Source: Methylobacterium oryzae
GTDB taxonomy: Bacteria; Pseudomonadota; Alphaproteobacteria; Rhizobiales; Beijerinckiaceae
Direction of reading: 5' to 3'
DNA: 64,000 bases
NCBI RefSeq assembly: GCF_021398735.1
Contig: NZ_CP090349.1
Span: forward strand, 750,501-814,500
Shown one piece after another: positions 1-64,000 of the stretch (position 1 is the first letter of the stretch; every line of letters begins with the position of its first letter). The translations under genes and the position numbers were made by a program. The notes under the pieces are model-generated. The model had not been told where the DNA came from. It searched no databases and was given only the letters and a program-made list of their open reading frames with translations.

Positions 1-69
1 ACCGCGCCGGCTTGCCTCCGCGCGCCGTTGTGTGCTGTGCCGGCCTCCCCGGAGGTCGGAACCCGTCCC

Positions 70-651
70 ATGCGCCGCGCCCTCGTCCCGCTCCTCGCCT
101 TCTGCCTCGGCCTCATCGGCCTGACCGGGGCGGCGGTGTTCGCGTTCCTGCCCGACAAGGCACCGGTGGGCGTGCCGAGCGTCGGCGGCCCGTTCACGCT
201 GGTGAACCAGGACGGGCGCACCGTCACCGAGCGCGACTTCGCCGGCGCGACGCACCTCGTGTTCTTCGGCTTCACCCACTGCCCGGACGTCTGCCCGACC
301 ACCCTGCAGCAGATCTCCGACGTGCTCGCTGCCCTGGGGTCGAAGGGCAAGACGATGCGGGTCGCCTTCGTCACGGTGGATCCCGAGCGGGACGATCCGG
401 CGAGCCTCAAGACCTACCTGTCGAGCTTCGACCCGCGCATCACCGGCCTCACCGGCACGCCCGAGCAGGTCACCGCCACCGAGAAGGCGTACCGGGCCTA
501 TGCCCGCAAGGTGCCCGCCAAGGACGGCGACTACACGATGGAGCACACCGCCCTGGTGTACATCATGGACGCGCAGAACCGCTTCCTCGGCGCCCTCGAC
601 CTGACCCGGCCGGCCGACGAGGTCGCCGCGCAGCTCGCCAAGAAGATCTGA
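70..651 (+). CDS. SCO1/SenC-family copper chaperone
   Basis: A 193-residue membrane-anchored thioredoxin-fold protein of the SCO1/SenC family, which delivers copper to the CuA centre of cytochrome c oxidase or serves as a periplasmic thiol-disulfide partner. The copper ligands are visible: a CPDVCP motif with Cys71 and Cys75, and His159 in the segment MEHTALVY. Residues 1-27 form one hydrophobic N-terminal segment (a signal anchor), so the domain faces the periplasm. The ATG at 70 is chosen because it begins directly with this segment; an in-frame start at 28 would add 14 unlike residues. No oxidase gene is adjacent, so its exact client is not shown. Confidence 0.9.
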   Translation: MRRALVPLLAFCLGLIGLTGAAVFAFLPDKAPVGVPSVGGPFTLVNQDGRTVTERDFAGATHLVFFGFTHCPDVCPTTLQQISDVLAALGSKGKTMRVAFVTVDPERDDPASLKTYLSSFDPRITGLTGTPEQVTATEKAYRAYARKVPAKDGDYTMEHTALVYIMDAQNRFLGALDLTRPADEVAAQLAKKI

Positions 652-678
652 CCGCCGGCCGGTCCGGCCGCACGCGCG

Positions 679-1320
679 TCAGAGCGTCATCCCGGCGTGG
701 AAGCGGTCGGGGGAGAGCGGCAGCAGGAACTGCACGCCGAAGCCGCCCTCGAAGTAGCGCACCAGCCGGCCCGGCGTGCTGCCCACCGTGACGGCGGCGC
801 CGAGGGGCAGCGGCACCGGGCAGGAGATCGCCACGCCCGACATCGAGATGTCGATGAGGCGCGCCCGGATCTCGCGGCCGCCCTCGACGCGCAGGACCAC
901 CGCCGTGTTGGTCGGCACGAGGCGCTCGTGCGAGCGTCCCTCCGGCAGCCCCAGCATCTCCCGGTTCGCCAGCCAGGTGAGCTGGGAGGCGAGCTTGTCC
1001 CGCTTGCGCGACGTGGCGTTGAGCTGGACCGCGAACCCGTCCGGGCAGGTGCGCGCGACGACGCCCTCGATGCGGCCGATATGCTCCAGGTAGAGCACCA
1101 CGCGCTCGCCGACCGCGCCCTTGACCGCGCAGGTCAGCCGCACGCCGCCCGGCGACATGTCCACGGTCTGGCAGGGATATTCCCGGCGGTCGGCCAGCAT
1201 GTAGCGGCCGAGCACGGCGACCCGCACGCGCTGGTGGCGGCGCTGGTCGGCGGCACCGCGCGCCGGCTCGGCGGCGAGGCCGCGCAGATCAGTTCCAGCG
1301 GTGGCCTCGACCGCGATCAT
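679..1320 (-). CDS. Tandem PilZ-domain protein
   Basis: A 213-residue soluble protein with two PilZ-like halves. The first has an RRHQR arginine patch (about residues 28-32) followed by DMSPGG, the usual RxxxR plus D/NxSxxG signature of cyclic-di-GMP binding. The second, beginning near ERLVPTNTAV, has DISMSG but a weaker arginine patch and may not bind the nucleotide. Its likely role is a c-di-GMP effector for motility, surface polysaccharide or adhesion; the target cannot be read from the neighbours. It converges on the SCO1 gene, 27 bases away. The first roughly 25 residues are Ala/Gly-rich and poorly conserved in style, so the start is less certain than the body. Confidence 0.8.
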   Translation of the reverse strand: MIAVEATAGTDLRGLAAEPARGAADQRRHQRVRVAVLGRYMLADRREYPCQTVDMSPGGVRLTCAVKGAVGERVVLYLEHIGRIEGVVARTCPDGFAVQLNATSRKRDKLASQLTWLANREMLGLPEGRSHERLVPTNTAVVLRVEGGREIRARLIDISMSGVAISCPVPLPLGAAVTVGSTPGRLVRYFEGGFGVQFLLPLSPDRFHAGMTL

Positions 1321-1549
1321 TCCGAGATTGGTCCTGCGCCGGAGAATGGCCGGTGCAGACTAGGCACGGACAGTTACGAAACCCTTTTTTCCTGCTCCGG
1401 GATCGATCGGCCTTGTAGAAACATCCATTGTCGAGCCCTGCCGCGTCGTGCGCGATCGACTTGTGCGCCGAAGCTTTCCTCGGGTGCACGCGCCGATTCG
1501 ATCGAACTGGCCGTCCCGGACCGGGCGTAACCTTGGACGAATACGGTTC

Positions 1550-2149
1550 TCAGGCGCGCCCGCCGGCGTGGACGAGGAGGTGGCCGTGGCGCACCGGCCC
1601 GGGGTAGCCCGCGCTCGTGCGCACGGCGGTGCGGGCGGGCGGGACCGGCTCGGTCCTGCGGCTGGGCAGGATGCGCAGGGAGGTGGTCTCCGCCTCCACC
1701 AGCGGGCGCAGGCCGAGCCAGTGCGGCGCGCCGTCGAGGCTGAGGGTGCCGAGGGCGCGGACCTGCGTCCGGCCGCGGTGGCGCAGGGGCAGGAGCAGGA
1801 GTTCGAGATCCGCCGCCTCGCCGGCCGCGTTGGTGCCGCGCAGGCCCGCGACGACGCCCAGCGTGTCGCTGGCCACGATCTCGACGATCCGCCAGGGATC
1901 CGTCGCCCGGGAGCCCCACAGCTTGGCGAAGGGCTCGCCCTTCAGCTCGCGGCCGTACAGGGCGCAGACCCGGGTCCCCGCGAGCCGGATGCTCGCGGAG
2001 CGGCTCGGCATGTCGAGTTCCAGGATCAGGCTGTCGGCGAGGAGGTGCCGGATCTCGCCCGGCTCGATCTCGGCGCGTTCCGGCGCGGCCCGTTCTCCGC
2101 GCAGGCGCTCCCAGTAGGCGTGGAGCATGCGGCTGGTGGGATGCTTCAT
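1550..2149 (-). CDS. PAS_5-family (DUF1488-like style) PAS protein
   Basis: A 199-residue soluble protein whose centre fits the stand-alone alphaproteobacterial PAS_5 group: an N-terminal RMLHAYWERLRGER helix, a DLLADSLILEL-type strand region (here HLLADSLILEL), then RLAGTRVCALYGRELKG, which is the typical ligand-pocket strand and helix of these proteins. No output domain is attached, so it probably acts as a small sensor or partner. The ATG at 2149 (MKHPTSR) is preferred over one six codons upstream because family members start shortly before the LxxYWxxL helix. The C-terminal 30 residues are low-complexity and may be disordered. Function unknown. Confidence 0.7.
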   Translation of the reverse strand: MKHPTSRMLHAYWERLRGERAAPERAEIEPGEIRHLLADSLILELDMPSRSASIRLAGTRVCALYGRELKGEPFAKLWGSRATDPWRIVEIVASDTLGVVAGLRGTNAAGEAADLELLLLPLRHRGRTQVRALGTLSLDGAPHWLGLRPLVEAETTSLRILPSRRTEPVPPARTAVRTSAGYPGPVRHGHLLVHAGGRA

Positions 2150-2497
2150 CGGTGTCCCGATTCTCAACGCCTGTGGTTCATCCCCGGATCATTCTGGCAC
2201 ATCCGCGGGGGTGTGACCGGCCGATCCGGGCGTTCACCGCGTCCGGGCGCACGGGCCGTGCCGGCTCCCGCACCCGCGCGCCGCCGGTCCCGCCGGCGCC
2301 GCGCGGGGCGGGGGGTAGCGCGTCGTGGCCGGCGACACAATCGTCGCACCCCGCCGGGCGCGCCGCGGCCGTCCGGGACGGATCCGGACTGAAGACGGGG
2401 CGGTGCGCGATACGGACCGCGATCCGACCGGTATTTGCGAGCTTCAATACGTCGCCGGGGCTTGCCCGATCGCGCCGCGCCCCGACATGGTGCGCCG

Positions 2498-3319
2498 ATG
2501 GACGCCTCCCCCGATTTCCCGCGGCAGAGCCGCGTGCCCGTGTTCAACATGCCGGGCATCGTCACCGCGTCGATCGGGCTGCTCCTGGCGATCCAGGCGG
2601 TGCGCGAGTTCCTGCTGCCGGACACCTGGGACATCCGCCTCGTCCTCGACCTCGCGCTGGTCCCGGCGCGCTGGACCCTCTGGTTCGATCCCGGCCGGGC
2701 CTCCGAGGTGATCCGCGCCGCCGCCGATCCGGGCGATCCCGGCCTGGAGGCGGCCCGCGAGGCCTTCGCCCGCTACATCGTGGGCGAGCACGCCCTCCAG
2801 CCCTGGACGCTCGTCACCTACGGGCTGCTGCACGGCTCGTGGATGCACGTGATCTTCAACAGCGTCTGGCTCGCGGCCTTCGGCGCCCCGGTGGCGCGCC
2901 GCTGCGGCGCCGTGCGCTGGTGCGTGCTCGCGCTGGCCGGCACGGCGGCCGGCGGACTTCTCCACATCCTGATCGATCCGCTGAGCGCGGGGCCGCTGGT
3001 CGGCGCCTCGGCGGGGATCTCGGCCCTGATGGCCGCCGCCGCGCGCTTCGTGTTCCAGCCGCCGGTCTCGGGCTACGGCGCGCCGGCCTGGCAGGTGCCG
3101 CCGCCCCGTCCCGCCGAGACGATCCCGGAGCTGCTGCGCAACCGGACCGCGGTGTCGTTCCTGGTGATCTGGCTGCTGACCAACCTGCTCTTCGGCCTCG
3201 TCAGCGTGCCGCTCGTCGGCGAGAACGCCGCCATCGCCTGGGACGCCCATCTCGGCGGCTTCATCGCGGGCTTCTTCCTGTTCCCCCTGGTGGATCCCCG
3301 AGAGCCGCGCCGGCACTGA
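2498..3319 (+). CDS. Rhomboid-family intramembrane serine protease
   Basis: A 273-residue polytopic membrane protein of the rhomboid family. The catalytic dyad is visible: Ser171 within GASAG (residues 169-173) and His251 within WDAHLGGF, the latter in the last transmembrane segment before GFFLFPL. A long loop after the first segment (about residues 45-95) carries the usual L1 insertion and HGSWMHVIFN, which matches the HxxxxHxxxN motif of rhomboids. The ATG at 2498 begins MDASPDF just before the first membrane segment. Rhomboids cleave single-pass membrane substrates within the bilayer; the substrate here is unknown. It is transcribed alone. Confidence 0.88.
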   Translation: MDASPDFPRQSRVPVFNMPGIVTASIGLLLAIQAVREFLLPDTWDIRLVLDLALVPARWTLWFDPGRASEVIRAAADPGDPGLEAAREAFARYIVGEHALQPWTLVTYGLLHGSWMHVIFNSVWLAAFGAPVARRCGAVRWCVLALAGTAAGGLLHILIDPLSAGPLVGASAGISALMAAAARFVFQPPVSGYGAPAWQVPPPRPAETIPELLRNRTAVSFLVIWLLTNLLFGLVSVPLVGENAAIAWDAHLGGFIAGFFLFPLVDPREPRRH

Positions 3320-3470
3320 GTCCCTGCCATCGACGCCCGGCACCTTGCCATCCGGCCGGATCGATCACACACTCGCCACAATGTGAACGAGCCGGGCCAA
3401 CCCGGCCGAGAACGCCATCAGGGCGCCGCGGGCTGACGGCGCACCGGCCGCGTCACACAGGGAGAGAGCC

Positions 3471-3902
3471 ATGACCGTCGCACGCATCCTCGCCGAGAAG
3501 GGCAGCTCCGTCGTCACCGTGGGCCCCGACAAGACCCTCGATGAGGTGATCCAGATCCTCGCCGACAAGCGGATCGGCGCCCTCGTGGTCGCCCAGGCCG
3601 ACGGGACGGTGGCGGGCATCATCTCCGAGCGGGACATCATGCGGGCGCTCGCCCGGCACGGGGGCTCGGCCTTCGACGCGCCGGTCTCGGCCCACATGAC
3701 CACCGCGGTCACCACCTGCGGCCGGACCACCACGATCGAGGAGGTCATGACCCTCATGACCGACGGGCGCTTCCGCCACGTACCGGTCTGCGAGGACGGG
3801 CGGCTGATCGGCCTGGTCTCGATCGGCGACGTGGTGGCGCGCAAGATCGCCACCGTCGAGGCCGAGCACCAGGCCCTGCGCGACTACATCACGATGGCGT
3901 AG
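3471..3902 (+). CDS. Two-CBS-domain protein
   Basis: A 143-residue soluble protein made of a Bateman pair of CBS domains: the first about residues 8-65 (with GALVVAQADGTVAGIISERDIMR-type strands) and the second about 75-135 (RHVPVCEDGRLIGLVSIGDV). Such stand-alone pairs bind adenosyl ligands (AMP, ATP, NAD) and commonly regulate a partner protein; none is evident here. A GGGAGAGAGCC leader gives a clear ribosome-binding site before the ATG at 3471. A strong hairpin lies about 80 bases beyond the stop. Confidence 0.88.
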   Translation: MTVARILAEKGSSVVTVGPDKTLDEVIQILADKRIGALVVAQADGTVAGIISERDIMRALARHGGSAFDAPVSAHMTTAVTTCGRTTTIEEVMTLMTDGRFRHVPVCEDGRLIGLVSIGDVVARKIATVEAEHQALRDYITMA

Positions 3903-3984
3903 GGGCGCCGGCACCGCGCGTTTCTCTCGCCCTCCGCCCCCGGGCCTCGCCGGTTCAGGACAGGCCGCCGGGGCGCGACGCGCT

Positions 3985-4006
3985 CCCTCTCCCGTGCGGG
4001 AGAGGG
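3985..4006. terminator. Stem-loop between convergent CBS and phoD genes
   Basis: Perfect 9-bp inverted repeat CCCTCTCCC / GGGAGAGGG with a GTGC loop, centred between two convergent genes. It lacks a T-tract on either strand, so it may be a bidirectional transcript-end structure rather than a classical intrinsic terminator. A looser copy of the same sequence style occurs near 9053-9075. Confidence 0.5.
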
Positions 4007-4073
4007 GACCCGCGCCCCTTCGTCGACGGGCGAGCAGGCCGACATCGCGAGCCCGTACCGCCCGCGGTCCGCC

Positions 4074-5645
4074 TCACGCCTTCACGGGATCAAGCGTGAC
4101 GTGCCAGAGGTCGGTGTCGGCCGCGTCCTTGAGGGTCACCGTCATCTGCTCGGTGGCGCCGTCCACCGCCACGTGGCCGAAGAACTGGTAGCCGGCGGCC
4201 GGCGACAGGTTCACCTGGCCCTTGTCGGGCGCCTTCACGTAGCGCAGCTGCGGCCCGAAGGTGTTGTCCAGCGCGTTCGGCCCGAAGGTGCCGGCGTGCA
4301 GCGGCCCGGAGACGAACTCCCAGAACGGCTCGAAATCCTGGAACTGCGCCTTGTCGGGGTCGTAGTAGTGGGCGGCCGTGTAGTGCACGTCGGCCGTGAG
4401 CCAGACCGTGTTGCGGATCCCTGCGCTCTTGATGAAGCGCAGCAGGTCGGCGATCTCCAGCTCGCGCCCCAGCGGCGGTCCGTCGCCCTGCGCCACCGCC
4501 TCCGAGCCGAAATTGCGGTCGGTGTCGTAGGTCACCACGAGGCCGAGCGGCATGTCGGCGGCGATCACCTTCCAGGTCGCGCGGGACTCGAGCAGCGCCC
4601 GCTTCAGCCACGCGATCTGCTGCGGCCCGAGGAAGTAGGACTCGGGCCCGTATTCCGTCTGCCGGTTCTCGCCGTTCGGGCCCCGGTAGGAGCGCATGTC
4701 GAGCATGAACACGTCGACCAGCGGGCCGTAGCCGATCTTGCGGTAGACCCGGCCGGGCTCCGACGGCTCGAAGCGCATCGGCATGTACTCGTGGAAGGCC
4801 TTGGCCGCCCGCAGCTGCAGCGCCAGCACGTTCGGGTCGGCGTACTTCTTCTTCAGGTGCTCGGCCCGGGTCAGCGGCTCCCCCGGCCACCAGTTGTTGG
4901 TGACCTCGTGGTCGTCCCACTGGGCCAGGATCGGCACGGCGGCGTTCATCGCCAGGACGTTCCGGTCGGTGAGGTTGTACTTGTGCCGGCCCCGGAACTC
5001 CGCGAGCGTCTCGGCCGGCTTGGCCACCTCCTCGGTCACCCGATTGCGCCACAGGCTGCCGTCGGGGAGCTTCACCTCGGACTGGATCGGCCCGTCGGCG
5101 TAGATCGTGTCGCCGGAATGGATGAAGAAGTCCGGTCGGTTCTTCAGGATGGCGGAGTAGATCGTCATGCCGCCGCGGGCCTCGTCGATGCCCCAGCCCT
5201 GGCCCGCCGTGTCGCCCGACCAGCAGAACGAGACCGAGCGCCGGTCCGCCGGCGCGGTCCGGAACCGCCCGACCTGGGCCGGCCCGACGATGGTCGGCGC
5301 GGCGACGTCCTCCAGGCGGACACGGTAGAACACGTCCTGGCCGGCCGGCAGCCCGGTCAGTGTCACCTTCACGGTGCCGTCGGTCTCCGGCAGGGCGTCG
5401 GCGAAGACGCCGCCGCGGATGTCGGCGAAGCTCTCGGTGGTCGCCCACTCGACGATCGCCCGGGCCGGCCGGTCGGACCGGGCCCAGACCACCGCCGAGT
5501 CGGTGCCGACGTCGCCCGACTGGAGGCCGTGGGTCAGGAGCGGCCGGTCGGCGGCGCGGCTCAGGCCGGGCCGTCCGAGGCCCGTGGCCAGCCCGACGAG
5601 GCCGGCGCCTCCGGACAGCAGGATCTGACGGCGACTCGTATACAT
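4074..5645 (-). CDS. phoD: PhoD-family alkaline phosphatase/phosphodiesterase
   Basis: A 523-residue secreted metallophosphoesterase. The N-terminus has a Tat signal: SRRQILLSGG followed by a hydrophobic stretch ending near SRAADRP. A PhoD_N fold (GLQSGDVGTDSAVVWARSDRPA) precedes the catalytic domain with the motifs FCWSGDT, HSGDTIYADG, QWDDHEVTNN and WLTADVHYTA, which carry the metal-binding Asp, Asn and His residues. Family members release phosphate from mono- and diesters in the periplasm. The ATG at 5645 has a GGAGG eight bases upstream, which decides it over one seven codons earlier. PhoD genes are usually under PhoB control; I did not identify a clear Pho box. Confidence 0.92.
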   Translation of the reverse strand: MYTSRRQILLSGGAGLVGLATGLGRPGLSRAADRPLLTHGLQSGDVGTDSAVVWARSDRPARAIVEWATTESFADIRGGVFADALPETDGTVKVTLTGLPAGQDVFYRVRLEDVAAPTIVGPAQVGRFRTAPADRRSVSFCWSGDTAGQGWGIDEARGGMTIYSAILKNRPDFFIHSGDTIYADGPIQSEVKLPDGSLWRNRVTEEVAKPAETLAEFRGRHKYNLTDRNVLAMNAAVPILAQWDDHEVTNNWWPGEPLTRAEHLKKKYADPNVLALQLRAAKAFHEYMPMRFEPSEPGRVYRKIGYGPLVDVFMLDMRSYRGPNGENRQTEYGPESYFLGPQQIAWLKRALLESRATWKVIAADMPLGLVVTYDTDRNFGSEAVAQGDGPPLGRELEIADLLRFIKSAGIRNTVWLTADVHYTAAHYYDPDKAQFQDFEPFWEFVSGPLHAGTFGPNALDNTFGPQLRYVKAPDKGQVNLSPAAGYQFFGHVAVDGATEQMTVTLKDAADTDLWHVTLDPVKA

Positions 5646-5735
5646 TGGAGGTCCTCCAGCATGCACGGGCGCCCATCGCAGGCGGCCACGACAGCCGGAT
5701 GACGGCCCCCTCCGGACGGAGCGCGCCCGGATCCC

Positions 5736-6722
5736 TCAGGCGCGCGCGGCCGCGCCCTCCAGCACGGCCCGGATCCGGGGCAGGGCGGCGCGGGCGGCGC
5801 GGTGCCCGAGGGCGATGCCCTCCGCGGCCCGGTGGAAGTCGAACAGCCCGAAGGCCGCCAGATCCGGGCCGATGGCCACGTCCGGCGGGTCGCGCTCCAG
5901 CCGCGCCCGCGAGATCCGGTCCTGGGTGGTGTTGAACGCGTCGAGCACCACTCGCGCGATGCCCGGCACGGCGATCTCGGGCTCGGGTCGGTCGAAGCCC
6001 GGCAGGCGCCCGCGCACGACCTGCAGGAAGCCCCGGCGCGGCGGGGCCGGGTGCGGCGCCTCGCGCACCACCGGTCCGCCGGTGTCGCCGTTGAGGTTCA
6101 CGCAGATGACGAGGTCGGCCCCGAGCGCCCGGGCGAGGCCCACCGGCACCGGGTTGACCAGGGTCCCGTCCATCAGCACGCGGCCGTCATGGGCCACCGG
6201 CGGGAACAGACCGGGGATCGCGTAGGAGGCGCGCACCGCGTCCACCGCCGGACCCTCGGTCAGGCTGACCTCGTGGCCGGTCCCGTACTCGGTGGCGACG
6301 CAGCCGAAGCGGATCGGCAGCGTCTCGATGCGGCGCTCGCCGAGATCCGCGGCGAGGCGCTGGCGCAGGCGGTTGCCGGCGATCAGGCCTGAGCCCGGCA
6401 GGCGGGGGTCGATGAGCCCCACCACCCGACGCCGGGTCAGCGCCCGGGCGAAGGCCTCGAGCCGGTCGAGGCGCCCGGCCGCGTAGCAGGCGCCGACCAC
6501 GGCGCCGATGGAGCAGCCGGCCACCACGGTCGGCGTGATGCCGCCTTCCTCCAGGGCGCGGATCACCCCGATATGCGCCCAGCCCCGTGCCGAGCCGCCC
6601 CCGAGGGCGAGCCCGACCTGCGGGCCGGGGCTCGGCGGCGCGCGGACCGGCTCGACGGTTCCGGGCGGGAAATGCGGGTCGGCGGACTCGTCTTGCCACC
6701 GCGTGGCAAGAGGGCGGCTCAT
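5736..6722 (-). CDS. Patatin-like phospholipase (RssA-type)
   Basis: A 328-residue patatin-family serine hydrolase. The oxyanion glycine loop GGGSARG is at residues 41-47, the nucleophile elbow GCSIG at 69-73 (Ser71), and the dyad aspartate lies in [10 protein letters not shown] near residue 184; the usual DGG/A is DGT here. The body lacks a signal peptide or membrane span, matching the cytoplasmic RssA/YchK group of unknown substrate. The start ATG overlaps the hisI stop codon as ATGA, so it is translationally coupled as the third gene of a folE-hisI-patatin run. Confidence 0.85.
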
Positions 6723-7141
6723 CGCCCGGCGGCTTTCAGGACGACCCGGCCGTCCGCCTCCCGGACGACGCTGCGGTAGAAGCAGTCGCGCCGGCCGGTG
6801 TGGCAGCAGCCGCCGTCGCCGCCGACCTCGACGCGGATCAGCAGGGCGTCCTGGTCGCAGTCGACCCGCATCTCGACGACGCGCTGGATCTGGCCGCTGG
6901 TCGCGCCCTTGTGCCAGAGCTCCCGGCGCGAGCGCGACCAGTACCACGCCTCGCCGGTCTCGAGGGTGCGCGCCAGCGACTCGGCGTTCATGTGGGCGAG
7001 CATCAGCACCTGCCCGTCCCGCGCGTCCACCGCGATGCAGGCGACGAGGCCGTCGCGGTCGAACCGGGGCGTGAGGGCCGTGCCCTCCTCGATCTCGGCC
7101 CGGGTGCCGGGGGGAGCGAAGGCGGTGTCGCGCGCGGTCAT
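6719..7141 (-). CDS. hisI: Phosphoribosyl-AMP cyclohydrolase
   Basis: A 140-residue enzyme of histidine biosynthesis that opens the purine ring of phosphoribosyl-AMP. It contains the zinc/magnesium signature: VDCDQDALL (Asp-x-Asp-type metal site) and [14 protein letters not shown] with the conserved cysteines. The length suits a monofunctional HisI without the HisE pyrophosphohydrolase domain. It lies 20 bases downstream of folE and overlaps the patatin gene by four bases. Other his genes are not nearby. Confidence 0.95.
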
Positions 7142-7161
7142 GGTCGAGGCGTCGCCCGGGG

Positions 7162-7920
7162 CTACTTGGCGCCGCCGCGCACCAGGGTCAGGAAGCGGAC
7201 CTGCTCGTTAGCGTTGTCCTTGAAGACACCGCGGAACTGGCTGGTGATGGTCGAGACGCCGGCCTTCTGGACGCCGCGCATCGCCATGCAGAGATGCTCG
7301 GCCTCGACCATCACGGCGACGCCGCGGGGCTTGAGGATGCTCTCGATCACGTCGGCGATCTGGGCGGTCATGGTCTCCTGCGTCTGCAGGCGGCGGGCGA
7401 AGGTGTCGACCACGCGGGCGAGCTTCGACAGGCCGACCACGCCCCGGGTCGGGTAATAGGCGATGTGGGCAAGGCCCATGAACGGCACCATGTGGTGCTC
7501 GCAGTGGGAGTGGAACGGGATGTCGCGCACCAGCACGATGTCCGAGTAGCCCTCCACCTCCTCGAACACGCGCTCCAGCAGCTTCTCGGCGTCGACCGCG
7601 TAGCCGCCGAACAACTGCTCGTAGGCCTTGGTGACCCGGGCCGGGGTGTCGAGCAGGCCCTCGCGGGTCGGGTCGTCGCCGGCCCAGCGCAGGAGGGTGC
7701 GCACGGCGGCCTCGGCCTCGGCGCGGCTCGGGCGGCCGGTCTCGATCCCGTCCGGGACGCGGGTCGCGGAGGCCGGCTCGGGCGCCACCTCGACGGGACG
7801 GCCCTCATCCACCGGCCGATTGTCATTGCGCATGCCGTTCAGCCCTTGCCCGTCGCCCCCGTTCCGGTCGAAACCCTGGCCGTCACCCTGGTAGGACAAG
7901 GATTTGAGCGCGGCATCCAT
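7162..7920 (-). CDS. folE: GTP cyclohydrolase I
   Basis: A 252-residue GTP cyclohydrolase I, first enzyme of tetrahydrofolate (and, in methylotrophs, possibly pterin-type C1 carrier) synthesis, converting GTP to dihydroneopterin triphosphate. Zinc ligands are seen in [12 protein letters not shown] and in [11 protein letters not shown]; the catalytic block [19 protein letters not shown] is intact. The ATG at 7920 (MDAALKS) is chosen for its GGAG about nine bases upstream; ATGs at 7980 and 7953 are in frame but have poorer sites. The N-terminal 50 residues are a Gly/Asp-rich extension not found in short FolE proteins. First gene of a three-gene run. Confidence 0.93.
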
Positions 7921-8220
7921 GGCATCTCCGGCCCGCGCGATGCGGGATTTCATCGGGGTGCTGTCGGGCTTGGCGTACATCGTCGGATCGCGTCGGGCGT
8001 TCGAGGGAAGATCCCGGGCTCGAAAAGGTTTCAAGCCGGCGCCCCGGGATGGACGAAAGGCCGTGGGAACCACCGTGGCCGTTGGCGCGACCCTGGTCGA
8101 CGGCCCGCCTCCTCGCGAAGCGGCCGTATGGCGCCTATATCATCGTTCGCGGGGTAACGCGCAATGCGCGATGCACGCGGCAGAGTCCCGATGGGAAGTG
8201 TGCCTCCGGCCGAGGACCCG

Positions 8221-8664
8221 ATGCTCGACGACATCTACAACCGCCGTATCCTGGAACTCGCCGCCGACATCCCCCGGCTCGGCCGGCTCGAGAACCCGGA
8301 CGCGAGTGCCACGGCCCATTCGCGCCTGTGCGGCTCGACCGTGACGGTCGACCTCGTCCTGGGCGAGGACGGCCGGGTCGCGGATTTCGCCCAGGAGGTT
8401 CGGGCCTGCGCCCTGGGACAGGCCTCCTCGTCGCTGATGGGCCGGCACGTGGTCGGCGCCAGCGCGGACGAGCTGCGCGGCGTCCGCGCGGCCATGCGGT
8501 CGATGCTCAAGGAGAACGGCCCGGCGCCCGGCGGCGCGTGGTCGGACCTCGCGGTGCTCGAGCCGGTGCGGGACTTCAAGGCGCGCCACGCCTCGACGCT
8601 CCTGACCTTCGACGCGGTGGTGGACGCCCTCGACCAGATCGCCGCCAAGCGGCAGGCCGCCTGA
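8221..8664 (+). CDS. IscU/NifU-N-like Fe-S cluster scaffold family protein
   Basis: A 147-residue protein of the IscU/SufU/NifU-N fold. Two of the three expected cluster-ligand cysteines are present (SRLCGSTV and VRACALGQASSS). The third position, in the segment RHASTLLTF, is occupied by alanine/serine instead of cysteine, so it may bind a cluster differently or have a regulatory role. This variant is, to my knowledge, a recurring alphaproteobacterial form. The ATG at 8221 (MLDDIYNRRIL) is chosen to match family starts; an upstream ATG at 8164 would add 19 atypical residues. The stop is four bases before yidD, implying one transcript. Confidence 0.8.
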   Translation: MLDDIYNRRILELAADIPRLGRLENPDASATAHSRLCGSTVTVDLVLGEDGRVADFAQEVRACALGQASSSLMGRHVVGASADELRGVRAAMRSMLKENGPAPGGAWSDLAVLEPVRDFKARHASTLLTFDAVVDALDQIAAKRQAA

Positions 8665-8668
8665 CGGG

Positions 8669-9001
8669 ATGGTCCGGCGCGCCGCCCACTGGGCGATCCG
8701 CGGCTACCAGCTGACGCTGTCGGGCCTGATCGGGCGCCAGTGCCGCCACTGGCCGAGCTGTTCCGAGTACACCGACACGGCCATCGCCCGGCACGGGCTC
8801 TGGCCCGGCGGCTGGATGGGCTTCGCCCGGATCTGCCGCTGCGGGCCGTTCGGCACCCACGGCATCGACCTCGTCCCGGAGCGGGTGCCCGCGGGGGCGG
8901 CGTGGTACCGCCCCTGGGCCTACGGCCGCTGGCGCGGCGTCGAGGCGCCGCCGTCTCCGTTCGCCTGCGAGGCCGTGGGGCAGGAGGCCGACGCGCGGTA
9001 G
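8669..9001 (+). CDS. yidD: Membrane protein insertion efficiency factor YidD
   Basis: A 110-residue YidD-family protein, a small membrane-associated factor that helps YidC insert inner-membrane proteins. The core is clear: IRGYQLTLSGLIGRQCRHWPSC-type sequence with SCSEYTDTAI, then GFARICRCGPFGTHGIDLVP. It follows the Fe-S scaffold gene by four bases rather than sitting in the rpmH-rnpA-yidC cluster. The C-terminal 35 residues beyond the core are Pro/Ala-rich. Confidence 0.9.
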   Translation: MVRRAAHWAIRGYQLTLSGLIGRQCRHWPSCSEYTDTAIARHGLWPGGWMGFARICRCGPFGTHGIDLVPERVPAGAAWYRPWAYGRWRGVEAPPSPFACEAVGQEADAR

Positions 9002-9016
9002 ATTTCGTTCCTGCTT

Positions 9017-9032
9017 TGTTTCACGTGAAACA
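9017..9032. promoter_or_regulatory. parS centromere site (ParB-binding)
   Basis: TGTTTCACGTGAAACA is a perfect 16-bp palindrome identical to the bacterial chromosomal parS consensus TGTTNCACGTGAAACA bound by ParB. It sits just after the yidD stop, between convergent genes, where ParB loading would not disturb a promoter. I saw only this one copy in the window. Confidence 0.85.
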
Positions 9033-9153
9033 CAGCCTTGACGAGCGCGGGTGTCCCCTCCGGTTCAGGAGAGGGAACAGGTCGCGCACCGCTATGGGCC
9101 GCAAACCTGTGGAGCCCGTAGGCCTGCGAGGGAGGGGACCGCCCGCCCTGCGC

Positions 9154-10178
<1,025 letters not shown>

Positions 10179-10182
<4 letters not shown>

Positions 10183-11282
10183 GCGTCGCTCCTGCTGCGC
10201 GGAAAGCCGTTGCCGTGAAGTAGATCGCGCCAGACGCCCTCAGTTCCGAAGGCGCCGGATTTGGACACGACCGCGAGCCCGTCCCAGCGTCCGCCCCGCA
10301 GGGTCGAGCGGGGCAGGCCCGGGGTGATCTGCCCGGTGACGTCGAGGCGCGCGACGGAGAGCGCGAGGCACAGCGCCTTCAGGGTCTCGCCGCCGGCCAC
10401 CAGCAGCGTGCCGGGCCGCGGGACGCGGTCGATCACCCCCGCGAAGGTCCCGGCGATCCGCGCCGCGGCCTCCTCCCGGGCGGTGCCCTCGGGCAGCGCG
10501 AGGCTCGCCAGGACGACGCCGTCCCGGTCGAGGCGCGCGGCCACCGCGCCGGCATGGTCCGGATGGCGCGCCGACAGGACGAGGTGGTGGGGGCCGCAGG
10601 CCGCGAGCTGCGCCGCGGTCTCGGGCCGGTCCGAGCCGAACAGCCCGAGGACCGGGCCGGCGAGCCGGTCGTCGCCCGGCGCCGCCACGCCGCGCGCCAG
10701 GGCCGCCGCGAGGCCGCCGCTGCCGCACCAGAGCACCGGTCCGTCGCCGCCGAGATCCGCGACCCGGGCGAGGTCGGCGTCGCTCGCCGCGTCGTAGACG
10801 GCGACGCCCGCCACGGGGCCGTCGGAGACGTCGGCCCGGCGCGCCGGCAGCCCGACCGCCCGCAGGGCCTCGGCGATGTCGCCGGAGACCGGCTCGAAGC
10901 CCGCGCCGCGCCGGGCGAGCTGCCGCCCGCCCTCCGTGCGGCGTCCCTGATACGGGAAGGCCGGCGCCACCACGCAGCGCTTCCAGGCCCCGGCGCGCAG
11001 CACGGCCGCGAGTTCGGCCGCCCAGGGGCCGCGCAGCAGGCTGTCGACCTTCTTGAAGGCGATGTCGGCCCCGTCCAGCCGGGACGCGAGGGCGCCGACG
11101 ATCCGGTCGGCCTCCGCGGCCGAGCCTTCCCGGGTGCCGGAATCGATCGCCAGGCAGCCGAATCCGTCCCCCGCCAGGATCTCCGGCCACGCCACCGGGA
11201 TCGACCCGCACAGGCCGGTGAAGCCCGCGGCCGTGTCGAGGGTGCCGGTGAGATCGTCGGCGATGAGGCGCAGGCGGGTCAT
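10179..11282 (-). CDS. DUF1537 four-carbon acid sugar kinase
   Basis: A 367-residue kinase of the DUF1537 (OtnK/DtnK/DenK) family, which phosphorylates D-threonate, D-erythronate or related four-carbon acids with ATP. The N-terminal domain begins IADDLTGTLDTAAGF and carries the acid-binding VDSLLRGPWAAE segment. The C-terminal domain carries the nucleotide-binding VAGGETLKALC and ITPGLPRSTLRGG-type segments. The start ATG at 11282 directly precedes the conserved RLIADDLTG. Its stop overlaps the dehydrogenase start by four bases, so the two are coupled in the order kinase then dehydrogenase, matching the order of the pathway. Confidence 0.88.
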
Positions 11283-11664
11283 GTCGGGCGGATCATGGCG
11301 GGAGCCGCGCCGGCCGCGCCCCCGGCCGAGCGCGGCTCGCGTTCTCGTTGTCAGGTTGTCGCGCGGCATACCGACCGGCCGGCGCGGCGGCAAGCGGGCG
11401 GCCCCGCGCCGCGGATCGACCGCCGCCCGGCGAGGCCGCCGGGTCTGGGGAGCCGGAGAGGGACGGGGACGTCGCTGACGACATCCGGGACGCCGCCGCG
11501 GATCGTGCCGGGCCCCGCCCAGTCAGGGATGGGCCTGCCCCGTGGCCAACACGTGCACCGGTCCGGCCGCGCGTTGCGCGGACTCGTCGAAAGGTTGTAG
11601 CAGCCCGCCCGGGGGGCAAGTGGGTGCCGGGGCTCGGGACGGGGCGGCACCGGAAGGGCAACCC
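11283..11664. other. Divergent promoter region of the sugar-acid cluster
   Basis: A 382-base GC-rich gap between the divergent kinase and permease genes. It must carry both promoters; I see no recognisable regulator gene, operator palindrome or RNA structure in it. Confidence 0.4.
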
Positions 11665-12669
11665 ATGCAGATTCCCATCAAGCGCTCCCTGGAGCGCGTG
11701 CCCGGCGGCCTGATGGTGGTGCCGCTGTTCCTCGGCGCGATCCTCCACACGCTCTTCCCGGACACCGCGACCTTCTTCGGCTCGTTCACCGGCGCGCTGT
11801 TCAACGGCGCCCTGCCGATCCTGGCGGTCTTCTTCGTCTGCATGGGCGCGGGCATCGACTTCCGCGCCGCCCCGGCGATCGCCCGCAAGGGCGGCGTCCT
11901 GCTGGCCGCCAAGGTCGGCGTCGCGGCGATCATGGGCGTGGTGTTCGGGCAGATCCTCGGCGAGGCGCCGGTGGTCGGGGGCGCCTTCGCGGGGCTGTCG
12001 ACGCTGGCGATCGTCGCCGCCATGAACGACACCAACGGCGGGCTCTACCTCGCCCTGATGGGCCAGTTCGGCCGCCCGAAGGATGCGGGCGCCTACGCGA
12101 TCATGAGCCTCGAATCCGGGCCGTTCCTCACCATGGTGACGCTCGGGCTGGCGGGCCTGTCGGCCTTCCCGTGGCCGACCCTGGTGGGCAGCATCCTGCC
12201 GCTGCTGATCGGGATGATCCTCGGCAACCTCGACCGCGACATGCGCGCCTTCCTGTCGGGAGCGGCACCGGTGATGATCCCGTTCTTCGCCTTCGCCCTC
12301 GGCTTCGGGCTCGACCTCGCCAAGATCTGGCAGGCGGGCCTCCTCGGCATCGGCCTCGGCGTGGCGGTGGTGGCGATCACCGGGGCCGCCCTGTTCGTCG
12401 CCGACCGGCTCACCGGGGGCAACGGCGTGGCCGGCGTCGCCGCCGCCTCGACGGCCGGCAACGCCGCCGCCGTGCCGGCGATCATCGCCGCCGCCAACCC
12501 GGCCTACAAGGAGGCCGCCGGTCCCGCCACCGTACTGGTGGCGGCGAGCGTGGTGGTCACGGCGCTGCTCGTGCCGCTGCTGACCGCCTTCGTGGCGGGG
12601 CGGGTCCGTCCGGACGCGGCCGAGGAGGATCCGGCACCGGTTCCCAGCCCCGCGCCGACCGCACCCTGA
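11665..12669 (+). CDS. KdgT-family 2-keto-3-deoxygluconate-type permease
   Basis: A 334-residue membrane protein with about ten hydrophobic spans, matching the KdgT family of proton-coupled sugar-acid permeases. It starts [15 protein letters not shown], and has [37 protein letters not shown] and [12 protein letters not shown], all familiar family segments. The ATG at 11665 has GGAAGGG six bases upstream. It is divergent from the DUF1537 kinase and PdxA2-type dehydrogenase, so its substrate is more likely a four-carbon sugar acid than 2-keto-3-deoxygluconate itself; this is inference. Confidence 0.87.
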
Positions 12670-12791
12670 CGTCTCGCGCGGGCCGGCCGCGCGTCCCGCG
12701 CGACCGGCGGCAACCGAAGTCTCCGAGTCCGGTTGTCCTTCCAGGAAGCGCGGCACGGCCGCGTCTCACGGCGAACCGGAGCGGGCACCGC

Positions 12792-12962
12792 ATGTCGACC
12801 GAATCGAGAGGCAAGACGCATATCGACATCTACGACCGCGCCACCCGCGAGGAGTGGGCGCAGCGTTTCGGCGTCAGCGAGGAGAGGCTGCGCAAGGCGG
12901 TGACCATGGTCGGCAGCCGGATCACCAGCATTGCCGCCTATCTCGACAAGCCGGCCGCCTGA
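12792..12962 (+). CDS. DUF3606 small protein
   Basis: A 56-residue protein of the DUF3606 family: a short polar N-terminus with IDIYDR, then EEWAQRFGVSEERLRKAVTMVG, which reads as a helix-turn-helix-like fold, and a closing VAAYL-type segment (here SIAAYLDK). These are abundant, small, multi-copy proteins of Methylobacterium and relatives, often stress-induced, of unknown function. It lies 10 bases upstream of the DUF2934 gene, so the two probably share a transcript. Confidence 0.8.
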   Translation: MSTESRGKTHIDIYDRATREEWAQRFGVSEERLRKAVTMVGSRITSIAAYLDKPAA

Positions 12963-12972
12963 GACCGGCGTC

Positions 12973-13314
12973 ATGGAAGTGCCCCCCGATTTCCGCCCGC
13001 CTCCGGATCATCCGATGGCGGGGACACAGGCGCACGGATCCGCGTCCGGGTCTGGGTCCGAGTCCGGCTCCGCGCCGGGACACGCGTCCGGGACCGACGA
13101 GGCGGCACCGCAGCCTTCGGCGCGGTCCTCCGACGCGATCACGTTCGAGCAGATCCGCGAGCGGGCCTACGAGCTCTGGGAGCGCAATCACAGGCCCGAG
13201 GGCTTCGAGATCGAGTTCTGGCTGCTGGCCGAGCGGGAATTGCGCAAGGAGCGCGATCGCCGGAAGGCCAACGCGGCGCCGGCCGCGCCGCGGTCCGATC
13301 CGCCGCCGGCCTGA
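12973..13314 (+). CDS. DUF2934 protein
   Basis: A 113-residue protein. The first half is disordered and carries a Ser/Gly repeat (residues about 20-38, encoded by tandem TCCGGG-type units). The second half holds a DUF2934 core: IRERAYELWERNHRP, then EFWLLAERELRKE. DUF2934 proteins are small rhizobial/Methylobacterium proteins of unknown role. The ATG at 12973 is ten bases after the DUF3606 stop. The C-terminus is Ala/Pro-rich. Confidence 0.75.
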   Translation: MEVPPDFRPPPDHPMAGTQAHGSASGSGSESGSAPGHASGTDEAAPQPSARSSDAITFEQIRERAYELWERNHRPEGFEIEFWLLAERELRKERDRRKANAAPAAPRSDPPPA

Positions 13315-13376
13315 CGGTCTCCGACCTTGATCCGAGACGGCCCCGGGTCACGGCGGACCCGGGGCCGGACTCAACT

Positions 13377-14621
13377 TCAGGCCTCGATCGCCGCCCGGGC
13401 TTCCTTCACCGCCGCCTCGAAGGCGACGAACGCCGTGGTCGCCGAGTCCCAGGTCTGGCTGCGCACGTGGCGGACCAGGGCGGCCGCCTGCTCGCGGGCC
13501 TGCGCCAGGGGCTTCTCGATGGCGGCCGGCCGCGTCGCGTCGGCGGGGATCCCCTCCGGCGGCGTGTCGGTCGAGCGCATGCCGACCAGGGTCGCCGCGA
13601 TGGCGCGCCGCCACGCGGCGCAGTCCGCCGACAGGCGGATCACCCGCTGATCCGCGGCGGTGCCGGTCTGCCGGTCGAGCAGGGTGCGGCCGAGATCCTC
13701 GATCCGTCCGAGCTGCGCGAGGGCGTCGCCGATCTCGCGGCGGGCCTTGTCGGTCCCTTCCGCGATGCGGCCGACGTTCTGGGCGATGTCGCCGGTGGCC
13801 TGCATCTGCTGGCCAAGGATCTCCGAGGCCTCGCGCATCTGCGCCGCGACGTTCGCGACGGCGCCGCTCTCCGCCTCGACGCGGGCATTGGCCCGCACCA
13901 TCGCGGCCGCGCCGGCCTCGACGGCGTTGCGGCTGCGCGAGACGGCGGCCTGCATCGCTGCCATCTCCTCGCGCAGGCCGCTGACCCGCGCCCGGATCTC
14001 GTCCGTCGCCTTCGCGGTCTGCGCCGACAGCGTCTTCACTTCGGCGGCCACCACCGCGAAGCCGCGCCCGGCCTCGCCGGCCCGCGCCGCCTCGATCGTG
14101 GCGTTGAGCGCCAGCAGGTTGGTCTGGGCCGAGATCGCCGCGATGGTGCCGGCCATCTCCTCGATCCGCAGCGCCGCGGTCGAGAAGCTGTCGAGCCGGC
14201 TGCCGATCTCCTCGGTGCCCTCCTCGATCCCGCGCATGCCGTCGGTGGCCCGGTGCAGGTCGCCCACGCAGGTGGCGATGCCGGCCCGGGCCGTCTCGGC
14301 CATCTCGGCCGCCGACGAGGAGCGGGCGGCGATCTCACCCGTGGTCGCGGCGAGTTCCTCGCTGGCGGCCGCGATCAGACGGGCCTGCTCGGCGGTGCCG
14401 GAAGCGTCGTGGGTCATCCAGCCGATCGAGGTGCCGGCGTCGGACGCGGAGGCGGACAGGCGCGCCAGGAGGGTCAGCCACTCCCGATCGACGGCCAGTT
14501 CCGCGACGGGGTTCGGGGCCGTCTCGACCGGCAAGACCGCCGCCGTTTCGACTGGGGCGGTCGCCGTCACCGGGGTTGCTAGCGCGTCAGGGATCTGACG
14601 CTGCCGGCGCAAACTGAACAT
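13377..14621 (-). CDS. Soluble methyl-accepting chemotaxis protein
   Basis: A 414-residue chemoreceptor with no membrane span or signal peptide, so it is cytoplasmic. The highly conserved hairpin tip [20 protein letters not shown] with following [15 protein letters not shown], which contacts CheA/CheW, is at about residues 165-200. The flanking heptad-rich helices form the coiled coil. The last 110 residues contain [13 protein letters not shown] and resemble a degenerate CZB (zinc-binding) sensor but lack the usual histidines. No che genes are nearby; the ligand is unknown. Confidence 0.88.
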
Positions 14622-14751
14622 GCGGGCCTCTCCGACACTCTAATCGGAGCGCATGGTCACACGGAACCTTCAACCAATGGTGAAGGATAGACAAGTCTCT
14701 CGACAAGCGTTGCGGGGCATCGGTGCAGCGCAACACGTCTACTTCGAGAAG

Positions 14752-14787
14752 TTGCGCCCCCTGATAGCGCTCTATCAGGGGGCGCAA
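14752..14787 (-). terminator. Perfect 16-bp stem-loop after rne
   Basis: Inverted repeat TTGCGCCCCCTGATAG / CTATCAGGGGGCGCAA with a four-base CGCT loop, beginning five bases after the RNase E stop codon. No T-run follows on the rne strand, so it is better read as an mRNA 3'-end stabiliser or a Rho-assisted terminator than as an intrinsic one. Confidence 0.6.
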
Positions 14788-14791
14788 TGCT

Positions 14792-17700
14792 TCATTCGCC
14801 GGTCAGGGCCGCCTTGGTGCGCGACCACCAGCCGGCGCGCTTCGGCCGGTCCGGATCGGACGGCGGCGTCAGCACGATCGCCACGGGCTCGGGCGCCGGC
14901 TCGGCGGGAGCGGCCTCGGGCGAGGCGGCCTCGGCCTGCGCGCCGACGGTCGCCCGCTCGGCGGACTCGACCGGGTCCACCGGCAGGTCCACCGCGGTCT
15001 CCGTCCGGGTCTCGGCGGCCGCGGCCGGCGCCGCCTCGATCGCCTCGGCCACAGCCTGGGCGCTCACCGGCTCCTCCGCCGACAGGGCGACGACATCGCC
15101 CGCGGCTTCCGGCGCGTCGTCCGTCTCGGACGCCTCGCGGGCGCGGCCCTCGCTGCGTCCGCGGCCACCCCGGCGCCCGCGGCGACGGCGACGGCCGCCC
15201 TCGTCCTCGGACCGCGCCGCCTCGTCCGAACCCGCCACGGCCTCGTCGGCCTCGCCGGCCTCCGCGGCGACGGCCACGGCGGGAGCCTCGGTCCCGGCCG
15301 GCTGCGCGCCGTCCCAGTCCCCGTCGCTGCTCCCCTCGTCCGAGCGGCCGCCGTCCTGCTGGTCGTCCTGCTGGTCGTCCTGATCGTCCTCGCCGCGATC
15401 GTCCTCGGCGCGCCCGTCCTCGCCGCGGCCCTCCTGACGACCGCCGCGCCGGCGGCGGCGACGGCGGCGGCGCCGGCCCTCGCCCTCCTCGCGCGACCCG
15501 TCCTCGCGGGCCTCGGTGCGGCCCTCGTCGGCCTCGCCCTCGGCGTCGGTCTCGGTCTCGGCCTCGTCGGCCTCCTCGTCCTCGTCGTCGAACTCCATCG
15601 CGGGCGAGATCGCCTGGGCGCGCACGCCCGTGACCGGGCCCTCCGCCCGCTGGGCCGGCTCACCGCGGTCGAGCTGGAACGGGGTGGTCGCCGCCAGCCG
15701 CTCGTCGGCCGCGATCGTGATCGTCACGCCGAAGCGCACCTCGAGCTCGCGCAGGTGCCCGCGCTTCTGGTTGAGGATGTAGAGCGCGATCTCGGTGCGG
15801 GTGCGCAGGACGAGGTTGTGGGAGGCCGACTTGAGCAGCACCTCCTCGATCGAGCGCAGGATGTGCAGCGCCACCGACGCGGTGGCGCGCACGAAGCCCG
15901 AGCCGCCGCAATGGGCGCAGGGGATCGAGGAGGATTCGAGCACGCCGGTGCGGATCCGCTGGCGGCTCATCTCCAGGAGGCCGAAGGGCGAGATCCGGCC
16001 GACCTGGATGCGGGCGCGGTCGTTCTTCAGGCACTCGTTGAGCTTTTTCTCGACGGCGCGGTTGTTCCGCTTCTCCTCCATGTCGATGAAGTCGATGACG
16101 ATCAGGCCCGCGAGGTCGCGCAGCCGGAGCTGGCGGGCGACCTCCTCGGCCGCCTCCAGGTTCGTCTTGAGGGCGGTGTCCTCGATGTCGTGCTCGCGGG
16201 TGGCGCGGCCGGAGTTCACGTCGATCGAGACCAGGGCCTCGGTCGGGTTGATCACGAGGTAGCCGCCGGACTTCAGCGAGACGTGCGTCGAGAACATCGC
16301 GTCGAGCTGCTGCTCGACGCCGAAGCGGGCGAAGATCGGCGTCGAGTCGCGGTAGGGCTTCACGACCTTGGACTGGCCGGGCATCAGCATCCGCATGAAG
16401 TCCTTGGCCTCGCGGTAGGCGTCCTCGCCGGCGACCAGAACCTCGTCCAGATCCTTGTTGTAGAGGTCGCGGATGGCGCGCTTGATCAGCGAGCCCTCCT
16501 CGTAGACGAGGGCCGGCGCCATCGACGTCAGGGTCAGCTCGCGGACCGACTCCCACAGGCGCATCAGGTACTCGAAGTCGCGGGCGATCTCGGGCTTGGA
16601 CCGCGAGGCGCCGGCGGTGCGCAGGATGACGCCCATCCCCTCGGGCACCTCCAAGTCCTGCACGACCTCCTTCAGGCGCTTGCGGTCGGCCGCCGAGGTG
16701 ATCTTGCGGGAGATGCCGCCGCCCCGGCCGGTGTTGGGCATCAGCACCGAGTAGCGGCCGGCGAGCGACAGATAGGTCGTGAGCGCCGCGCCCTTCGTGC
16801 CGCGCTCCTCCTTGACCACCTGCACCAGGATGATCTGGCGGCGCTTGATCACCTCCTGGATCTTGTACTGGCGGCGGTAGTGGCGCGGACGCTCGGGGAT
16901 CTCGGCCAGCGCGTCGCCGTTGCCGCCGACCTGGGCGATCTTGGGCTCGGCGTCGGGATCGTCGGACTCCTCATCGGACTCCTCGTCCGAGTCGTCATCC
17001 TCGTCGGACTCGTCCTCGTCGTCCTCCGACTCGTCCTCATCCTCGTCGTCGTCGGATTCCTCGTCGTCCTCCTCGGAGGCCTCGTCCAACGCTTCGGCCG
17101 ACGGGTCGGCGGCGGTCGGCGCGGTCTCCTCGGCCTCGCTCGCCCCAGCCTCGCTCTCCTCCGTCACGATCGCGTGCGCGGCGGTCTCGTCCGGCGCGTC
17201 GGACACGGTCAGCGCCTCCGCCACGGCGATGCGGGCCTCCGGCTCGGAGGGGGCGTCCTCGGACGGGGCGGAGGCGGCGGCGACCGGCTCCGACGCGGCG
17301 GGGGCCGCCTGCGCCTCGACCGGCGCGGTCTGGGGCTCGGCGGCCTGCGCCGGCTCACCCTCCGGGAGGTCGCCGGCGGCGGCCTCGGAGGCGAGGGCCT
17401 CCTGCACGGCCTCGGGGTTCTCGGACAGCGTGTCGGGCTGGACGGCCGGGTCGATCCCCGACTCGTTCCGGATCTCGGCCTGATCCTCGCTCTCGGACGC
17501 CGCGTGCGTGTCCTCGGCGCTCACGGTCTCGTCGGCGCCGCGGGCGCGGGCCTCGGCACGGCGGCCGCGGGACCGGCGCGACGACGACCGGCGGCGCCGC
17601 TCCTCGCGCTCGCGGTGCTCCTCGGCGTCGCGGGCCTCCTCTTCGAGGAGTGCCTGCCGGTCGGCCAGCGGGATCTGGTAGTAGTCGGGATGGATCTCGT

Positions 17701-17914
17701 TGAAGGCCAGGAAGCCGTGGCGGTTGCCGCCGTACTCGACGAACGCCGCCTGGAGCGACGGCTCCACCCGGGTGACCTTGGCGAGGTAGATGTTGCCGCG
17801 CAGCTGGCGCCGGTTGGCGGCTTCGAAGTCGAACTCCTCGACCCTAGACCCGTGGACCGTGACGACCCGGGTCTCCTCCGGGTGCATCGCGTCGATCAGC
17901 ATTTTGTTGGCCAT
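14792..17914 (-). CDS. rne: Ribonuclease E
   Basis: A 1040-residue RNase E/G-family endoribonuclease, core of the RNA degradosome. The S1 domain starts the protein (NIYLAKVTRVEPSLQAAFVEYGG) but is split by an insert of roughly 220 residues (about 100-330) that is almost all Glu, Asp, Ala and Ser, an extreme form of the alphaproteobacterial S1 insert. The catalytic DNase-I-like domain has SIDVNSGRATRE (about 566) and IVIDFIDMEEKRN (about 608), with the zinc-link CAHCGGSGF near 665. The C-terminal 270 residues are disordered, with an Arg10-type basic block, and end in GWWSRTKAALTGE, the usual alphaproteobacterial tail. A 590-base leader precedes it. Confidence 0.97.
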   Translation of the reverse strand: MANKMLIDAMHPEETRVVTVHGSRVEEFDFEAANRRQLRGNIYLAKVTRVEPSLQAAFVEYGGNRHGFLAFNEIHPDYYQIPLADRQALLEEEARDAEEHREREERRRRSSSRRSRGRRAEARARGADETVSAEDTHAASESEDQAEIRNESGIDPAVQPDTLSENPEAVQEALASEAAAGDLPEGEPAQAAEPQTAPVEAQAAPAASEPVAAASAPSEDAPSEPEARIAVAEALTVSDAPDETAAHAIVTEESEAGASEAEETAPTAADPSAEALDEASEEDDEESDDDEDEDESEDDEDESDEDDDSDEESDEESDDPDAEPKIAQVGGNGDALAEIPERPRHYRRQYKIQEVIKRRQIILVQVVKEERGTKGAALTTYLSLAGRYSVLMPNTGRGGGISRKITSAADRKRLKEVVQDLEVPEGMGVILRTAGASRSKPEIARDFEYLMRLWESVRELTLTSMAPALVYEEGSLIKRAIRDLYNKDLDEVLVAGEDAYREAKDFMRMLMPGQSKVVKPYRDSTPIFARFGVEQQLDAMFSTHVSLKSGGYLVINPTEALVSIDVNSGRATREHDIEDTALKTNLEAAEEVARQLRLRDLAGLIVIDFIDMEEKRNNRAVEKKLNECLKNDRARIQVGRISPFGLLEMSRQRIRTGVLESSSIPCAHCGGSGFVRATASVALHILRSIEEVLLKSASHNLVLRTRTEIALYILNQKRGHLRELEVRFGVTITIAADERLAATTPFQLDRGEPAQRAEGPVTGVRAQAISPAMEFDDEDEEADEAETETDAEGEADEGRTEAREDGSREEGEGRRRRRRRRRRGGRQEGRGEDGRAEDDRGEDDQDDQQDDQQDGGRSDEGSSDGDWDGAQPAGTEAPAVAVAAEAGEADEAVAGSDEAARSEDEGGRRRRRGRRGGRGRSEGRAREASETDDAPEAAGDVVALSAEEPVSAQAVAEAIEAAPAAAAETRTETAVDLPVDPVESAERATVGAQAEAASPEAAPAEPAPEPVAIVLTPPSDPDRPKRAGWWSRTKAALTGE

Positions 17915-18504
17915 GTCGGACTCTCGGCATGGCGGCCGACGTCGTTCTCCGTGCCCGTGGTCCCGGCGGCGCCTCGCCCGACGTCAATGCTGTCGGGCGG
18001 GATGCCGGCCTCGTCGCCGAGGCGGATGGGTTCGAGGGGAAATTGCCGTCAACCGCCGTTCGGCGCCCTGGGCGCCTGGGGTTGAAACAGGCCGGGCGGA
18101 CGGACGGACCGGCGTGACGCACCGTTTGCGCCTCCGGGGCACGCGCAGCCTTATGCTGGGCCGTGCGTCCGTCCATCGTGGTCCCGACCTCGCGAAACAA
18201 TCTCGGCCGGCGGGGGACCGGCCGTGAATTCCTGGGTGCGGCGGAGGATCTCCGCCGCGTCGTGCGACACCTGCCCGATCGCGGGCGGCACATGCCGCCG
18301 CCAAGCGGACCGACAGGGCCCGCCGCGACACCGCGACCGCTTTCGCGAGGAATTCGGTCACGTCCGCGGGCCGTTGCGGCGACCGGCGGGACCGGAGAGG
18401 GGTCGACATCATTACAGACCGCTGCGCGGATTTGGCAAGGGTCAACGTGAATAGATGTCACGGGCCTGTCACGGTGCGCGCGGCGCCACGCGACAGGTGT
18501 GTGT
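17915..18504 (-). promoter_or_regulatory. Long upstream/leader region of rne
   Basis: A 590-base gap between glcF and rne, both on the minus strand. It must include the rne promoter and probably a long 5' leader. RNase E autoregulates through its 5' UTR in enterobacteria; whether that holds here is unknown. Several open frames cross the gap on both strands but look like high-GC shadows, without a supported start or family. Confidence 0.4.
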
Positions 18505-19845
18505 CTACTCCGCCGCTTCGAGCCGCGGCGTCACCCCGGCGAGCGCCGCGGGCTTCGGGCCGCCGGTCGCCCAGTCGAGCAGCTCGACCGTGTGGACGAT
18601 TGGGATGCCGGTGCCCTTCCCGATCTGCGTGGCGCAGCCGATGTTGCCGGTGGCGATCACGTCGGGGCGCACGCGCTCGATGTTGGCGACCTTCCGGGCG
18701 CGCAGCTTCGCGGCGAGCTCCGGCTGCAGGATGTTGTAGGTCCCCGCCGAGCCGCAGCAGATATGGCCCTCGGGCACGTCCTTCACGGTGAAGCCCGCGC
18801 GCTTCAGCAGCGTCTTGGGCTCGAGGCGGATGCCCTGGCCGTGCTGCATCGAGCAGGCCGAGTGATAGGCCACGACGAGGTCGGTCTCGGCCACGGGGGC
18901 CAGGTCGAGCAGGGCGAGGTACTCGGTCACGTCCTTGGCCAGGCTCGAGACCCGCAGCGCCTTCTCGGCGTAGGCCGGGTCGTCGCGGAACATGAAGCCG
19001 TAATCCTTGATGGTCGTGCCGCAGCCCGAGGCCGTGACCAGGATCGCGTCGAGGCCCTGGGCGATCTCGGCGTCCCAGGCGTCGATCGCCTGCCTGGCAT
19101 GGGCGTGGGCCGATTCCTCCTTGCCCATGTGGTGGGTCAGCGCCCCGCAGCAGCCCTCGTTCGCGTGCACCACCTCGATCCCGTGCCGGTTGAGCAGCCG
19201 GATCGCGGCGGCGTTGAAGTCCGGCCGCAGGACGCTCTGGGCGCAGCCGCGGAGGAGGGCGACGCGCCGGGCGGGCGTCCCGGCCGCCTGACCGCCCGCC
19301 GGCGGGAACCGGCCGGGCCGGTTCGTCGGCTCGCGGGGCGGCGCCCCGGCCGGCGCGAGGTCGAGCATGGCCGCGAGGCGGTTGCCGACCCGCGGCAGCC
19401 GGGCCACCAGCCCCCGGAACGGCGCGCCGAGCTTGGCGGCGGTGAGCGCGAGGCGGAAGCGGCCCGGATAGGGCAGGACCTGGGCGAGGAGCGCCCGCAG
19501 GAACCGGTCGCCGGCGGGGCGCGCGTAGGTCTCCTCGATATGGGCCCGGGCGTGGTCGACGAGGTGCATATAGTGCACCCCCGACGGGCAGGTGGTCATG
19601 CAGGACAGGCACGAGAGGCAGCGGTCGACGTGCTTGACCACCTCCTGCGAGGCCGGCTTGCCGCCCTCCAGCATGTCCTTGATCAGGTAGATCCGCCCGC
19701 GCGGGGAATCGAGCTCGTCCCCGAGCAGCAGGTAGGTCGGGCAGGTCGCCGTGCAGAATCCGCAATGCACGCAGGTCCGCAGGATCTTCTCCGACGCCGC
19801 CATGGCGGGATCGGCGAGCTGGGCGGGGGCGAAGTTGGTCTGCAC
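18505..19845 (-). CDS. glcF: Glycolate oxidase iron-sulfur subunit
   Basis: A 446-residue GlcF protein, the Fe-S electron-transfer subunit of membrane-associated glycolate oxidase, which turns glycolate to glyoxylate. Two 4Fe-4S motifs are complete: CVHCGFCTATCP and CLSCLSCMTTCP. Two CCG domains follow, with EGCCGAL and HICCGSAG. The GTG at 19845 is chosen since the product then begins MQTNFAPAQLADP, as in known GlcF; a GTG seven codons upstream is possible. It lies 58 bases downstream of glcE. Confidence 0.95.
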   Translation of the reverse strand: MQTNFAPAQLADPAMAASEKILRTCVHCGFCTATCPTYLLLGDELDSPRGRIYLIKDMLEGGKPASQEVVKHVDRCLSCLSCMTTCPSGVHYMHLVDHARAHIEETYARPAGDRFLRALLAQVLPYPGRFRLALTAAKLGAPFRGLVARLPRVGNRLAAMLDLAPAGAPPREPTNRPGRFPPAGGQAAGTPARRVALLRGCAQSVLRPDFNAAAIRLLNRHGIEVVHANEGCCGALTHHMGKEESAHAHARQAIDAWDAEIAQGLDAILVTASGCGTTIKDYGFMFRDDPAYAEKALRVSSLAKDVTEYLALLDLAPVAETDLVVAYHSACSMQHGQGIRLEPKTLLKRAGFTVKDVPEGHICCGSAGTYNILQPELAAKLRARKVANIERVRPDVIATGNIGCATQIGKGTGIPIVHTVELLDWATGGPKPAALAGVTPRLEAAE

Positions 19846-19903
19846 GGGTCGCGTCCTCGGCGCCACGGCTCCCCACGCTCGGGGAGGGGCGGGATCTGAA
19901 GCT

Positions 19904-21091
19904 TCAGAGTCCGGCGTACATCCGGCCGGGGTTGAGCACCCCGGCGGGGTCGTGCGCCGCCTTGATGCCGGCGGTGAGCCGCATCAGCGGCTCGGCCAGC
20001 GGCTCGAACACCGGCACGGCGGCGCGCACGGCGTCGGGGGCCCGCACCAGCGTGGCGTGGCCGCCCTGAGCCCGCACCGCCCGGCGCACCGTCGCGGCGC
20101 CGGCATCGCCCGCCGCGCCGGTGGCGAGCCAGATCAGGCCGCCGCCCCAGTCGAAGAACCAGCGCGCGTCGCGCTCGGCCGCGACCGCCGCCGCCAGGGC
20201 CGGCCCGCGGGTCGGCGCGGTGGAGATCCGCCACAGGGCGGCCTCCCGCGGCTCGGCGAGCGGCGCCGCGTCGCGCACCGTCCGCCACAGGGCGGCGCCG
20301 GCCTCGCCGTCGATGATCTCGGGCTGGCCGTAGCGCTTCAGCAGGCGCCGCAGCTCGCCCGTGCGGTAGTTGATGGAGTCGGAGAAACCCTCGAGGCGCA
20401 TCAGGGTCCGCGCCTCCGGGGCGCCGATCCCCGCCGGCAGGTGCGCGGCGCCCGTGAGCTCGAAGGGCGAGCCAAGCGCCTCCGACAGGGCGGTCACCGC
20501 CCGCGTGTCGTCCAGGCCGGAGAAGACCAGGGTCGCCACCCGCTCGCAGGCGGGCAGCACCTTGAAGGTGACCTCGGTGAGGAGGCCCAGCGTGCCGTGG
20601 GCGCCGGCCATCAGCTTCACGAGATCGAGGCCGGTGACGTTCTTCATCACCCGGCCGCCCGACTTGATCGCCTCGCCGCGCCCGTTGACGAAGCGCACGC
20701 CGATCAGGCTGTCCCGGGCGGCGCCGGCATTGATCCGCCGGGGGCCGGCATTGTTGATCGCCGCCACGGCCCCGAGGGTCGGCTCGCCGGCGGTGCCGTA
20801 CAGGCCGCGCAGGTCCATCGGCTCGAAGGGCAGCATCTGGCCGCGGGAGGCGAGCAGCGCCTCGACCTCGGCGAGCGGCGTCCCGGCCCGGGCCGCCACC
20901 ACCATCTCGGCGGGCTCGTAGAGCGTGACGCCGGTGAGCGCCTGCGCGGAGAGCGTCGCGCTGTCCTGCGCGGGCCGGCCGAGCCCCGCGGCGGTGCCGC
21001 CGCCGGCGAGGCGCAGGCCCTCGCCGCGCCCGGCGGCGGCCCGCACGATCTCCCCGGCCTCCGCCTCGGTGCCGGGCTCGTAGACGCCCAT
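19904..21091 (-). CDS. glcE: Glycolate oxidase FAD-binding subunit
   Basis: A 395-residue GlcE protein with the FAD_binding_4 (PCMH) fold: LRLAGGGTAAGLGRP near the N-terminus, then TLGAVAAINNAGPRRI and RFVNGRGEAIKSGGRVMKN, and a closing DPAGVLNPGRMY, all typical. GlcE works with GlcD and GlcF in glycolate oxidation. The ATG at 21091 is chosen; one at 21121 (ten codons upstream) is equally in frame, and neither has a strong Shine-Dalgarno. GlcD is not in this window. Confidence 0.94.
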   Translation of the reverse strand: MGVYEPGTEAEAGEIVRAAAGRGEGLRLAGGGTAAGLGRPAQDSATLSAQALTGVTLYEPAEMVVAARAGTPLAEVEALLASRGQMLPFEPMDLRGLYGTAGEPTLGAVAAINNAGPRRINAGAARDSLIGVRFVNGRGEAIKSGGRVMKNVTGLDLVKLMAGAHGTLGLLTEVTFKVLPACERVATLVFSGLDDTRAVTALSEALGSPFELTGAAHLPAGIGAPEARTLMRLEGFSDSINYRTGELRRLLKRYGQPEIIDGEAGAALWRTVRDAAPLAEPREAALWRISTAPTRGPALAAAVAAERDARWFFDWGGGLIWLATGAAGDAGAATVRRAVRAQGGHATLVRAPDAVRAAVPVFEPLAEPLMRLTAGIKAAHDPAGVLNPGRMYAGL

Positions 21092-21220
21092 CGTTCCCGT
21101 CCCGGTCCTGTTTGTATCCATTCCAGGACGGGTGTCGCCGGATCCGGCGGCGGATTCAAGCGCAGGCGGAGTCGCGGGGTTTCAGCGGCGGGATTTCCAC
21201 TGCGCCGCCTTCGCGTGAGT

Positions 21221-22663
21221 CTACTCCGCCGGCACGGTCCGCGCCGGGCGCAGGCGCGCCAGGACCTGACGGCGCAGGCCGGCGATGTCGAAGATCCAGA
21301 CCAGGGCGCCGTAGAGAACCATCCCGGACGGGACCAGCACGGCCAGGGCGGTGGCGGGCGGCAGCTGCCGGAAGGGGGCGAGGGCGAGCCCCATCGCCGC
21401 GCAGGCGAGCGCGGCGACGCCGATCTCGCCCCAGGGCAGCGCGATGCGCCCCGGGCCGGTGAGGGCGCGCCAGCCGAGCCACGTTCCGGCGGCGGCGAGG
21501 CCCGCGGTCTGCGCCACCGCGACGCCGAGCCCGCCCATCCGGTCCGGGAGGACCAGCAGGCCGGCGCCGTTCACCGCGAGGCCGACCAGGGCGGCGGCGA
21601 CCACCGGCAGGGTCTTGCGGCGGATCTGGAAGACCGGGTTGAGGGCGTAGAACATCATCGCGAGGCAGAACAGGCCCGGCATCAGCACGGTGCTGTAGGT
21701 CTCGAACGGTCCGCGATAGGCGTCCGGCACCACCAGGCCCTGGAGGGCCGGCAGCACCGCCCAGAAGCCGACCGCGCAGGGTGCCAGCAGGGCGAACACG
21801 GTGCCGGCATTGGCGGCGACCTGCGCCTCTGCGGCGGCGCGGCCGCTCTGCTCCTCGGCCTGCACGGCGAACTGGAACAGCAGCAGGTCGAGGGCGGTGC
21901 CCAGCGTCATCAGCGAGCGCGAGGTGACGTCGGCCGCCAGGGCGAAGTAGCCGGCCTCGGCGAAGCCGGCATGGCCCGCGATGGCGCCGCGATTGACGAA
22001 GGCGAGGCACTGGTAGGCGGTGTTGGCGGCGATCAGCGGCAGGCCGTAGCGCGCGAAGACCCGCCAGGTCGTCGACAGGCGCGGCCGCTCGAGGGGCGTG
22101 CGCGGGTCGCGCAGGGGGTGGCGCAGCACCGCCACCGCGAGGAGCTGGCTGAGCCCCGCCGCCGCCAGCACCCAGGCCGGCTGGGGCAGCCACCACGCCG
22201 CCGCGGCCATCATGGCGAAGGACAGGACGTTCTTCACCGCCACGAGGCCGAGATAGAGCTTGCCGTCGAACCGCGCCCGGGCGAGGGCCGCGTGGTAGTC
22301 GAACACGCCGATGCCCAGGGCCGCGAGGCCGGTGCCGCACAGGACCGCCTCGCGCCCGTCGGCGCCGCCGGCGAAGCCGAAGGCCCCGCACAGGGCCGCG
22401 GCGGCCAGGAGCAGCGCGCCGATGCGCAGGTAGGCCCGGTCGAGCCCGTGGCGGATCCACGGCTCGTCGACGCGCACGCGCCCCGAGTAGAACCGCGTCG
22501 CCGACAGGCGCAGCCACTCGAACAGCACCGTGTTCAGCACGATGGCGCCGGTGGTCGCGAGGGCGAACCGGCCGAAATCCGCCGGCCCCAGCAGCTTGGC
22601 GATCAGCAGGCCGAGGACGAAGTTGAGCCCCGCATTGATGACGAAGGCGACGATCACGGCCAT
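21221..22663 (-). CDS. Wzx/MATE-like polysaccharide flippase
   Basis: A 480-residue integral membrane protein with 12-14 hydrophobic segments, resembling the oligosaccharide flippase (Wzx, polysaccharide_synt) family. The N-terminus FVINAGLNFVLGLLIAKLLGPADFGRFALA is the familiar first pair of helices. It would move lipid-linked saccharides across the inner membrane. There is no glycosyltransferase beside it, so it may be an orphan for surface polysaccharide made elsewhere. It is 130 bases upstream of glcE in the same direction; co-transcription is possible but functionally unlinked. Confidence 0.82.
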   Translation of the reverse strand: MAVIVAFVINAGLNFVLGLLIAKLLGPADFGRFALATTGAIVLNTVLFEWLRLSATRFYSGRVRVDEPWIRHGLDRAYLRIGALLLAAAALCGAFGFAGGADGREAVLCGTGLAALGIGVFDYHAALARARFDGKLYLGLVAVKNVLSFAMMAAAAWWLPQPAWVLAAAGLSQLLAVAVLRHPLRDPRTPLERPRLSTTWRVFARYGLPLIAANTAYQCLAFVNRGAIAGHAGFAEAGYFALAADVTSRSLMTLGTALDLLLFQFAVQAEEQSGRAAAEAQVAANAGTVFALLAPCAVGFWAVLPALQGLVVPDAYRGPFETYSTVLMPGLFCLAMMFYALNPVFQIRRKTLPVVAAALVGLAVNGAGLLVLPDRMGGLGVAVAQTAGLAAAGTWLGWRALTGPGRIALPWGEIGVAALACAAMGLALAPFRQLPPATALAVLVPSGMVLYGALVWIFDIAGLRRQVLARLRPARTVPAE

Positions 22664-22789
22664 GGACGGCGACTCATGCGCGGCGGGATTGCCCCCGCCC
22701 GTTGCGTACGCTGTAGCGCGCGAGCCGTAAGACTCCCCTAAACGGGCGAGATCGGGGCGGAGACCCGCGCGGCTCCCGGCACCGTCCGG

Positions 22790-24889
22790 TCACGCGGCCC
22801 GGACGGTGTCGAGGAAGCGCGCGACCTCGGCCGCGAGCGTCTCGGACTGGCGCGACAGCGCGGACGCCGCCGCGAGCACCGCGTTGGCCGCCCGGCCGGT
22901 CTCCTCGGCGGCCCCGGCGACGCCGAGGATCGTGCGGGTCACCGCGCCGGTGCCGACGGCCGCCTCCCCGATGTTGCGGACGATCTCCCGGGTGGCCGAT
23001 CCCTGCTCCTCCACCGCCGCCGCGATCGCGCTCGCCACGCCGCTGATCTCCTGGATCCGCCCCGTGATCGCGCCGATCGCCGCGACGGCCCCGCCGGTCA
23101 CGCCCTGGATGCCGGCGATCTGGCCCGCGATCTCCTCGGTCGCCCGGGCGGTCTGCGCGGCCAGGGCCTTCACCTCGCCGGCGACGACCGCGAAGCCATG
23201 ACCCGCCTCGCCGGCCCGGGCGGCCTCGATCGTGGCGTTCAGCGCCAGCAGGTTGGTCTGCCCGGCGATCGCCGCGATCAGCCCGATCACGTCGCCGATC
23301 CGCGCGACCGCGTCGCTCAGGTCCCGGACCATCGCGCCGGTCTGCCCCGCTTCCGCGACGGCCCCCTGGGCGAGCCGGGTCGATCCCTCGACCTGCCGGC
23401 CGATCTCCTCCACGGAGGCGCCGAGCTCCTCGGCCGCAGCCGCCACGGTGCCGACGTTGGTGGCGGCCTCCTCGGCGGCGGCCGCCACGGTGCTGGACTG
23501 GCTGGCGGTCTCGGTCGCGGTGGCCGTCATGGTCTGGGCCGTGCCCTGCAGCGCGGTGGCCGCGTCCGAGACCTGGGCGATGATGCCGCCGACCGTCCGC
23601 TCGAAGCGCTCGGCCATCGCCCGCAGGTCGGACCGGCGCCGTGCCTCCGCCGCCTGACGCGCCTCGGCGGCCTCGGATTCGAGCTGGCGGCCGCGGATGA
23701 GGTTGTCCTTGAACACCTGGACGGCCCGCGCCATGGCGCCGATCTCGTTGCGGTAGGTGCGCGCCGGGACCGTGACGGAGGCGTCCCCGTCGGCCAGCGC
23801 CCCCATCGTGGCGGTCAGCACCCGGAGCGGGCGCAGCACGCCGCCGAACAGGGTCCACAGGCCGAGGGCCACCAGCAGGATCACCGCCAGCAGCGCCGCC
23901 CCGCTGCGCGCGACGTCGCCCCGCGCGTCCTCGGCGAGGGCCTCGGCGCGCGCCACCATCGCGTCGAGGGCCGCGTCGCAGAGGGCCACGAGGGAGCGCT
24001 GGTTCACCGTGTTGCGGTCGCGCAGCTCCGCGAAGGTGTGGCGCGGGGGCGCGTGCGTGCTGAGCGCGTCGAAGACCGCCCGCGCGATGGCCTCGGTGTC
24101 GCCCTCGAAATTGGCGGCCTTCGCCCGCTCGTACGCGGCCCGCACCGTCTCCGAGACGTCGACCGCTGCCTCGGTGGTGCGGCGCCACGCGGACAGAAGC
24201 TCGGTCCGCTCCGCCGCCGCCGCGACCGTCTCGGGCAGGGACCACGCCGTGCCGGCGACCAGCGAGGCCTGTACCCGGACCGCAACGTTGCCGCTGGCGA
24301 CGCGCGTCTCCCAGGCCGCCTGCTTGAGGCCGAGATAGCGCTGCAGCACCGGATCGGACCGGGGAATGGCCGCGTCGACCGCCTTCAGCGTGGCCGTCAG
24401 CGCCTCGAGCAGGTCCTGGAAGGCGGCCATCGCGGCGTCCCGCAGCGCCGGGTCACGCCGGGCCAGCGGCAGCCCGAGGGCCGCGTCGATGCGGGGACGC
24501 AGGTCCGCCATCGCCGCCTGCGCGGTGCTCAGGCGCTCGAGCGTCGCGCTGACCGCCGGCTCTGCCAGATCGCCCAGGCTGCGCCGGGCCCGGCCGTAAT
24601 GCTCGGTCAGCGCCTGCCGGCTCCCCGCGATGGTCGACAGGGTCTTCGCGTCCGCCGGCGCCTCACCCCCGAGGGCGAGGGTCGATCCGCGCTCGAGCCG
24701 CAGCGGCAGGATCGTCCGGAGGAGGCCCTGGCTCGCCTGCGTCAGGGTCAGGGCTCTCGCGGCGCCCGCCGCCCGCGCCCGCGCGTCGACGAGTGTCCGC
24801 ACCGCGTTGCCCAGCGCCATGCAGGCCATGATGACGATCACCAGGCACAGCAAAGTCCGGATCGAGAAGCGTCCCAGCCAGCGAGTCAT
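22790..24889 (-). CDS. Membrane methyl-accepting chemotaxis protein
   Basis: A 699-residue chemoreceptor. The first transmembrane segment is at about 10-31; a helical periplasmic sensor region of about 300 residues follows; the second segment ([19 protein letters not shown]) is near 330-350. HAMP begins at [17 protein letters not shown], then a long coiled coil with the tip [20 protein letters not shown] and [15 protein letters not shown]. The sensor region shows no PAS or Cache motif I recognise; it looks like a four-helix bundle. No che genes flank it. An AT-rich stretch upstream (24900-25030) is its likely promoter. Confidence 0.9.
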
Positions 24890-25316
24890 CGGTGAGATCT
24901 CATGTCCCGCGATGCTCTGTCTTAGAACGTAAGGTTTTGTCAGGCAATCGACCGAAATTCTTCGACAGAAATACGGATTTATAAGTCGACGATGGACCGA
25001 ATTGTGAAGTAATATGAGACAAATACCGGAATTGGCGAGGATTGTCGGGAATTGGGCCGCATTCTCGCGTGACGATATCGGCGCGGTCGCCGGCCGCGCG
25101 GCGGGCTTGTGCCGGTCCGTGGCGCGGCGCGAGGGACCAGGTATCCTGCGGGCGCACTCCCGAAGAGCCGCAGGTTCAGCGCTGTCGGCCTGCCGGTGCC
25201 CCCGCGATGACGGAGTGTGGCGCGAGGACGCGCCTGGCCGGATCTCGCTATCGCCGGGACGGTGTGCGGGCCAGCCGGCGGCTGGGCGGCGGTCCGCGCG
25301 GCAGTCCGCGCGGCGA
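24890..25316. other. Intergenic region with AT-rich promoter
   Basis: A 427-base gap. The segment about 24905-25035 is markedly AT-richer than its surroundings (for example AGGTTTTGTCAGG and AATATGAGAC) and probably holds the promoter of the chemoreceptor on the minus strand. The rest shows no gene I can support. Confidence 0.4.
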
Positions 25317-25823
25317 CTACAGCGCGCGCTCGTAGCGCCACGCCTCCATCCCGTCCTCGTAATAGTCCGGCCGCACGGCGAAGCGGGTGTAACCCCGGCG
25401 CTCGTAGAGGCGGATGCCGGCGCCGTTGTCGGCGCGCACCTCCAGCCGGAGCCGGTCGCAGCCCTCGGCGCGGGCGCGGGCCTCCGCGGCGTCGAGGAGA
25501 CGGCCGCCGAGGCCGAGGCCGCCGCGATTCGGCGCCACCGCGATCGAGGCCAGCCGGGCGATCCGGCTGCCGCGCCGCCGCTCCAGCACCGCGGCGCCGA
25601 CGAGCACCGGAACGGGATCCCGGTCCGGCGGGTCGATCAGGGCCGCCAGCACGTCCATGGAGAGCGAGCGGATCGCGTGGCGGATCGCCCGGCGCTCGGC
25701 CCGGTCGGTGGCGAAGGCGGCGTGCTCCAGGGCGACGAGGGCGTCGAGATCGGCGAGCGTGGCGGTGCGAATCGTCGGCTCGGGGAGACCGTCGCCGACC
25801 GGGCTGCGCAAGGGGGCGCTCAT
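25317..25823 (-). CDS. GNAT N-acetyltransferase (RimI-like)
   Basis: A 168-residue acetyltransferase of the GNAT fold. The acetyl-CoA loop is in [20 protein letters not shown] (the usual RxxGxG/A), preceded by the strand [11 protein letters not shown]; the C-terminal [20 protein letters not shown] matches RimI-like proteins, which acetylate protein N-termini or small amines. The closing [13 protein letters not shown] is close to the group that acts with RimI-type substrates; the true substrate is unknown. It is transcribed alone, diverging from the decarboxylase leader. Confidence 0.85.
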
Positions 25824-26159
25824 GACCGGGCGCTCACAGGGAGGCGCTCACGCCCGCGCCGTCGCGGTGAATCTGGTCGGCCCGGCCATCGCTCGCTCGC
25901 CTGAGTACTCTGCCCCGTCCGGTCAGATGCCCGCTTCCGCCCCGCTTGGGAAGCCCGCACGGCCCCGTCGACGCGGTCGGGGCGCGTCGTCGATGCGTCG
26001 TTTTTGCAACGGAGCGCGCGGGGTGTGGATTGCGGGCGGAAAAGCGGGCGTTCCGGGGCGGTTTCCCCTTGTCGCGCGGGTCCCGTCTCCGTATATGCGC
26101 CGTGCCCAATTTCGCACGTGCCTGTGGCCGCGTGTCGGTTGGTGGGCATCCGGTCAACT

Positions 26160-26581
26160 GCCGGACAGCCGCCAGGGGTCTTAAAGGATCGATGGTCGCA
26201 AGGGTGGATCCCTACGGCCGGCATCCAGGTGGCAACACCGGACCCCGACAACAACCGGCAGCCGGAGGCGAAACCGGCGAACCCCGCTCTCCACGGGGGA
26301 CGCAGCTTAAAGCAACGACGAACGGGCTTTTTTGGTCTCGTCGGCCCTCCACAGGCCGGCACCGAAGAGGCTTGTTTCTCTTTGCCCGGCGTGCGGTGGG
26401 GGTCCTCCCTTCCAATCCACGGCAGCTTCCGGGTGCTCTGCGCCCGCTCCGACGCACGCGTCTCCAAAGCGCGTGGGTCCGCGCGACGCATCGCCCCCTG
26501 ACGCCGGCGGCCCGTTCGGGCCGTCATCTTCGACAGCGCGCCCCGCGTAGGGCGCTCGCGAACCCGTGCCGGGAGACGACC
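26160..26581 (+). ncRNA. Long structured leader of ornithine decarboxylase (speF-type candidate)
   Basis: The 420 bases before the decarboxylase start look like a structured 5' leader rather than a gene. Visible elements are a hairpin CCCCG / CGGGG at 26282-26298, a second stem CGACGA / TCGTCG at 26316-26343 enclosing a CGGGCTTTTTT tract, and several ACCGG/CCGGC pairs between 26240 and 26275. In alphaproteobacteria the speF RNA motif is known upstream of ornithine decarboxylase genes; position and gene match, but I could not verify the consensus. Confidence 0.5.
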
Positions 26582-27748
26582 ATGACCGACCGCATCCGTG
26601 ACTTCCTGCGCGTGCGCCGCGACCTCGGTCAGGACGAGGGCCCCGTGATGGTCCTCGACCTCGACGTCGTGCGCGACAACTACACCGCCTTCGCGCGCTC
26701 CCTGCCGGACACCCGCGTGTTCTACGCCGTGAAGGCGAACCCGGCCCCCGAGGTGCTGCGCCTGCTCGCCGAGATGGGCTCCTGCTTCGACACCGCCTCG
26801 GTGGCCGAGATGGAGATGGTGCTGGCCGCCGGCGCCACCGCCGACCGGATCTCCTTCGGCAACACCATCAAGAAGGAGCGCTGCATCGGCCGCGCCCTGA
26901 AGCTCGGCATCCGCCTGTTCGCGGTCGATTGCCAGGCCGAGGTCGAGAAGATCGCACGGGCCACCGACGCGCTGGGCGTGCCGGCGGGCGAGGTGCGGGT
27001 GTTCTGCCGCATCCTGTGCGACGGCGCGGGCGCCGACTGGCCGCTCTCCCGCAAGTTCGGCTGCGTGCCCGAGATGGCCGCGGACGTGCTGGAGCACGCC
27101 CACCGCCAGGGGCTCGAGGCCTACGGCATCTCGTTCCACGTCGGCTCTCAGCAGGGCAACACCGAGGCCTGGGACGGGGCGCTCGGCTCCGCGGCGGCGA
27201 TCTTCCGCGAGTGCGCGGAGCGCGGCATCGGCCTCTCGATGGTCAATCTCGGCGGCGGCTTCCCGACCAAGTACCTCAAGGCGGTGCCGGGCGTGGAGAG
27301 CTACGGCGAGGCGATCTTCCGGGGCCTGACCAAGCATTTCGGCAACCAGATCCCCGAGACGATCATCGAGCCGGGCCGCGGCATGGTCGGCAATGCCGGC
27401 CTGATCGAGGCCGAGGTCGTGCTCGTGTCGAAGAAGTCCGCCGAGGCCGACGAGGTCCGATGGGTCTACCTCGACATCGGCAAGTTCGGGGGGCTCGCCG
27501 AGACCATGGACGAGGCGATCCGCTACCCGATCCGCACTGCGCGGGACGGGGAGGCGACCGAGCCCTGCGTCATCGCCGGCCCGACCTGCGACTCGGTGGA
27601 CGTGCTCTACGAGCGGCAGCTCTACCCGCTGCCGGTCTCGCTCTCGATCGGCGACAAGGTGCTGATCGAGGGGGCGGGCGCCTACACCACGACCTACGCG
27701 GCGGTGGCCTTCAACGGCTTCCCGCCCCTTCAGCAGATCGTCATCTGA
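26582..27748 (+). CDS. Ornithine/lysine decarboxylase (alanine-racemase fold)
   Basis: A 388-residue PLP enzyme of the eukaryotic-like ODC/DAPDC family. The PLP lysine is in FYAVKANPAPE (about residue 48), the phosphate-binding glycine loop in VNLGGGFPTKY, EPGRGMVGNAG near 265, and the catalytic cysteine in IAGPTCDSVDVLYE. It decarboxylates ornithine to putrescine, and lysine to cadaverine in dual-specificity members, feeding polyamine synthesis. The ATG at 26582 has GGGAGA six bases upstream. The long leader before it suggests RNA-level control by polyamines or ornithine. Confidence 0.92.
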   Translation: MTDRIRDFLRVRRDLGQDEGPVMVLDLDVVRDNYTAFARSLPDTRVFYAVKANPAPEVLRLLAEMGSCFDTASVAEMEMVLAAGATADRISFGNTIKKERCIGRALKLGIRLFAVDCQAEVEKIARATDALGVPAGEVRVFCRILCDGAGADWPLSRKFGCVPEMAADVLEHAHRQGLEAYGISFHVGSQQGNTEAWDGALGSAAAIFRECAERGIGLSMVNLGGGFPTKYLKAVPGVESYGEAIFRGLTKHFGNQIPETIIEPGRGMVGNAGLIEAEVVLVSKKSAEADEVRWVYLDIGKFGGLAETMDEAIRYPIRTARDGEATEPCVIAGPTCDSVDVLYERQLYPLPVSLSIGDKVLIEGAGAYTTTYAAVAFNGFPPLQQIVI

Positions 27749-27795
27749 TCCTTCCTAGGATCAGGACGGGTTCCGGCTGAGGGACGCAGGCTCCT

Positions 27796-27889
27796 CCGTC
27801 CTCGCGAGCGGAGCGGAGCGATCCAGGGACGCGGGACGCCTTCCGACGTTTCGCTGCCCTGGGTCACGTCGCTTCGCTCGTGATGACGG
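27796..27889. repeat. Intergenic palindromic repeat, copy A
   Basis: An imperfect palindrome of about 94 bases bounded by CCGTC...GCGAGCGGAGCG on the left and CGCTTCGCTCGTGATGACGG on the right, with a central CCAGGG/CCCTGGG pair. It lies 47 bases after the decarboxylase stop. Three further copies occur within 5 kb. Confidence 0.75.
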
Positions 27890-28001
27890 GGAGGGCGACC
27901 CTGCCGGACGCTGACGTCCACCACCGCGTCGACCGAGGGCGTCCGGCTCTCGGTCACAGACAATCGCTTCTCCCGCTCGCCGGCCCGGGGAGGGCACAGC
28001 C

Positions 28002-28553
28002 ATGATCGAGATCCGCGCGGAGCATCTCCACGACGTCCCGGCGCGCGAGCGCCTGCTCGACGCGTGCTTTCCCGGCAATCGACGCGCCAAGACCTCGGAG
28101 CGCCTGCGCGAGGGCCGCCTGCCGGCCCGCGGCCTCGCCTTCGCGGCGACCCGGGCGGGGCGGCTCGTCGGCACCCTGCGGCTGTGGCACGTCGAGGCCG
28201 GGCTCGGCCGCCCGGCGCTGCTGCTCGGCCCGCTCGCCGTCGATCCGGCGATCCAGGGCCAGGGGCTCGGCTCGGTGATGATGCAGGCGGCCCTCGGCCG
28301 GGCGGAATCCCTCGGCCACGGCGCCGTGCTGCTGGTCGGCGACGCGCCCTACTACGCGCGCTTCGGCTTCGACCGGGCGCTCGCGGAGGGCCTGACCCTG
28401 CCGGGGCCGTTCGAGCGCGCGCGCTTCCTCGGTCTCGAGCTGCGCGCGGGCGCGCTGGCGGGCGCCGAGGGGATGGTCCGGGCGACCGGCGTGCCGGCGC
28501 CGGTGGGCGCGGTGGCCAACGAGGCGGGGGTGGCGCGACGACGCGCCGCCTGA
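28002..28553 (+). CDS. GNAT N-acetyltransferase (YhbS-like)
   Basis: A 183-residue GNAT-fold acetyltransferase. The strand LLLGPLAVDPAIQGQGLGSVMMQ contains the acetyl-CoA loop (QGQGLG, about residues 85-90), and DAPYYARFGFDRA is the C-terminal signature of the YhbS group. A GGGGAGGG site lies seven bases before the ATG. Substrate unknown. It stands between two palindromic repeats and may or may not be linked with the D-glutamate genes that follow. Confidence 0.85.
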   Translation: MIEIRAEHLHDVPARERLLDACFPGNRRAKTSERLREGRLPARGLAFAATRAGRLVGTLRLWHVEAGLGRPALLLGPLAVDPAIQGQGLGSVMMQAALGRAESLGHGAVLLVGDAPYYARFGFDRALAEGLTLPGPFERARFLGLELRAGALAGAEGMVRATGVPAPVGAVANEAGVARRRAA

Positions 28554-28590
28554 ACGGGGCTTCGGCGCTCCGCCGATCTGAGGCGACGAA

Positions 28591-28684
28591 CCGTCTTCGC
28601 GAGCGGAGCGAAGCAAGCCTGGGTCGCGCCCCGTTCAATGACGTCGCGCTGCCCTGGGTCGCTTCGCTGCGCTCGCGATGACGG
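28591..28684. repeat. Intergenic palindromic repeat, copy B
   Basis: Second copy of the palindromic element: left end CCGTCTTCGCGAGCGGAGCG, right end GCTTCGCTGCGCTCGCGATG then ACGG, separated by a variable centre. It sits 37 bases after the GNAT stop. Confidence 0.75.
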
Positions 28685-28811
28685 CGTGCAGAGCCGGTAT
28701 GCTCCGTGGGGCGGCCGCATCGACCGCCTTGGCCAGCCCCATGCATTGCGCACGCCGCCCGCGATCCCGCATAGACGGTCCGCCGGCCTCCCGGAGAAGG
28801 TTGCTCGACCG

Positions 28812-29825
28812 ATGCAGATCGCCACGCCCTACCTGATGTTCCTGGGCGACGTGCCCGACACGCTGGCGGCCAAGACCGCCTACGGGATCAAGGACTGGCG
28901 CCCCGAATGGTGCGTCGGCCAGATGCGCCTGCCGGGCTGCGCCGCCGATCTCGGCATCCCCGACATGACCCTGCCCGAGGCCCTGGCGAAGGGCTGCCGG
29001 ACCCTGGTGATCGGCGTCGTCAACGCCGGCGGCGTCCTGCCGGACCACTGGGTCAAGGAGATCGTCGCGGCGATCGAGGCCGGGCTCGACGTGGCGAGCG
29101 GCCTGCACGTGAAGCTCGGCGCGGTCCCGGCCATCGCGGAGGCCGCCGCCCGCCGCGGCCGCCAGCTCCACGACGTCCGCCACACCGACGAGCGCTTCCC
29201 CACCGGCAAGGGCACCAAGCGGGCCGGGCGGCGCTTGCTCACCGTCGGCACCGACTGCTCGGTCGGCAAGAAGTACACCGTGCTGGCCCTGGAGCGCGGC
29301 ATGCGCGAGCGCGGCCTCGACGCCGATTTCCGCGCCACGGGCCAGACCGGCGTGTTCATCTCCGGCCGGGGCGTCGCCATCGACGCCGTCGTGGCCGACT
29401 TCATCTCCGGCGCCGTCGAGACGATCTCGCCCGAGGCCGAGCCGAACCACTGGGACCTGATCGAGGGTCAGGGCTCGCTCTACCACCCGTCCTTCGCGGG
29501 CGTGAGCCTCGGCCTGCTCCACGGCGCGCAGGCCGACGCCTTCGTGGTCTGCCACGAGCCGACCCGCACCAACATGCGCGGCGTGAAGCACCCGCTTCCG
29601 ACCATCCGGCAGGTGATCGACCTCACCGTGCAGCTCGGCAGCCTGACCAATCCGGGAATCAAGCCGGTCGGCATCGCGGTGAACACCCAGGCGCTCGCCG
29701 AGGGCGAGGCCCGGGCGCTCCTCGACGCGCTCGGCTCCGAGCACGGCCTGCCCGCCACCGACCCGGTGCGCTTCGGCGTCGACGGGCTGGTCGACCGGAT
29801 CGTCGCCGACTTCCCGGCGATCTGA
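28812..29825 (+). CDS. dgcN: DgcN-type N-acetyltransferase (DUF1611)
   Basis: A 337-residue DUF1611-family protein. The N-terminal half (AAKTAYGIKDW, TLVIGVVNAGGVLPDHW) and the C-terminal nucleotide-binding-like half (LLTVGTDCSVGKKYT, a P-loop-like motif near residue 145, and GQTGVFISGRGVAID) are both intact. Members of this family paired with DgcA acetylate D-glutamate to N-acetyl-D-glutamate in the DgcN-DgcA catabolic pathway described in Proteobacteria and haloarchaea. The next gene is the matching DgcA-type epimerase, which supports the call. The start ATG follows GGAGAAGG at 11 bases. Confidence 0.8.
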   Translation: MQIATPYLMFLGDVPDTLAAKTAYGIKDWRPEWCVGQMRLPGCAADLGIPDMTLPEALAKGCRTLVIGVVNAGGVLPDHWVKEIVAAIEAGLDVASGLHVKLGAVPAIAEAAARRGRQLHDVRHTDERFPTGKGTKRAGRRLLTVGTDCSVGKKYTVLALERGMRERGLDADFRATGQTGVFISGRGVAIDAVVADFISGAVETISPEAEPNHWDLIEGQGSLYHPSFAGVSLGLLHGAQADAFVVCHEPTRTNMRGVKHPLPTIRQVIDLTVQLGSLTNPGIKPVGIAVNTQALAEGEARALLDALGSEHGLPATDPVRFGVDGLVDRIVADFPAI

Positions 29826-29851
29826 TACCGCTTCCCTGTGCCGGCTCTCAC

Positions 29852-29944
29852 TCCGTCCCCGTGAGCCGAGCGAAGCGATCCAGCAGCGCCATGCCAACCG
29901 GCCGCTCGCTGCCCTGGGTCACTTCGCTCCGCCCGTGATGACGG
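29852..29944. repeat. Intergenic palindromic repeat, copy C
   Basis: Third copy: left end CCGTCCCCGTGAGCCGAGCG, right end CACTTCGCTCCGCCCGTGAT then GACGG. It lies between dgcN and dgcA, so it would be transcribed within that operon. Confidence 0.75.
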
Positions 29945-29988
29945 AGCGGGCTGCATCGACCGCAGGCCTGAACCGGAGACCCTACGAC

Positions 29989-30972
29989 ATGGCCCGCCGC
30001 CTGACCCTCGCCGTCGAGCGCTTCCCGATCGCCGGCGCCTTCACGATCTCCCGCGGCAGCCGCACCGAGATCGCCGTCGTAGTGGCGACGATCGCGGACG
30101 GCGACGCGGTCGGGCGCGGCGAGTGCGTGCCCTATCCGCGCTACGGGGAGAGCGTCGAGAGCGTCAGCGCCCTGATCGAGGGCCAGGCGGAGGCGATCGC
30201 GGCCGGGATCGGGCGGGACGCGCTCATGACCCGCATGAAGGCGGGCGCCGCGCGCAACGCCCTCGATTGCGCGCTGTTCGACCTCGAGGCGAAGCGGCAG
30301 GGCCGTCCCGCCTGGGAGATCGCGGGTCTCGCCGAGCCCCGGCCGGCCATCACCGCCTACACGCTGAGCCTCGGCACGCCGGAGAGCATGGCGGAGGCCG
30401 CCCGCAAGGCCGCCCACCGGCCGCTGCTCAAGGTCAAGCTCGGCGGGGACGGCGATCCGGAGCGCATCGCCGCGGTGCGGGCCGGCGCGCCGGAATCGCG
30501 GCTGATCGTCGACGCCAACGAGGCGTGGCGGCCCGAGAACGTGGAGGCCAACCTCGCGGCCTGCCTGCGAGCGGGCGTCGCGCTGATCGAGCAGCCGCTG
30601 CCGGCCGACGCCGACGCCCTGCTCGCCGAGATCCCCCACCCGGTGCCGGTCTGCGCCGACGAGAGCCTTCACGACCGCGCCGGCCTCGACGCGCTGGCCG
30701 GGCGCTACGACGCGATCAACATCAAGCTCGACAAGACCGGCGGCCTGACCGAGGCGGTGCTCCTCGCCCGCGAGGCGCGGGCCCGGGGGCTCTCGATCAT
30801 GGTCGGCTGCATGCTCGGCACCTCGCTGGGCATGGCGCCGGCGGCCCTGCTCGCCAACGACGCGGAGTTCGTCGACCTCGACGGGCCGTTGCTGCTGGCC
30901 CGGGACCGTGACCCGCCGCTGCGCTACGAGGGCAGCCTGATGCACCCGCCGATGCCGGACCTCTGGGGCTAG
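29989..30972 (+). CDS. dgcA: DgcA-type N-acetyl-D-glutamate racemase (enolase superfamily)
   Basis: A 327-residue enolase-superfamily enzyme of the dipeptide-epimerase branch. It shows the KVKLGG catalytic lysine pair, IVDANEAW and IEQPLPADA metal ligands, CADES, the second catalytic lysine in NIKLDKTGG, and GCMLGTSLGMAPA. In the DgcN-DgcA pathway it converts N-acetyl-D-glutamate to the L form. On sequence alone an L-Ala-D/L-Glu dipeptide epimerase is also possible; the DUF1611 neighbour favours DgcA. Start ATG has GGAGA nine bases upstream. Confidence 0.8.
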   Translation: MARRLTLAVERFPIAGAFTISRGSRTEIAVVVATIADGDAVGRGECVPYPRYGESVESVSALIEGQAEAIAAGIGRDALMTRMKAGAARNALDCALFDLEAKRQGRPAWEIAGLAEPRPAITAYTLSLGTPESMAEAARKAAHRPLLKVKLGGDGDPERIAAVRAGAPESRLIVDANEAWRPENVEANLAACLRAGVALIEQPLPADADALLAEIPHPVPVCADESLHDRAGLDALAGRYDAINIKLDKTGGLTEAVLLAREARARGLSIMVGCMLGTSLGMAPAALLANDAEFVDLDGPLLLARDRDPPLRYEGSLMHPPMPDLWG

Positions 30973-31251
30973 GGCCCGCGGCGGGGCGGTTGTCGTCCGC
31001 GGTCCCGAGAGGGTCCCGCGCGATGTCCCGGAGGCGCCACCCTGTGGAGATCCCGGGTGCGGAGGATAGGGATCGCCCCGCCTGTCACCGGCAGGGCCTC
31101 ACAAAGGGTTTGGGATTAGGTATACCAGAAGGCTTGCCTTCCGCTCGCCCGGCTGCCATCCATCGCACGTGCGCTTGGGGCCGTGGCGTGGACGCGCTGT
31201 TCCCAGCAGCCAGACAACACACAGCAAGTCTCAATGCTGGGGAGGACCGAC

Positions 31252-32301
31252 GTGGCCAAGAACATCCTGATCCTGGGGGCCTCCTACGGCTCGCTCCTGG
31301 GCACCAAGCTCCTAATGGCCGGTCACAACGTGACCCTGGTGTGCCGGCGGAAGACCGCGGACCTGATCAACCGCGAGGGGACCGAGGTCCGCATCAAGCT
31401 GCGCGACGAGAAGGAGCACCGCGCGATTCACTCGCGCGATCTGCCCGGCAAGGTCGACGCGATGCCGCCGGAGGACGTCGACGTGTCGCGCTACGACCTC
31501 GTCGGCCTCGCCATGCAGGAGCCGCAGTACAACAACCACACGATCCGCGTCCTCATGATCAAGATCGCGGCGGCGAAGCTGCCGTGCCTGTCGATCATGA
31601 ACATGCCGCCGCTGCCCTACCTCAAGCGGATCCCGGCGCTCGCCGCCATGGACCTCGAGGACGCCTACACCAATGCCGGCGTGTGGGACCGGTTCGAGCC
31701 GGGTCTGGTGTCGCTCTGCTCCCCCGATCCGCAGGCCTTCCGGCCGCCGGAGGAGGAGGCGAACGTCCTCCACGTCGGCCTGCCGACGAACTTCAAGGCC
31801 GCGACCTTCGCGGACGAGGCCCATAACCGGCTGCTCCGGGAGCTGGAGGCCGACATCGACGCCGTGCGCCTCGACGGGCACGACGTGCCGGTGAAGCTCA
31901 AGGTGTTCGACTCGCTGTTCGTGCCGCTGGCCAAGTGGTCGATGCTGCTCACCGGCAATTACCGCTGCATCACCCCGGGCGAGCCGCAATCCATCCACGA
32001 CGCCGTCCACGGCGACCTGGCGCGCTCGCGGGCGATCTACGACCACGTCGACGGTATCGCCCGGAAGCTCGGCGCCGACCCGGCCGATCAGGTGCCGTTC
32101 GAGAAGTACGCCAAGGCCGCCGAGAGCCTGCTGAAGCCGTCCTCGGCCGCGCGGGCCGTGGCGAACGGCGCGCCCTACATCGAGCGGGTCGACCTGCTGG
32201 TGAAGCTCATCTCGCACCAGCTCGGCGAGCCGAACGCCGAGATCGACCGCACCGTCGAGACCGTCGACCGCAAGCTCGACGAGCGCATCATCGAGGGCTG
32301 A
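31252..32301 (+). CDS. Ketopantoate-reductase-like NAD(P)-binding protein, function unknown
   Basis: A 349-residue protein. The N-terminus NILILGASYGSLLGTKLLMAGHNV-type Rossmann motif (GxSxGxxLG form) and VTLVCRRK resemble the ApbA/PanE N-terminal domain. The rest lacks a clear PanE C-terminal domain; KLKVFDSLFVPLAKWSML and LLVKLISHQLGEPNAEIDRTVE are of no family I recognise. The GTG at 31252 is chosen because GGGGAGGA lies five bases upstream; ATGs at 31183 and 31234 have none. It follows dgcA by 280 bases and has its own probable promoter (AT-rich stretch near 31100-31130). A role as a substrate-specific 2-oxoacid or opine-type reductase is a guess. Confidence 0.7.
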   Translation: MAKNILILGASYGSLLGTKLLMAGHNVTLVCRRKTADLINREGTEVRIKLRDEKEHRAIHSRDLPGKVDAMPPEDVDVSRYDLVGLAMQEPQYNNHTIRVLMIKIAAAKLPCLSIMNMPPLPYLKRIPALAAMDLEDAYTNAGVWDRFEPGLVSLCSPDPQAFRPPEEEANVLHVGLPTNFKAATFADEAHNRLLRELEADIDAVRLDGHDVPVKLKVFDSLFVPLAKWSMLLTGNYRCITPGEPQSIHDAVHGDLARSRAIYDHVDGIARKLGADPADQVPFEKYAKAAESLLKPSSAARAVANGAPYIERVDLLVKLISHQLGEPNAEIDRTVETVDRKLDERIIEG

Positions 32302-32324
32302 CGGGCGCTGCCCTCGCTTCGCTC

Positions 32325-32415
32325 CGTCATCACGAGCGGAGCGAAGTGACCCGGGGCGGCGCGCCATCGGTCGGCGTGGCGCCGCTGGATTGCGTCGCTG
32401 CGCCCGCAAAGACGG
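32325..32415. repeat. Intergenic palindromic repeat, copy D
   Basis: Fourth copy, just after the reductase-like gene: left end CCGTCATCACGAGCGGAGCG then AAGTGACCCGGG, right end GATTGCGTCGCTGCGCCCGC then AAAGACGG. The left arm is the reverse complement of the right arm of copies A to C, so it may be inserted in the opposite sense. Confidence 0.7.
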
Positions 32416-32442
32416 TGGCGAGGGCTCCAACCGGAAACGGTA

Positions 32443-32781
32443 TCACTCCGCCAGATCCAGAAAATGCCGCCCCTGGCGGTCGTCGATCTCGACGATCCAG
32501 AGATCGGAATCGAACCGGATCTCCTTGGTCAGGCGCTCCTCCACGTCGAGCGGGCTGCCGCCGGTGACGATCGCGGCGAAGCGGCGGTCGCCGCTCTCCT
32601 CGGCCTCGAACAGCGCTTGCGGCGCCGGTCCGTAGAGGTCGGCGCTGCCGTCGAGCCGATCGACCTTCACGAAGATCGCGCCCGCCTCCGCGGATCCGCG
32701 CCGGCGCAGCACCGCCGGGATGCCCGCGACGTCCAGGCGCCGCAGATGGGCCGAGACCCAGAAATCGGAGCGCAGGCGCAT
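32443..32781 (-). CDS. DUF1491 protein
   Basis: A 112-residue DUF1491-family protein, an alphaproteobacterial group of unknown function. Family marks are RLRSDFWVSAHLRRLD at the N-terminus, AIFVKVDRLDGSADLYGPAPQ in the middle and LTKEIRFDSDLWIVEIDDR near the end. No signal or membrane span. The ATG at 32781 begins at the conserved segment. It ends close to repeat D. Confidence 0.85.
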   Translation of the reverse strand: MRLRSDFWVSAHLRRLDVAGIPAVLRRRGSAEAGAIFVKVDRLDGSADLYGPAPQALFEAEESGDRRFAAIVTGGSPLDVEERLTKEIRFDSDLWIVEIDDRQGRHFLDLAE

Positions 32782-33107
32782 GCGTCTGTAGCCCTGTGAA
32801 TCGCGCGGCCCGCGCCGCGGGCGGGCGATCCGGCGCGGCGGTCTGCCCCTGAAACCCGGCCGGTTGTGAGCGGCGCAAGCCCCGCCATGCGTGAAAGCGC
32901 CGGCACGGGCAAGCGCGGATGCGCGACGCCGCACCTCTAGAGCAAACGACTCAGCGCGGCGAATAATCCGTCAAAAAATCCAGTATTCTTCGGGATTAAA
33001 AAAAAACTGAACGATGTGCGGCAGCGCACATCTATAGTATTTTCTGCTGCCTAACTGAGCAAAGGGCGCCCGAATTCGCATGCCACGATGATTTGAGGAG
33101 CAATCCG
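32782..33107. other. AT-rich promoter region with hairpin
   Basis: A 326-base gap. Between 32940 and 33060 it is unusually AT-rich for this genome (AAAAAAATCC-type and A9 runs). A perfect 8-bp stem GATGTGCG / CGCACATC with loop GCAG lies at 33013-33032, about 75 bases before the next start, suggesting an operator or leader structure for the small secreted protein. Confidence 0.5.
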
Positions 33108-33398
33108 ATGCGGAGAATGACCTCGCTCGCGACGCTGATCGTCGCCTGCCTGTGCTTTGCTGTGCCGTCGGCCCACGCCCGTCCGGAGACGCTCATGGAT
33201 TTACTGGGCCACCGCGACTCCGCGTCCTGCCCGCGCTACCAGCGGACGCCGAGCGATGCCTGCAACATCGTCGTGCACCGGCCCGGCGGTAATCCCACGC
33301 AGGACATGACCGGATCGATCGGCCACGCGAAGTCCTGGCAGGCCAATGGCGGCCCGCGCTGCAAGACGATCTGCCGGTTCACCGGCACGCAGTACTGA
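33108..33398 (+). CDS. Small secreted 4-cysteine protein
   Basis: A 96-residue protein with a signal peptide (positive start, then LATLIVACLCFAVPSAHA with cleavage after AHA). The mature part of about 70 residues has four cysteines, SCPRYQ, DACNIV, RCKTIC, likely forming two disulfides, and a Gly/Asn-rich middle. No family recognised. GAGGAG lies seven bases before the ATG at 33108. The AT-rich upstream region suggests strong or regulated expression. It could be an envelope-stress or host-surface protein; that is speculation. Confidence 0.7.
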   Translation: MRRMTSLATLIVACLCFAVPSAHARPETLMDLLGHRDSASCPRYQRTPSDACNIVVHRPGGNPTQDMTGSIGHAKSWQANGGPRCKTICRFTGTQY

Positions 33399-33464
33399 GG
33401 GACGCGCTCTCACGACGACCGGCACCCGCACCGCTTCCGCGGAGCGGGCGCCGCTTCCGTCCCG

Positions 33465-34175
33465 CTAGCCGTGGCCCGCCCGCGCCATCAGCTCGCGCAG
33501 GGTCCGGCCCGTCGCCTCTCCAGTCACCGGCAGCTTGGCGCCGCGCTCGAACTTCTCGATCGCCGCGCGGGTGCCGGGGCCCATCGCGCCGTCGGGCTTC
33601 ACCGCGTAGCCGAGCTTCGACAGCGCCTTCTGGGCGCGCAGCACCGGATCGCCGTCCTTCTCGGACTTTGCCGCCTTGGCGTCCGTCTCCTTCGCGGCCG
33701 GCTTGGCGGCCGGCCGAACCGGCGACGCCTTCGGGGTGACCGAGGCGGTGGTCTCCTCGGACCGGATCAGCTCGCCGATCGCGTCCCGGGCCGCCGGCTT
33801 GGCGGGGACCGGCGCGGCGGCGCGGTCGGCCTCGATGACCCGCACCGGATCCCGCGCGGGTTCCCGGAGGGCCTCCCTGGCGGCCGGCGCCGCCTCGCGG
33901 GGGGCGGGCGCCTTCTGGGCGAGCTTCGGCAGGATCGGCGCCGGGTGGCGCCCGGTCTGGTAGCCGAGGGCGTTGACGCAGACGAAGCCCGCCGCGCCGA
34001 GGGCGACGAGGCTGCCGAGAACGGCGCCCGGGCTGGTCCGGCAGGTGGCGCCCGTCGCCTTCAGCGCGCCGACGAGGACGGCGCGCCAGTCGCCCTGGAC
34101 CGCGGGGTGGCGCGGCGCGGCGCGGCGCGCGCGGCCGGGTTCGCCCGGTACGGTGATCTCGCGGTAGCCTGACAT
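33465..34175 (-). CDS. Membrane-anchored peptidoglycan-binding protein
   Basis: A 236-residue protein: cytoplasmic tail, one membrane span at about 50-70 (GSLVALGAAGFVCVNALGY), an Ala/Pro/Lys-rich linker, and a C-terminal PG_binding_1 domain (RAQKALSKLGYAVKPDGAMG, then ATRAAIEKFE-type GTRAAIEKFERG). It would bind cell wall in the periplasm. Two ATGs lie in tandem; the one at 34175 has AAGGAG at the better five-base spacing. It sits 26 bases after the histidine kinase stop, in the same direction, so it is likely co-transcribed. Confidence 0.78.
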   Translation of the reverse strand: MSGYREITVPGEPGRARRAAPRHPAVQGDWRAVLVGALKATGATCRTSPGAVLGSLVALGAAGFVCVNALGYQTGRHPAPILPKLAQKAPAPREAAPAAREALREPARDPVRVIEADRAAAPVPAKPAARDAIGELIRSEETTASVTPKASPVRPAAKPAAKETDAKAAKSEKDGDPVLRAQKALSKLGYAVKPDGAMGPGTRAAIEKFERGAKLPVTGEATGRTLRELMARAGHG

Positions 34176-34201
34176 CATGTCTCCTTCCGGGGATCTTCGG
34201 G

Positions 34202-36094
34202 TCAGCCGGTGCGGCGCAGGACCGGGTCGGCCGGGGCCGCGGCGAGGCCCGGCTCCGCGTCGAACAGGCCGAGCGGCAGGCGCACCACGCGGCGGGGCGC
34301 CGGGGCGCCGCGCACGGCCGTGCGGATCGGGGCCGGGCCGTGGGCGGCCGCGGGGGCCTGGCAGACGAGGGGCAAGGTGACGGTCACCACCGTCCCGGCC
34401 TGGGGCGCGCTCTCGATCAGCAGGGAGCCGCCGTGGAGGCCGACGAGGCCCTGGACCACCGACAGGCCGAGGCCGGTGCCCTCGTGCTGGCGCTTGTAGC
34501 CGCCGCTCCCGGCCTGGAAGAACGGTGTGCCGAGCTTGGGCAGGTCGTCCGCGCCGATGCCGACGCCCGTATCGGCCACGACGATGTCCAGGGTGCCGAC
34601 GCCGCGCCGCAGGGACAGGTCGATGCGGCCGCCCGCCGGGGTGAACTTCACGGCGTTCGAGATGAGGTTGATCAGCACCTGCCGGCAGGCGGCGGGATCG
34701 GCCGTGATCTCCACCGGTCCCGACGGGGCGGCGGTGACGACGACGCCGGCGGCGTCGGCCTTCAGGCGCATCATGTCGCAGCAGGCCCGGAGCAGGTCCG
34801 CGATGTCGAACGCCTCGGGGGCGCAGTCGAAGTTGCCGCTCTGGATCCGGCTCATGTCGAGCAGCGTGTTGACGACGCCGAGCAGGTGGTGGCCGGAGGC
34901 GCCGATGATGCCGGCATATTCCCGCGCCTGGACCGGTCCGAGGCTGACGGCGCCTTCGCCGGCGAGGACCTCGGAGAAGCCGATGATCGCGTTGAGCGGC
35001 GTGCGCAGCTCGTGGGTGACGTTGGCCAGGAACCGGCCCTTGATCGCGTCGGCCCGCTCGGCCTCGGCGCGGGCGCGCTCCAGCTCGACGGCGTGCCGGT
35101 GGTGCTCGGTCATGTCGCGGGTGACCGCCACGACCGCCGTGGCGGCGTCGTGCGCGCCGTGCTCGATCCGGTGGGCGCGCATCTCGGCGTAGATCAGGCT
35201 CGCGCCGTCGGCGCGGCCGGTCTCGGGCTCGACGTGCAGGCGCAGGGGCAGGGTCGCGGGCCGTCCGGTCGCGGCGACGTCGCTCACCGCCTTGAGGAAG
35301 GCCGGGCGGTCGGCGACGTGGACGCGCTCCAGCAGGCCGTGGCCGCGCAGGCGGGCCGGGTCGCTGCCCAGGAGCCGGACGGCCGAGACCGAGGCCTCCA
35401 GCACGCGGCCGTTGCGGTCGTGCCAGGTCACGAGGTCGTCGATCGCCGAGAGCAGCAGCCGGTCGCGGGCCTCGTTGTCGCGCAGTCGCTCGCGCCAGAC
35501 GCCCTCGTTGCGCATGTGCTCCAGGGCCTGGGCCGCGACGTGGCCGATCGCCGTGATGGCGAAGGCCGGCAGGGCGATCGCGGCCGAGATGTCCATGACC
35601 GGCAGGGAGCCGGCCCAGGCGCCGAGGGCCACCACGGTCAGGACGCCGAGGACCGCCATCGCGGCGGCCGCGATCGTCGCGCGGAGCGAGCCGGAGACCA
35701 GCGCCTCCAGGGGGATCGCCACGAGCCAGACCGCGGCGGGCGAGGTGACGCCGCCGGTGACGCCCGCCAGGGCGACGACGAGGCCGGTCAGGCCCGCCGA
35801 CGAGACCGCGTGGGCGACCCAGAGGGAGCCGGTGCGGGTGAGGAGGACGGCGGCGAAGACCGGCAGCAGCAGGCTCGCGATCGCCAGGACCTCGAAGCCC
35901 GACGGCACCCCGCGCCACAGCAGGTAGGGCGGCAGCCCGGCCATCATCACGGCGCCGGTCGCCAGCCGCGACACCAGGAAGCGCTGGTGGCGCGCGCGGG
36001 CGGCCGGGTTGTCGGCCGCGGATTCGTGGACGAGGCCCGCGAGCCGGTCGTCGATCAGCGACGTCAGGACAGTCTTGATGGTCAAGGTTGGCAC
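34202..36094 (-). CDS. PleC/DivJ-like sensor histidine kinase
   Basis: A roughly 630-residue hybrid-free histidine kinase. Five or six hydrophobic segments come first (about 35-175), then a PAS domain (LLLSAIDDLVTWHDRNGRVLEA onwards), HisKA with ANVTHELRTPLNAIIGF (phospho-acceptor His), and HATPase_c with NLISNAVKFTPAGG, DTGVGIG and EGTGLGLSVV. The layout and HisKA sequence resemble PleC/DivJ, the kinases that act on DivK in alphaproteobacterial cell-cycle control. The start is uncertain: GTG at 36094 (VPTLTIKT) is chosen as the first plausible one; a TTG at 36247 would add 51 unlike residues. Confidence 0.85.
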   Translation of the reverse strand: MPTLTIKTVLTSLIDDRLAGLVHESAADNPAARARHQRFLVSRLATGAVMMAGLPPYLLWRGVPSGFEVLAIASLLLPVFAAVLLTRTGSLWVAHAVSSAGLTGLVVALAGVTGGVTSPAAVWLVAIPLEALVSGSLRATIAAAAMAVLGVLTVVALGAWAGSLPVMDISAAIALPAFAITAIGHVAAQALEHMRNEGVWRERLRDNEARDRLLLSAIDDLVTWHDRNGRVLEASVSAVRLLGSDPARLRGHGLLERVHVADRPAFLKAVSDVAATGRPATLPLRLHVEPETGRADGASLIYAEMRAHRIEHGAHDAATAVVAVTRDMTEHHRHAVELERARAEAERADAIKGRFLANVTHELRTPLNAIIGFSEVLAGEGAVSLGPVQAREYAGIIGASGHHLLGVVNTLLDMSRIQSGNFDCAPEAFDIADLLRACCDMMRLKADAAGVVVTAAPSGPVEITADPAACRQVLINLISNAVKFTPAGGRIDLSLRRGVGTLDIVVADTGVGIGADDLPKLGTPFFQAGSGGYKRQHEGTGLGLSVVQGLVGLHGGSLLIESAPQAGTVVTVTLPLVCQAPAAAHGPAPIRTAVRGAPAPRRVVRLPLGLFDAEPGLAAAPADPVLRRTG

Positions 36095-36346
36095 GCGTCG
36101 CGCTGGCTGCGTTCCCGCATCCGTCGCGCCTCCGGTTCGACTTCGAACGACTACCGGACGGTCGCAGAGCCGGCTTAAACGAGTGTTGCGGGACTTGTCC
36201 GAATGGTCGGGATGCTTTCCGCGAGGTAACCAGCCGATCGCGAACAAGCTTCATTCACCATCGTGCGGGAAAGCTCGGGTCGGTAGAGGCCCGGTTCACG
36301 AAATCCGTCGAATGCTTCGCGCGATCTCGAGCGGAGAAACCGTTCC

Positions 36347-36685
36347 ATGACCGTCCTGCTGCGCGCCGCGCTGGTGATCGGTGTGCTCTCCTACTTCGCC
36401 ATGCTTCGCACCGGAGCGGACCCGGCCGCGGAGGCCCGCAGGCTCGCCGGGGCGGTCCCGAGCGCCCAGGCGGTCGTGCCGGCCGCCCTGGAGGCGGTCC
36501 CGCCCGAGACCCGGGAGCGGGCGGTCCGCGCCGTGCTGGCCCGCGGCCTGATGGCGGAGCTGAGCCGCCGCGCCGCGGAGGCGCCCTCGAACGACACCCT
36601 GCAGGAGACGGACCGGCAGCCCGCTTGGCGGGGCGCCGATCCGGAGAGTGATCCGCAGAGCGATCCCCGGACCGGCCCGCGCTGA
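36347..36685 (+). CDS. Small signal-anchored hypothetical protein
   Basis: A 112-residue protein with a hydrophobic N-terminus (LLRAALVIGVLSYFAML) serving as signal or anchor, then an Ala-rich helical stretch and a disordered tail with an SDPQSDP-type repeat. No family recognised. A GGAG site lies nine bases upstream of the ATG. It diverges from the kinase gene and converges on the DUF2336 gene. Confidence 0.6.
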   Translation: MTVLLRAALVIGVLSYFAMLRTGADPAAEARRLAGAVPSAQAVVPAALEAVPPETRERAVRAVLARGLMAELSRRAAEAPSNDTLQETDRQPAWRGADPESDPQSDPRTGPR

Positions 36686-36696
36686 CGGCCGGCCGG

Positions 36697-37827
36697 TCAG
36701 CCCGGCTCCCCGCCGCTCGCCGTCCGGGCCCGCGCCGGCAGGGGCGGCCGCTGCGCGGCGACGCGCTCGGCGCCCTGGCGCAGCTTGGCCTCCGGGCCGT
36801 GTGCCGGCTGATGGGCCTCGCTCCGACCGCGCTCGGCGAGCGGCCGGTCGAGGATCGCGGCGATCAGGTCCCGCGAGGCCGGACGGCTCACGGTGCGGAA
36901 CAGCCGGACCAGATCGGCGACGCGCTCGGCCGAGCGCGCCACCCCCTGGTTGAGGGTCAGGAAGATGTAGACCGCCTCCTCCTCGTGCAGGCCGGCGGCC
37001 CGCAGGCCGAGGGTCAGGAGGTCGTAGCGGGTGCCCGCGTCGGCGACCACGGTCAGGAAATCGCGGGGCAGGCCGAGCCCGTCGGCCAGCGCCGCCATGA
37101 AGGCGGGAACGTCGCGAGCGGCGGACAGGCCGGTCAGGGTCTCGCCGAGGCCGCGGGGCGGCGGCGGGCAGGGGCGCAGGGCGGCGGTCGCCTCGACGGC
37201 CCGGCCGATCACCGTGCGGCGCATCGGGTCGGCGTGCAGGTACAGGGGCACGAGGTCGGCGGCCGAAACGTCGGGCCGGACCAGCAGCAGCCGGGCGAGG
37301 TCGGGGGCGGTGCGGCCGCGGTCCACGAGCCGCGACAGGGCCGCGCCCCGCAGGGTGTGGCCGAGATTGGCCGCCAGCGCGCGGTCGATCTCGGGGCGGC
37401 CCTCGCGGGAGAGTTCGTCCACCGCCTCCCGGCTCAGCCCGGCCCGGGCGGCGATGCGGGCGGCGATGTCCGACCCCTCGGCCAGGGCCGCCTCGATCAG
37501 GCGGTGGCTCAGGGTCGGGGCCAGCTCCACCACCGCATCGCGGGCACCGCCGCCGCGCAGGGCGAGCGCCTCCAGCACCGCGGGCGGCGTCTCGGGGCAG
37601 GGGGCCAGCTTGCGGGCCACGACCCGGGCCGTCTCCTCGTCCACCGTCGGGATGAGTCCGCAGGCCAGGGACTCGAAGATCTCGATCTCGGTCCGGTCCC
37701 GGGCCGCGGCCCGGACGAACAGGTCCGTCTGAACCCGGAGGATCACCGGCTTGAGATCGAGATTCTCGATGCGTGACAGTTCGAGGAGCCCGGACAGGTC
37801 CGGCGGAGCATCGACGGAAGGGGGCAT
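36697..37827 (-). CDS. DUF2336 protein
   Basis: A 376-residue DUF2336-family protein, common in Methylobacterium and rhizobia, of unknown function. It is built of repeated helical segments similar to HEAT repeats: ILRVQTDLFVRAAARDRTEIEIFESL, VARKLAPCPETPPAVLEALA, LSHRLIEAALAEGSDIAARIAARAGL. No signal peptide. The ATG at 37827 is chosen over a TTG at 37845. In relatives, DUF2336 genes often sit near signalling genes; here a histidine kinase lies 2 kb away on the same strand. Confidence 0.8.
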   Translation of the reverse strand: MPPSVDAPPDLSGLLELSRIENLDLKPVILRVQTDLFVRAAARDRTEIEIFESLACGLIPTVDEETARVVARKLAPCPETPPAVLEALALRGGGARDAVVELAPTLSHRLIEAALAEGSDIAARIAARAGLSREAVDELSREGRPEIDRALAANLGHTLRGAALSRLVDRGRTAPDLARLLLVRPDVSAADLVPLYLHADPMRRTVIGRAVEATAALRPCPPPPRGLGETLTGLSAARDVPAFMAALADGLGLPRDFLTVVADAGTRYDLLTLGLRAAGLHEEEAVYIFLTLNQGVARSAERVADLVRLFRTVSRPASRDLIAAILDRPLAERGRSEAHQPAHGPEAKLRQGAERVAAQRPPLPARARTASGGEPG

Positions 37828-37975
37828 GGAGGATCGGTTACGCAAGACTGCAGTAAGGTCACGCTAACCGCATCGACGTGAATCGACCTTTAAACCGCCT
37901 CCGCGGCGACCGTGCCGTCCTGCGCCAGGATGGCACCGGCGCGGTCCCGCCCCGGCCGGACCGTCAGCGCATCCG

Positions 37976-38332
37976 TCAGCGCGTCAGCCAGAGCACGAGG
38001 CCGAGCCCCACGGCGGCCGCGACGATGATGCCGGCGTAGAGCGGCAGGACCCAGGGCTGCCGCTGGTGCGGGTAACCCTTGGCCGCCCGCTCCGAGGGCG
38101 CCCGCTCGTTCTGCCGGGCGATCCGGACCTCCCGGGGCGTCGGCGGCGTCCCGCCGGCCTCCTCGCAGGTCCCGAGCGGGGCCGCGCCGATATCCATGTG
38201 CGGGGTCTTGTCGGCGGTGCGGCCGCTGTCGATGTCGCCCTTGAGCTGCGCGGCGGTCGGCGCCTCGGAATCCGGCGGCGGATCGCAGGGCAGGTTCGCG
38301 GGCGGTGGCGGGGTCTCGGATCGCAGCGTCAT
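37976..38332 (-). CDS. Tail-anchored small hypothetical protein
   Basis: A 118-residue protein with a long Pro-rich polar region (residues 1-90) and one C-terminal membrane span (VLPLYAGIIVAAAVGLGLVLWL), so it is tail-anchored with the polar part in the cytoplasm. Contains two cysteines (LPCDP, GTCEEAGG). No family recognised. Codon use is like its neighbours. Confidence 0.6.
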   Translation of the reverse strand: MTLRSETPPPPANLPCDPPPDSEAPTAAQLKGDIDSGRTADKTPHMDIGAAPLGTCEEAGGTPPTPREVRIARQNERAPSERAAKGYPHQRQPWVLPLYAGIIVAAAVGLGLVLWLTR

Positions 38333-38401
38333 CGGGGGGCTCCACTCTCCGGGGGTAACGCCCGGTGAGCCCCGCCGGCTTCGGCCAGGATGTCGCGGAT
38401 C

Positions 38402-38863
38402 TCAGCCGTCTCCGGTGCCCCGCTTCAGCAGCGGCCGCGCGAGCACGGTCCCTTCGTCGGCGAAGCCGGCGGCGGCGCAGAAGGCGCGCAGGGCGGCCTG
38501 GTCCGGCCCCGCGGCCAGGAGCAGCCGGTCGCAGCCCGCCTGCCGCGCCGCCCGGCCGGCCGCCTTCAGCAGGACCCGACCGATGCCCCGGCGGCGCGAC
38601 TCGGCGGCGACCGCGAGGCCGGTGATCAGGCCGAAGGGCCGCGGCGCGTCCAGCGTCCGCACGGGGGCGACGGCGATGAGGCCACTCGGCGGCCCCCATT
38701 CCACGGCGACGAGGGCGATGCCGCCTTCCCGCTGCAGGGCCTCGAGCCGGGCCGCGAGGTCCGCGGCGCCGACCGCGACCCCGACCTCGCTGAGCAGCGC
38801 CGCGAGACCCGCGGCGTCCGGCCCCGCGGCGGCGCGGATCTCCAGCCCGTAGCGATTGCCCAA
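38402..38863 (-). CDS. GNAT N-acetyltransferase
   Basis: A 153-residue GNAT-fold protein. The acetyl-CoA loop is ESRRRGIGRVLLKAAGRAAR following the strand LITGLAVAA; the C-terminus RAFCAAAGFADEG is the usual F-x-x-x-GF end. Substrate unknown. It follows a divergent small gene and has no clear partner. Confidence 0.8.
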   Translation of the reverse strand: MGNRYGLEIRAAAGPDAAGLAALLSEVGVAVGAADLAARLEALQREGGIALVAVEWGPPSGLIAVAPVRTLDAPRPFGLITGLAVAAESRRRGIGRVLLKAAGRAARQAGCDRLLLAAGPDQAALRAFCAAAGFADEGTVLARPLLKRGTGDG

Positions 38864-39098
38864 ATCCCGCTCCCGATCGGCATGTCCGGCGCATGCATGT
38901 CCGGCGGTTCAACGCGTGGCGACGCCTCTCGACACGGCGCGTCGCGCTCCTGAGGCTCAAACGCGGCGCCATCCCGCAGATCGCGATCACCGCGGGATCG
39001 GCTCCGTCGCGCGCGGCGCCGTCGTGATGCGGCGCGCGCGGAACGCGCCGGGCCGTCCGCGCTTTGCTCTCCCGTCGGCGGATCGGGGAGCGCGCAGC

Positions 39099-39317
39099 AT
39101 GGCGGGGCGGGTGACGGATCGAGCCTCCGAAGGGGAGGCCGGCCAGGCGCGGCCGGAGACAGCGCCGGCGCCCGAGGGGCCGGGCCCGCGGCCCGGCATG
39201 ACCGAGGCAGAGGTCGGGCCGGAGATCGGGGCGGAGGCCGAGGCGGTCGAGCGGCACAAGGCCGAGACGGAGATCGCCGCGGGCGACGTGGCCGACGACC
39301 TCGCCGATTTCGCGTAA
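39099..39317 (+). CDS. Small acidic hypothetical protein
   Basis: A 72-residue, very acidic, Glu/Ala-rich protein (EAEVGPEIGAEAEAVERHK then TEIAAGDVADDLADFA). A GGGGAG site lies eight bases before the ATG at 39099. No family recognised; codon use fits the genome, but composition bias makes the call uncertain. Confidence 0.45.
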   Translation: MAGRVTDRASEGEAGQARPETAPAPEGPGPRPGMTEAEVGPEIGAEAEAVERHKAETEIAAGDVADDLADFA

Positions 39318-39386
39318 CGGACCGGCGCGCGGGTCGCGCGCCGGCCGGTAACCACGAGCCCGGGCGTTGCCGGGCTCAGGCCGGGC

Positions 39387-39896
39387 TCAGGCCGTCTCCT
39401 TGGCCTTGCGGGTGCGGCTGGCGCGCTTCGGCTTCTCGGCCACTTCCGCGACGGGCTCGGGCTCGGGCGCCGGGGCGGCGGACTTGCGGCGCTGCTGGCC
39501 GAGGCCGAGGCTGCGGGCGAGTTCCGAGCGCTGGGCCGAGTAGCTCGCGGCCGTCGACGGATAGTCGCGCGGCAGCCCGAAGCGCTCGCGATACTGCTCG
39601 ATCGTCAGGCCGTTGCGCGACAGGTGCCGCTTGAGCGTCTTGTACGGCTTGCCGTCGATGAACGAGATCAGGGCGTCCGGCGTCACCGACTTGCGGATCT
39701 GGGCCGGCGTCGGCTTGTCGGCCGCCTCGGTGACCGTCGCCGTGGGGGCGGACAGCTTCGTCAGCGCGGCGTGAACGCCGGCGAGCAGACCGGGCAATTC
39801 GCTGATCGGCACGGAATTGTTCGAGACATACGCCGAGACGATGTCGGACGCCTGCTCGATAAAGGTCTGCTGCTGCTCAGTGGCGTTGTCGTCCAT
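39387..39896 (-). CDS. mucR: MucR/Ros-family regulator lacking zinc ligands
   Basis: A 169-residue protein of the MucR/Ros family of H-NS-like, minor-groove DNA-binding regulators. The core is PDALISFIDGKPYKTLKRHL then LTIEQYRERFGLPRDYP. The usual first zinc ligand, Cys in CLEDGK, is Ser here (SFIDGK), and the usual second His after KRHL is missing, so it is a zinc-free variant. The N-terminal helix (residues 1-50) is the oligomerisation region; the tail is Lys/Pro-rich and basic. MucR represses many AT-rich accessory genes and its own gene. GAGGGAA lies upstream of the ATG. Confidence 0.85.
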   Translation of the reverse strand: MDDNATEQQQTFIEQASDIVSAYVSNNSVPISELPGLLAGVHAALTKLSAPTATVTEAADKPTPAQIRKSVTPDALISFIDGKPYKTLKRHLSRNGLTIEQYRERFGLPRDYPSTAASYSAQRSELARSLGLGQQRRKSAAPAPEPEPVAEVAEKPKRASRTRKAKETA

Positions 39897-40332
39897 CGAT
39901 GATTCCCTCTATCCGACCGTCGTGAGACGGTTCTAACGTCTGTGCAGCAAAATCAAGTCGTCGTCGAGCATTTCCCTACACAATGCCCCCGCCATGAACA
40001 CGCATATTATTCAAACCGTGGGTCGAGCTGAAATCGACCGTCGAGCAAACCGACACCCCGGAGCCGAAGTTGGACGAGACCGGGCGACGCGGACGGGCGC
40101 CGGTTATGCCTTCCGCCGCGATCTCGCCGCGGGCTTCCTCTGCGAAGATCCGTCTCCGGTCTGATGAGAGGCGCAGAACTTCACGCGGCGGCCCGCCGCG
40201 ATGTCCCGTGAGCCTTCGGGACGGGACGAACGTTTCGGCCGGACTGTCACGTGATCTGCCGCGGACCGGTCATGGCCTCGGAGGCGGCCGGGCGATAAGG
40301 ATCCGGGCGGGGCAGGATCCGGGGCGATCGGC
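39897..40332. other. mucR upstream region
   Basis: A 436-base gap between divergent mucR and thioesterase genes. The 39940-40020 segment is AT-rich with TpA steps (CGCATATTATTCAAACC), as expected of a MucR-autoregulated promoter. No gene supported in the remainder. Confidence 0.4.
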
Positions 40333-40782
40333 GTGGACCAGCAAGGGGATCACCAAGTGGATCAGCAAGTGGATCAGCGCTCGGAGACGGGCACCGTCTT
40401 CGGCGCCATCATCCCGTTCGTGGATCACTGCGGGATCGAGGCGCTCGACGTGCGCGCGGGCCGGACGCGGCTGCGCCTCGCCCTGCGGCCGGAGCACGCC
40501 AACAACCTCGGCATCGCCCATGGCGGCGCGCTCTGCACCCTGCTCGACGTCGCCCTGGGGACGGCGGCGCGGCTGCGGGCGGGGCGCCCCGTGGTGACCC
40601 TCGACATGCAGACCCGTTTCCTCGCCCCCGGCCGCGGCGTCCTGACCGCCGAGGGACGGGTCACCCGGGCGGGGCGGTCGGTGATCTTCTGCGAGGCCGA
40701 GATCCGCGACGAGGCCGGGGAGCTGGTGGCGACCGCCACGGGGCTGCTCAAGCCCGTCGGCGAGCGGCCGGCGCTCGCGTAG
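40333..40782 (+). CDS. PaaI-type hotdog thioesterase
   Basis: A 149-residue hotdog-fold thioesterase. The catalytic/active-site segment NNLGIAHGGALCTLLDVALG matches the HGG-x-x-x-x-x-D pattern of PaaI/YbgC-like acyl-CoA thioesterases, and LDMQTRFLAPGRGVLTAEGRV follows. The N-terminus DQQGDHQVDQQVDQ arises from a 12-base tandem repeat and is probably not part of the fold. The GTG at 40333 is the likeliest start; a later GTG within the repeat is also possible. Substrate unknown. Confidence 0.82.
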   Translation: MDQQGDHQVDQQVDQRSETGTVFGAIIPFVDHCGIEALDVRAGRTRLRLALRPEHANNLGIAHGGALCTLLDVALGTAARLRAGRPVVTLDMQTRFLAPGRGVLTAEGRVTRAGRSVIFCEAEIRDEAGELVATATGLLKPVGERPALA

Positions 40783-40808
40783 GGGCCGCGTAGGGGCCGC
40801 GTAGGGGC
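40777..40808. repeat. 11-bp tandem repeat at thioesterase stop
   Basis: Almost three copies of GCGTAGGGGCC in tandem; the first carries the TAG stop codon of the thioesterase, and each later copy contains another TAG. Confidence 0.7.
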
Positions 40809-40919
40809 GTTGTCGCCGGTCGGGACACCGGCGCGGGAGCCCTGCGCGCGAGCCCTGCGCGCCCGTGCGGGGCCGCGACCGCATTGACGTGCGCCCGGCA
40901 GGGTGGAAAAGCCTGTGTC

Positions 40920-41852
40920 ATGACGATGCCGGACGACGCGCGCGCAGCCCTGGCTGCGCCTCCCTCCGAGGCCGACGTGACGGCCATGAAGTCCGAGGCC
41001 GCGGCGTGGTTCGAGACGCTGCGCGACCGGATCGTCGCCGCTCTGGAGACCCTCGAGGCGGAGGCGGCGGGCCCGTTCCACCCCGACGCGCCCGAGGGCC
41101 CCGGGACGTTCGAGAAGACCCCGTGGAACCGGACCGACCATACCGGGCGGCCGGGCGGCGGCGGCGTCATGGCGATGCTGCGGGGCCGCGTCTTCGAGAA
41201 GGCCGGCGTGCACATCTCGACGGTGCACGGCGAGTTCGCGCCGGAATTCCGCGCCCAGATGCCCGGCGCCGCCGAGGATCCGCGCTTCTTCGCCACCGGC
41301 ATCTCGCTGATCGCCCATCCGTGGAACCCGCACGTGCCGACGGTGCACATGAACACCCGGTTCGTCGCGACGACGCGGGCGTGGTTCGGGGGCGGGGCCG
41401 ACCTGACGCCGGTGCTCGACCGGCGCCGCACGCAGGACGATCCGGACAGCCGCCACTTCCACGCCTGCCTGGCGCGGGCCTGCGCGGCGCACGGCATCGA
41501 CCACGCCCGCTACAAGGCGTGGTGCGACGAGTATTTCCACCTCAAGCACCGGAACGAGCCGCGCGGCATCGGCGGGATCTTCTACGATTACCTCTGGAGC
41601 GGGACGCCGCAGGCCGACCTCGCCTACACCCGCGACGTGGGCCGGGCCTTCCTGGAGGCCTACCCGAAGATCGTGCGCGACAATCTCGGCACGCCCTGGA
41701 CCGAGGCGGACCGCCACGAGCAGCAGGTGCGGCGGGGCCGCTACGTGGAGTTCAACCTGCTCTACGACCGGGGCACGATCTTCGGCCTGAAGACGGGCGG
41801 CAACGTCGCCTCCATCCTCTCCTCGATGCCGCCGACCGTGCGCTGGCCGTGA
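40920..41852 (+). CDS. hemF: Oxygen-dependent coproporphyrinogen III oxidase
   Basis: A 310-residue HemF, which oxidatively decarboxylates coproporphyrinogen III to protoporphyrinogen IX in heme and (in phototrophic methylobacteria) bacteriochlorophyll synthesis. Signature segments are [20 protein letters not shown]-type [11 protein letters not shown], and [20 protein letters not shown]. The ATG at 40920 is used; one two codons later is equivalent. The stop codon overlaps the next gene as GTGA. Confidence 0.95.
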
Positions 41853-42967
41853 GTGCGGGTCTGCCGGCCGCCTACGCGCCGCAGCAGGACGCGGCGCTGA
41901 AGGCGATCGCCGCGTGGCGGCGGGACGGGGGATCGCAGGTGTTCCGGCTGTTCGGCTATGCCGGCACCGGCAAGACGACGCTCGCCCGCCGGATCGCCGA
42001 GGATGTCGACGGCACGGTGGTCTACGGGGCCTTCACCGGCAAGGCGGCCTCGGTGATGCGCCAGAAGGGCTGCTACGACGCCGCCACGATCCACTCGCTG
42101 ATCTACCGCACCAAGGAGGCGGAGGAGGGCGGGCCGACCTTCACGCTGAACCGCTCGGGCCCGGCCGCCAAGGCGGACCTGATCATCATCGACGAGTGCT
42201 CGATGGTCGATTCCGACCTCGGCAACGATCTCTTGTCCTTCGAGCGGCCGGTCCTCGTCCTGGGCGACCCGGCGCAGCTGCCGCCGGTGCGCGGCGGCGG
42301 CTTCTTCACCGAGGCCGAGCCCGACGTGATGCTCACCGAGGTGCACCGGCAGGCCAAGGACGACCCGATCGTCCGCATGGCCATGACCGTGCGCGAGGGC
42401 GGCCGGCTGGAGCTCGGCAGCTACGGGCAGAGCCGGATCGTGTCGCGCCGCGCCCTGGATCCGGCCGAGGTGCTCGAGTGCGATCAGGTGCTGGTCGGCT
42501 TGAACAAGACCCGCCGCCTCTACAATGCACGGCTGCGGGAGCTCGCCGGCCACACGGACCCGATGCCGGCGATCGGCGAGAAGCTGGTCTGCCTGCGCAA
42601 CGACCGGGTGAAGGGCCTGCTCAACGGCTCGACCTGGACCGTGCAGGCCCTGCGCGCGCCGCCGCGTCCGGACCTGATCCGCCTCGACGTGGTGCCGGAG
42701 GACGACCCGGCGCTCCGCCGGAAGCCCACCGACATCAAGGTGCTGCGCGCGATGATCTCCGGCACGGACGAGGAGATCCCGCTGTTCCTGCGGCGCGAGA
42801 CGGACGAGTTCACCTACGGCTACGCGCTGACGGTGCACAAGGCTCAAGGGTCGCAGTGGGATCGGGTCACGCTGTTCGACGAATCCTACGCGTTCCGCGA
42901 GCACCGGGCGCGCTGGCTCTACACCGGCCTGACCCGCGCGGCGCAGGCGATCACCGTGGTGGTCTGA
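41849..42967 (+). CDS. RecD-like ATP-dependent DNA helicase
   Basis: A 372-residue single-domain SF1B helicase. Walker A is GYAGTGKTT, Walker [12 protein letters not shown], a motif III-type GDPAQLPPV follows, and UvrD_C_2 is at the C-terminus with [14 protein letters not shown]. It lacks the N-terminal domains of RecD2, so it is the short alphaproteobacterial form thought to act in DNA or RNA repair. The GTG start overlaps the hemF stop (GTGA), so it is coupled with hemF although the functions differ. Confidence 0.88.
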
Positions 42968-43045
42968 TCCGGCGCCGCGCGACGTCTCGCTTGTGAAGCG
43001 GGACCACGCGTGCTACGCACCGCCCGTCTCATCGAGGCACCTTGC

Positions 43046-43135
43046 GGAGAGGTGGCAGAGCGGTTGAATGCACCGCACTCGAAATGCGGCATGCCTGCAA
43101 GGGCATCGGGGGTTCGAATCCCCCCCTCTCCGCCA
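43046..43135 (+). tRNA. tRNA-Ser(CGA)
   Basis: A 90-base class II tRNA with acceptor stem GGAGAGG / CCTCTCC, an encoded CCA end, T-loop GGTTCGAATCC, a long variable arm (about 14 bases) and anticodon CGA in the loop CTCGAAA, reading UCG serine codons. Serine tRNAs are frequent integration targets, and accessory DNA starts right after it. Confidence 0.97.
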
Positions 43136-43644
43136 CGTACTTGAATTTAATCGTTGATTTAACTGAGTCTTCTGACGGGGTTGCAGTAGCCGGCCCACGT
43201 TGCGCCCTACATTTCGAAACGGCTTGTACCGGATGTAGATTGACGATGTGCCCGCGCGCGAGGGCGAACCCGTTGCTCGCTATCATCACCAAGGCCGATT
43301 TCTTCGAGAGTCATTCTGATAGCGCAGCCGGGGCGAGGACCCATGCGGCAGCGGTCATGCTCGCTGCCGGACACATGACTATAGTGATTGGGAGTTCAGA
43401 TCCGCCCACCGACAGTCAGCGTGAGAGGGCGAGTCGCATCCCGATGACCGGCTCGATCTTGCCCCAGAAGAACGCCGAGTACTGCTCCGCGCGATCGGCC
43501 GGGCCGGCGTAGCCAAGTTGGTCAGAGGCCGACCTCGGCGAGTTTTGGCTCGCGACTGCCGATGGTACGCTGATAGGCGAGCGCGAGATGCTCGCCGAGC
43601 GCGTCGGCCAGTATCTTCTCACATCGAGTATGGGTGGTGTCTCG
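43136..43644. other. Region between tRNA-Ser and IS3 element
   Basis: A 509-base stretch of lower GC than the core, beginning with AATTTAATCG right after the tRNA. Short open frames occur on both strands (for example 43416-43622 minus) but no family or start is convincing. I searched by eye for a second copy of the tRNA 3' end as an att site and found none in the window. Confidence 0.5.
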
Positions 43645-43746
43645 TGACCTGACCGGCTGGCTTTGGACCGGGCTGATTGAGAGGATCAGCCAGGACCGAA
43701 GGCGTCGGACCTGCGGCGAGGTCAGAAGACGAGCGGGCAGCAGGTC

Positions 43747-43992
43747 GTGCTGAAGCTGCGCCAGATCGAGGTGCAGACGGCACAAGGCAAAAGCTTGGCG
43801 CTGGCGTGCGAGGAGGCGGAGATCTCTGAGCAGAGCGACTCACGCTGGCGCAAGGAGTACGGCGGCCTCCAAGTCGACCAAGCCAGGAAAATGAAGCAGT
43901 TGGAGCGCGAGAACGCTCGGTTACGGCGGCTCGTGGCGGACCTGTCTTTGGAAAAGCAGGTACTGGCGGACGTCGCCTCGGGAAACTTGTAG
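43747..43992 (+). CDS. IS3 transposase OrfA
   Basis: An 81-residue OrfA of IS3 type: helix-turn-helix segment LACEEAEISEQSDSRWRKEYGG followed by a leucine-zipper helix KQLERENARLRRLVADLSLEKQVL. Family members usually have QSYYRW; here QSDSRW, a likely mutation in the recognition helix. A stop at 43678-43680 bounds the frame, and the GTG at 43747 is the best start. Confidence 0.8.
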   Translation: MLKLRQIEVQTAQGKSLALACEEAEISEQSDSRWRKEYGGLQVDQARKMKQLERENARLRRLVADLSLEKQVLADVASGNL

Positions 43993-44880
43993 CCCCCGAG
44001 CGGCTCCGGCAGGCGGTCGATGGCATCCGGGAGAAGTACGGCCTCTTCCGAACGTCACGCCTGCCGGATCGTCGGCCTGCACCGGGGCACGCAGCCCTAC
44101 GTGCCCACGCTACGTGCCCACACTGCCGGCCGACGCGGATGCGCTGACCCGCGCCATCATGGCCCTGGCGTCCGAGTACGGCGCGACAGATACCGCCGTT
44201 TCACCGCGCTGCTGCAGGCAAACGGCTGGCCGGTGGGCAAGGATCGGGTTCATCCTTCGAGAACCTCAGGACGAGGGCATCTGGCCTCGCGAGGGGCTGA
44301 AGGTCCCCCGGGAGCACCGGCCGCGCAGCCGTATCTGGCTGACCGACGGCTCATGCGTGCGACTGCGGCCGCTCCGCCGCAGCCATGTGGGGAGCTTCGA
44401 CTTCGTGCAGGCGCAGACACATGACGGGCGCAGCTTGCGCGTCCTGACGCTGATCGATGAGCACAGTCGGACATGCCTGGCGCTGAAGGTGGCCCGACGC
44501 ATCAACAGCGTAGGTGTGATCGAGACGCTGGCCGATGCGATGTGCCTGCACGGCCTCCCGGAGCACATCCGCTGCGATAACGGCCCCGAGCTGATCTCGA
44601 AGGCGCTGCGCAAATGGGTCGCCAAGACGGGGCCACAGATTCAGTACATCGCACCCGGCTCGCCGTGGGAGAGCGTGTACTGTGAGAGCTTCAACGGTAG
44701 GCTGCGCGACGAGTGCCTACGCCAAGAGATCTTCTGCTCGCTGAAGGAGGCGCAGATCGTGATTGGTCGATGACAATCTACCTACAACCGCGTCCGACCG
44801 CATTCGTCGATTGGCTATCGGCCACCTGCGCCTGTCAGCTTCCCAGATCTGGCCTTCCGGCTCTCCATGGCCGCCACCAT
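43990..44880 (+). pseudogene. IS3 transposase OrfB, broken
   Basis: The DDE transposase (rve domain) of the IS3 element in pieces. A stretch of about 13 bases CGTGCCCAC... is duplicated near 44100-44125 and shifts the frame; further indels occur near 44180-44280, and a small deletion near 44770 cuts off the last part YNRVRPHSSIGYRPPAP, which is still readable in another frame. The catalytic region survives between 44290 and 44770: SFDFVQAQTHDG, IRCDNGPELIS and YCESFNGRLRDE. It cannot make a full protein. Confidence 0.85.
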
Positions 44881-45205
44881 GCAGTGGTCTCTCAATCGGC
44901 TCGGTCCAAAATACCGGTCAGGTCAAGGAGACACCCGAACCGAGGCTATGAAGATGGGGGCATATGCGGACGTTCCGCTGGCGACCCATGCCGGCCGCCC
45001 GGATCGCGGCCAAGCTTTCGCCCAAAGCGGTCATCTGCGACCGGCCGCGCACGGTCGGTAGGCATCGAAGTCGGCGGCGACTGTACCTGAGATTCCCTGT
45101 TCGAAGCAGTTCAACGCGGCGAACTCGTAAACTCGAGCAGTTTATGTCGCGAGCAACGTCGGTACTCTCGCCCCACGGCGAACGCAGCCGTCGCCGTGAG
45201 TGCGC

Positions 45206-48200
45206 TCATCGACCGGTCCCCTGCTGCATCCGCTGGCGGGGCTTCGAATGCCGTCGCTTGCTCACCCTGCCGAAGGGCAGGCGCAACGTTGCGATCACCG
45301 GATAGACGGCGGGAAGAACGACGAGCGTCAGCAGCGTCGCGGTGATCAGGCCGCCGATCACCACCGTGGCGAGCGGGCGCTGCACTTCCGCACCCGCGCT
45401 GGTCGAGAGCGCCATCGGCAGGAAGCCGAGCGCTGCGACAAGGGCCGTCATCATCACCGGGCGCAGGCGCCTCTCGGCCGCCCGGGTGGCCGCCTCCCGC
45501 GGGTCCAGGCCGGAAGCTTCGAGGTCGCGGATGGTGCTCGTCAGCACCACGCCGTTCAGGATCGCGATGCCGAAGGTCGCGATGAAGCCGATCGCCGCCG
45601 AGATCGAGAACGGCATGTCGCGCACAGAGAGGGCAAGGATGCCCCCCGTCGCGGCCATCGGCACGTTGAGGAAGATCAGCCCGGCGCGGCGGATGTCGCC
45701 GAACATCACGACGAGGAGGACGAGGATCCCCGCCAGCGCCGCCGGCACCACCACCGAGAGGCGGGCGGTAGCCTCCTGCAGGTTCTGGTACTGGCCGCTC
45801 CATTGCAGCGCGTAGCGGGGCGGCAGCTTGACCTGATCGGACACGGCCTTCTGCGCGGCGTCCACGAAGCTCTGCACGTCGCGGCCGCGGACGTTGGCCT
45901 GGATCGAGATCCGCCGCTGCAGCCGCTCGCGGCTGATCTGGGCCGGGCCGGAGGTGACCTCCACCGAGGCCACCATCGCGAGCGGCACCGTCATGGCGGG
46001 ACCGGTCTCCTTGCGCGGCCGCCCCACCGGCAGGGCGCGGATGCGCTCGATGTCGCTGCGGTCGGCCGGGTCGAGCCGGACCACGATGTCGGTGATGGAA
46101 TTGTCGTCGCCGTAGACCATGCCGGCGGGGCGCCCGCCGATGCTCTCGACCACGTCGAGCACGTCCGAGACGTTGATCCCGTAGCGGGCGGCCTTGACCC
46201 GGTCGACCCGGATCGAGAGCGCCGGCATCCCGGCCTGCGCCTCGGCCTTCACGTCCGCCGCGCCCTGAATGCCTGAGACCACCCGCACGATGGAATCGGC
46301 CGTGTCCTTCAGGACCTTCAGGTCGTCGCCGTAGAGGTTGATCGCGACGTCGCCGCGCACGCCCTCCAAGAGGTCGTCCATCCGCATCTGGATCGGCTGC
46401 GAGAAGCTGTAGGCGACGCCCGGCACCTCCTCCCGGAGGCGCTTATCGAAGGCCGCGACGAGCCCTTCCTGGCTGTCGGCGGTCCTCCAGGTCGAGGGGT
46501 CGGTCAGGGTGATGAAGCTGTCGGTCGATTCGACGCCCATCGGGTCGGTCGGGATCTCGGCGCTGCCGGTGAGGGAGACGATCCGCTTCACCTCGGGGAA
46601 GGATTTCAGCACCCGCTCGATGCGGGTCACGGTGGCGAGCGAGGCGTTCAGCGCGATGCCGGGCAGCTTCTCGGAGGTGATGACGATCGAGCCCTCCGAC
46701 AGCTTCGGCAGGAACTCGCCCCCGAGCCGCGTGGCCATCGCGCAGGAGCCGGCGAACAGGGCGACCGTCGTGAGCACGGTGGCGAGCGCGTGCCGCTCGG
46801 CCCAGCGCAGCACCGGCGTGTAGACACCCCGCACCGCGTGGACGAGACGCGTCTCGCGCTCTTTGACACCGCGCCCGGCGAGAAAGAGCGCCGCGAGCGC
46901 CGGCATCAGGATCAGGGTGACGACGAGCGACGAGGCGAGCGCCAGGATCACCGTGAGCGCCATCGGGGCGAACATCTTGCCGGCCACGCCTTCCAGCGCG
47001 AGGATCGGGACGTACACGATGATGATGATCGCCACCGCGAAGATCACCGGGCGGGCCACCTCGGCGGCGGCGTCGCGGATCACGTCGTGGGCCGGGCGGT
47101 CCGGGTGCTCGCCCCGGGCGCGGAGCACGTTCTCGATCATCACCACCGCGCCGTCGACGATCAGCCCGAAATCGATCGCCCCGAGGCTCATCAGATTGCC
47201 CGACAGGCCGAGCAGCCGCATCCCGGCAAACGCCATCAGCATCGAGAGCGGGATCGCGGCGGCGACGATCAGCCCTGCGCGCAGGTTGCCGAGCAGTAGG
47301 AGCAGCACCACGATCACCAGCACCGCCCCCTCGAGGAGGTTGTGCTCCACCGTGCGGATGGTGCGGTCCACCAGCGCGCTGCGGTCGTAGAACGGGACGA
47401 TCTCGACCCCCGGCGGCAGTTGCTGGCGCAGGGCGGCGATCGTCTTCTTCACCTCCGCGACCACGGCGCTGGCATTCTCGCCGTAGCGCATCATCGCGAT
47501 GCCGACGACGGTCTCGCCTTCCGCGTCGTGGGTGACGGCGCCGAGCCGGACCTTGGGGGCCTCCTGCACCGTGCCCAGCGTGCCGAGCGTCACCGGCACG
47601 CCGCCGGGGCCCGTCGCGACGACGATGTTCGCGATGTCCTCCGGGCCCTTGGCGAGGCCGAGGCCGCGGATCGTCTCCTGCTGGTCGTTGTGCTCGATGT
47701 AGGCGCCGCCCCGGGCGGCGTTGTTCTCAGCGAGCGCCGTGTAGACCTGGGCCAGCGTCACGCCGTAGCGGCGCAGCGCGTCCGCCGAGACGCGGACCTC
47801 CTCGGTCGGCATCTGGCCGCCGTAGATGTTCACGTCGGCGATTCCGGGGGTGAGCTTCAGCTTCGGCGCGATGGTCCATTGCAGGATGCGCTTGAGCTGC
47901 ATCGGCGTGTAGGCGGGCCCGCGCAGCTCGAACTGGTAGATCTCGCCGAGCCCGGTCGCCATCGGACCCATCTGCGGATCGCCGACTCCGGCGGGCATCA
48001 GGCTCTTGGCCTGGGGCAGGCGCTGGAACACCTCCGCCCGCGCCGCTGTGACCGACACGGATTCGTCGAAGGTGACGTAGACCGCCGAGACGCCGGCCCG
48101 GGACGTCGAGCGGACGTTGGAGAGCCCCGGCGCACCGGCCATCGCGTTCTCGACAGGAAAGGTGACGAGCCGCTCGACCTCCAGGGGGCCGAGCCCCGGC

Positions 48201-48355
48201 GACAGGGTGAGGATCATCACCTGCTTCGGCGAGATGTCCGGCACCGCGTCGATCGAGAGACCTTCGAGGTTAGCGGCTCCGCCCGCCGCCGCGGCCAGCG
48301 CGATCATCAGCACGAGGAAGCGGCGGCGGACCAGGATGGCGAACCAGCTCTTCAT
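45206..48355 (-). CDS. czcA: CzcA/HME-RND divalent metal efflux permease
   Basis: A 1049-residue inner-membrane RND proton/metal antiporter with 12 membrane spans and two large periplasmic loops. The transmembrane-4 motif is DFGLIVDGAVVMIEN, the form of divalent-cation (Co/Zn/Cd/Ni) transporters, not the form of CusA copper/silver pumps. The N-terminal SIDAVPDISPKQVMI and GLSNVRSTSRAGVSAV are typical of the CzcA group. Its ATG lies nine bases downstream of the adaptor gene. No outer-membrane CzcC gene is in the operon. It flanks the decayed IS3 element. Confidence 0.93.
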   Translation of the reverse strand: MKSWFAILVRRRFLVLMIALAAAAGGAANLEGLSIDAVPDISPKQVMILTLSPGLGPLEVERLVTFPVENAMAGAPGLSNVRSTSRAGVSAVYVTFDESVSVTAARAEVFQRLPQAKSLMPAGVGDPQMGPMATGLGEIYQFELRGPAYTPMQLKRILQWTIAPKLKLTPGIADVNIYGGQMPTEEVRVSADALRRYGVTLAQVYTALAENNAARGGAYIEHNDQQETIRGLGLAKGPEDIANIVVATGPGGVPVTLGTLGTVQEAPKVRLGAVTHDAEGETVVGIAMMRYGENASAVVAEVKKTIAALRQQLPPGVEIVPFYDRSALVDRTIRTVEHNLLEGAVLVIVVLLLLLGNLRAGLIVAAAIPLSMLMAFAGMRLLGLSGNLMSLGAIDFGLIVDGAVVMIENVLRARGEHPDRPAHDVIRDAAAEVARPVIFAVAIIIIVYVPILALEGVAGKMFAPMALTVILALASSLVVTLILMPALAALFLAGRGVKERETRLVHAVRGVYTPVLRWAERHALATVLTTVALFAGSCAMATRLGGEFLPKLSEGSIVITSEKLPGIALNASLATVTRIERVLKSFPEVKRIVSLTGSAEIPTDPMGVESTDSFITLTDPSTWRTADSQEGLVAAFDKRLREEVPGVAYSFSQPIQMRMDDLLEGVRGDVAINLYGDDLKVLKDTADSIVRVVSGIQGAADVKAEAQAGMPALSIRVDRVKAARYGINVSDVLDVVESIGGRPAGMVYGDDNSITDIVVRLDPADRSDIERIRALPVGRPRKETGPAMTVPLAMVASVEVTSGPAQISRERLQRRISIQANVRGRDVQSFVDAAQKAVSDQVKLPPRYALQWSGQYQNLQEATARLSVVVPAALAGILVLLVVMFGDIRRAGLIFLNVPMAATGGILALSVRDMPFSISAAIGFIATFGIAILNGVVLTSTIRDLEASGLDPREAATRAAERRLRPVMMTALVAALGFLPMALSTSAGAEVQRPLATVVIGGLITATLLTLVVLPAVYPVIATLRLPFGRVSKRRHSKPRQRMQQGTGR

Positions 48356-48364
48356 CGCCGGCGC

Positions 48365-49705
48365 TCAATCCGTCGAGCCGAGAAGGCTGCGCAGCAGGAT
48401 GGCCTTCAGGCCGAAGCTGCCCGCGGTCGCAACACTCTCACCCGCCGCCACGCCTCGGCGCACCTCCACCCAGTCGGTGCGCTGGATGCCCAGCGTCAGG
48501 GCCCGCCGCTCGAACCTGTCCGGGGCCGTGCGCACGAAGGCGATGGGGCCGGTGTCCGTCTGCTGCACGGCCGCCGCCGGGATGGTCACGCCGTCGCGAC
48601 CGAGATCAGCCCCGACCGTCACCGAGACGAAAAGGTTGGCGCGCAGGAGATCCTGCGGGTTGTCGAGTTCGATCCGCGCCGGCGCCGTGTTCGTCACCGG
48701 ATCGAGGGCGGCGTTGACCGAGCGGACATGGCCCTCGAAGGGCGGATGGCCGGGCACCGGGCTCTCCACCGAGACCGCATCCCCGGCCTTCACCCGGGAG
48801 ATGTCGGCCCCGTAGAGGTTCGCCAGCACGACGACACGGGTGGGATCGGCCACCGTGAAGGCGTCGCGCCCGGTATCGACGACCTCGCCCAGGGTGATGC
48901 CGACGCTCGTCACCACGCCGGCAATCGGCGTGACCACGGCGCTGGTGCCCGGCGCGGCGCCCTCGGCCGGGGCGAGGCGCTGGTACTGCGCCCGGTACAT
49001 CTCCGCGTTCGCCTGCGCAGATTTCACCGCCGCCTGTGCCTTGGCGAGATCGACCTGCCGCCGCTCGACCTCGGCTTGCGCCACGCCCCCGAATTTCAGC
49101 TGCTCCAGCCCACGCTTCACCTGGAGCGCCGCCACCGCCTCGGAGGCCCGCGCCTCGCCGAGGGCGGCTTCAGCCGCCTGAAGCCCGTTGCGGGCGTCGA
49201 GGAGGCCGGCGGCATCGAGGGTCGCGAGCGTCTGCCCCGCCGTCACCCGGTCCCCGGGCTGGACGGCGAGGCTCAGTACACGTCCCTGCGTGCGCGGCTT
49301 GAGATGCGTCACCCGCCGCTCGTCGAAGGCGACGGTGCCCGGCGCCCGCACCGGGAGCACGATCCGGCGGGTCTCCGCCGTGCCGAAGGCCAAGCCGATC
49401 CGCGTCTGCCCCGCCCCGTCGAGGGTGACGAGATCGGGGTTCGCCGGGGTGTCGTCGGAACGGTCCGCCTTCGCCTCGGGGACCGCGGGCGGGGCGAGGC
49501 CAAGGCCGGCGAGGAGTGGGCCGCGATAGGTCCAGCCCGCGAAGGCCACGGCGGCCAGCACCGCCAGGATGAGCAGCACTCGCGGCGCGCGGCTCCGGCT
49601 CACAATCGGAGTCGGCGCGGAGGCATCCCCGCGCCCGAAGCCATCGGTCTCGGATGCCTCCGAGACCTCCGCGGGGCGCGCGGACGCTTCGGTGTTCAGC
49701 GACAT
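48365..49705 (-). CDS. czcB: CzcB-type periplasmic adaptor
   Basis: A 446-residue membrane-fusion protein. One membrane span is at about 40-60 (VLLILAVLAAVAFAGWTYRGP), then a barrel-sandwich/lipoyl halves (VLSLAVQPGDRVTAGQTLATLDA and GVVTSVGITLGEVVDTG) around a coiled-coil hairpin (residues about 170-240), and a beta-barrel/MP domain. It links CzcA to an outer-membrane channel. Its start is 50 bases downstream of the PHB_acc_N mini-protein on the same strand. Confidence 0.92.
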   Translation of the reverse strand: MSLNTEASARPAEVSEASETDGFGRGDASAPTPIVSRSRAPRVLLILAVLAAVAFAGWTYRGPLLAGLGLAPPAVPEAKADRSDDTPANPDLVTLDGAGQTRIGLAFGTAETRRIVLPVRAPGTVAFDERRVTHLKPRTQGRVLSLAVQPGDRVTAGQTLATLDAAGLLDARNGLQAAEAALGEARASEAVAALQVKRGLEQLKFGGVAQAEVERRQVDLAKAQAAVKSAQANAEMYRAQYQRLAPAEGAAPGTSAVVTPIAGVVTSVGITLGEVVDTGRDAFTVADPTRVVVLANLYGADISRVKAGDAVSVESPVPGHPPFEGHVRSVNAALDPVTNTAPARIELDNPQDLLRANLFVSVTVGADLGRDGVTIPAAAVQQTDTGPIAFVRTAPDRFERRALTLGIQRTDWVEVRRGVAAGESVATAGSFGLKAILLRSLLGSTD

Positions 49706-49754
49706 GGACAGGCAGCTTGCCGACCGGTCGGGCCGGACGCTCCGCGGATGAGGT

Positions 49755-49952
49755 TCATGCGTCGAAGCCGGTGGGGAGCACCTCGTCGCTGACGAAGCGC
49801 CCGGTCTCGACCTCGCGGATCACAACCTCGAAGCCCTCGCCGCGCCATTCCCGCAGTTGCTCGACGGAGACATAGGTGCGGGTCTCGACGTCGTAGAGCC
49901 GGCTCTGGGCGTAACGGTTGATGAGGCGGCGGGGCCGCCGCTTCCGGGGCAT
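49755..49952 (-). CDS. Stand-alone PHB_acc_N (PhaR N-terminal) mini-protein
   Basis: A 65-residue protein that is only the DNA-binding N-terminal domain of polyhydroxyalkanoate regulator PhaR: RRLINRYAQSRLYDVETRTYVSVEQL then VVIREVETGRFVSDEVL. Full PhaR has about 190 residues with a second domain, absent here. It is the first gene of the run leading into czcBA, so it may be a small regulator or sensor of that operon; this is inference. The basic N-terminus RKRRPRR suits DNA binding. Confidence 0.75.
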   Translation of the reverse strand: MPRKRRPRRLINRYAQSRLYDVETRTYVSVEQLREWRGEGFEVVIREVETGRFVSDEVLPTGFDA

Positions 49953-50198
49953 GTGTGGACTCCCTCAGCGGTGGGGGATCGCGGCGGATGCGGGGAAGCG
50001 GCGTAGCAGGAACAACATCGGAGGAGCCCGCTGAGGATCGCGCCCAGCCGAACAGGGCCCGAGGTGCGCGCTAGAGTCATTCTAATAAATTGGACGAAGC
50101 CGATGGGGCGCCACTAAATTCTGGTTCACAGTCGCTTCCTCGCGCAGACCGCAGGGCCGACATGCGACACACTGGCAACGCGGGAGGACCGGGTTCAC
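49953..50198. promoter_or_regulatory. Divergent promoter region, metal efflux and two-component genes
   Basis: A 246-base gap between the efflux run (minus) and the response-regulator gene (plus). It contains AGTCATTCTAATAAATTGG near 50075-50095, the most AT-rich stretch, as a candidate promoter or response-regulator box. Confidence 0.4.
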
Positions 50199-50876
50199 GT
50201 GGCGAGGCTGCTGCTGATCGAGGACGACGGGGACACGGCCGGGGACGTGCGCGACGACCTGCGCGGGCGCGGCCACGAGGTCGCCTGGGCCGCGACCGGG
50301 CCGGACGGCGCTCGCTCGGCGCGGCAGGGCGGCTGGGACGCGATCATCCTCGACCGGATGCTGCCCGGCCAGGACGGGCTCGGCGTGCTGCAGGACCTGC
50401 GCCGGGACGGGGACCGGACACCGGCCCTCGTCCTCAGCGCGCTCGGCGACGTCGACGAGCGCATCCGCGGCCTCCGGGCTGGTGGCGACGACTACCTCGC
50501 CAAGCCCTTCGCGCTCGGCGAACTCGCCGCACGGATCGAGGCGTTGCTCCGCCGCCCGGTCGACACCCGCGAGACGCTGCTGCGGGTCGGAAGCCTGGAG
50601 ATCGACCTGATCGCCGGGACGGGCCGGCGCGGCGCGCGCGACCTCGACCTCCTGCCTCGGGAACTCAAGCTCCTCGCCTATCTGATGCGCGCGCCCGGTC
50701 GGATCGTCACACGGGCGATGCTGTTCGAGGAGGTCTGGAACTACCGCTTTACTCCGAAATCGAACCTCATCGACGTCCATCTCGGCCGCCTGCGCCGCAA
50801 GCTTGAGGCGGCCGGGGAGGCGCCCCTGATCCAGAACGTCCGCGGCGTCGGTTTCACCCTCACGCCCGATGACTGA
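50199..50876 (+). CDS. OmpR/CzcR-type response regulator
   Basis: A 225-residue response regulator. Receiver domain: acidic pair LLIEDDGD, phospho-Asp in AIILDRMLPGQDG, and the conserved LAKPFALGEL lysine. A winged-helix Trans_reg_C domain follows with VWNYRFTPKSNLIDVHLGRLRRK, typical of CzcR/CopR-type regulators. GTG start at 50199 after GGGAGGA. Its stop overlaps the kinase start by eight bases. Divergent from czcBA, which it probably controls. Confidence 0.9.
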   Translation: MARLLLIEDDGDTAGDVRDDLRGRGHEVAWAATGPDGARSARQGGWDAIILDRMLPGQDGLGVLQDLRRDGDRTPALVLSALGDVDERIRGLRAGGDDYLAKPFALGELAARIEALLRRPVDTRETLLRVGSLEIDLIAGTGRRGARDLDLLPRELKLLAYLMRAPGRIVTRAMLFEEVWNYRFTPKSNLIDVHLGRLRRKLEAAGEAPLIQNVRGVGFTLTPDD

Positions 50877-52287
50877 CCTCCTGCGCTCGACCACCCTGCG
50901 GTGGGCGGTGGGGATCGCCCTGTGGTCGGTGCTTCTCGCCCTGACGATGTTCGCCTTCATCTACTGGCAGACGGCCTCCTACCTGCGGGAGGAACTCGCC
51001 GAGACCCTGCGGCTGGAAGTCCGCGCGGCCGCCGCCGACCCCGCCGCCACGGCGTTGCGGGTCGACACCTGGACCGCCATGGACCCGCATGCCCGGCACT
51101 ATGGCGGCGACTTCGCTCCGGACGGCGTCCGGCGCGCGGGTAACCTCGATGCGATGCCGAAGGGGCTGCCGCGGGACGGGGATGCCTACCGGGTGAACGC
51201 CACGGTGGAGGTCGGGGGCCGCAGCCTCGCCGACGAGATCTGGGCCGCGGCCCTGGCGCTGCCCGGCGGCGGCACGGTGGTGATCGCCCACGACACCGAC
51301 GACATCGACCGGGTGCGGGTCACGACGCTGCGGGCGCTCGGCCTCGGGCTACTGCCGATGCTGGCGCTCTCCGGGATCGGCGGCCTCGTCCTCGCCCGCC
51401 GGGGCCGCAGGCGGTTCGCCGCCACCGAGGTGGCGCTCGCCGAGGTGATGCGCGGCAACCTCGGCAAGCGCCTGCCGGTCGGAGGCCGGGGCGATGAGTT
51501 CGACCGCCTTGCCGCCAACGTGAACCGCATGCTCGACGAGATCGAGCAACTGATGGGCGAAGTCCGCAGCGTCGGCGATGCCGTCGCCCACGACCTGCGG
51601 ACGCCGTTGACCCGCCTGCGGGCCCGGCTGGAACGCAGCCGGGCGCAGGCGCGAACGGTGGCGGAATTGCACGAGGCGATCGATCAGGGCCTCGCCTGGA
51701 TCGACCAGACACTCGCGATGGTGACGGCCGTGCTTCGGATCGGCGCGATGGAGGAGGGCCGCCGGACCGCCTTCGCGCCGGTCGATCTCGGGGAGGTCGC
51801 CGCTGCGGCGGTCGACTTCTTCGAGCCCGAGGCTGAAGAGAGGGGCGTCCGGCTCGTCCTGTCGGCGGTGGGGCCTTTCACCGTCCACGGCGACCGGGAC
51901 CTCTGCTTCGAGGCCCTGTCGAACCTCATCGACAACGCCGTGAAGTTCACGCCCCCCAGAGGGACCGTCCGGGTCGGGGTCGCCTGGACCGGCCAAGCGA
52001 TCGAGGTGGCCGTGGAAGATACCGGCCCAGGCCTGCCGGCGAGCGAGCACGAGAAGGTCTTCCGCCGCTTCTACCGCGCCGAGATGTCCCGCCAGACCCC
52101 CGGCAACGGCCTTGGCCTCAGCCTGGTCGCCGCCATCGCCAAGATTCACGCCGCAAGCGTGAGTGTTCGCACGTCGGAAAAGGGTGGTTGCCGTTTCGCG
52201 ATGACGTTCCCGAATTTGACCATCGAAGACCGCACGTCTTCTACTTATTGGACGGCTTCGAGAAAAGATCCGCTTGTCAATTTTTGA
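50869..52287 (+). CDS. Metal-responsive sensor histidine kinase (CzcS-type)
   Basis: A 472-residue kinase: transmembrane segments at about 13-33 and 155-180 around a short periplasmic sensor, HAMP, HisKA with DAVAHDLRTPLTRLRAR (phospho-His) and HATPase_c with NLIDNAVKFTPP, DTGPGLP and GNGLGLSLV. It starts inside the end of the regulator gene, so the pair is coupled. The last 25 residues (from NLTIEDRTSS) look unlike family ends and AT-richer, as if the original 3' end had been replaced by adjacent DNA. Confidence 0.9.
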   Translation: MTDLLRSTTLRWAVGIALWSVLLALTMFAFIYWQTASYLREELAETLRLEVRAAAADPAATALRVDTWTAMDPHARHYGGDFAPDGVRRAGNLDAMPKGLPRDGDAYRVNATVEVGGRSLADEIWAAALALPGGGTVVIAHDTDDIDRVRVTTLRALGLGLLPMLALSGIGGLVLARRGRRRFAATEVALAEVMRGNLGKRLPVGGRGDEFDRLAANVNRMLDEIEQLMGEVRSVGDAVAHDLRTPLTRLRARLERSRAQARTVAELHEAIDQGLAWIDQTLAMVTAVLRIGAMEEGRRTAFAPVDLGEVAAAAVDFFEPEAEERGVRLVLSAVGPFTVHGDRDLCFEALSNLIDNAVKFTPPRGTVRVGVAWTGQAIEVAVEDTGPGLPASEHEKVFRRFYRAEMSRQTPGNGLGLSLVAAIAKIHAASVSVRTSEKGGCRFAMTFPNLTIEDRTSSTYWTASRKDPLVNF

Positions 52288-52803
52288 ATGAATTTCTGGC
52301 CCTGCCCGCTAAATGATCTGCCAATGGGCTCGCGTATCAAGAAATGTCGCGGCACGTCTGCTTCCATGTCTATGCCAGTCGAAAGCGGGCCGTTTCAGAT
52401 CCACCCATCTTGGACGTTCAGAAGAGCGCGTCGTGGTGGTGACCTGGCCGGTCACTAGGTCGAGCGGGGCGCGTTAGTGCCGGTCCTGCAGAGCTTCGCC
52501 ACTGAGCGCTCTGTGTTCACGGCGCTGTGGCCGGAGAGCCGACGCGGCGATCCAAACGTGAAGGCTTTCCTGGCATTCCTCGGTGGTATGCTCCCATCCC
52601 CGACACCTTGGGACAAGCTGTTCGAAGGTGCGGCGAGGGCGTGAGTGGTCCCCGTGGAGATGTCCGCTTCGGGACATCCGCCGGTCGGAAGCAGGCGGGC
52701 AATAAGCCACCCGAAACAGTCTGGCAGATAGTCAGCAGAGCTTCCCAGAAACGGCCGTTCGTCGATCCGGCGCTCCGATCGTGTGCGTCCCGGGCGGCGA
52801 ACT
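52288..52803. other. Remnant-rich gap
   Basis: A 516-base stretch without an intact gene. It holds a LysR-type C-terminal remnant (52459-52644) followed by a 7-bp stem GATGTCC / GGACATC at 52659-52678. The rest is unassigned. Confidence 0.5.
52459..52644 (+). pseudogene. LysR-type regulator C-terminal remnant
   Basis: After an in-frame TAG at 52456 the frame reads VPVLQSFATERSVFTALWPE then RRGDPNVKAFLAFLGGML, which resembles the last 50-60 residues of a LysR effector-binding domain. The helix-turn-helix and the rest are gone. Too short to function. Confidence 0.5.
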
Positions 52804-54420
52804 CTACGACCGAACGTGCTCCCACACCTTGGAGATGACGACCGATCCCTCGCCGACCGAGGCTGCGACCCGCTTGACGGAGCTGGCGCGGACGTCGCCG
52901 ACCGCGAAGATTCCCGGATGCGACGTCGCGTAAGGCGAATGCGCGCCGATCGCGTCTCCGGTCAGGACGAAGCCGTGGCCATCGAGCTCGACGAGCCCCG
53001 AGAGCCAGCCGGTATTGGGGGCGGCGCCCACCATGACGAACACGGCGCAGGTCGAGATCCTGCGCGTCGCTCCGTCGGCGCCGGTGCGGATCGTGACCGC
53101 GTCGAGATGGTCGTCGCCGTGCAGGTCGGTGACTTCGGCCCCGTACTCGATCGTGATCGCCGGGTCTGCCTCGAGCCGGCTCGACAGGTACCTCGACATG
53201 GAGGTGGCGAGCGATTGCCCGCGCACCAGGAGGCGAACGTGCCGCGCTGAGCGGCTGAGATACATCGCAGCTTGGCCCGCCGAGTTGCCGCCGCCAATAA
53301 TGATTGCCTCGGCATTCCGGCAGTAGCGCGCCTCGATCTCCGTCGCAGCGTAGTAGATGCCGGCGCCCTCGAACGCTTCGAGGCGGTCGATCGGCAACCT
53401 TCGGTACTGGACGCCGGTCGCGACGACGACGGCCTGTCCCCGAACGCGCCGGCCGTTGTCAAACGTCGCACAGAACGATCCGTCCTCGAGCCGCTCCAAC
53501 TTCGCCACCCGTCGCGGCATCGCGAAGCGAGTGCCAAACTTCATCGCCTGGATCTCGCCGCGCCAGACGAGGTCGGCGCCCGAGATCCCGGTCGGGAAGC
53601 CCATGTAGTTCTCGATCCGGCTCGATGTGCCGGCCTGACCGCCGATCGCCACATCCTCGATGACCAACGCGCGCAGCCCCTCCGCACCCGCATAGACGCC
53701 CGCTGCCACCCCGGCCGGCCCGCCGCCCACGATGAGGACGTCGAAGGCCTCGTCGTCGACGAGGTTGTAGTCGAGGCCGAGCAGCCGCGCGACCTTGGCG
53801 GGCGTCGGCTCGGTCACGACCACGTCCCGGCCGAAGATGACCGCCGGTCGGTTTGCCGAGATCGAGCAGGCCGTTGCGACGCTTGCCGCCTCCGGGCTGC
53901 CCAACGGATAGGTCCTGTAAGGAAGCCGGTTGCGACTCGCGAACTCGGCGATCCGCCGTACGCTCCGGTCGTCGTCCTCGCCGATGAGCACGAGCGTGCC
54001 GTCGTGCGAGTCGAGCTGCCGCCGCCGCCGTGCGGCGAGGACTGTGATGATGATGTCCGACATCTCCGGGATCTCGGACATCAGTCGCAGCATCTCGGGG
54101 CGCGGCACCTCGGTGACGACCGTATCTGCGCTCGCCCGCATGGGCATCGACCAAACGCCGCCGTTCAGGAACGAGATTTCGCCCATGAACTGGGTCGGAC
54201 CGAGGGTGGATGGGAGATGGCGCTCGTCCGTAAAGGGATTCACGACTTCGATCTCGCCGGCCTCGACATACACGAAGCGATCGGCTGGCTCACCGGCACG
54301 AACGAGAAAGGCGCCTGCGGAGTAGTGCTTCTCGGCCCCGATCGCCCGCAATGCGGCGACATGCGATGCAGCGAGGGGTATGCGCTGCATCTCCCGCAGG
54401 TCACGGCCGATCGTTTCCAA
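52804..54420 (-). CDS. cNMP-binding domain/thioredoxin-reductase-like fusion
   Basis: A 538-residue protein in two parts. Residues 1-140 are a Crp/CAP_ED fold (FLVRAGEPADRFVYVEAGEIEVV, FMGEISFLNGG). From about 220 it is a two-dinucleotide-binding flavoprotein: VLIVGGGPAGVAAGVYAG, GQAGTSSRIENYMGFP, IIIGGGNSAGQAA and FAVGDVRASSVKR. The redox CxxC of thioredoxin reductase (usually C-A-x-C before the second Rossmann part) is absent; the site reads GIYYAATEIEARYC. Between the two, VLIGEDDD and TEPTPAKVARLLGL form a linker domain. It is likely an NAD(P)H-dependent flavin oxidoreductase of unknown substrate, gated by a nucleotide. Confidence 0.88.
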   Translation of the reverse strand: METIGRDLREMQRIPLAASHVAALRAIGAEKHYSAGAFLVRAGEPADRFVYVEAGEIEVVNPFTDERHLPSTLGPTQFMGEISFLNGGVWSMPMRASADTVVTEVPRPEMLRLMSEIPEMSDIIITVLAARRRRQLDSHDGTLVLIGEDDDRSVRRIAEFASRNRLPYRTYPLGSPEAASVATACSISANRPAVIFGRDVVVTEPTPAKVARLLGLDYNLVDDEAFDVLIVGGGPAGVAAGVYAGAEGLRALVIEDVAIGGQAGTSSRIENYMGFPTGISGADLVWRGEIQAMKFGTRFAMPRRVAKLERLEDGSFCATFDNGRRVRGQAVVVATGVQYRRLPIDRLEAFEGAGIYYAATEIEARYCRNAEAIIIGGGNSAGQAAMYLSRSARHVRLLVRGQSLATSMSRYLSSRLEADPAITIEYGAEVTDLHGDDHLDAVTIRTGADGATRRISTCAVFVMVGAAPNTGWLSGLVELDGHGFVLTGDAIGAHSPYATSHPGIFAVGDVRASSVKRVAASVGEGSVVISKVWEHVRS

Positions 54421-54539
54421 GGGTCGCTCCCGTCGTAGGCCATCCGCTGCGGCGCAGCATCGATGGCTCGGCCGCTACAGGCAAGACCCTCGATGTTTGA
54501 TCCCGCGGTGTGGTGGTACGGTCGATCGTCATGCTGCGA

Positions 54540-54990
54540 GAGATGCCCCGCCGACAGTCCAGAAGTGGCGAACGCGGCAGACGACAGGTGATGCCGCTAT
54601 GGGGTCGAAGCAGCCCCGTTCGACGGTTCTGACCCCAGCGGAGGAGGTCATCATCGTCGCCTTCCGCCGGCACACCCTGCTGCCGCTGGACGACTGCCTC
54701 TACGGCCTACAGCCCACGATCCCGCACCTGACCCGCTCGTCGCTGCACCGCTGCCTGGAGCGGCACGGCATCAGTCGCCTACCAGAAGGAAGGCGACAAG
54801 CCCAAGAAGAAGCGCTTCGCCGATCATCCCACGGCTACATGCACATCGATATCGCCGAGGTCAGGACAGAAGAAGGCAAACTTGACCTGTTTGTGGCCAT
54901 CGACCGAACCTCGAAGCTGGCTTTCGCCAAGCTGGAAGCAGAAGCGAACCGCTACACGGCATCGGGCGTCCTGCGCGCGCTGACGAGACG
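54540..54990 (+). pseudogene. IS481-family transposase remnant
   Basis: Fragments of an IS481 transposase: TVQKWRTR, STVLTPAEEVIIVAFRRHTL, LDDCLYGLQPTIPHLTRSSL, HRCLERHGISRLP, then a frameshifted stretch (about 54785-54835) where GDKPKKKRF would be expected, then YMHIDIAEVRTEEGKL in frame again. The end is lost after VLRALTRR, so the catalytic residues past the first Asp are missing. No full inverted repeats seen. Confidence 0.8.
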
Positions 54991-55089
54991 GAGGGACATG
55001 GGTTGCCGCTGCGAAAGCGCAGCGATCCTGCTACCCTGCGCACAGCCGTCGCCGCTCGGTGGCGCACCTCAGCGCGAGGCAAGTCGATC

Positions 55090-55344
55090 ATGCATAGCGC
55101 GGCGATCAGGTGGCTCGTTGTCGCGCTTGCGGGCTTCGTGAGCACCGAAGCTGTCGCGCGGCGTTCTCGAGCGAGCAGCCCCGCCCCGCGCGGCGCGACT
55201 GCGTTCTCCCCCTTCGCTTTCCCGCGACCGCCCAATACCGCGCCGCGTCCCGCCGGCGACGGGATCATCCACTGGAACACGCCGAACAAGGACGGCAACC
55301 TCGGCGGACCCGGAACAGGGGGAGGGGGCGGCGGTGGAGGCTGA
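55090..55344 (+). CDS. Small secreted Gly-tailed protein
   Basis: An 84-residue protein with a signal peptide (IRWLVVALAGFVSTEAVA), a basic Pro/Ser-rich middle, a GDGIIHWNTPNKDGNLGG segment and a glycine-run tail. No family recognised. It begins 100 bases beyond the IS481 remnant. Start at 55090 is chosen because the signal peptide follows directly. Confidence 0.5.
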   Translation: MHSAAIRWLVVALAGFVSTEAVARRSRASSPAPRGATAFSPFAFPRPPNTAPRPAGDGIIHWNTPNKDGNLGGPGTGGGGGGGG

Positions 55345-55443
55345 CCCCGCTCAGCTTCGCCATCGGGCGCCCGTGGTCCCGCACCCCGTCGCGGAAGGGG
55401 CGGCTCGGAAGCAGTGGCGGCAACCCTCAGGCAGGGACGCCTG

Positions 55444-55617
55444 TCAGACTGCACTCAGGCCCATCAGCACGACGGCCATTTGCCAGCCGACCACCAGCAT
55501 CGCGGCGATCCACACCACCGTCGCCACGCCGCCTGCGACCATGATCATCGTGAGGAAGCGATCCATCCAGGGACGCATGGATTGATCCTGAACCGACACT
55601 GTCTCGATGTGAGCCAT
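55444..55617 (-). CDS. 57-residue single-span membrane protein
   Basis: A very short gene: a polar N-terminus (HIETVSVQDQSMRPWMDRF), then one or two closely packed hydrophobic spans (MIMVAGGVATVVWIAAMLVV and GWQMAVVLMGL). Such proteins often tune larger membrane complexes. Shine-Dalgarno is weak. No family recognised. Confidence 0.5.
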   Translation of the reverse strand: MAHIETVSVQDQSMRPWMDRFLTMIMVAGGVATVVWIAAMLVVGWQMAVVLMGLSAV

Positions 55618-55692
55618 GATTCACCGTCGCATCAGCCTACCGAGGCGATGTCCGCAAGCTTGGTTCCTGCGGTGGAGCACATAGCCCGCCAG

Positions 55693-55959
55693 TCAGGCAT
55701 ACAGGAGGTAGAGCACGGTCGCCGGAGCGATCACGACATTGGCTGCGCCGAGGCACACGAGAATCATCACGGCTGTCGCATGGAGGTTCGGCCTGTTCTT
55801 GAACATCCATTCCGCAGGAAATGCGAGTACTGTGATCGGCAGCATGCAGAGGACGATCGAGATCCACAGCAGTGCACCCGGCACGAAAATCAGGAGACCG
55901 AGCCGGCTTCTGGGCAACCACTCCGTCCGTTGATCGCGTGCAAGGATGGCTTCCGACAT
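55693..55959 (-). CDS. 88-residue two-span membrane protein
   Basis: Polar N-terminus (SEAILARDQRTEWLPRSRLG), then two strong membrane spans (LLIFVPGALLWISIVLCMLP and VMILVCLGAANVVIAPATVL) with a short KNRPNLHAT loop. No family recognised. It lies 75 bases upstream of the 57-residue gene on the same strand, so the two may form an operon. Confidence 0.6.
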   Translation of the reverse strand: MSEAILARDQRTEWLPRSRLGLLIFVPGALLWISIVLCMLPITVLAFPAEWMFKNRPNLHATAVMILVCLGAANVVIAPATVLYLLYA

Positions 55960-56638
55960 CTGACGCGCCGCCCCCTCTTCCAGATGGCTAATGCAACTAA
56001 AAGTGGTATATGTCGGATTAGCGTCACCTCAACGGGAAATCCCACGGCGCCTCGGGTTCGGATTACGCAGAACCTGAGCAGCACCCGCCGTTGCGTTGCC
56101 CACCTGCCGATGGGCCTGTGAACACAGCAGGATGGCGGCGGCCGACAGGGTGAGCGGTAACGCGTTCCAGCCTCAGCGGCGGCGTGCGACCCTCGCCGCG
56201 ACCCAAGGTGAGGCTGGCGCGGGTCTCAGCAGCGCATCGCCGGCCTCGAACCTCGCCACCTCATGGTCCGTGCCGCCCCCGGACCTGCTCTGAAGCGGGC
56301 TGTGGACCTCCTCAACATGGAGAACGCCCGATACCCGAAGACACGGAAGACCCGCGGAAGCTGCGTACGCTGCTGGGCGCGAGGCCCGCTTCGGTGCTGA
56401 GCGGCAGACCGCTCCTTCCGCCGGCTCCGGATGCGGCAGGGCTTGGCTGACGTCCCGGCGGTCGGCCTCTCGCGAAGGACCGCGATGAGGGCGATGTCGC
56501 GAAGCGGGAGACCGGAATTTGAGCGCGCCGGCTGGCGCAGGTCGATCCTGCCAGCCTCATGCAACAATCGGAGCAATCCTGGCGACATCCAGCTTGACCA
56601 TAAGGCCGCCTCGGAACAGCCGAGCTGACGGGGCCACG
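55960..56638. other. Gene-free stretch in accessory region
   Basis: About 680 bases with no gene I can support. Short frames exist on both strands (for example 56226-56588 minus) but show no signal, span, family or ribosome-binding site that sets them apart. It may be decayed mobile DNA. Confidence 0.4.
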
Positions 56639-56755
56639 ATGACCAAGCCGATCACCCTGACGAACCGTCTCGTCGACGCCGTCGTGACGGCCGCCATGGC
56701 GTTCAGTCTCGTCGTGCACGCCCAGGTCATGATCCTGCCGCCGCACTTCGTGTGA
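56639..56755 (+). CDS. 38-residue single-span peptide
   Basis: A possible short protein MTKPITLTNRLVDAVVTA-type N-terminus with one span (AVVTAAMAFSLVVHAQVMI) and a polar tail PPHFV. The ribosome-binding site (ACGGGGCC) is weak. Kept because three further tiny membrane proteins lie nearby; may be a chance frame. Confidence 0.35.
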   Translation: MTKPITLTNRLVDAVVTAAMAFSLVVHAQVMILPPHFV

Positions 56756-56936
56756 CGGACGATCGAACGTGGAGGATGCCGAATTGTCTCACCCGCTGTC
56801 GCGCGCGTGAGAAGGGGCCGTCGGCCCCGGCTCGGCAGTGCCGAGCAGCTGATCCCTCGCGAACCCAGCAGTTTGCCACATTGAACCATCACCGTTTCAT
56901 GCACGTATGCGTTGTATATGGAGCTTGGAGGTTGTG

Positions 56937-57161
56937 ATGCAGGCATCCGAATGCTGCATCATCCGGGTATCTATCGCCGCGAGCCTCGGCTGGCTCATCG
57001 CGATTACCCTGATGTGGAAGCATGGCGTGCTGGCCGCGCTGATCGTCAGCCCCTTGTTCGGGACCGCGGCGGCGATCGCCGCCATGACCCTGTTCTGGTT
57101 CGTGAGCCTGTTCGTCTCCTGCGAACCCATCGGGCCGCGGGCGTCTGACACCAACCGGTAG
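56937..57161 (+). CDS. 74-residue two-span membrane protein
   Basis: A two-span protein: VSIAASLGWLIAITLMW and VSPLFGTAAAIAAMTLFWFV, with cysteines near both ends (SECCII, FVSCEP). GGAGG lies five bases before the ATG at 56937, a good site. No family recognised. Confidence 0.6.
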   Translation: MQASECCIIRVSIAASLGWLIAITLMWKHGVLAALIVSPLFGTAAAIAAMTLFWFVSLFVSCEPIGPRASDTNR

Positions 57162-57303
57162 CAGGATCGGAGAAGGTCGCAGCGCCGAGCCATGTGCACC
57201 GGGATCGGCACGGCGCCGGCCGGCGCCCGATCGGAGCCGGGCGCGTCGGGGCGTGTCAGGTCCGCATCCTGCGAGGAGCAGGCGCAGCTGCTAAGACGTG
57301 GCC

Positions 57304-57450
57304 ATGAAGCGGAGACCGCCTGACCGACTCGCGACGATCGCGATCCTCGCGGTCACCGCCGCGCTCGCAGCCGTGCTCGTTGTGAGGCTTCGTGACCCCA
57401 CGCCACCGCACCGTGGCCCCCTGCCCAGTGCGTCCGCCGCCAGGCGATGA
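57304..57450 (+). CDS. 48-residue signal-anchored peptide
   Basis: A possible short protein MKRRPPDRLATIAILAVTAA-type start with one hydrophobic segment (ATIAILAVTAALAAVLVV) then a basic Pro-rich tail. No clear ribosome-binding site. Low certainty. Confidence 0.35.
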   Translation: MKRRPPDRLATIAILAVTAALAAVLVVRLRDPTPPHRGPLPSASAARR

Positions 57451-57660
57451 AGCTCCACAGCCCGCGTTGAACAAATGCAGCGGGTGGAAGCGGAATGGCT
57501 TCTCGCATGCGCGCCGCCCGCGAAGGCGGACGTGCGTTGGCCGGTGCTTCCCCGTGCTCGGACCGGCGTTTCGCCGAGCGCGACACAGTCGGTCCTGTAG
57601 GGATCGGCTCCGCGATCTCCGCAGGTTCCGTGACCGTCCATGCGGGCGACCGGGCGGATC

Positions 57661-58989
57661 TCACTTCTCCCGGAACGCCCGCCGGGCTTGATCGACGAGC
57701 GGCTTGGTGAGGTAGGAAAGTACCGTTCGGTCAGCCGTGCGGATGAAGGCCTCCACGGGCATGCCGGGCATCAACTTGGCCCCGTCCAGTCGCTTCATCT
57801 CCTCCTTCGTCACGCCCAGGCGAACGAGGTAGTAGAAGCTGCCGGTCCGCTTGTCCTCGCTCACATCGGCCGCGATCCGGGTCACGCGCGCGTTGAGTTC
57901 GGGTGTCGTCCGCTGGTCGAAGCTCGGGAAGCGCAACCCCGCGGCCTGACCGGTCTGCAACCGGTCGATGTCCTGCGGCGCCACACGTACCTCCGCGACG
58001 AGGGAATCCGCGGTCGGCACGATCAGCATGATCGGCTCGCCCGGGGAGATCACACCGCCGCGGGTGTGGACCGCGAGTTCGTGCACGTAGCCGGTCTGCG
58101 GCGCGCGGATCTCGATGCGCTGCAGCTGGTCGAAGGCCGTGATCCGCTGCTCGGTCAGCGTCGCCGCCTTGGCGCGGTTCTCGGCGAGCTCCTTCGCGAC
58201 GTCGCTGCGGAGATTCTGCTCGAGCTGGATGATCTGCAGCTCGGTCTCCGAGACCTTGCCCTTGGTCTGCGCGATGTTGGCGACGAGGACGCCGCGCTCG
58301 CCTTTCAGGCGGGACATGTCGCGCTGGAGGCTCGTGAGCCGGGTCAGCTGGATGAGGTTCTTCCGCCAGAGATCCTCGACGCCCTCGTACTCCCGCCCGA
58401 TGATCGCGGTCTCCTGCTCCTTCGCGGCGGCCTGCTCGGACAGGCCTTTGATCTCCTCGTTCAGCTGCCCGACCCGCTCGCGGAGCTGCGCCTTCTGGCC
58501 CTGGAGCGCGTCCTGTCGGAAGCGGAACAGCTTGCGCTCGCCGTCGACGATCCGGGCCACATCCGGTCCGGCTCCCTCGAGTTCGGGGGCGATGGCGAGG
58601 CTCGCGCGGCCGTCGCGTTCGGCCTCCAGCCGGGCATTGCGCGCCGCGATCTCCCACAGGCTCTTGGTGACGCTGTCGTAGGTGGCCTTGGCGGTGGTCG
58701 CGTCCAGGCGGACCAGCAGGTCGCCCGCCTGGACGCGCGCGCCCTCCTGAACCGACAGTTCGGCGACGACGCCGCCGGTCGGATGCTGGACCTTCTTGAT
58801 GTTGCTCTCGACCACCAGCGAGCCCGTGGCGATGATGGCGCCGGACAATTCCGTCGCCGCCGTCCAGGCCCCCGCGCCCGTGGCGACCACGATCACGGCG
58901 GCGACGCCGGCGACGTGCCGCCGCAAGGAGCGGCGCGTCTCGTATGTCGGATCCGTAGCCGGCCCGTCAGGCGTGCGATCCGTCGTCAT
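57661..58989 (-). CDS. Type I secretion HlyD/PrtE-family adaptor
   Basis: A 442-residue membrane-fusion protein of type I secretion. One membrane span near residues 25-45 (VAGVAAVIVVATGAGAWTAA), lipoyl half HPTGGVVAELSVQEGARVQAG, a long coiled coil (about 100-270), second half IEIRAPQTGYVHELAVHTRG, and a C-terminal domain ending VLSYLTKPLVDQARRAFREK, typical of PrtE/HlyD. Its ATG overlaps the exporter stop as ATGA, so the two are coupled. The outer-membrane TolC partner is not in the window. Confidence 0.93.
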   Translation of the reverse strand: MTTDRTPDGPATDPTYETRRSLRRHVAGVAAVIVVATGAGAWTAATELSGAIIATGSLVVESNIKKVQHPTGGVVAELSVQEGARVQAGDLLVRLDATTAKATYDSVTKSLWEIAARNARLEAERDGRASLAIAPELEGAGPDVARIVDGERKLFRFRQDALQGQKAQLRERVGQLNEEIKGLSEQAAAKEQETAIIGREYEGVEDLWRKNLIQLTRLTSLQRDMSRLKGERGVLVANIAQTKGKVSETELQIIQLEQNLRSDVAKELAENRAKAATLTEQRITAFDQLQRIEIRAPQTGYVHELAVHTRGGVISPGEPIMLIVPTADSLVAEVRVAPQDIDRLQTGQAAGLRFPSFDQRTTPELNARVTRIAADVSEDKRTGSFYYLVRLGVTKEEMKRLDGAKLMPGMPVEAFIRTADRTVLSYLTKPLVDQARRAFREK

Positions 58990-60710
58990 GCGACCCTCGT
59001 GGGCGTCTGCCGCGTCAGGGCGTTCAGCTTCGACAGAACTTCGTCGCGCGGGCCGTGCAGCTGCACGCGCCCGTCCCCGAGGACCAGGATGCGATCGACC
59101 GCCGCCAGCGCGCTCGGCCGGTGCGCGATCACCACGACGATGCCGCCGCGGGCGCGCACGCCCTGCACGGCGGCGGACAGGGCGCGATCGCCGTCGACGT
59201 CGAGATTCGAGTTCGGCTCGTCGAGGACCACGAGGAACGGATCGCCGTACAGCGCCCGCGCGAGCGCGATCCGCTGCCGCTGACCCCCGGAGAGGCCCAG
59301 GCCGCCGGTACCGACGCGGGCGTCGTAGCCGCCCGGCAGCCGGAGCACGACCTCGTGCACGCCGGCGGCCCGGGCAGCCGCCAGCAGGGCCTCGGGGTTG
59401 GGCTCGGGATCGAAGCGCGTGATGTTCTCGGTGATCGTGCCGTCGAACATCTCGATGTCCTGCGGCAGGTAGCCGACCGCGCGCCCGAGGGCATCGGGAT
59501 CCCACTGATCGATCGCCGCGCCGTCGAGGCGGATCACGCCGCGGTTCGGGCGCGCCAGCCCGACGAGGGCACGGGCGAAGGTGGATTTGCCGGAGCCGCT
59601 GGCTCCGATCACCCCGAGGGCGCTTCCGGGCGCGAGGGCGACGTTGACGTCGTGGAGCACCAGGGTGTCGGTCCCGGGCGCCGCGATCGACAGGGCCGTC
59701 ACGCGCACGCTCTCCCGCGGCGCCGGGAGCGGCGTGAGGGCGGCGGGCTCCCGCCGGGGCAGGAACGCGACGAGGCGGCCCCAGGCCTGCCGGGCGCCCG
59801 AGAACGACTTCCAGTTGGCGATCGCCAGGTCGACCGGCGCGAGGGCGCGCGCGGACAGGATCGTGGCGGCCAGCATAACGCCGGCCGTCGCCTCCTCGCG
59901 GACCACGAGGAAGGCGCCCAGGCCGAGGATGCCGGATTGCAGCACCGTGCGCAGCAGGCGCGCCGTCGTGCCGAAGCCGATGGCCAGGTCGTTCCCGTAC
60001 GCCGCGACGTCGAGGTTCCGCCGGGCCCGGATCTGCCAGAGCTCCGCGATGCGGGACCGCATCCCGAGCGCCGAGAGCAGCGGTGCCGTCCGGTGCGCCA
60101 TGTCGGTGAAGGACCGGCGCTCACCGGCCGTTCGGACGGCCTCCTGGGTGGACGCGGACGAGGCCCAGTCCGTGAGGATCGTCAGCACGCACAGGAACAG
60201 GGCGCCCCCGGCCACCGCCGCGCCGAGCCAGGGATGGAACAGGAAGCAGACCGCGACGTAGAGCGGCACCCAGGGCAGGTCGAAGAAGGCGCTGACCGCC
60301 ATGCTCGACACGAAGCCGCGGACGGTGTCGAGATCGCGCAGGGCCTGGGGCCCGTCATCGCTGCGCGGCATCTCGGCGCCGCGGACCAGCAGGGTCCGGA
60401 AGATCCGCGGACCGAGGCGCTCGTCGACGAGGCGCGCGAAGCGCGCCAGGATCCGGGCACGGAAGATCTCGAAGACGCTCTGGATCACGAGCAGCATCAG
60501 CGTGATGCCGGCGAGACCGACGAGCGTCGCGATGCTCCGGCTCGGCAGCACCCGGTCGTAGACCTGCAGCATGAAGATCGGGGCCGTGAGCATCAGCAGA
60601 TTGATCAGACCGCTGACGATCATCACGGTGATCAGGCACGTGCGCCCGGCCCTGACGGCGGACCAGAACTCGCGCCGCTTCGCGACACGCAACACGCGTT
60701 CATCGGTCAC
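58986..60710 (-). CDS. Type I secretion ABC exporter (PrtD/LapB-type)
   Basis: A 574-residue ABC half-transporter. Six membrane spans fill about residues 20-300 (LINLLMLTAPIFMLQVYDRV is the typical first one). The ATPase domain has Walker A GASGSGKST (near 368), Q-loop GYLPQDIEMF, signature LSGGQRQRIALA, Walker B FLVVLDEPNSNLD and the switch His in VIAHRPSA. No peptidase C39 or CLD domain precedes it, as in PrtD exporters of proteases, lipases and glycanases. Starts at a GTG at 60710, 105 bases after the repeat-protein gene, so the three form one transcript. Confidence 0.93.
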   Translation of the reverse strand: MTDERVLRVAKRREFWSAVRAGRTCLITVMIVSGLINLLMLTAPIFMLQVYDRVLPSRSIATLVGLAGITLMLLVIQSVFEIFRARILARFARLVDERLGPRIFRTLLVRGAEMPRSDDGPQALRDLDTVRGFVSSMAVSAFFDLPWVPLYVAVCFLFHPWLGAAVAGGALFLCVLTILTDWASSASTQEAVRTAGERRSFTDMAHRTAPLLSALGMRSRIAELWQIRARRNLDVAAYGNDLAIGFGTTARLLRTVLQSGILGLGAFLVVREEATAGVMLAATILSARALAPVDLAIANWKSFSGARQAWGRLVAFLPRREPAALTPLPAPRESVRVTALSIAAPGTDTLVLHDVNVALAPGSALGVIGASGSGKSTFARALVGLARPNRGVIRLDGAAIDQWDPDALGRAVGYLPQDIEMFDGTITENITRFDPEPNPEALLAAARAAGVHEVVLRLPGGYDARVGTGGLGLSGGQRQRIALARALYGDPFLVVLDEPNSNLDVDGDRALSAAVQGVRARGGIVVVIAHRPSALAAVDRILVLGDGRVQLHGPRDEVLSKLNALTRQTPTRVA

Positions 60711-60815
60711 AGGTCGATCCCTCGGCTTGGCACGTCAGCGGAGCGGTTCGGGCCGAAGCGGGTCGGGCCCCGGCGTCGCGGAAGCCCCCGCCGCGTCGGC
60801 GGCGCGGGCCGCGTT

Positions 60816-63359
60816 TCACAGGCCGAGCAGGTGCAGGCCGCTCGTGGCCGTGTGGGGAGTCGGGTCCGTGTGCTGGACTTCGGTGTGGCCGCCGAGATCG
60901 ATCGTGGCGACGCCGAGATCGACGCTCACGCCCTGGGAGGCGCCCGCCTCGGCCGGCGCGGCGGAGGTCCCCGACACCGCGTCCACGAGGTGGCCGACGA
61001 GGGAGTCGGCACCGCCGCCCGTCTGCGGCAGGTGGATGCTGTCGCCGCTGAGCAGGTTCGCCGTGGCAAGACTCGGCTGATCGGCGCTCACCGCGACCGC
61101 GCTCACGTCGACGGTGTGGGCCGGATCGGCGGCGGGCGTGAGCACGGCGACGTCCGCCACCGGCGTCGAGGTCGTCGGGCCCGCCGACACGTCGATCAAC
61201 GGGTGGGTCTCGGCTCCCGGCTCGCCCGACGTGCCGCCGGTGAGCGTGCCGAGCAGGTTTCCGACGGCGCTCCCTGCCCCACCGGTCTCGCCCCCGCCCA
61301 GGACCGTGGTCACGGTCCCGACGACGCCGTCGACCGGGGAGCCCGCCTGGTGGCCGTCCCCGCCGGCCGCGGGAAGGATCCCCGCCACCGAGCCCACGAC
61401 GCCGCCGGCCGCCTCCGTCACGGACCCGAGATCGCTCGCGACCTGCGTCACCGCGGGGCCTCCGTCGCCGTTCAGGACCGCGCCCGGCAGATTGACGACA
61501 TCGGTCACGAGGTTGCTCGACCCGCCGAGCTCCCCCAGGCCGACCGTGGTTCCGAGGTTGATCACGGCGTGGAGCGGGTCGTTCAGGACCGGCACATCGT
61601 GGCCGACCTGTTCCAGGGCCGCATGGACGCCGTCGATCAGCGTATTGGCGACGTCTCCGACCGGCTGCAGCGGCGCGTTCGTCCCGAGCAGCGCGCCGGC
61701 CGCGCCGGAACCCGGGCCTCCGTTCAGGCCGCCCAGGAGACCGTCGAGGGCTCCGGCACCCTGGTCCCCCGTCAAGCCGCCGAGGGCGGAGGTGACCGGT
61801 GCCAGGAGACCGCCGCCCGGCAGGCCGGATCCGAGACCGCCGCCGGCCGAGTCGAGGAGGCCGGTCGCGGAGCCGACGACGCCGCCCAGCGCGCCCGCCA
61901 CGTGCCCGAGGTCGTCGACGACCTGCGCCACGCCTCCGGGCGCGTTCCCGGTCAGGATCGCGCCGGGCAGGTTGATGGTGTCGGTGAGCAGGTTGTGGCT
62001 GTCGCCGAGTTCCCTCAGTCCGACCGTGTTGCCCAGCGCGATCACCGCGTGGAGCGGGTCGTTGAGGAGCGGCACGTCGTGTCCGACCTGCTCCAGCGCC
62101 CCGTGGACGGTGTCGATCAGCGTGTTGGCGACAGCGCCCACCGGCTGCAGCGGCGCGTTCGGCCCGAGCAGGGTGCCGGTTCCGTCCGGAGCGCCGCCGG
62201 TCACGGTGCCGAGCAGGCCATCCACCGCGGCGGTGACGCCGCCGAGCAGTCCGCCGGCCGCACCGGCCACCGCGCCGACATCGCCGAGGATCGGGGACAA
62301 TGCGCCGAGCCCCTGGCCGCCCAGCAGGGCACCGGGCAGGGCCGCGGCGTCGGTCAGCAGGTTTCCGCCCTCGCCCAGATGGCCGAGTCCGAGGGTCTCG
62401 CCGAGATTGGTCAGGCCGTGGACAGCGCCGTTCAGCAGCGGGACCTCGTGCCCGAGATTCTCGAGGGTCATGTGGACGTCGAGGACGGCGGTGTTCGCGA
62501 GGTTCGCGACCGGGGCGAGAAGGCCGCCCGACGCGAGCAGCCCGCCGGCCGTCGCGGCCCCGGTGACGGAGGTGATCAGCGTGTCGGTCGCTCCGAGGAT
62601 GGAACCGAGATCCGCGAGGACCGGCGTGGCCGAGCCGAGGCCGCCGCCAGTGAGGAGCGATCCCGGCACGGCGAGCGTGTCGGTCAGGAGATTGCCCGCC
62701 TCGCCGATGCGACCGAGGCCGACCGTCTCGCCGAGGCCCGTGAGGGCGTGGATCGGCGCGTTGAGCACCGGGACCTGATGGCCGACATCCTCCAGCGTCG
62801 TGTGCAGGTCGAGGACGGCTTGGTTGAGAATCCCCACCGCCGGCGCGAGCGTGCCGCCGGAGCCGACAAGGCCGTTGCCGGCCACGGGCAATGCTGTGAC
62901 GGTATTCAGCAAGGTTCCGGCAGCCTCGGCGACCTGCCCGGCATCGTTCAACACCGGGACGACGCTGCCGGCATCGGTCGGGTTGGCGACGGCGCCGGTC
63001 AGGTCCGTGATCAGGTTGCCGGCCTCGCCGATATGACCGAGCCCGACCGTCTCGCCGAGATTGGTCAGACCGTGGAGCGGGCCGTTCAGCGCCGCGACCT
63101 GATGACCCGCGTTCTCGAGCTGCGCATGGGTGTCGAGGACGATCTGGTTCGCGGTATCGGCCAGCGCGCCGGGAAGCAGTGATCCGCCCTCGTCCGCCGC
63201 ACCGACGTCGACGGCACTCTCGATGAGCGAGGTAATCGGACCGAGACTCGTCAATTGGCCGGTCGACAGTGCGGTGGAAGACAGTAGCGCGCTGGACCCG
63301 ACCAGCCACTCAAGCGAGCGTGACGACGGGTTGAGCGCGGCGAGAGGGGACGACGACAT
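60816..63359 (-). CDS. 847-residue repeat protein, putative type I substrate
   Basis: A secreted-type protein of no family I recognise, rich in Gly, Ala, Val, Leu, Asn and Asp and nearly free of Cys. Five repeats are seen, each with an H-x2-LE-x2-GH-x-VP-x-LN-x-P-x-H core, then LGETVGLG and a NLLTD segment ending in LPGA. Their LGETVGLG centres lie near residues 103, 212, 322, 448 and 606; spacer length grows from about 110 to 158. The tail holds TVDVSAVAVS and ends SGLHLLGL. There is no N-terminal signal peptide, as expected for type I secretion, and no RTX nonapeptides. GGAGG lies five bases before the ATG at 63359. The next genes encode the exporter and adaptor. Confidence 0.8.
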   Translation of the reverse strand: MSSSPLAALNPSSRSLEWLVGSSALLSSTALSTGQLTSLGPITSLIESAVDVGAADEGGSLLPGALADTANQIVLDTHAQLENAGHQVAALNGPLHGLTNLGETVGLGHIGEAGNLITDLTGAVANPTDAGSVVPVLNDAGQVAEAAGTLLNTVTALPVAGNGLVGSGGTLAPAVGILNQAVLDLHTTLEDVGHQVPVLNAPIHALTGLGETVGLGRIGEAGNLLTDTLAVPGSLLTGGGLGSATPVLADLGSILGATDTLITSVTGAATAGGLLASGGLLAPVANLANTAVLDVHMTLENLGHEVPLLNGAVHGLTNLGETLGLGHLGEGGNLLTDAAALPGALLGGQGLGALSPILGDVGAVAGAAGGLLGGVTAAVDGLLGTVTGGAPDGTGTLLGPNAPLQPVGAVANTLIDTVHGALEQVGHDVPLLNDPLHAVIALGNTVGLRELGDSHNLLTDTINLPGAILTGNAPGGVAQVVDDLGHVAGALGGVVGSATGLLDSAGGGLGSGLPGGGLLAPVTSALGGLTGDQGAGALDGLLGGLNGGPGSGAAGALLGTNAPLQPVGDVANTLIDGVHAALEQVGHDVPVLNDPLHAVINLGTTVGLGELGGSSNLVTDVVNLPGAVLNGDGGPAVTQVASDLGSVTEAAGGVVGSVAGILPAAGGDGHQAGSPVDGVVGTVTTVLGGGETGGAGSAVGNLLGTLTGGTSGEPGAETHPLIDVSAGPTTSTPVADVAVLTPAADPAHTVDVSAVAVSADQPSLATANLLSGDSIHLPQTGGGADSLVGHLVDAVSGTSAAPAEAGASQGVSVDLGVATIDLGGHTEVQHTDPTPHTATSGLHLLGL

Positions 63360-63841
63360 GGGCACCTCCGGTTTTGATGCGTAACCGGCAGTACAATTAT
63401 GGGTTGCGGACCCGAGCGTCGGTAAAGAATACCGAGCCTGCGGCCTGCCGTTGCTGCGTGCGGCCGGTCACGACACCGCCGAGGGAGGAGGTCCAACCGC
63501 GTCGCGCTTCGGTCGCGGACAGCAATATGCGTCGCAGAAATGACGTGCTCGACTATCATTTGTATTAGTATTTTGTATATAAAATCAGCCAGAATGGCAA
63601 TGCTCGTTGTAATCCTAAAATCTCGGAGGATTACGGGATATACTTTCAAATATTCGCTGTCGATCGGCTCCTCCGTATCGATCTGCTCGGATCGACGGCG
63701 GCATCCCGCGCGTCGTGCCATCGACCAGACCGTGCCCGGCAATCATCGTCGGAACCCAGGCGCCCTGTTTTCCGATGCAGCTTATGATTGTATCGTGCGG
63801 CGCGGCCACTTCAGTGCGTGGCACGAATGGGCAGGTGATCC
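63360..63841. promoter_or_regulatory. AT-rich divergent promoter region
   Basis: A 482-base gap between the repeat protein (minus) and the glycanase-like start (plus). The 63540-63660 part is the most AT-rich in the window (TTTGTATTAGTATTTTGTAT, then ATAAAATCAG) and has a stem GTAATCCT / AGGATTAC at 63609-63634. It looks like a regulated promoter and a target for H-NS/MucR-type proteins. Confidence 0.5.
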
Positions 63842-64000
63842 GTGGCCATTGATCCGAGGAATCTCGCCCAGACGGCGACACTCACCTACAGCCAGGACTT
63901 CAACACGCTGCCGCTCTGGGACGGCACTTCGGGTCTCGACACGTCCGGCGGCCCGCAGTGGAGCATCCACGTCACGTCGACCGGGACGCGGCCCTTCAAT
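63842..64000 (+). CDS. Start of a type I-secreted glycanase-like protein (partial)
   Basis: The first 53 codons of a gene cut by the window end. GTG start after AGGTGATCC. The protein begins AIDPRNLAQTATLTYSQDFN then LPLWDGTSGLDTS, which resembles the N-terminus of GH16/ExsH-like endoglycanases and other calcium-binding proteins exported by PrtD-type systems without a signal peptide. The rest, including any catalytic or RTX part, is outside the window, so family is tentative. Confidence 0.55.
   Translation, partial: MAIDPRNLAQTATLTYSQDFNTLPLWDGTSGLDTSGGPQWSIHVTSTGTRPFN

Follow-up and report, generated by a model that had tools for sequence, protein, structure and literature searches.

We found that a 64,000-nucleotide stretch of the Methylobacterium oryzae genome (the window) encodes an 847-residue protein with five repeats and an extreme amino acid composition, that an exporter pair lies behind its gene and a glycanase gene adjoins it, and that comparison across genomes reveals joint inheritance. 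Considering these observations together, we lean towards a role for the repeat protein as an acidic, multi-bead scaffold of the matrix.

The repeat-protein coding sequence occupies 60816..63359 on the reverse strand, from an ATG at 63359 to a stop at 60816; full-length homologues support this extent, and a putative ribosome-binding site, GGAGGT (63364..63369, reverse strand), lies 4 bases 5′ of the ATG. The encoded protein contains no Cys, no Lys and three Arg, together with 28 His and 71 acidic residues, giving a pI of 4.06 from the sequence composition. An earlier sequence-only reading of the window had spoken of almost no Cys, which was right about the low content, although the count is in fact zero. 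The same bias was found in the homologues: in the first 74 members of the homologue set, Lys was absent from 61 and occurred at most once in all 74, Cys was absent from all 74, and the maxima across the whole set (n = 88, including the window protein) were 3 Lys and 1 Cys. A motif scan found no GGxGxD motif in the repeat protein, which upholds the reported absence of RTX repeats. No Pfam or NCBIfam family matched at E values up to 1, in agreement with the earlier view of the protein as undescribed; toxin, adhesin, anchor and haemophore families (both databases) and cadherin-like and carbohydrate-binding families (Pfam) were among those without a match. A literature search by titles and abstract openings found no description of the protein.

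Five cores of the form H-x2-LE-x2-GH-x-V-x2-LN were located at residues 78, 186, 296, 419 and 579, with core-to-core spacings of 108, 110, 123 and 160. Self-similarity among the repeats is far above chance: the best 55-residue self-match contained 47 identities, whereas 30 shuffles gave no more than 20, and one core was present in none of 2000 shuffles of the protein. These results bear out the five repeats built on an H-x2-LE-x2-GH core that had been read from the sequence, and they amend three finer points of that description. The VPxLN part of the core is found in four of the five cores, whereas repeat 1 has VAALN; LGETVGLG, which had been named as part of the degenerate repeats, is exact only in repeats 1 and 2 and varies in repeats 3–5; and the proposed growth in spacer length fits the last two spacings only, because modules 1–3 abut and Gly-rich linkers set modules 4 and 5 apart. 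A repeat profile built from the five cores, whose numbering runs two residues higher, detected five repeats in the window protein and between 1 and 6 per protein across the 88-protein set. Among the close relatives in the genomes, the longest (locus L043 of genome G105) gave 7 module hits, and its array could be a recent expansion.

Combining the profile with AlphaFold2 models, we placed helical modules 1–5 at residues 56–148 (62916..63194), 164–259 (62583..62870), 274–369 (62253..62540), 397–492 (61884..62171) and 557–652 (61404..61691), all on the reverse strand. The earlier reading had proposed structure prediction as a check, and a single repeat (module 5, modelled alone as 61362-61691) was confidently predicted as a four-helix module (pLDDT 95.1, pTM 0.84), which leads us to predict that the repeats are four-helix modules. 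The predicted module had no clear match to a known family in a fold comparison that took in helical bundles of solved structure (talin, catenin, FAT and others). Modules 4 and 5 are joined by a Gly-rich linker (residues 493–556; 61692..61883, reverse strand) with pLDDT below 50 at residues 506–553. The C-terminal region (residues 667–847; 60819..61361, reverse strand) gave a low-confidence model and is partly conserved among homologues.

Across 97 module copies, H23 was conserved in 93, E27 in 93, H31 in 89, H41 in 95, D64 in 95 and D87 in 96, and several of these His, Glu and Asp residues sit within predicted helices. We regard metal sites in the modules as a tentative idea. The same conservation would also suit a secreted scavenger, whose modules bind metal or haem through these residues with no involvement of a matrix; HasA-type haemophores leave the cell through broadly similar exporters. 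Such a scavenger is unlikely, however, in view of the absence of any Pfam haemophore match in the repeat protein and of the nature of its surroundings: apart from the exporter, the neighbour that recurs is a glycanase rather than a receptor or metal-uptake gene, and iron-transporter genes adjoin the locus on M. radiotolerans plasmid pMRAD01 but did not appear at the further loci checked by eye.

Against 5.8 billion proteins, a search that scored the 7994 candidates with the most shared words returned at least 87 homologues. Among the candidates scored, the homologues with named organisms came from Methylobacterium or Methylorubrum, plus one Beijerinckia (sp. L45), and the closest, 96% identical, came from Methylobacterium sp. 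D48H. Searching with distant members added eight proteins without informative names (P0089-P0096). In a sample of the genus, the repeat protein was found in 28 of 111 genomes, a count that, like our other genome counts, covers related species and is not made up of independent cases. In a family sample of 199 genomes there were 10 matches, of which six fell in the same genus and the remaining four were spread over three others. The profile search with one repeat, suggested by the sequence-only reading, was run on genomes of the order and class; it scores limited candidates per genome, so that misses are possible, and it hit 6 of 347 order genomes, of which five belonged to the same genus and one to another family at a borderline E value of 9.9e-4, and 1 of 385 class genomes, namely the window's own. 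The borderline match had no exporter of this type within 19 kb. The copy in one relative (G066) may be decayed, because the second half of the match has two stops. In the window's genome the gene lies on a 5.98-Mb contig, and three plasmid records also hold the repeat protein (two from M. radiotolerans and one from Methylobacterium sp. NMS14P). This patchy spread, with plasmids included, and the possession of an exporter would also suit an extracellular toxin or antagonistic effector with its own type I system, yet no toxin family was matched and no immunity-type gene was kept adjacent among the clustered neighbours, so that we consider this very improbable.

Public records name four homologues (P0022, P0035, P0048 and P0050) as PE-PGRS or collagen middle region. 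The Pfam scan did not support these names: the proteins share with those families a richness in Gly, but no such Pfam family was found in the window protein or in 10 homologues scanned, which included P0022, P0035 and P0050.

The gene for a PrtD-type type I ABC exporter (58986..60710, reverse strand; TIGR01842, 651.8 bits against a cut-off of 510.15) starts with a GTG at 60710, about 105 bases beyond the repeat-protein stop. It is followed by an HlyD-type adaptor gene (57661..58989, reverse strand; TIGR01843, 372.2 bits against 208.65), whose ATG at 58989 overlaps the ABC stop, and the earlier placement of exporter and adaptor directly behind the repeat protein was thus correct. The published M. 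oryzae genome paper, in the passages that bear on secretion, treats type I secretion and hemolysin-type adhesins in no more than general terms (PMC4161386). We propose no attenuator between the protein and ABC genes, as a 111-base stretch there folded no better than shuffles (z −0.5). Beyond the adaptor, a gene-poor stretch at about 54.4–57.6 kb holds a frame (54380-55141) that by eye resembles a broken integrase-type transposase core. The window's genome encodes one TolC-type protein over the cut-off. Another of its PrtD-type exporters likewise exceeds the cut-off (691.4 bits; G000:C2:325398-327023; L078, L102).

The order of repeat protein, ABC exporter and adaptor on one strand was kept at all 28 loci of the genus, with a protein–ABC gap of 59–329 bases as measured from tblastn ends. 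We read gene order from tblastn matches and, at one locus, from RefSeq annotation, because our first ORF caller favoured antisense frames at several loci. Exporters at least 66% identical to that of the window were found in 31 of the 111 genomes, the next best being 56%. We built a tree of 45 exporters: the 28 linked to the repeat protein, 4 from other genera, 3 from genomes lacking the repeat protein and 10 other exporters. One branch (98/94; 96% of 200 bootstrap trees) parted the 28, 4 and 3 from the 10 others, three of which stand behind RTX proteins with 9–10 GGxGxD motifs. These RTX proteins of the same genus (L136-L138) resemble the repeat protein in being acidic and in having their genes immediately ahead of those for an ABC exporter and HlyD adaptor, but the window protein has none of their GGxGxD motifs and their exporters fall in another tree group. 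Identity to the exporter of the window is 51–55% for the exporters from other genera and 54% for the RTX-linked ones of its own genus; because the former are no closer than the latter, the grouping does not reflect species kinship only. Other PrtD-type exporters of the genus (L140, L141 and L143) stand directly behind genes that by eye resemble photosynthetic reaction-centre subunits, which is an unusual setting.

At the loci of other genera the repeat protein was linked to an exporter in four of four cases; at one of them the protein, with a single module in 317 residues, is encoded convergently to exporter and adaptor, and at another it is in two frames and no adaptor was matched. This co-inheritance strongly backs export of the repeat protein by the adjacent exporter, which we consider very likely. 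Hydropathy analysis of residues 1–60 found no strongly hydrophobic stretch (best 19-residue Kyte–Doolittle mean, 1.01), and the lack of a visible signal peptide by this measure would also be expected of an acidic repeat protein that is not exported and stands beside an exporter by chance. Linkage at every locus of the genus and of the other genera, to exporters of one group, leaves such an intracellular protein with hardly any probability.

We also identified a neighbour that the earlier reading had overlooked. A divergent gene for a GH16 glycanase starts at 63842 on the forward strand (63842..64000 in the window) and ends outside it (L031:12343-13623 for the whole gene, 426 aa). A GH16 domain (PF00722, 98.4 bits against a cut-off of 22) is followed by DUF5648 (PF18885, 107.3 bits), and the E-x-D-x-x-E motif, which we take to be the GH16 catalytic motif, was present in all 11 orthologues. 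These orthologues have no Cys, and by eye their N-termini are not hydrophobic. At E 1e-60 or better, GH16 was matched in 17 of the 111 genomes; in 11 the enzyme is at least 76% identical and in each of these, three of which lack the repeat protein, it adjoins this exporter, whereas the matches in the other six are only 43–54% identical and located elsewhere. Where the repeat protein is present, the gene lies upstream in divergent orientation at 3 loci and follows downstream of the adaptor at 5 more; none was seen in 20 of the 31 exporter loci. RefSeq annotates, in this order, a family 16 glycosylhydrolase, a hypothetical protein, a type I permease/ATPase and an HlyD adaptor on M. radiotolerans pMRAD01. 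In M. radiotolerans JCM 2831, the repeat protein is WP_012330001 and the GH16 protein WP_012330002. The gap between the divergent genes holds one sigma-70-like site, on the strand of GH16, against 0.4 expected, and this site was not used.

Three genomes (G091, G041 and G083; loci L133, L134 and L135) have exporters 88–89% identical to that of the window and keep the adaptor and GH16, with no repeat-protein match. In the repeat protein's place, directly before the ABC gene, they have an acyltransferase-like gene (by eye), which in two relatives precedes the repeat protein. Their exporters, one of which has an in-frame stop, group together in the tree (94/93), and the absence of the repeat protein therefore probably reflects one loss. 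Because GH16 is tied to the exporter and stays in these three genomes, the exporter probably does not serve the repeat protein alone. The idea that the repeat protein has its own type I exporter thus holds for co-inheritance, but the repeat protein is probably not the sole cargo, and we judge GH16 a likely second one. The tie between glycanase and exporter also speaks against a surface adhesin or spreading coat that remains on the cell and binds plant or cell surfaces directly, with the glycanase a mere co-passenger of the exporter. A variable number of repeats on Gly-rich linkers, as is often seen in adhesins, and the occurrence of the locus in species named from plants would agree with such an adhesin; given that no anchor or known adhesin domain was found with Pfam and NCBIfam, we think it improbable. 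We prefer the matrix role to that of a plain adhesin because the glycanase adjoins.

The two putative cargoes have similar C-termini. The repeat protein ends in LHLLGL (60819..60836, reverse strand), a candidate export signal, and LLGL is the ending in 73 of the 88 set members; the GH16 orthologues end in MFG(L/M) in 11 of 11. Across 20 neighbourhoods, an ending of a hydrophobic residue, G and L or M was found in 10 of 10 called repeat proteins, 7 of 7 GH16 proteins and 0 of 201 other ORF calls, where the 201 include spurious antisense frames and the 10 are those called of 20 repeat proteins. Distant family members of other genera lack the LLGL ending wherever the end is seen. The common tail is a hint, not proof, of a shared export tag.

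On this basis we propose a mechanism for the matrix scaffold. We infer that the exporter would take the repeat-protein chain by its C-terminal tail, akin to the GH16 end, that exporter and adaptor would pass it outside together with a TolC-type channel from elsewhere in the genome, and that the acidic chain would come to lie in the exopolysaccharide coat, contacting polysaccharide. The modules would fold outside the cell as beads on flexible linkers, and the GH16 glycanase, which likely shares this exporter, would trim the polymer. A more detailed and speculative version would have metal-holding four-helix beads, each with a conserved His-Glu-His-Asp-Asp set distributed across its helices, on Gly-rich linkers, without Lys or Cys, and a co-evolved pump that exports scaffold and glycanase through a hydrophobic-Gly-Leu/Met tail; the number of beads (1–6) would set the reach of the chain, and metal would tighten or cross-link the coat.

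The logic would be that of the Rhizobium PrsDE system, in which one exporter serves Ply glycanases and Rap matrix proteins. In R. leguminosarum, the cargoes of PrsDE include Ply glycanases as well as Rap proteins, which bind and shape the polysaccharide (PMC9298526, PMC5061743, PMC2275737), and plyA stands before prsDE (PMC2275737). The two systems are alike in that a glycanase gene adjoins an exporter and adaptor, and a non-enzymatic protein and a glycanase probably share one exporter. Rap proteins, however, have beta-type, cadherin-like domains, with calcium and polysaccharide binding established by experiment (PMC9298526, PMC5061743), whereas the window modules are predicted to be all-helical and have no cadherin-like match (Pfam, E up to 1). 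The repeat protein is thus not a Rap protein, although it may work like one. ExsH-type GH16 glycanases of Sinorhizobium are exported by type I systems as well, presumably without a signal peptide. The GH16 of the window would be like ExsH in this respect and differs in its DUF5648 domain and MFG(L/M) end, ExsH having RTX repeats.

Bacteria of the genus Methylobacterium are very common on leaves, and a literature search by titles and abstract openings found no matrix scaffold protein described for it. Exporter, scaffold and glycanase form a compact set that brings the question within reach of three gene deletions, and the natural loci that have pump and glycanase without the scaffold offer a comparison. 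The repeat-protein family bears misleading names in public records. Should the module prove to bind metal, it would represent a new building block for scaffolds outside the cell.
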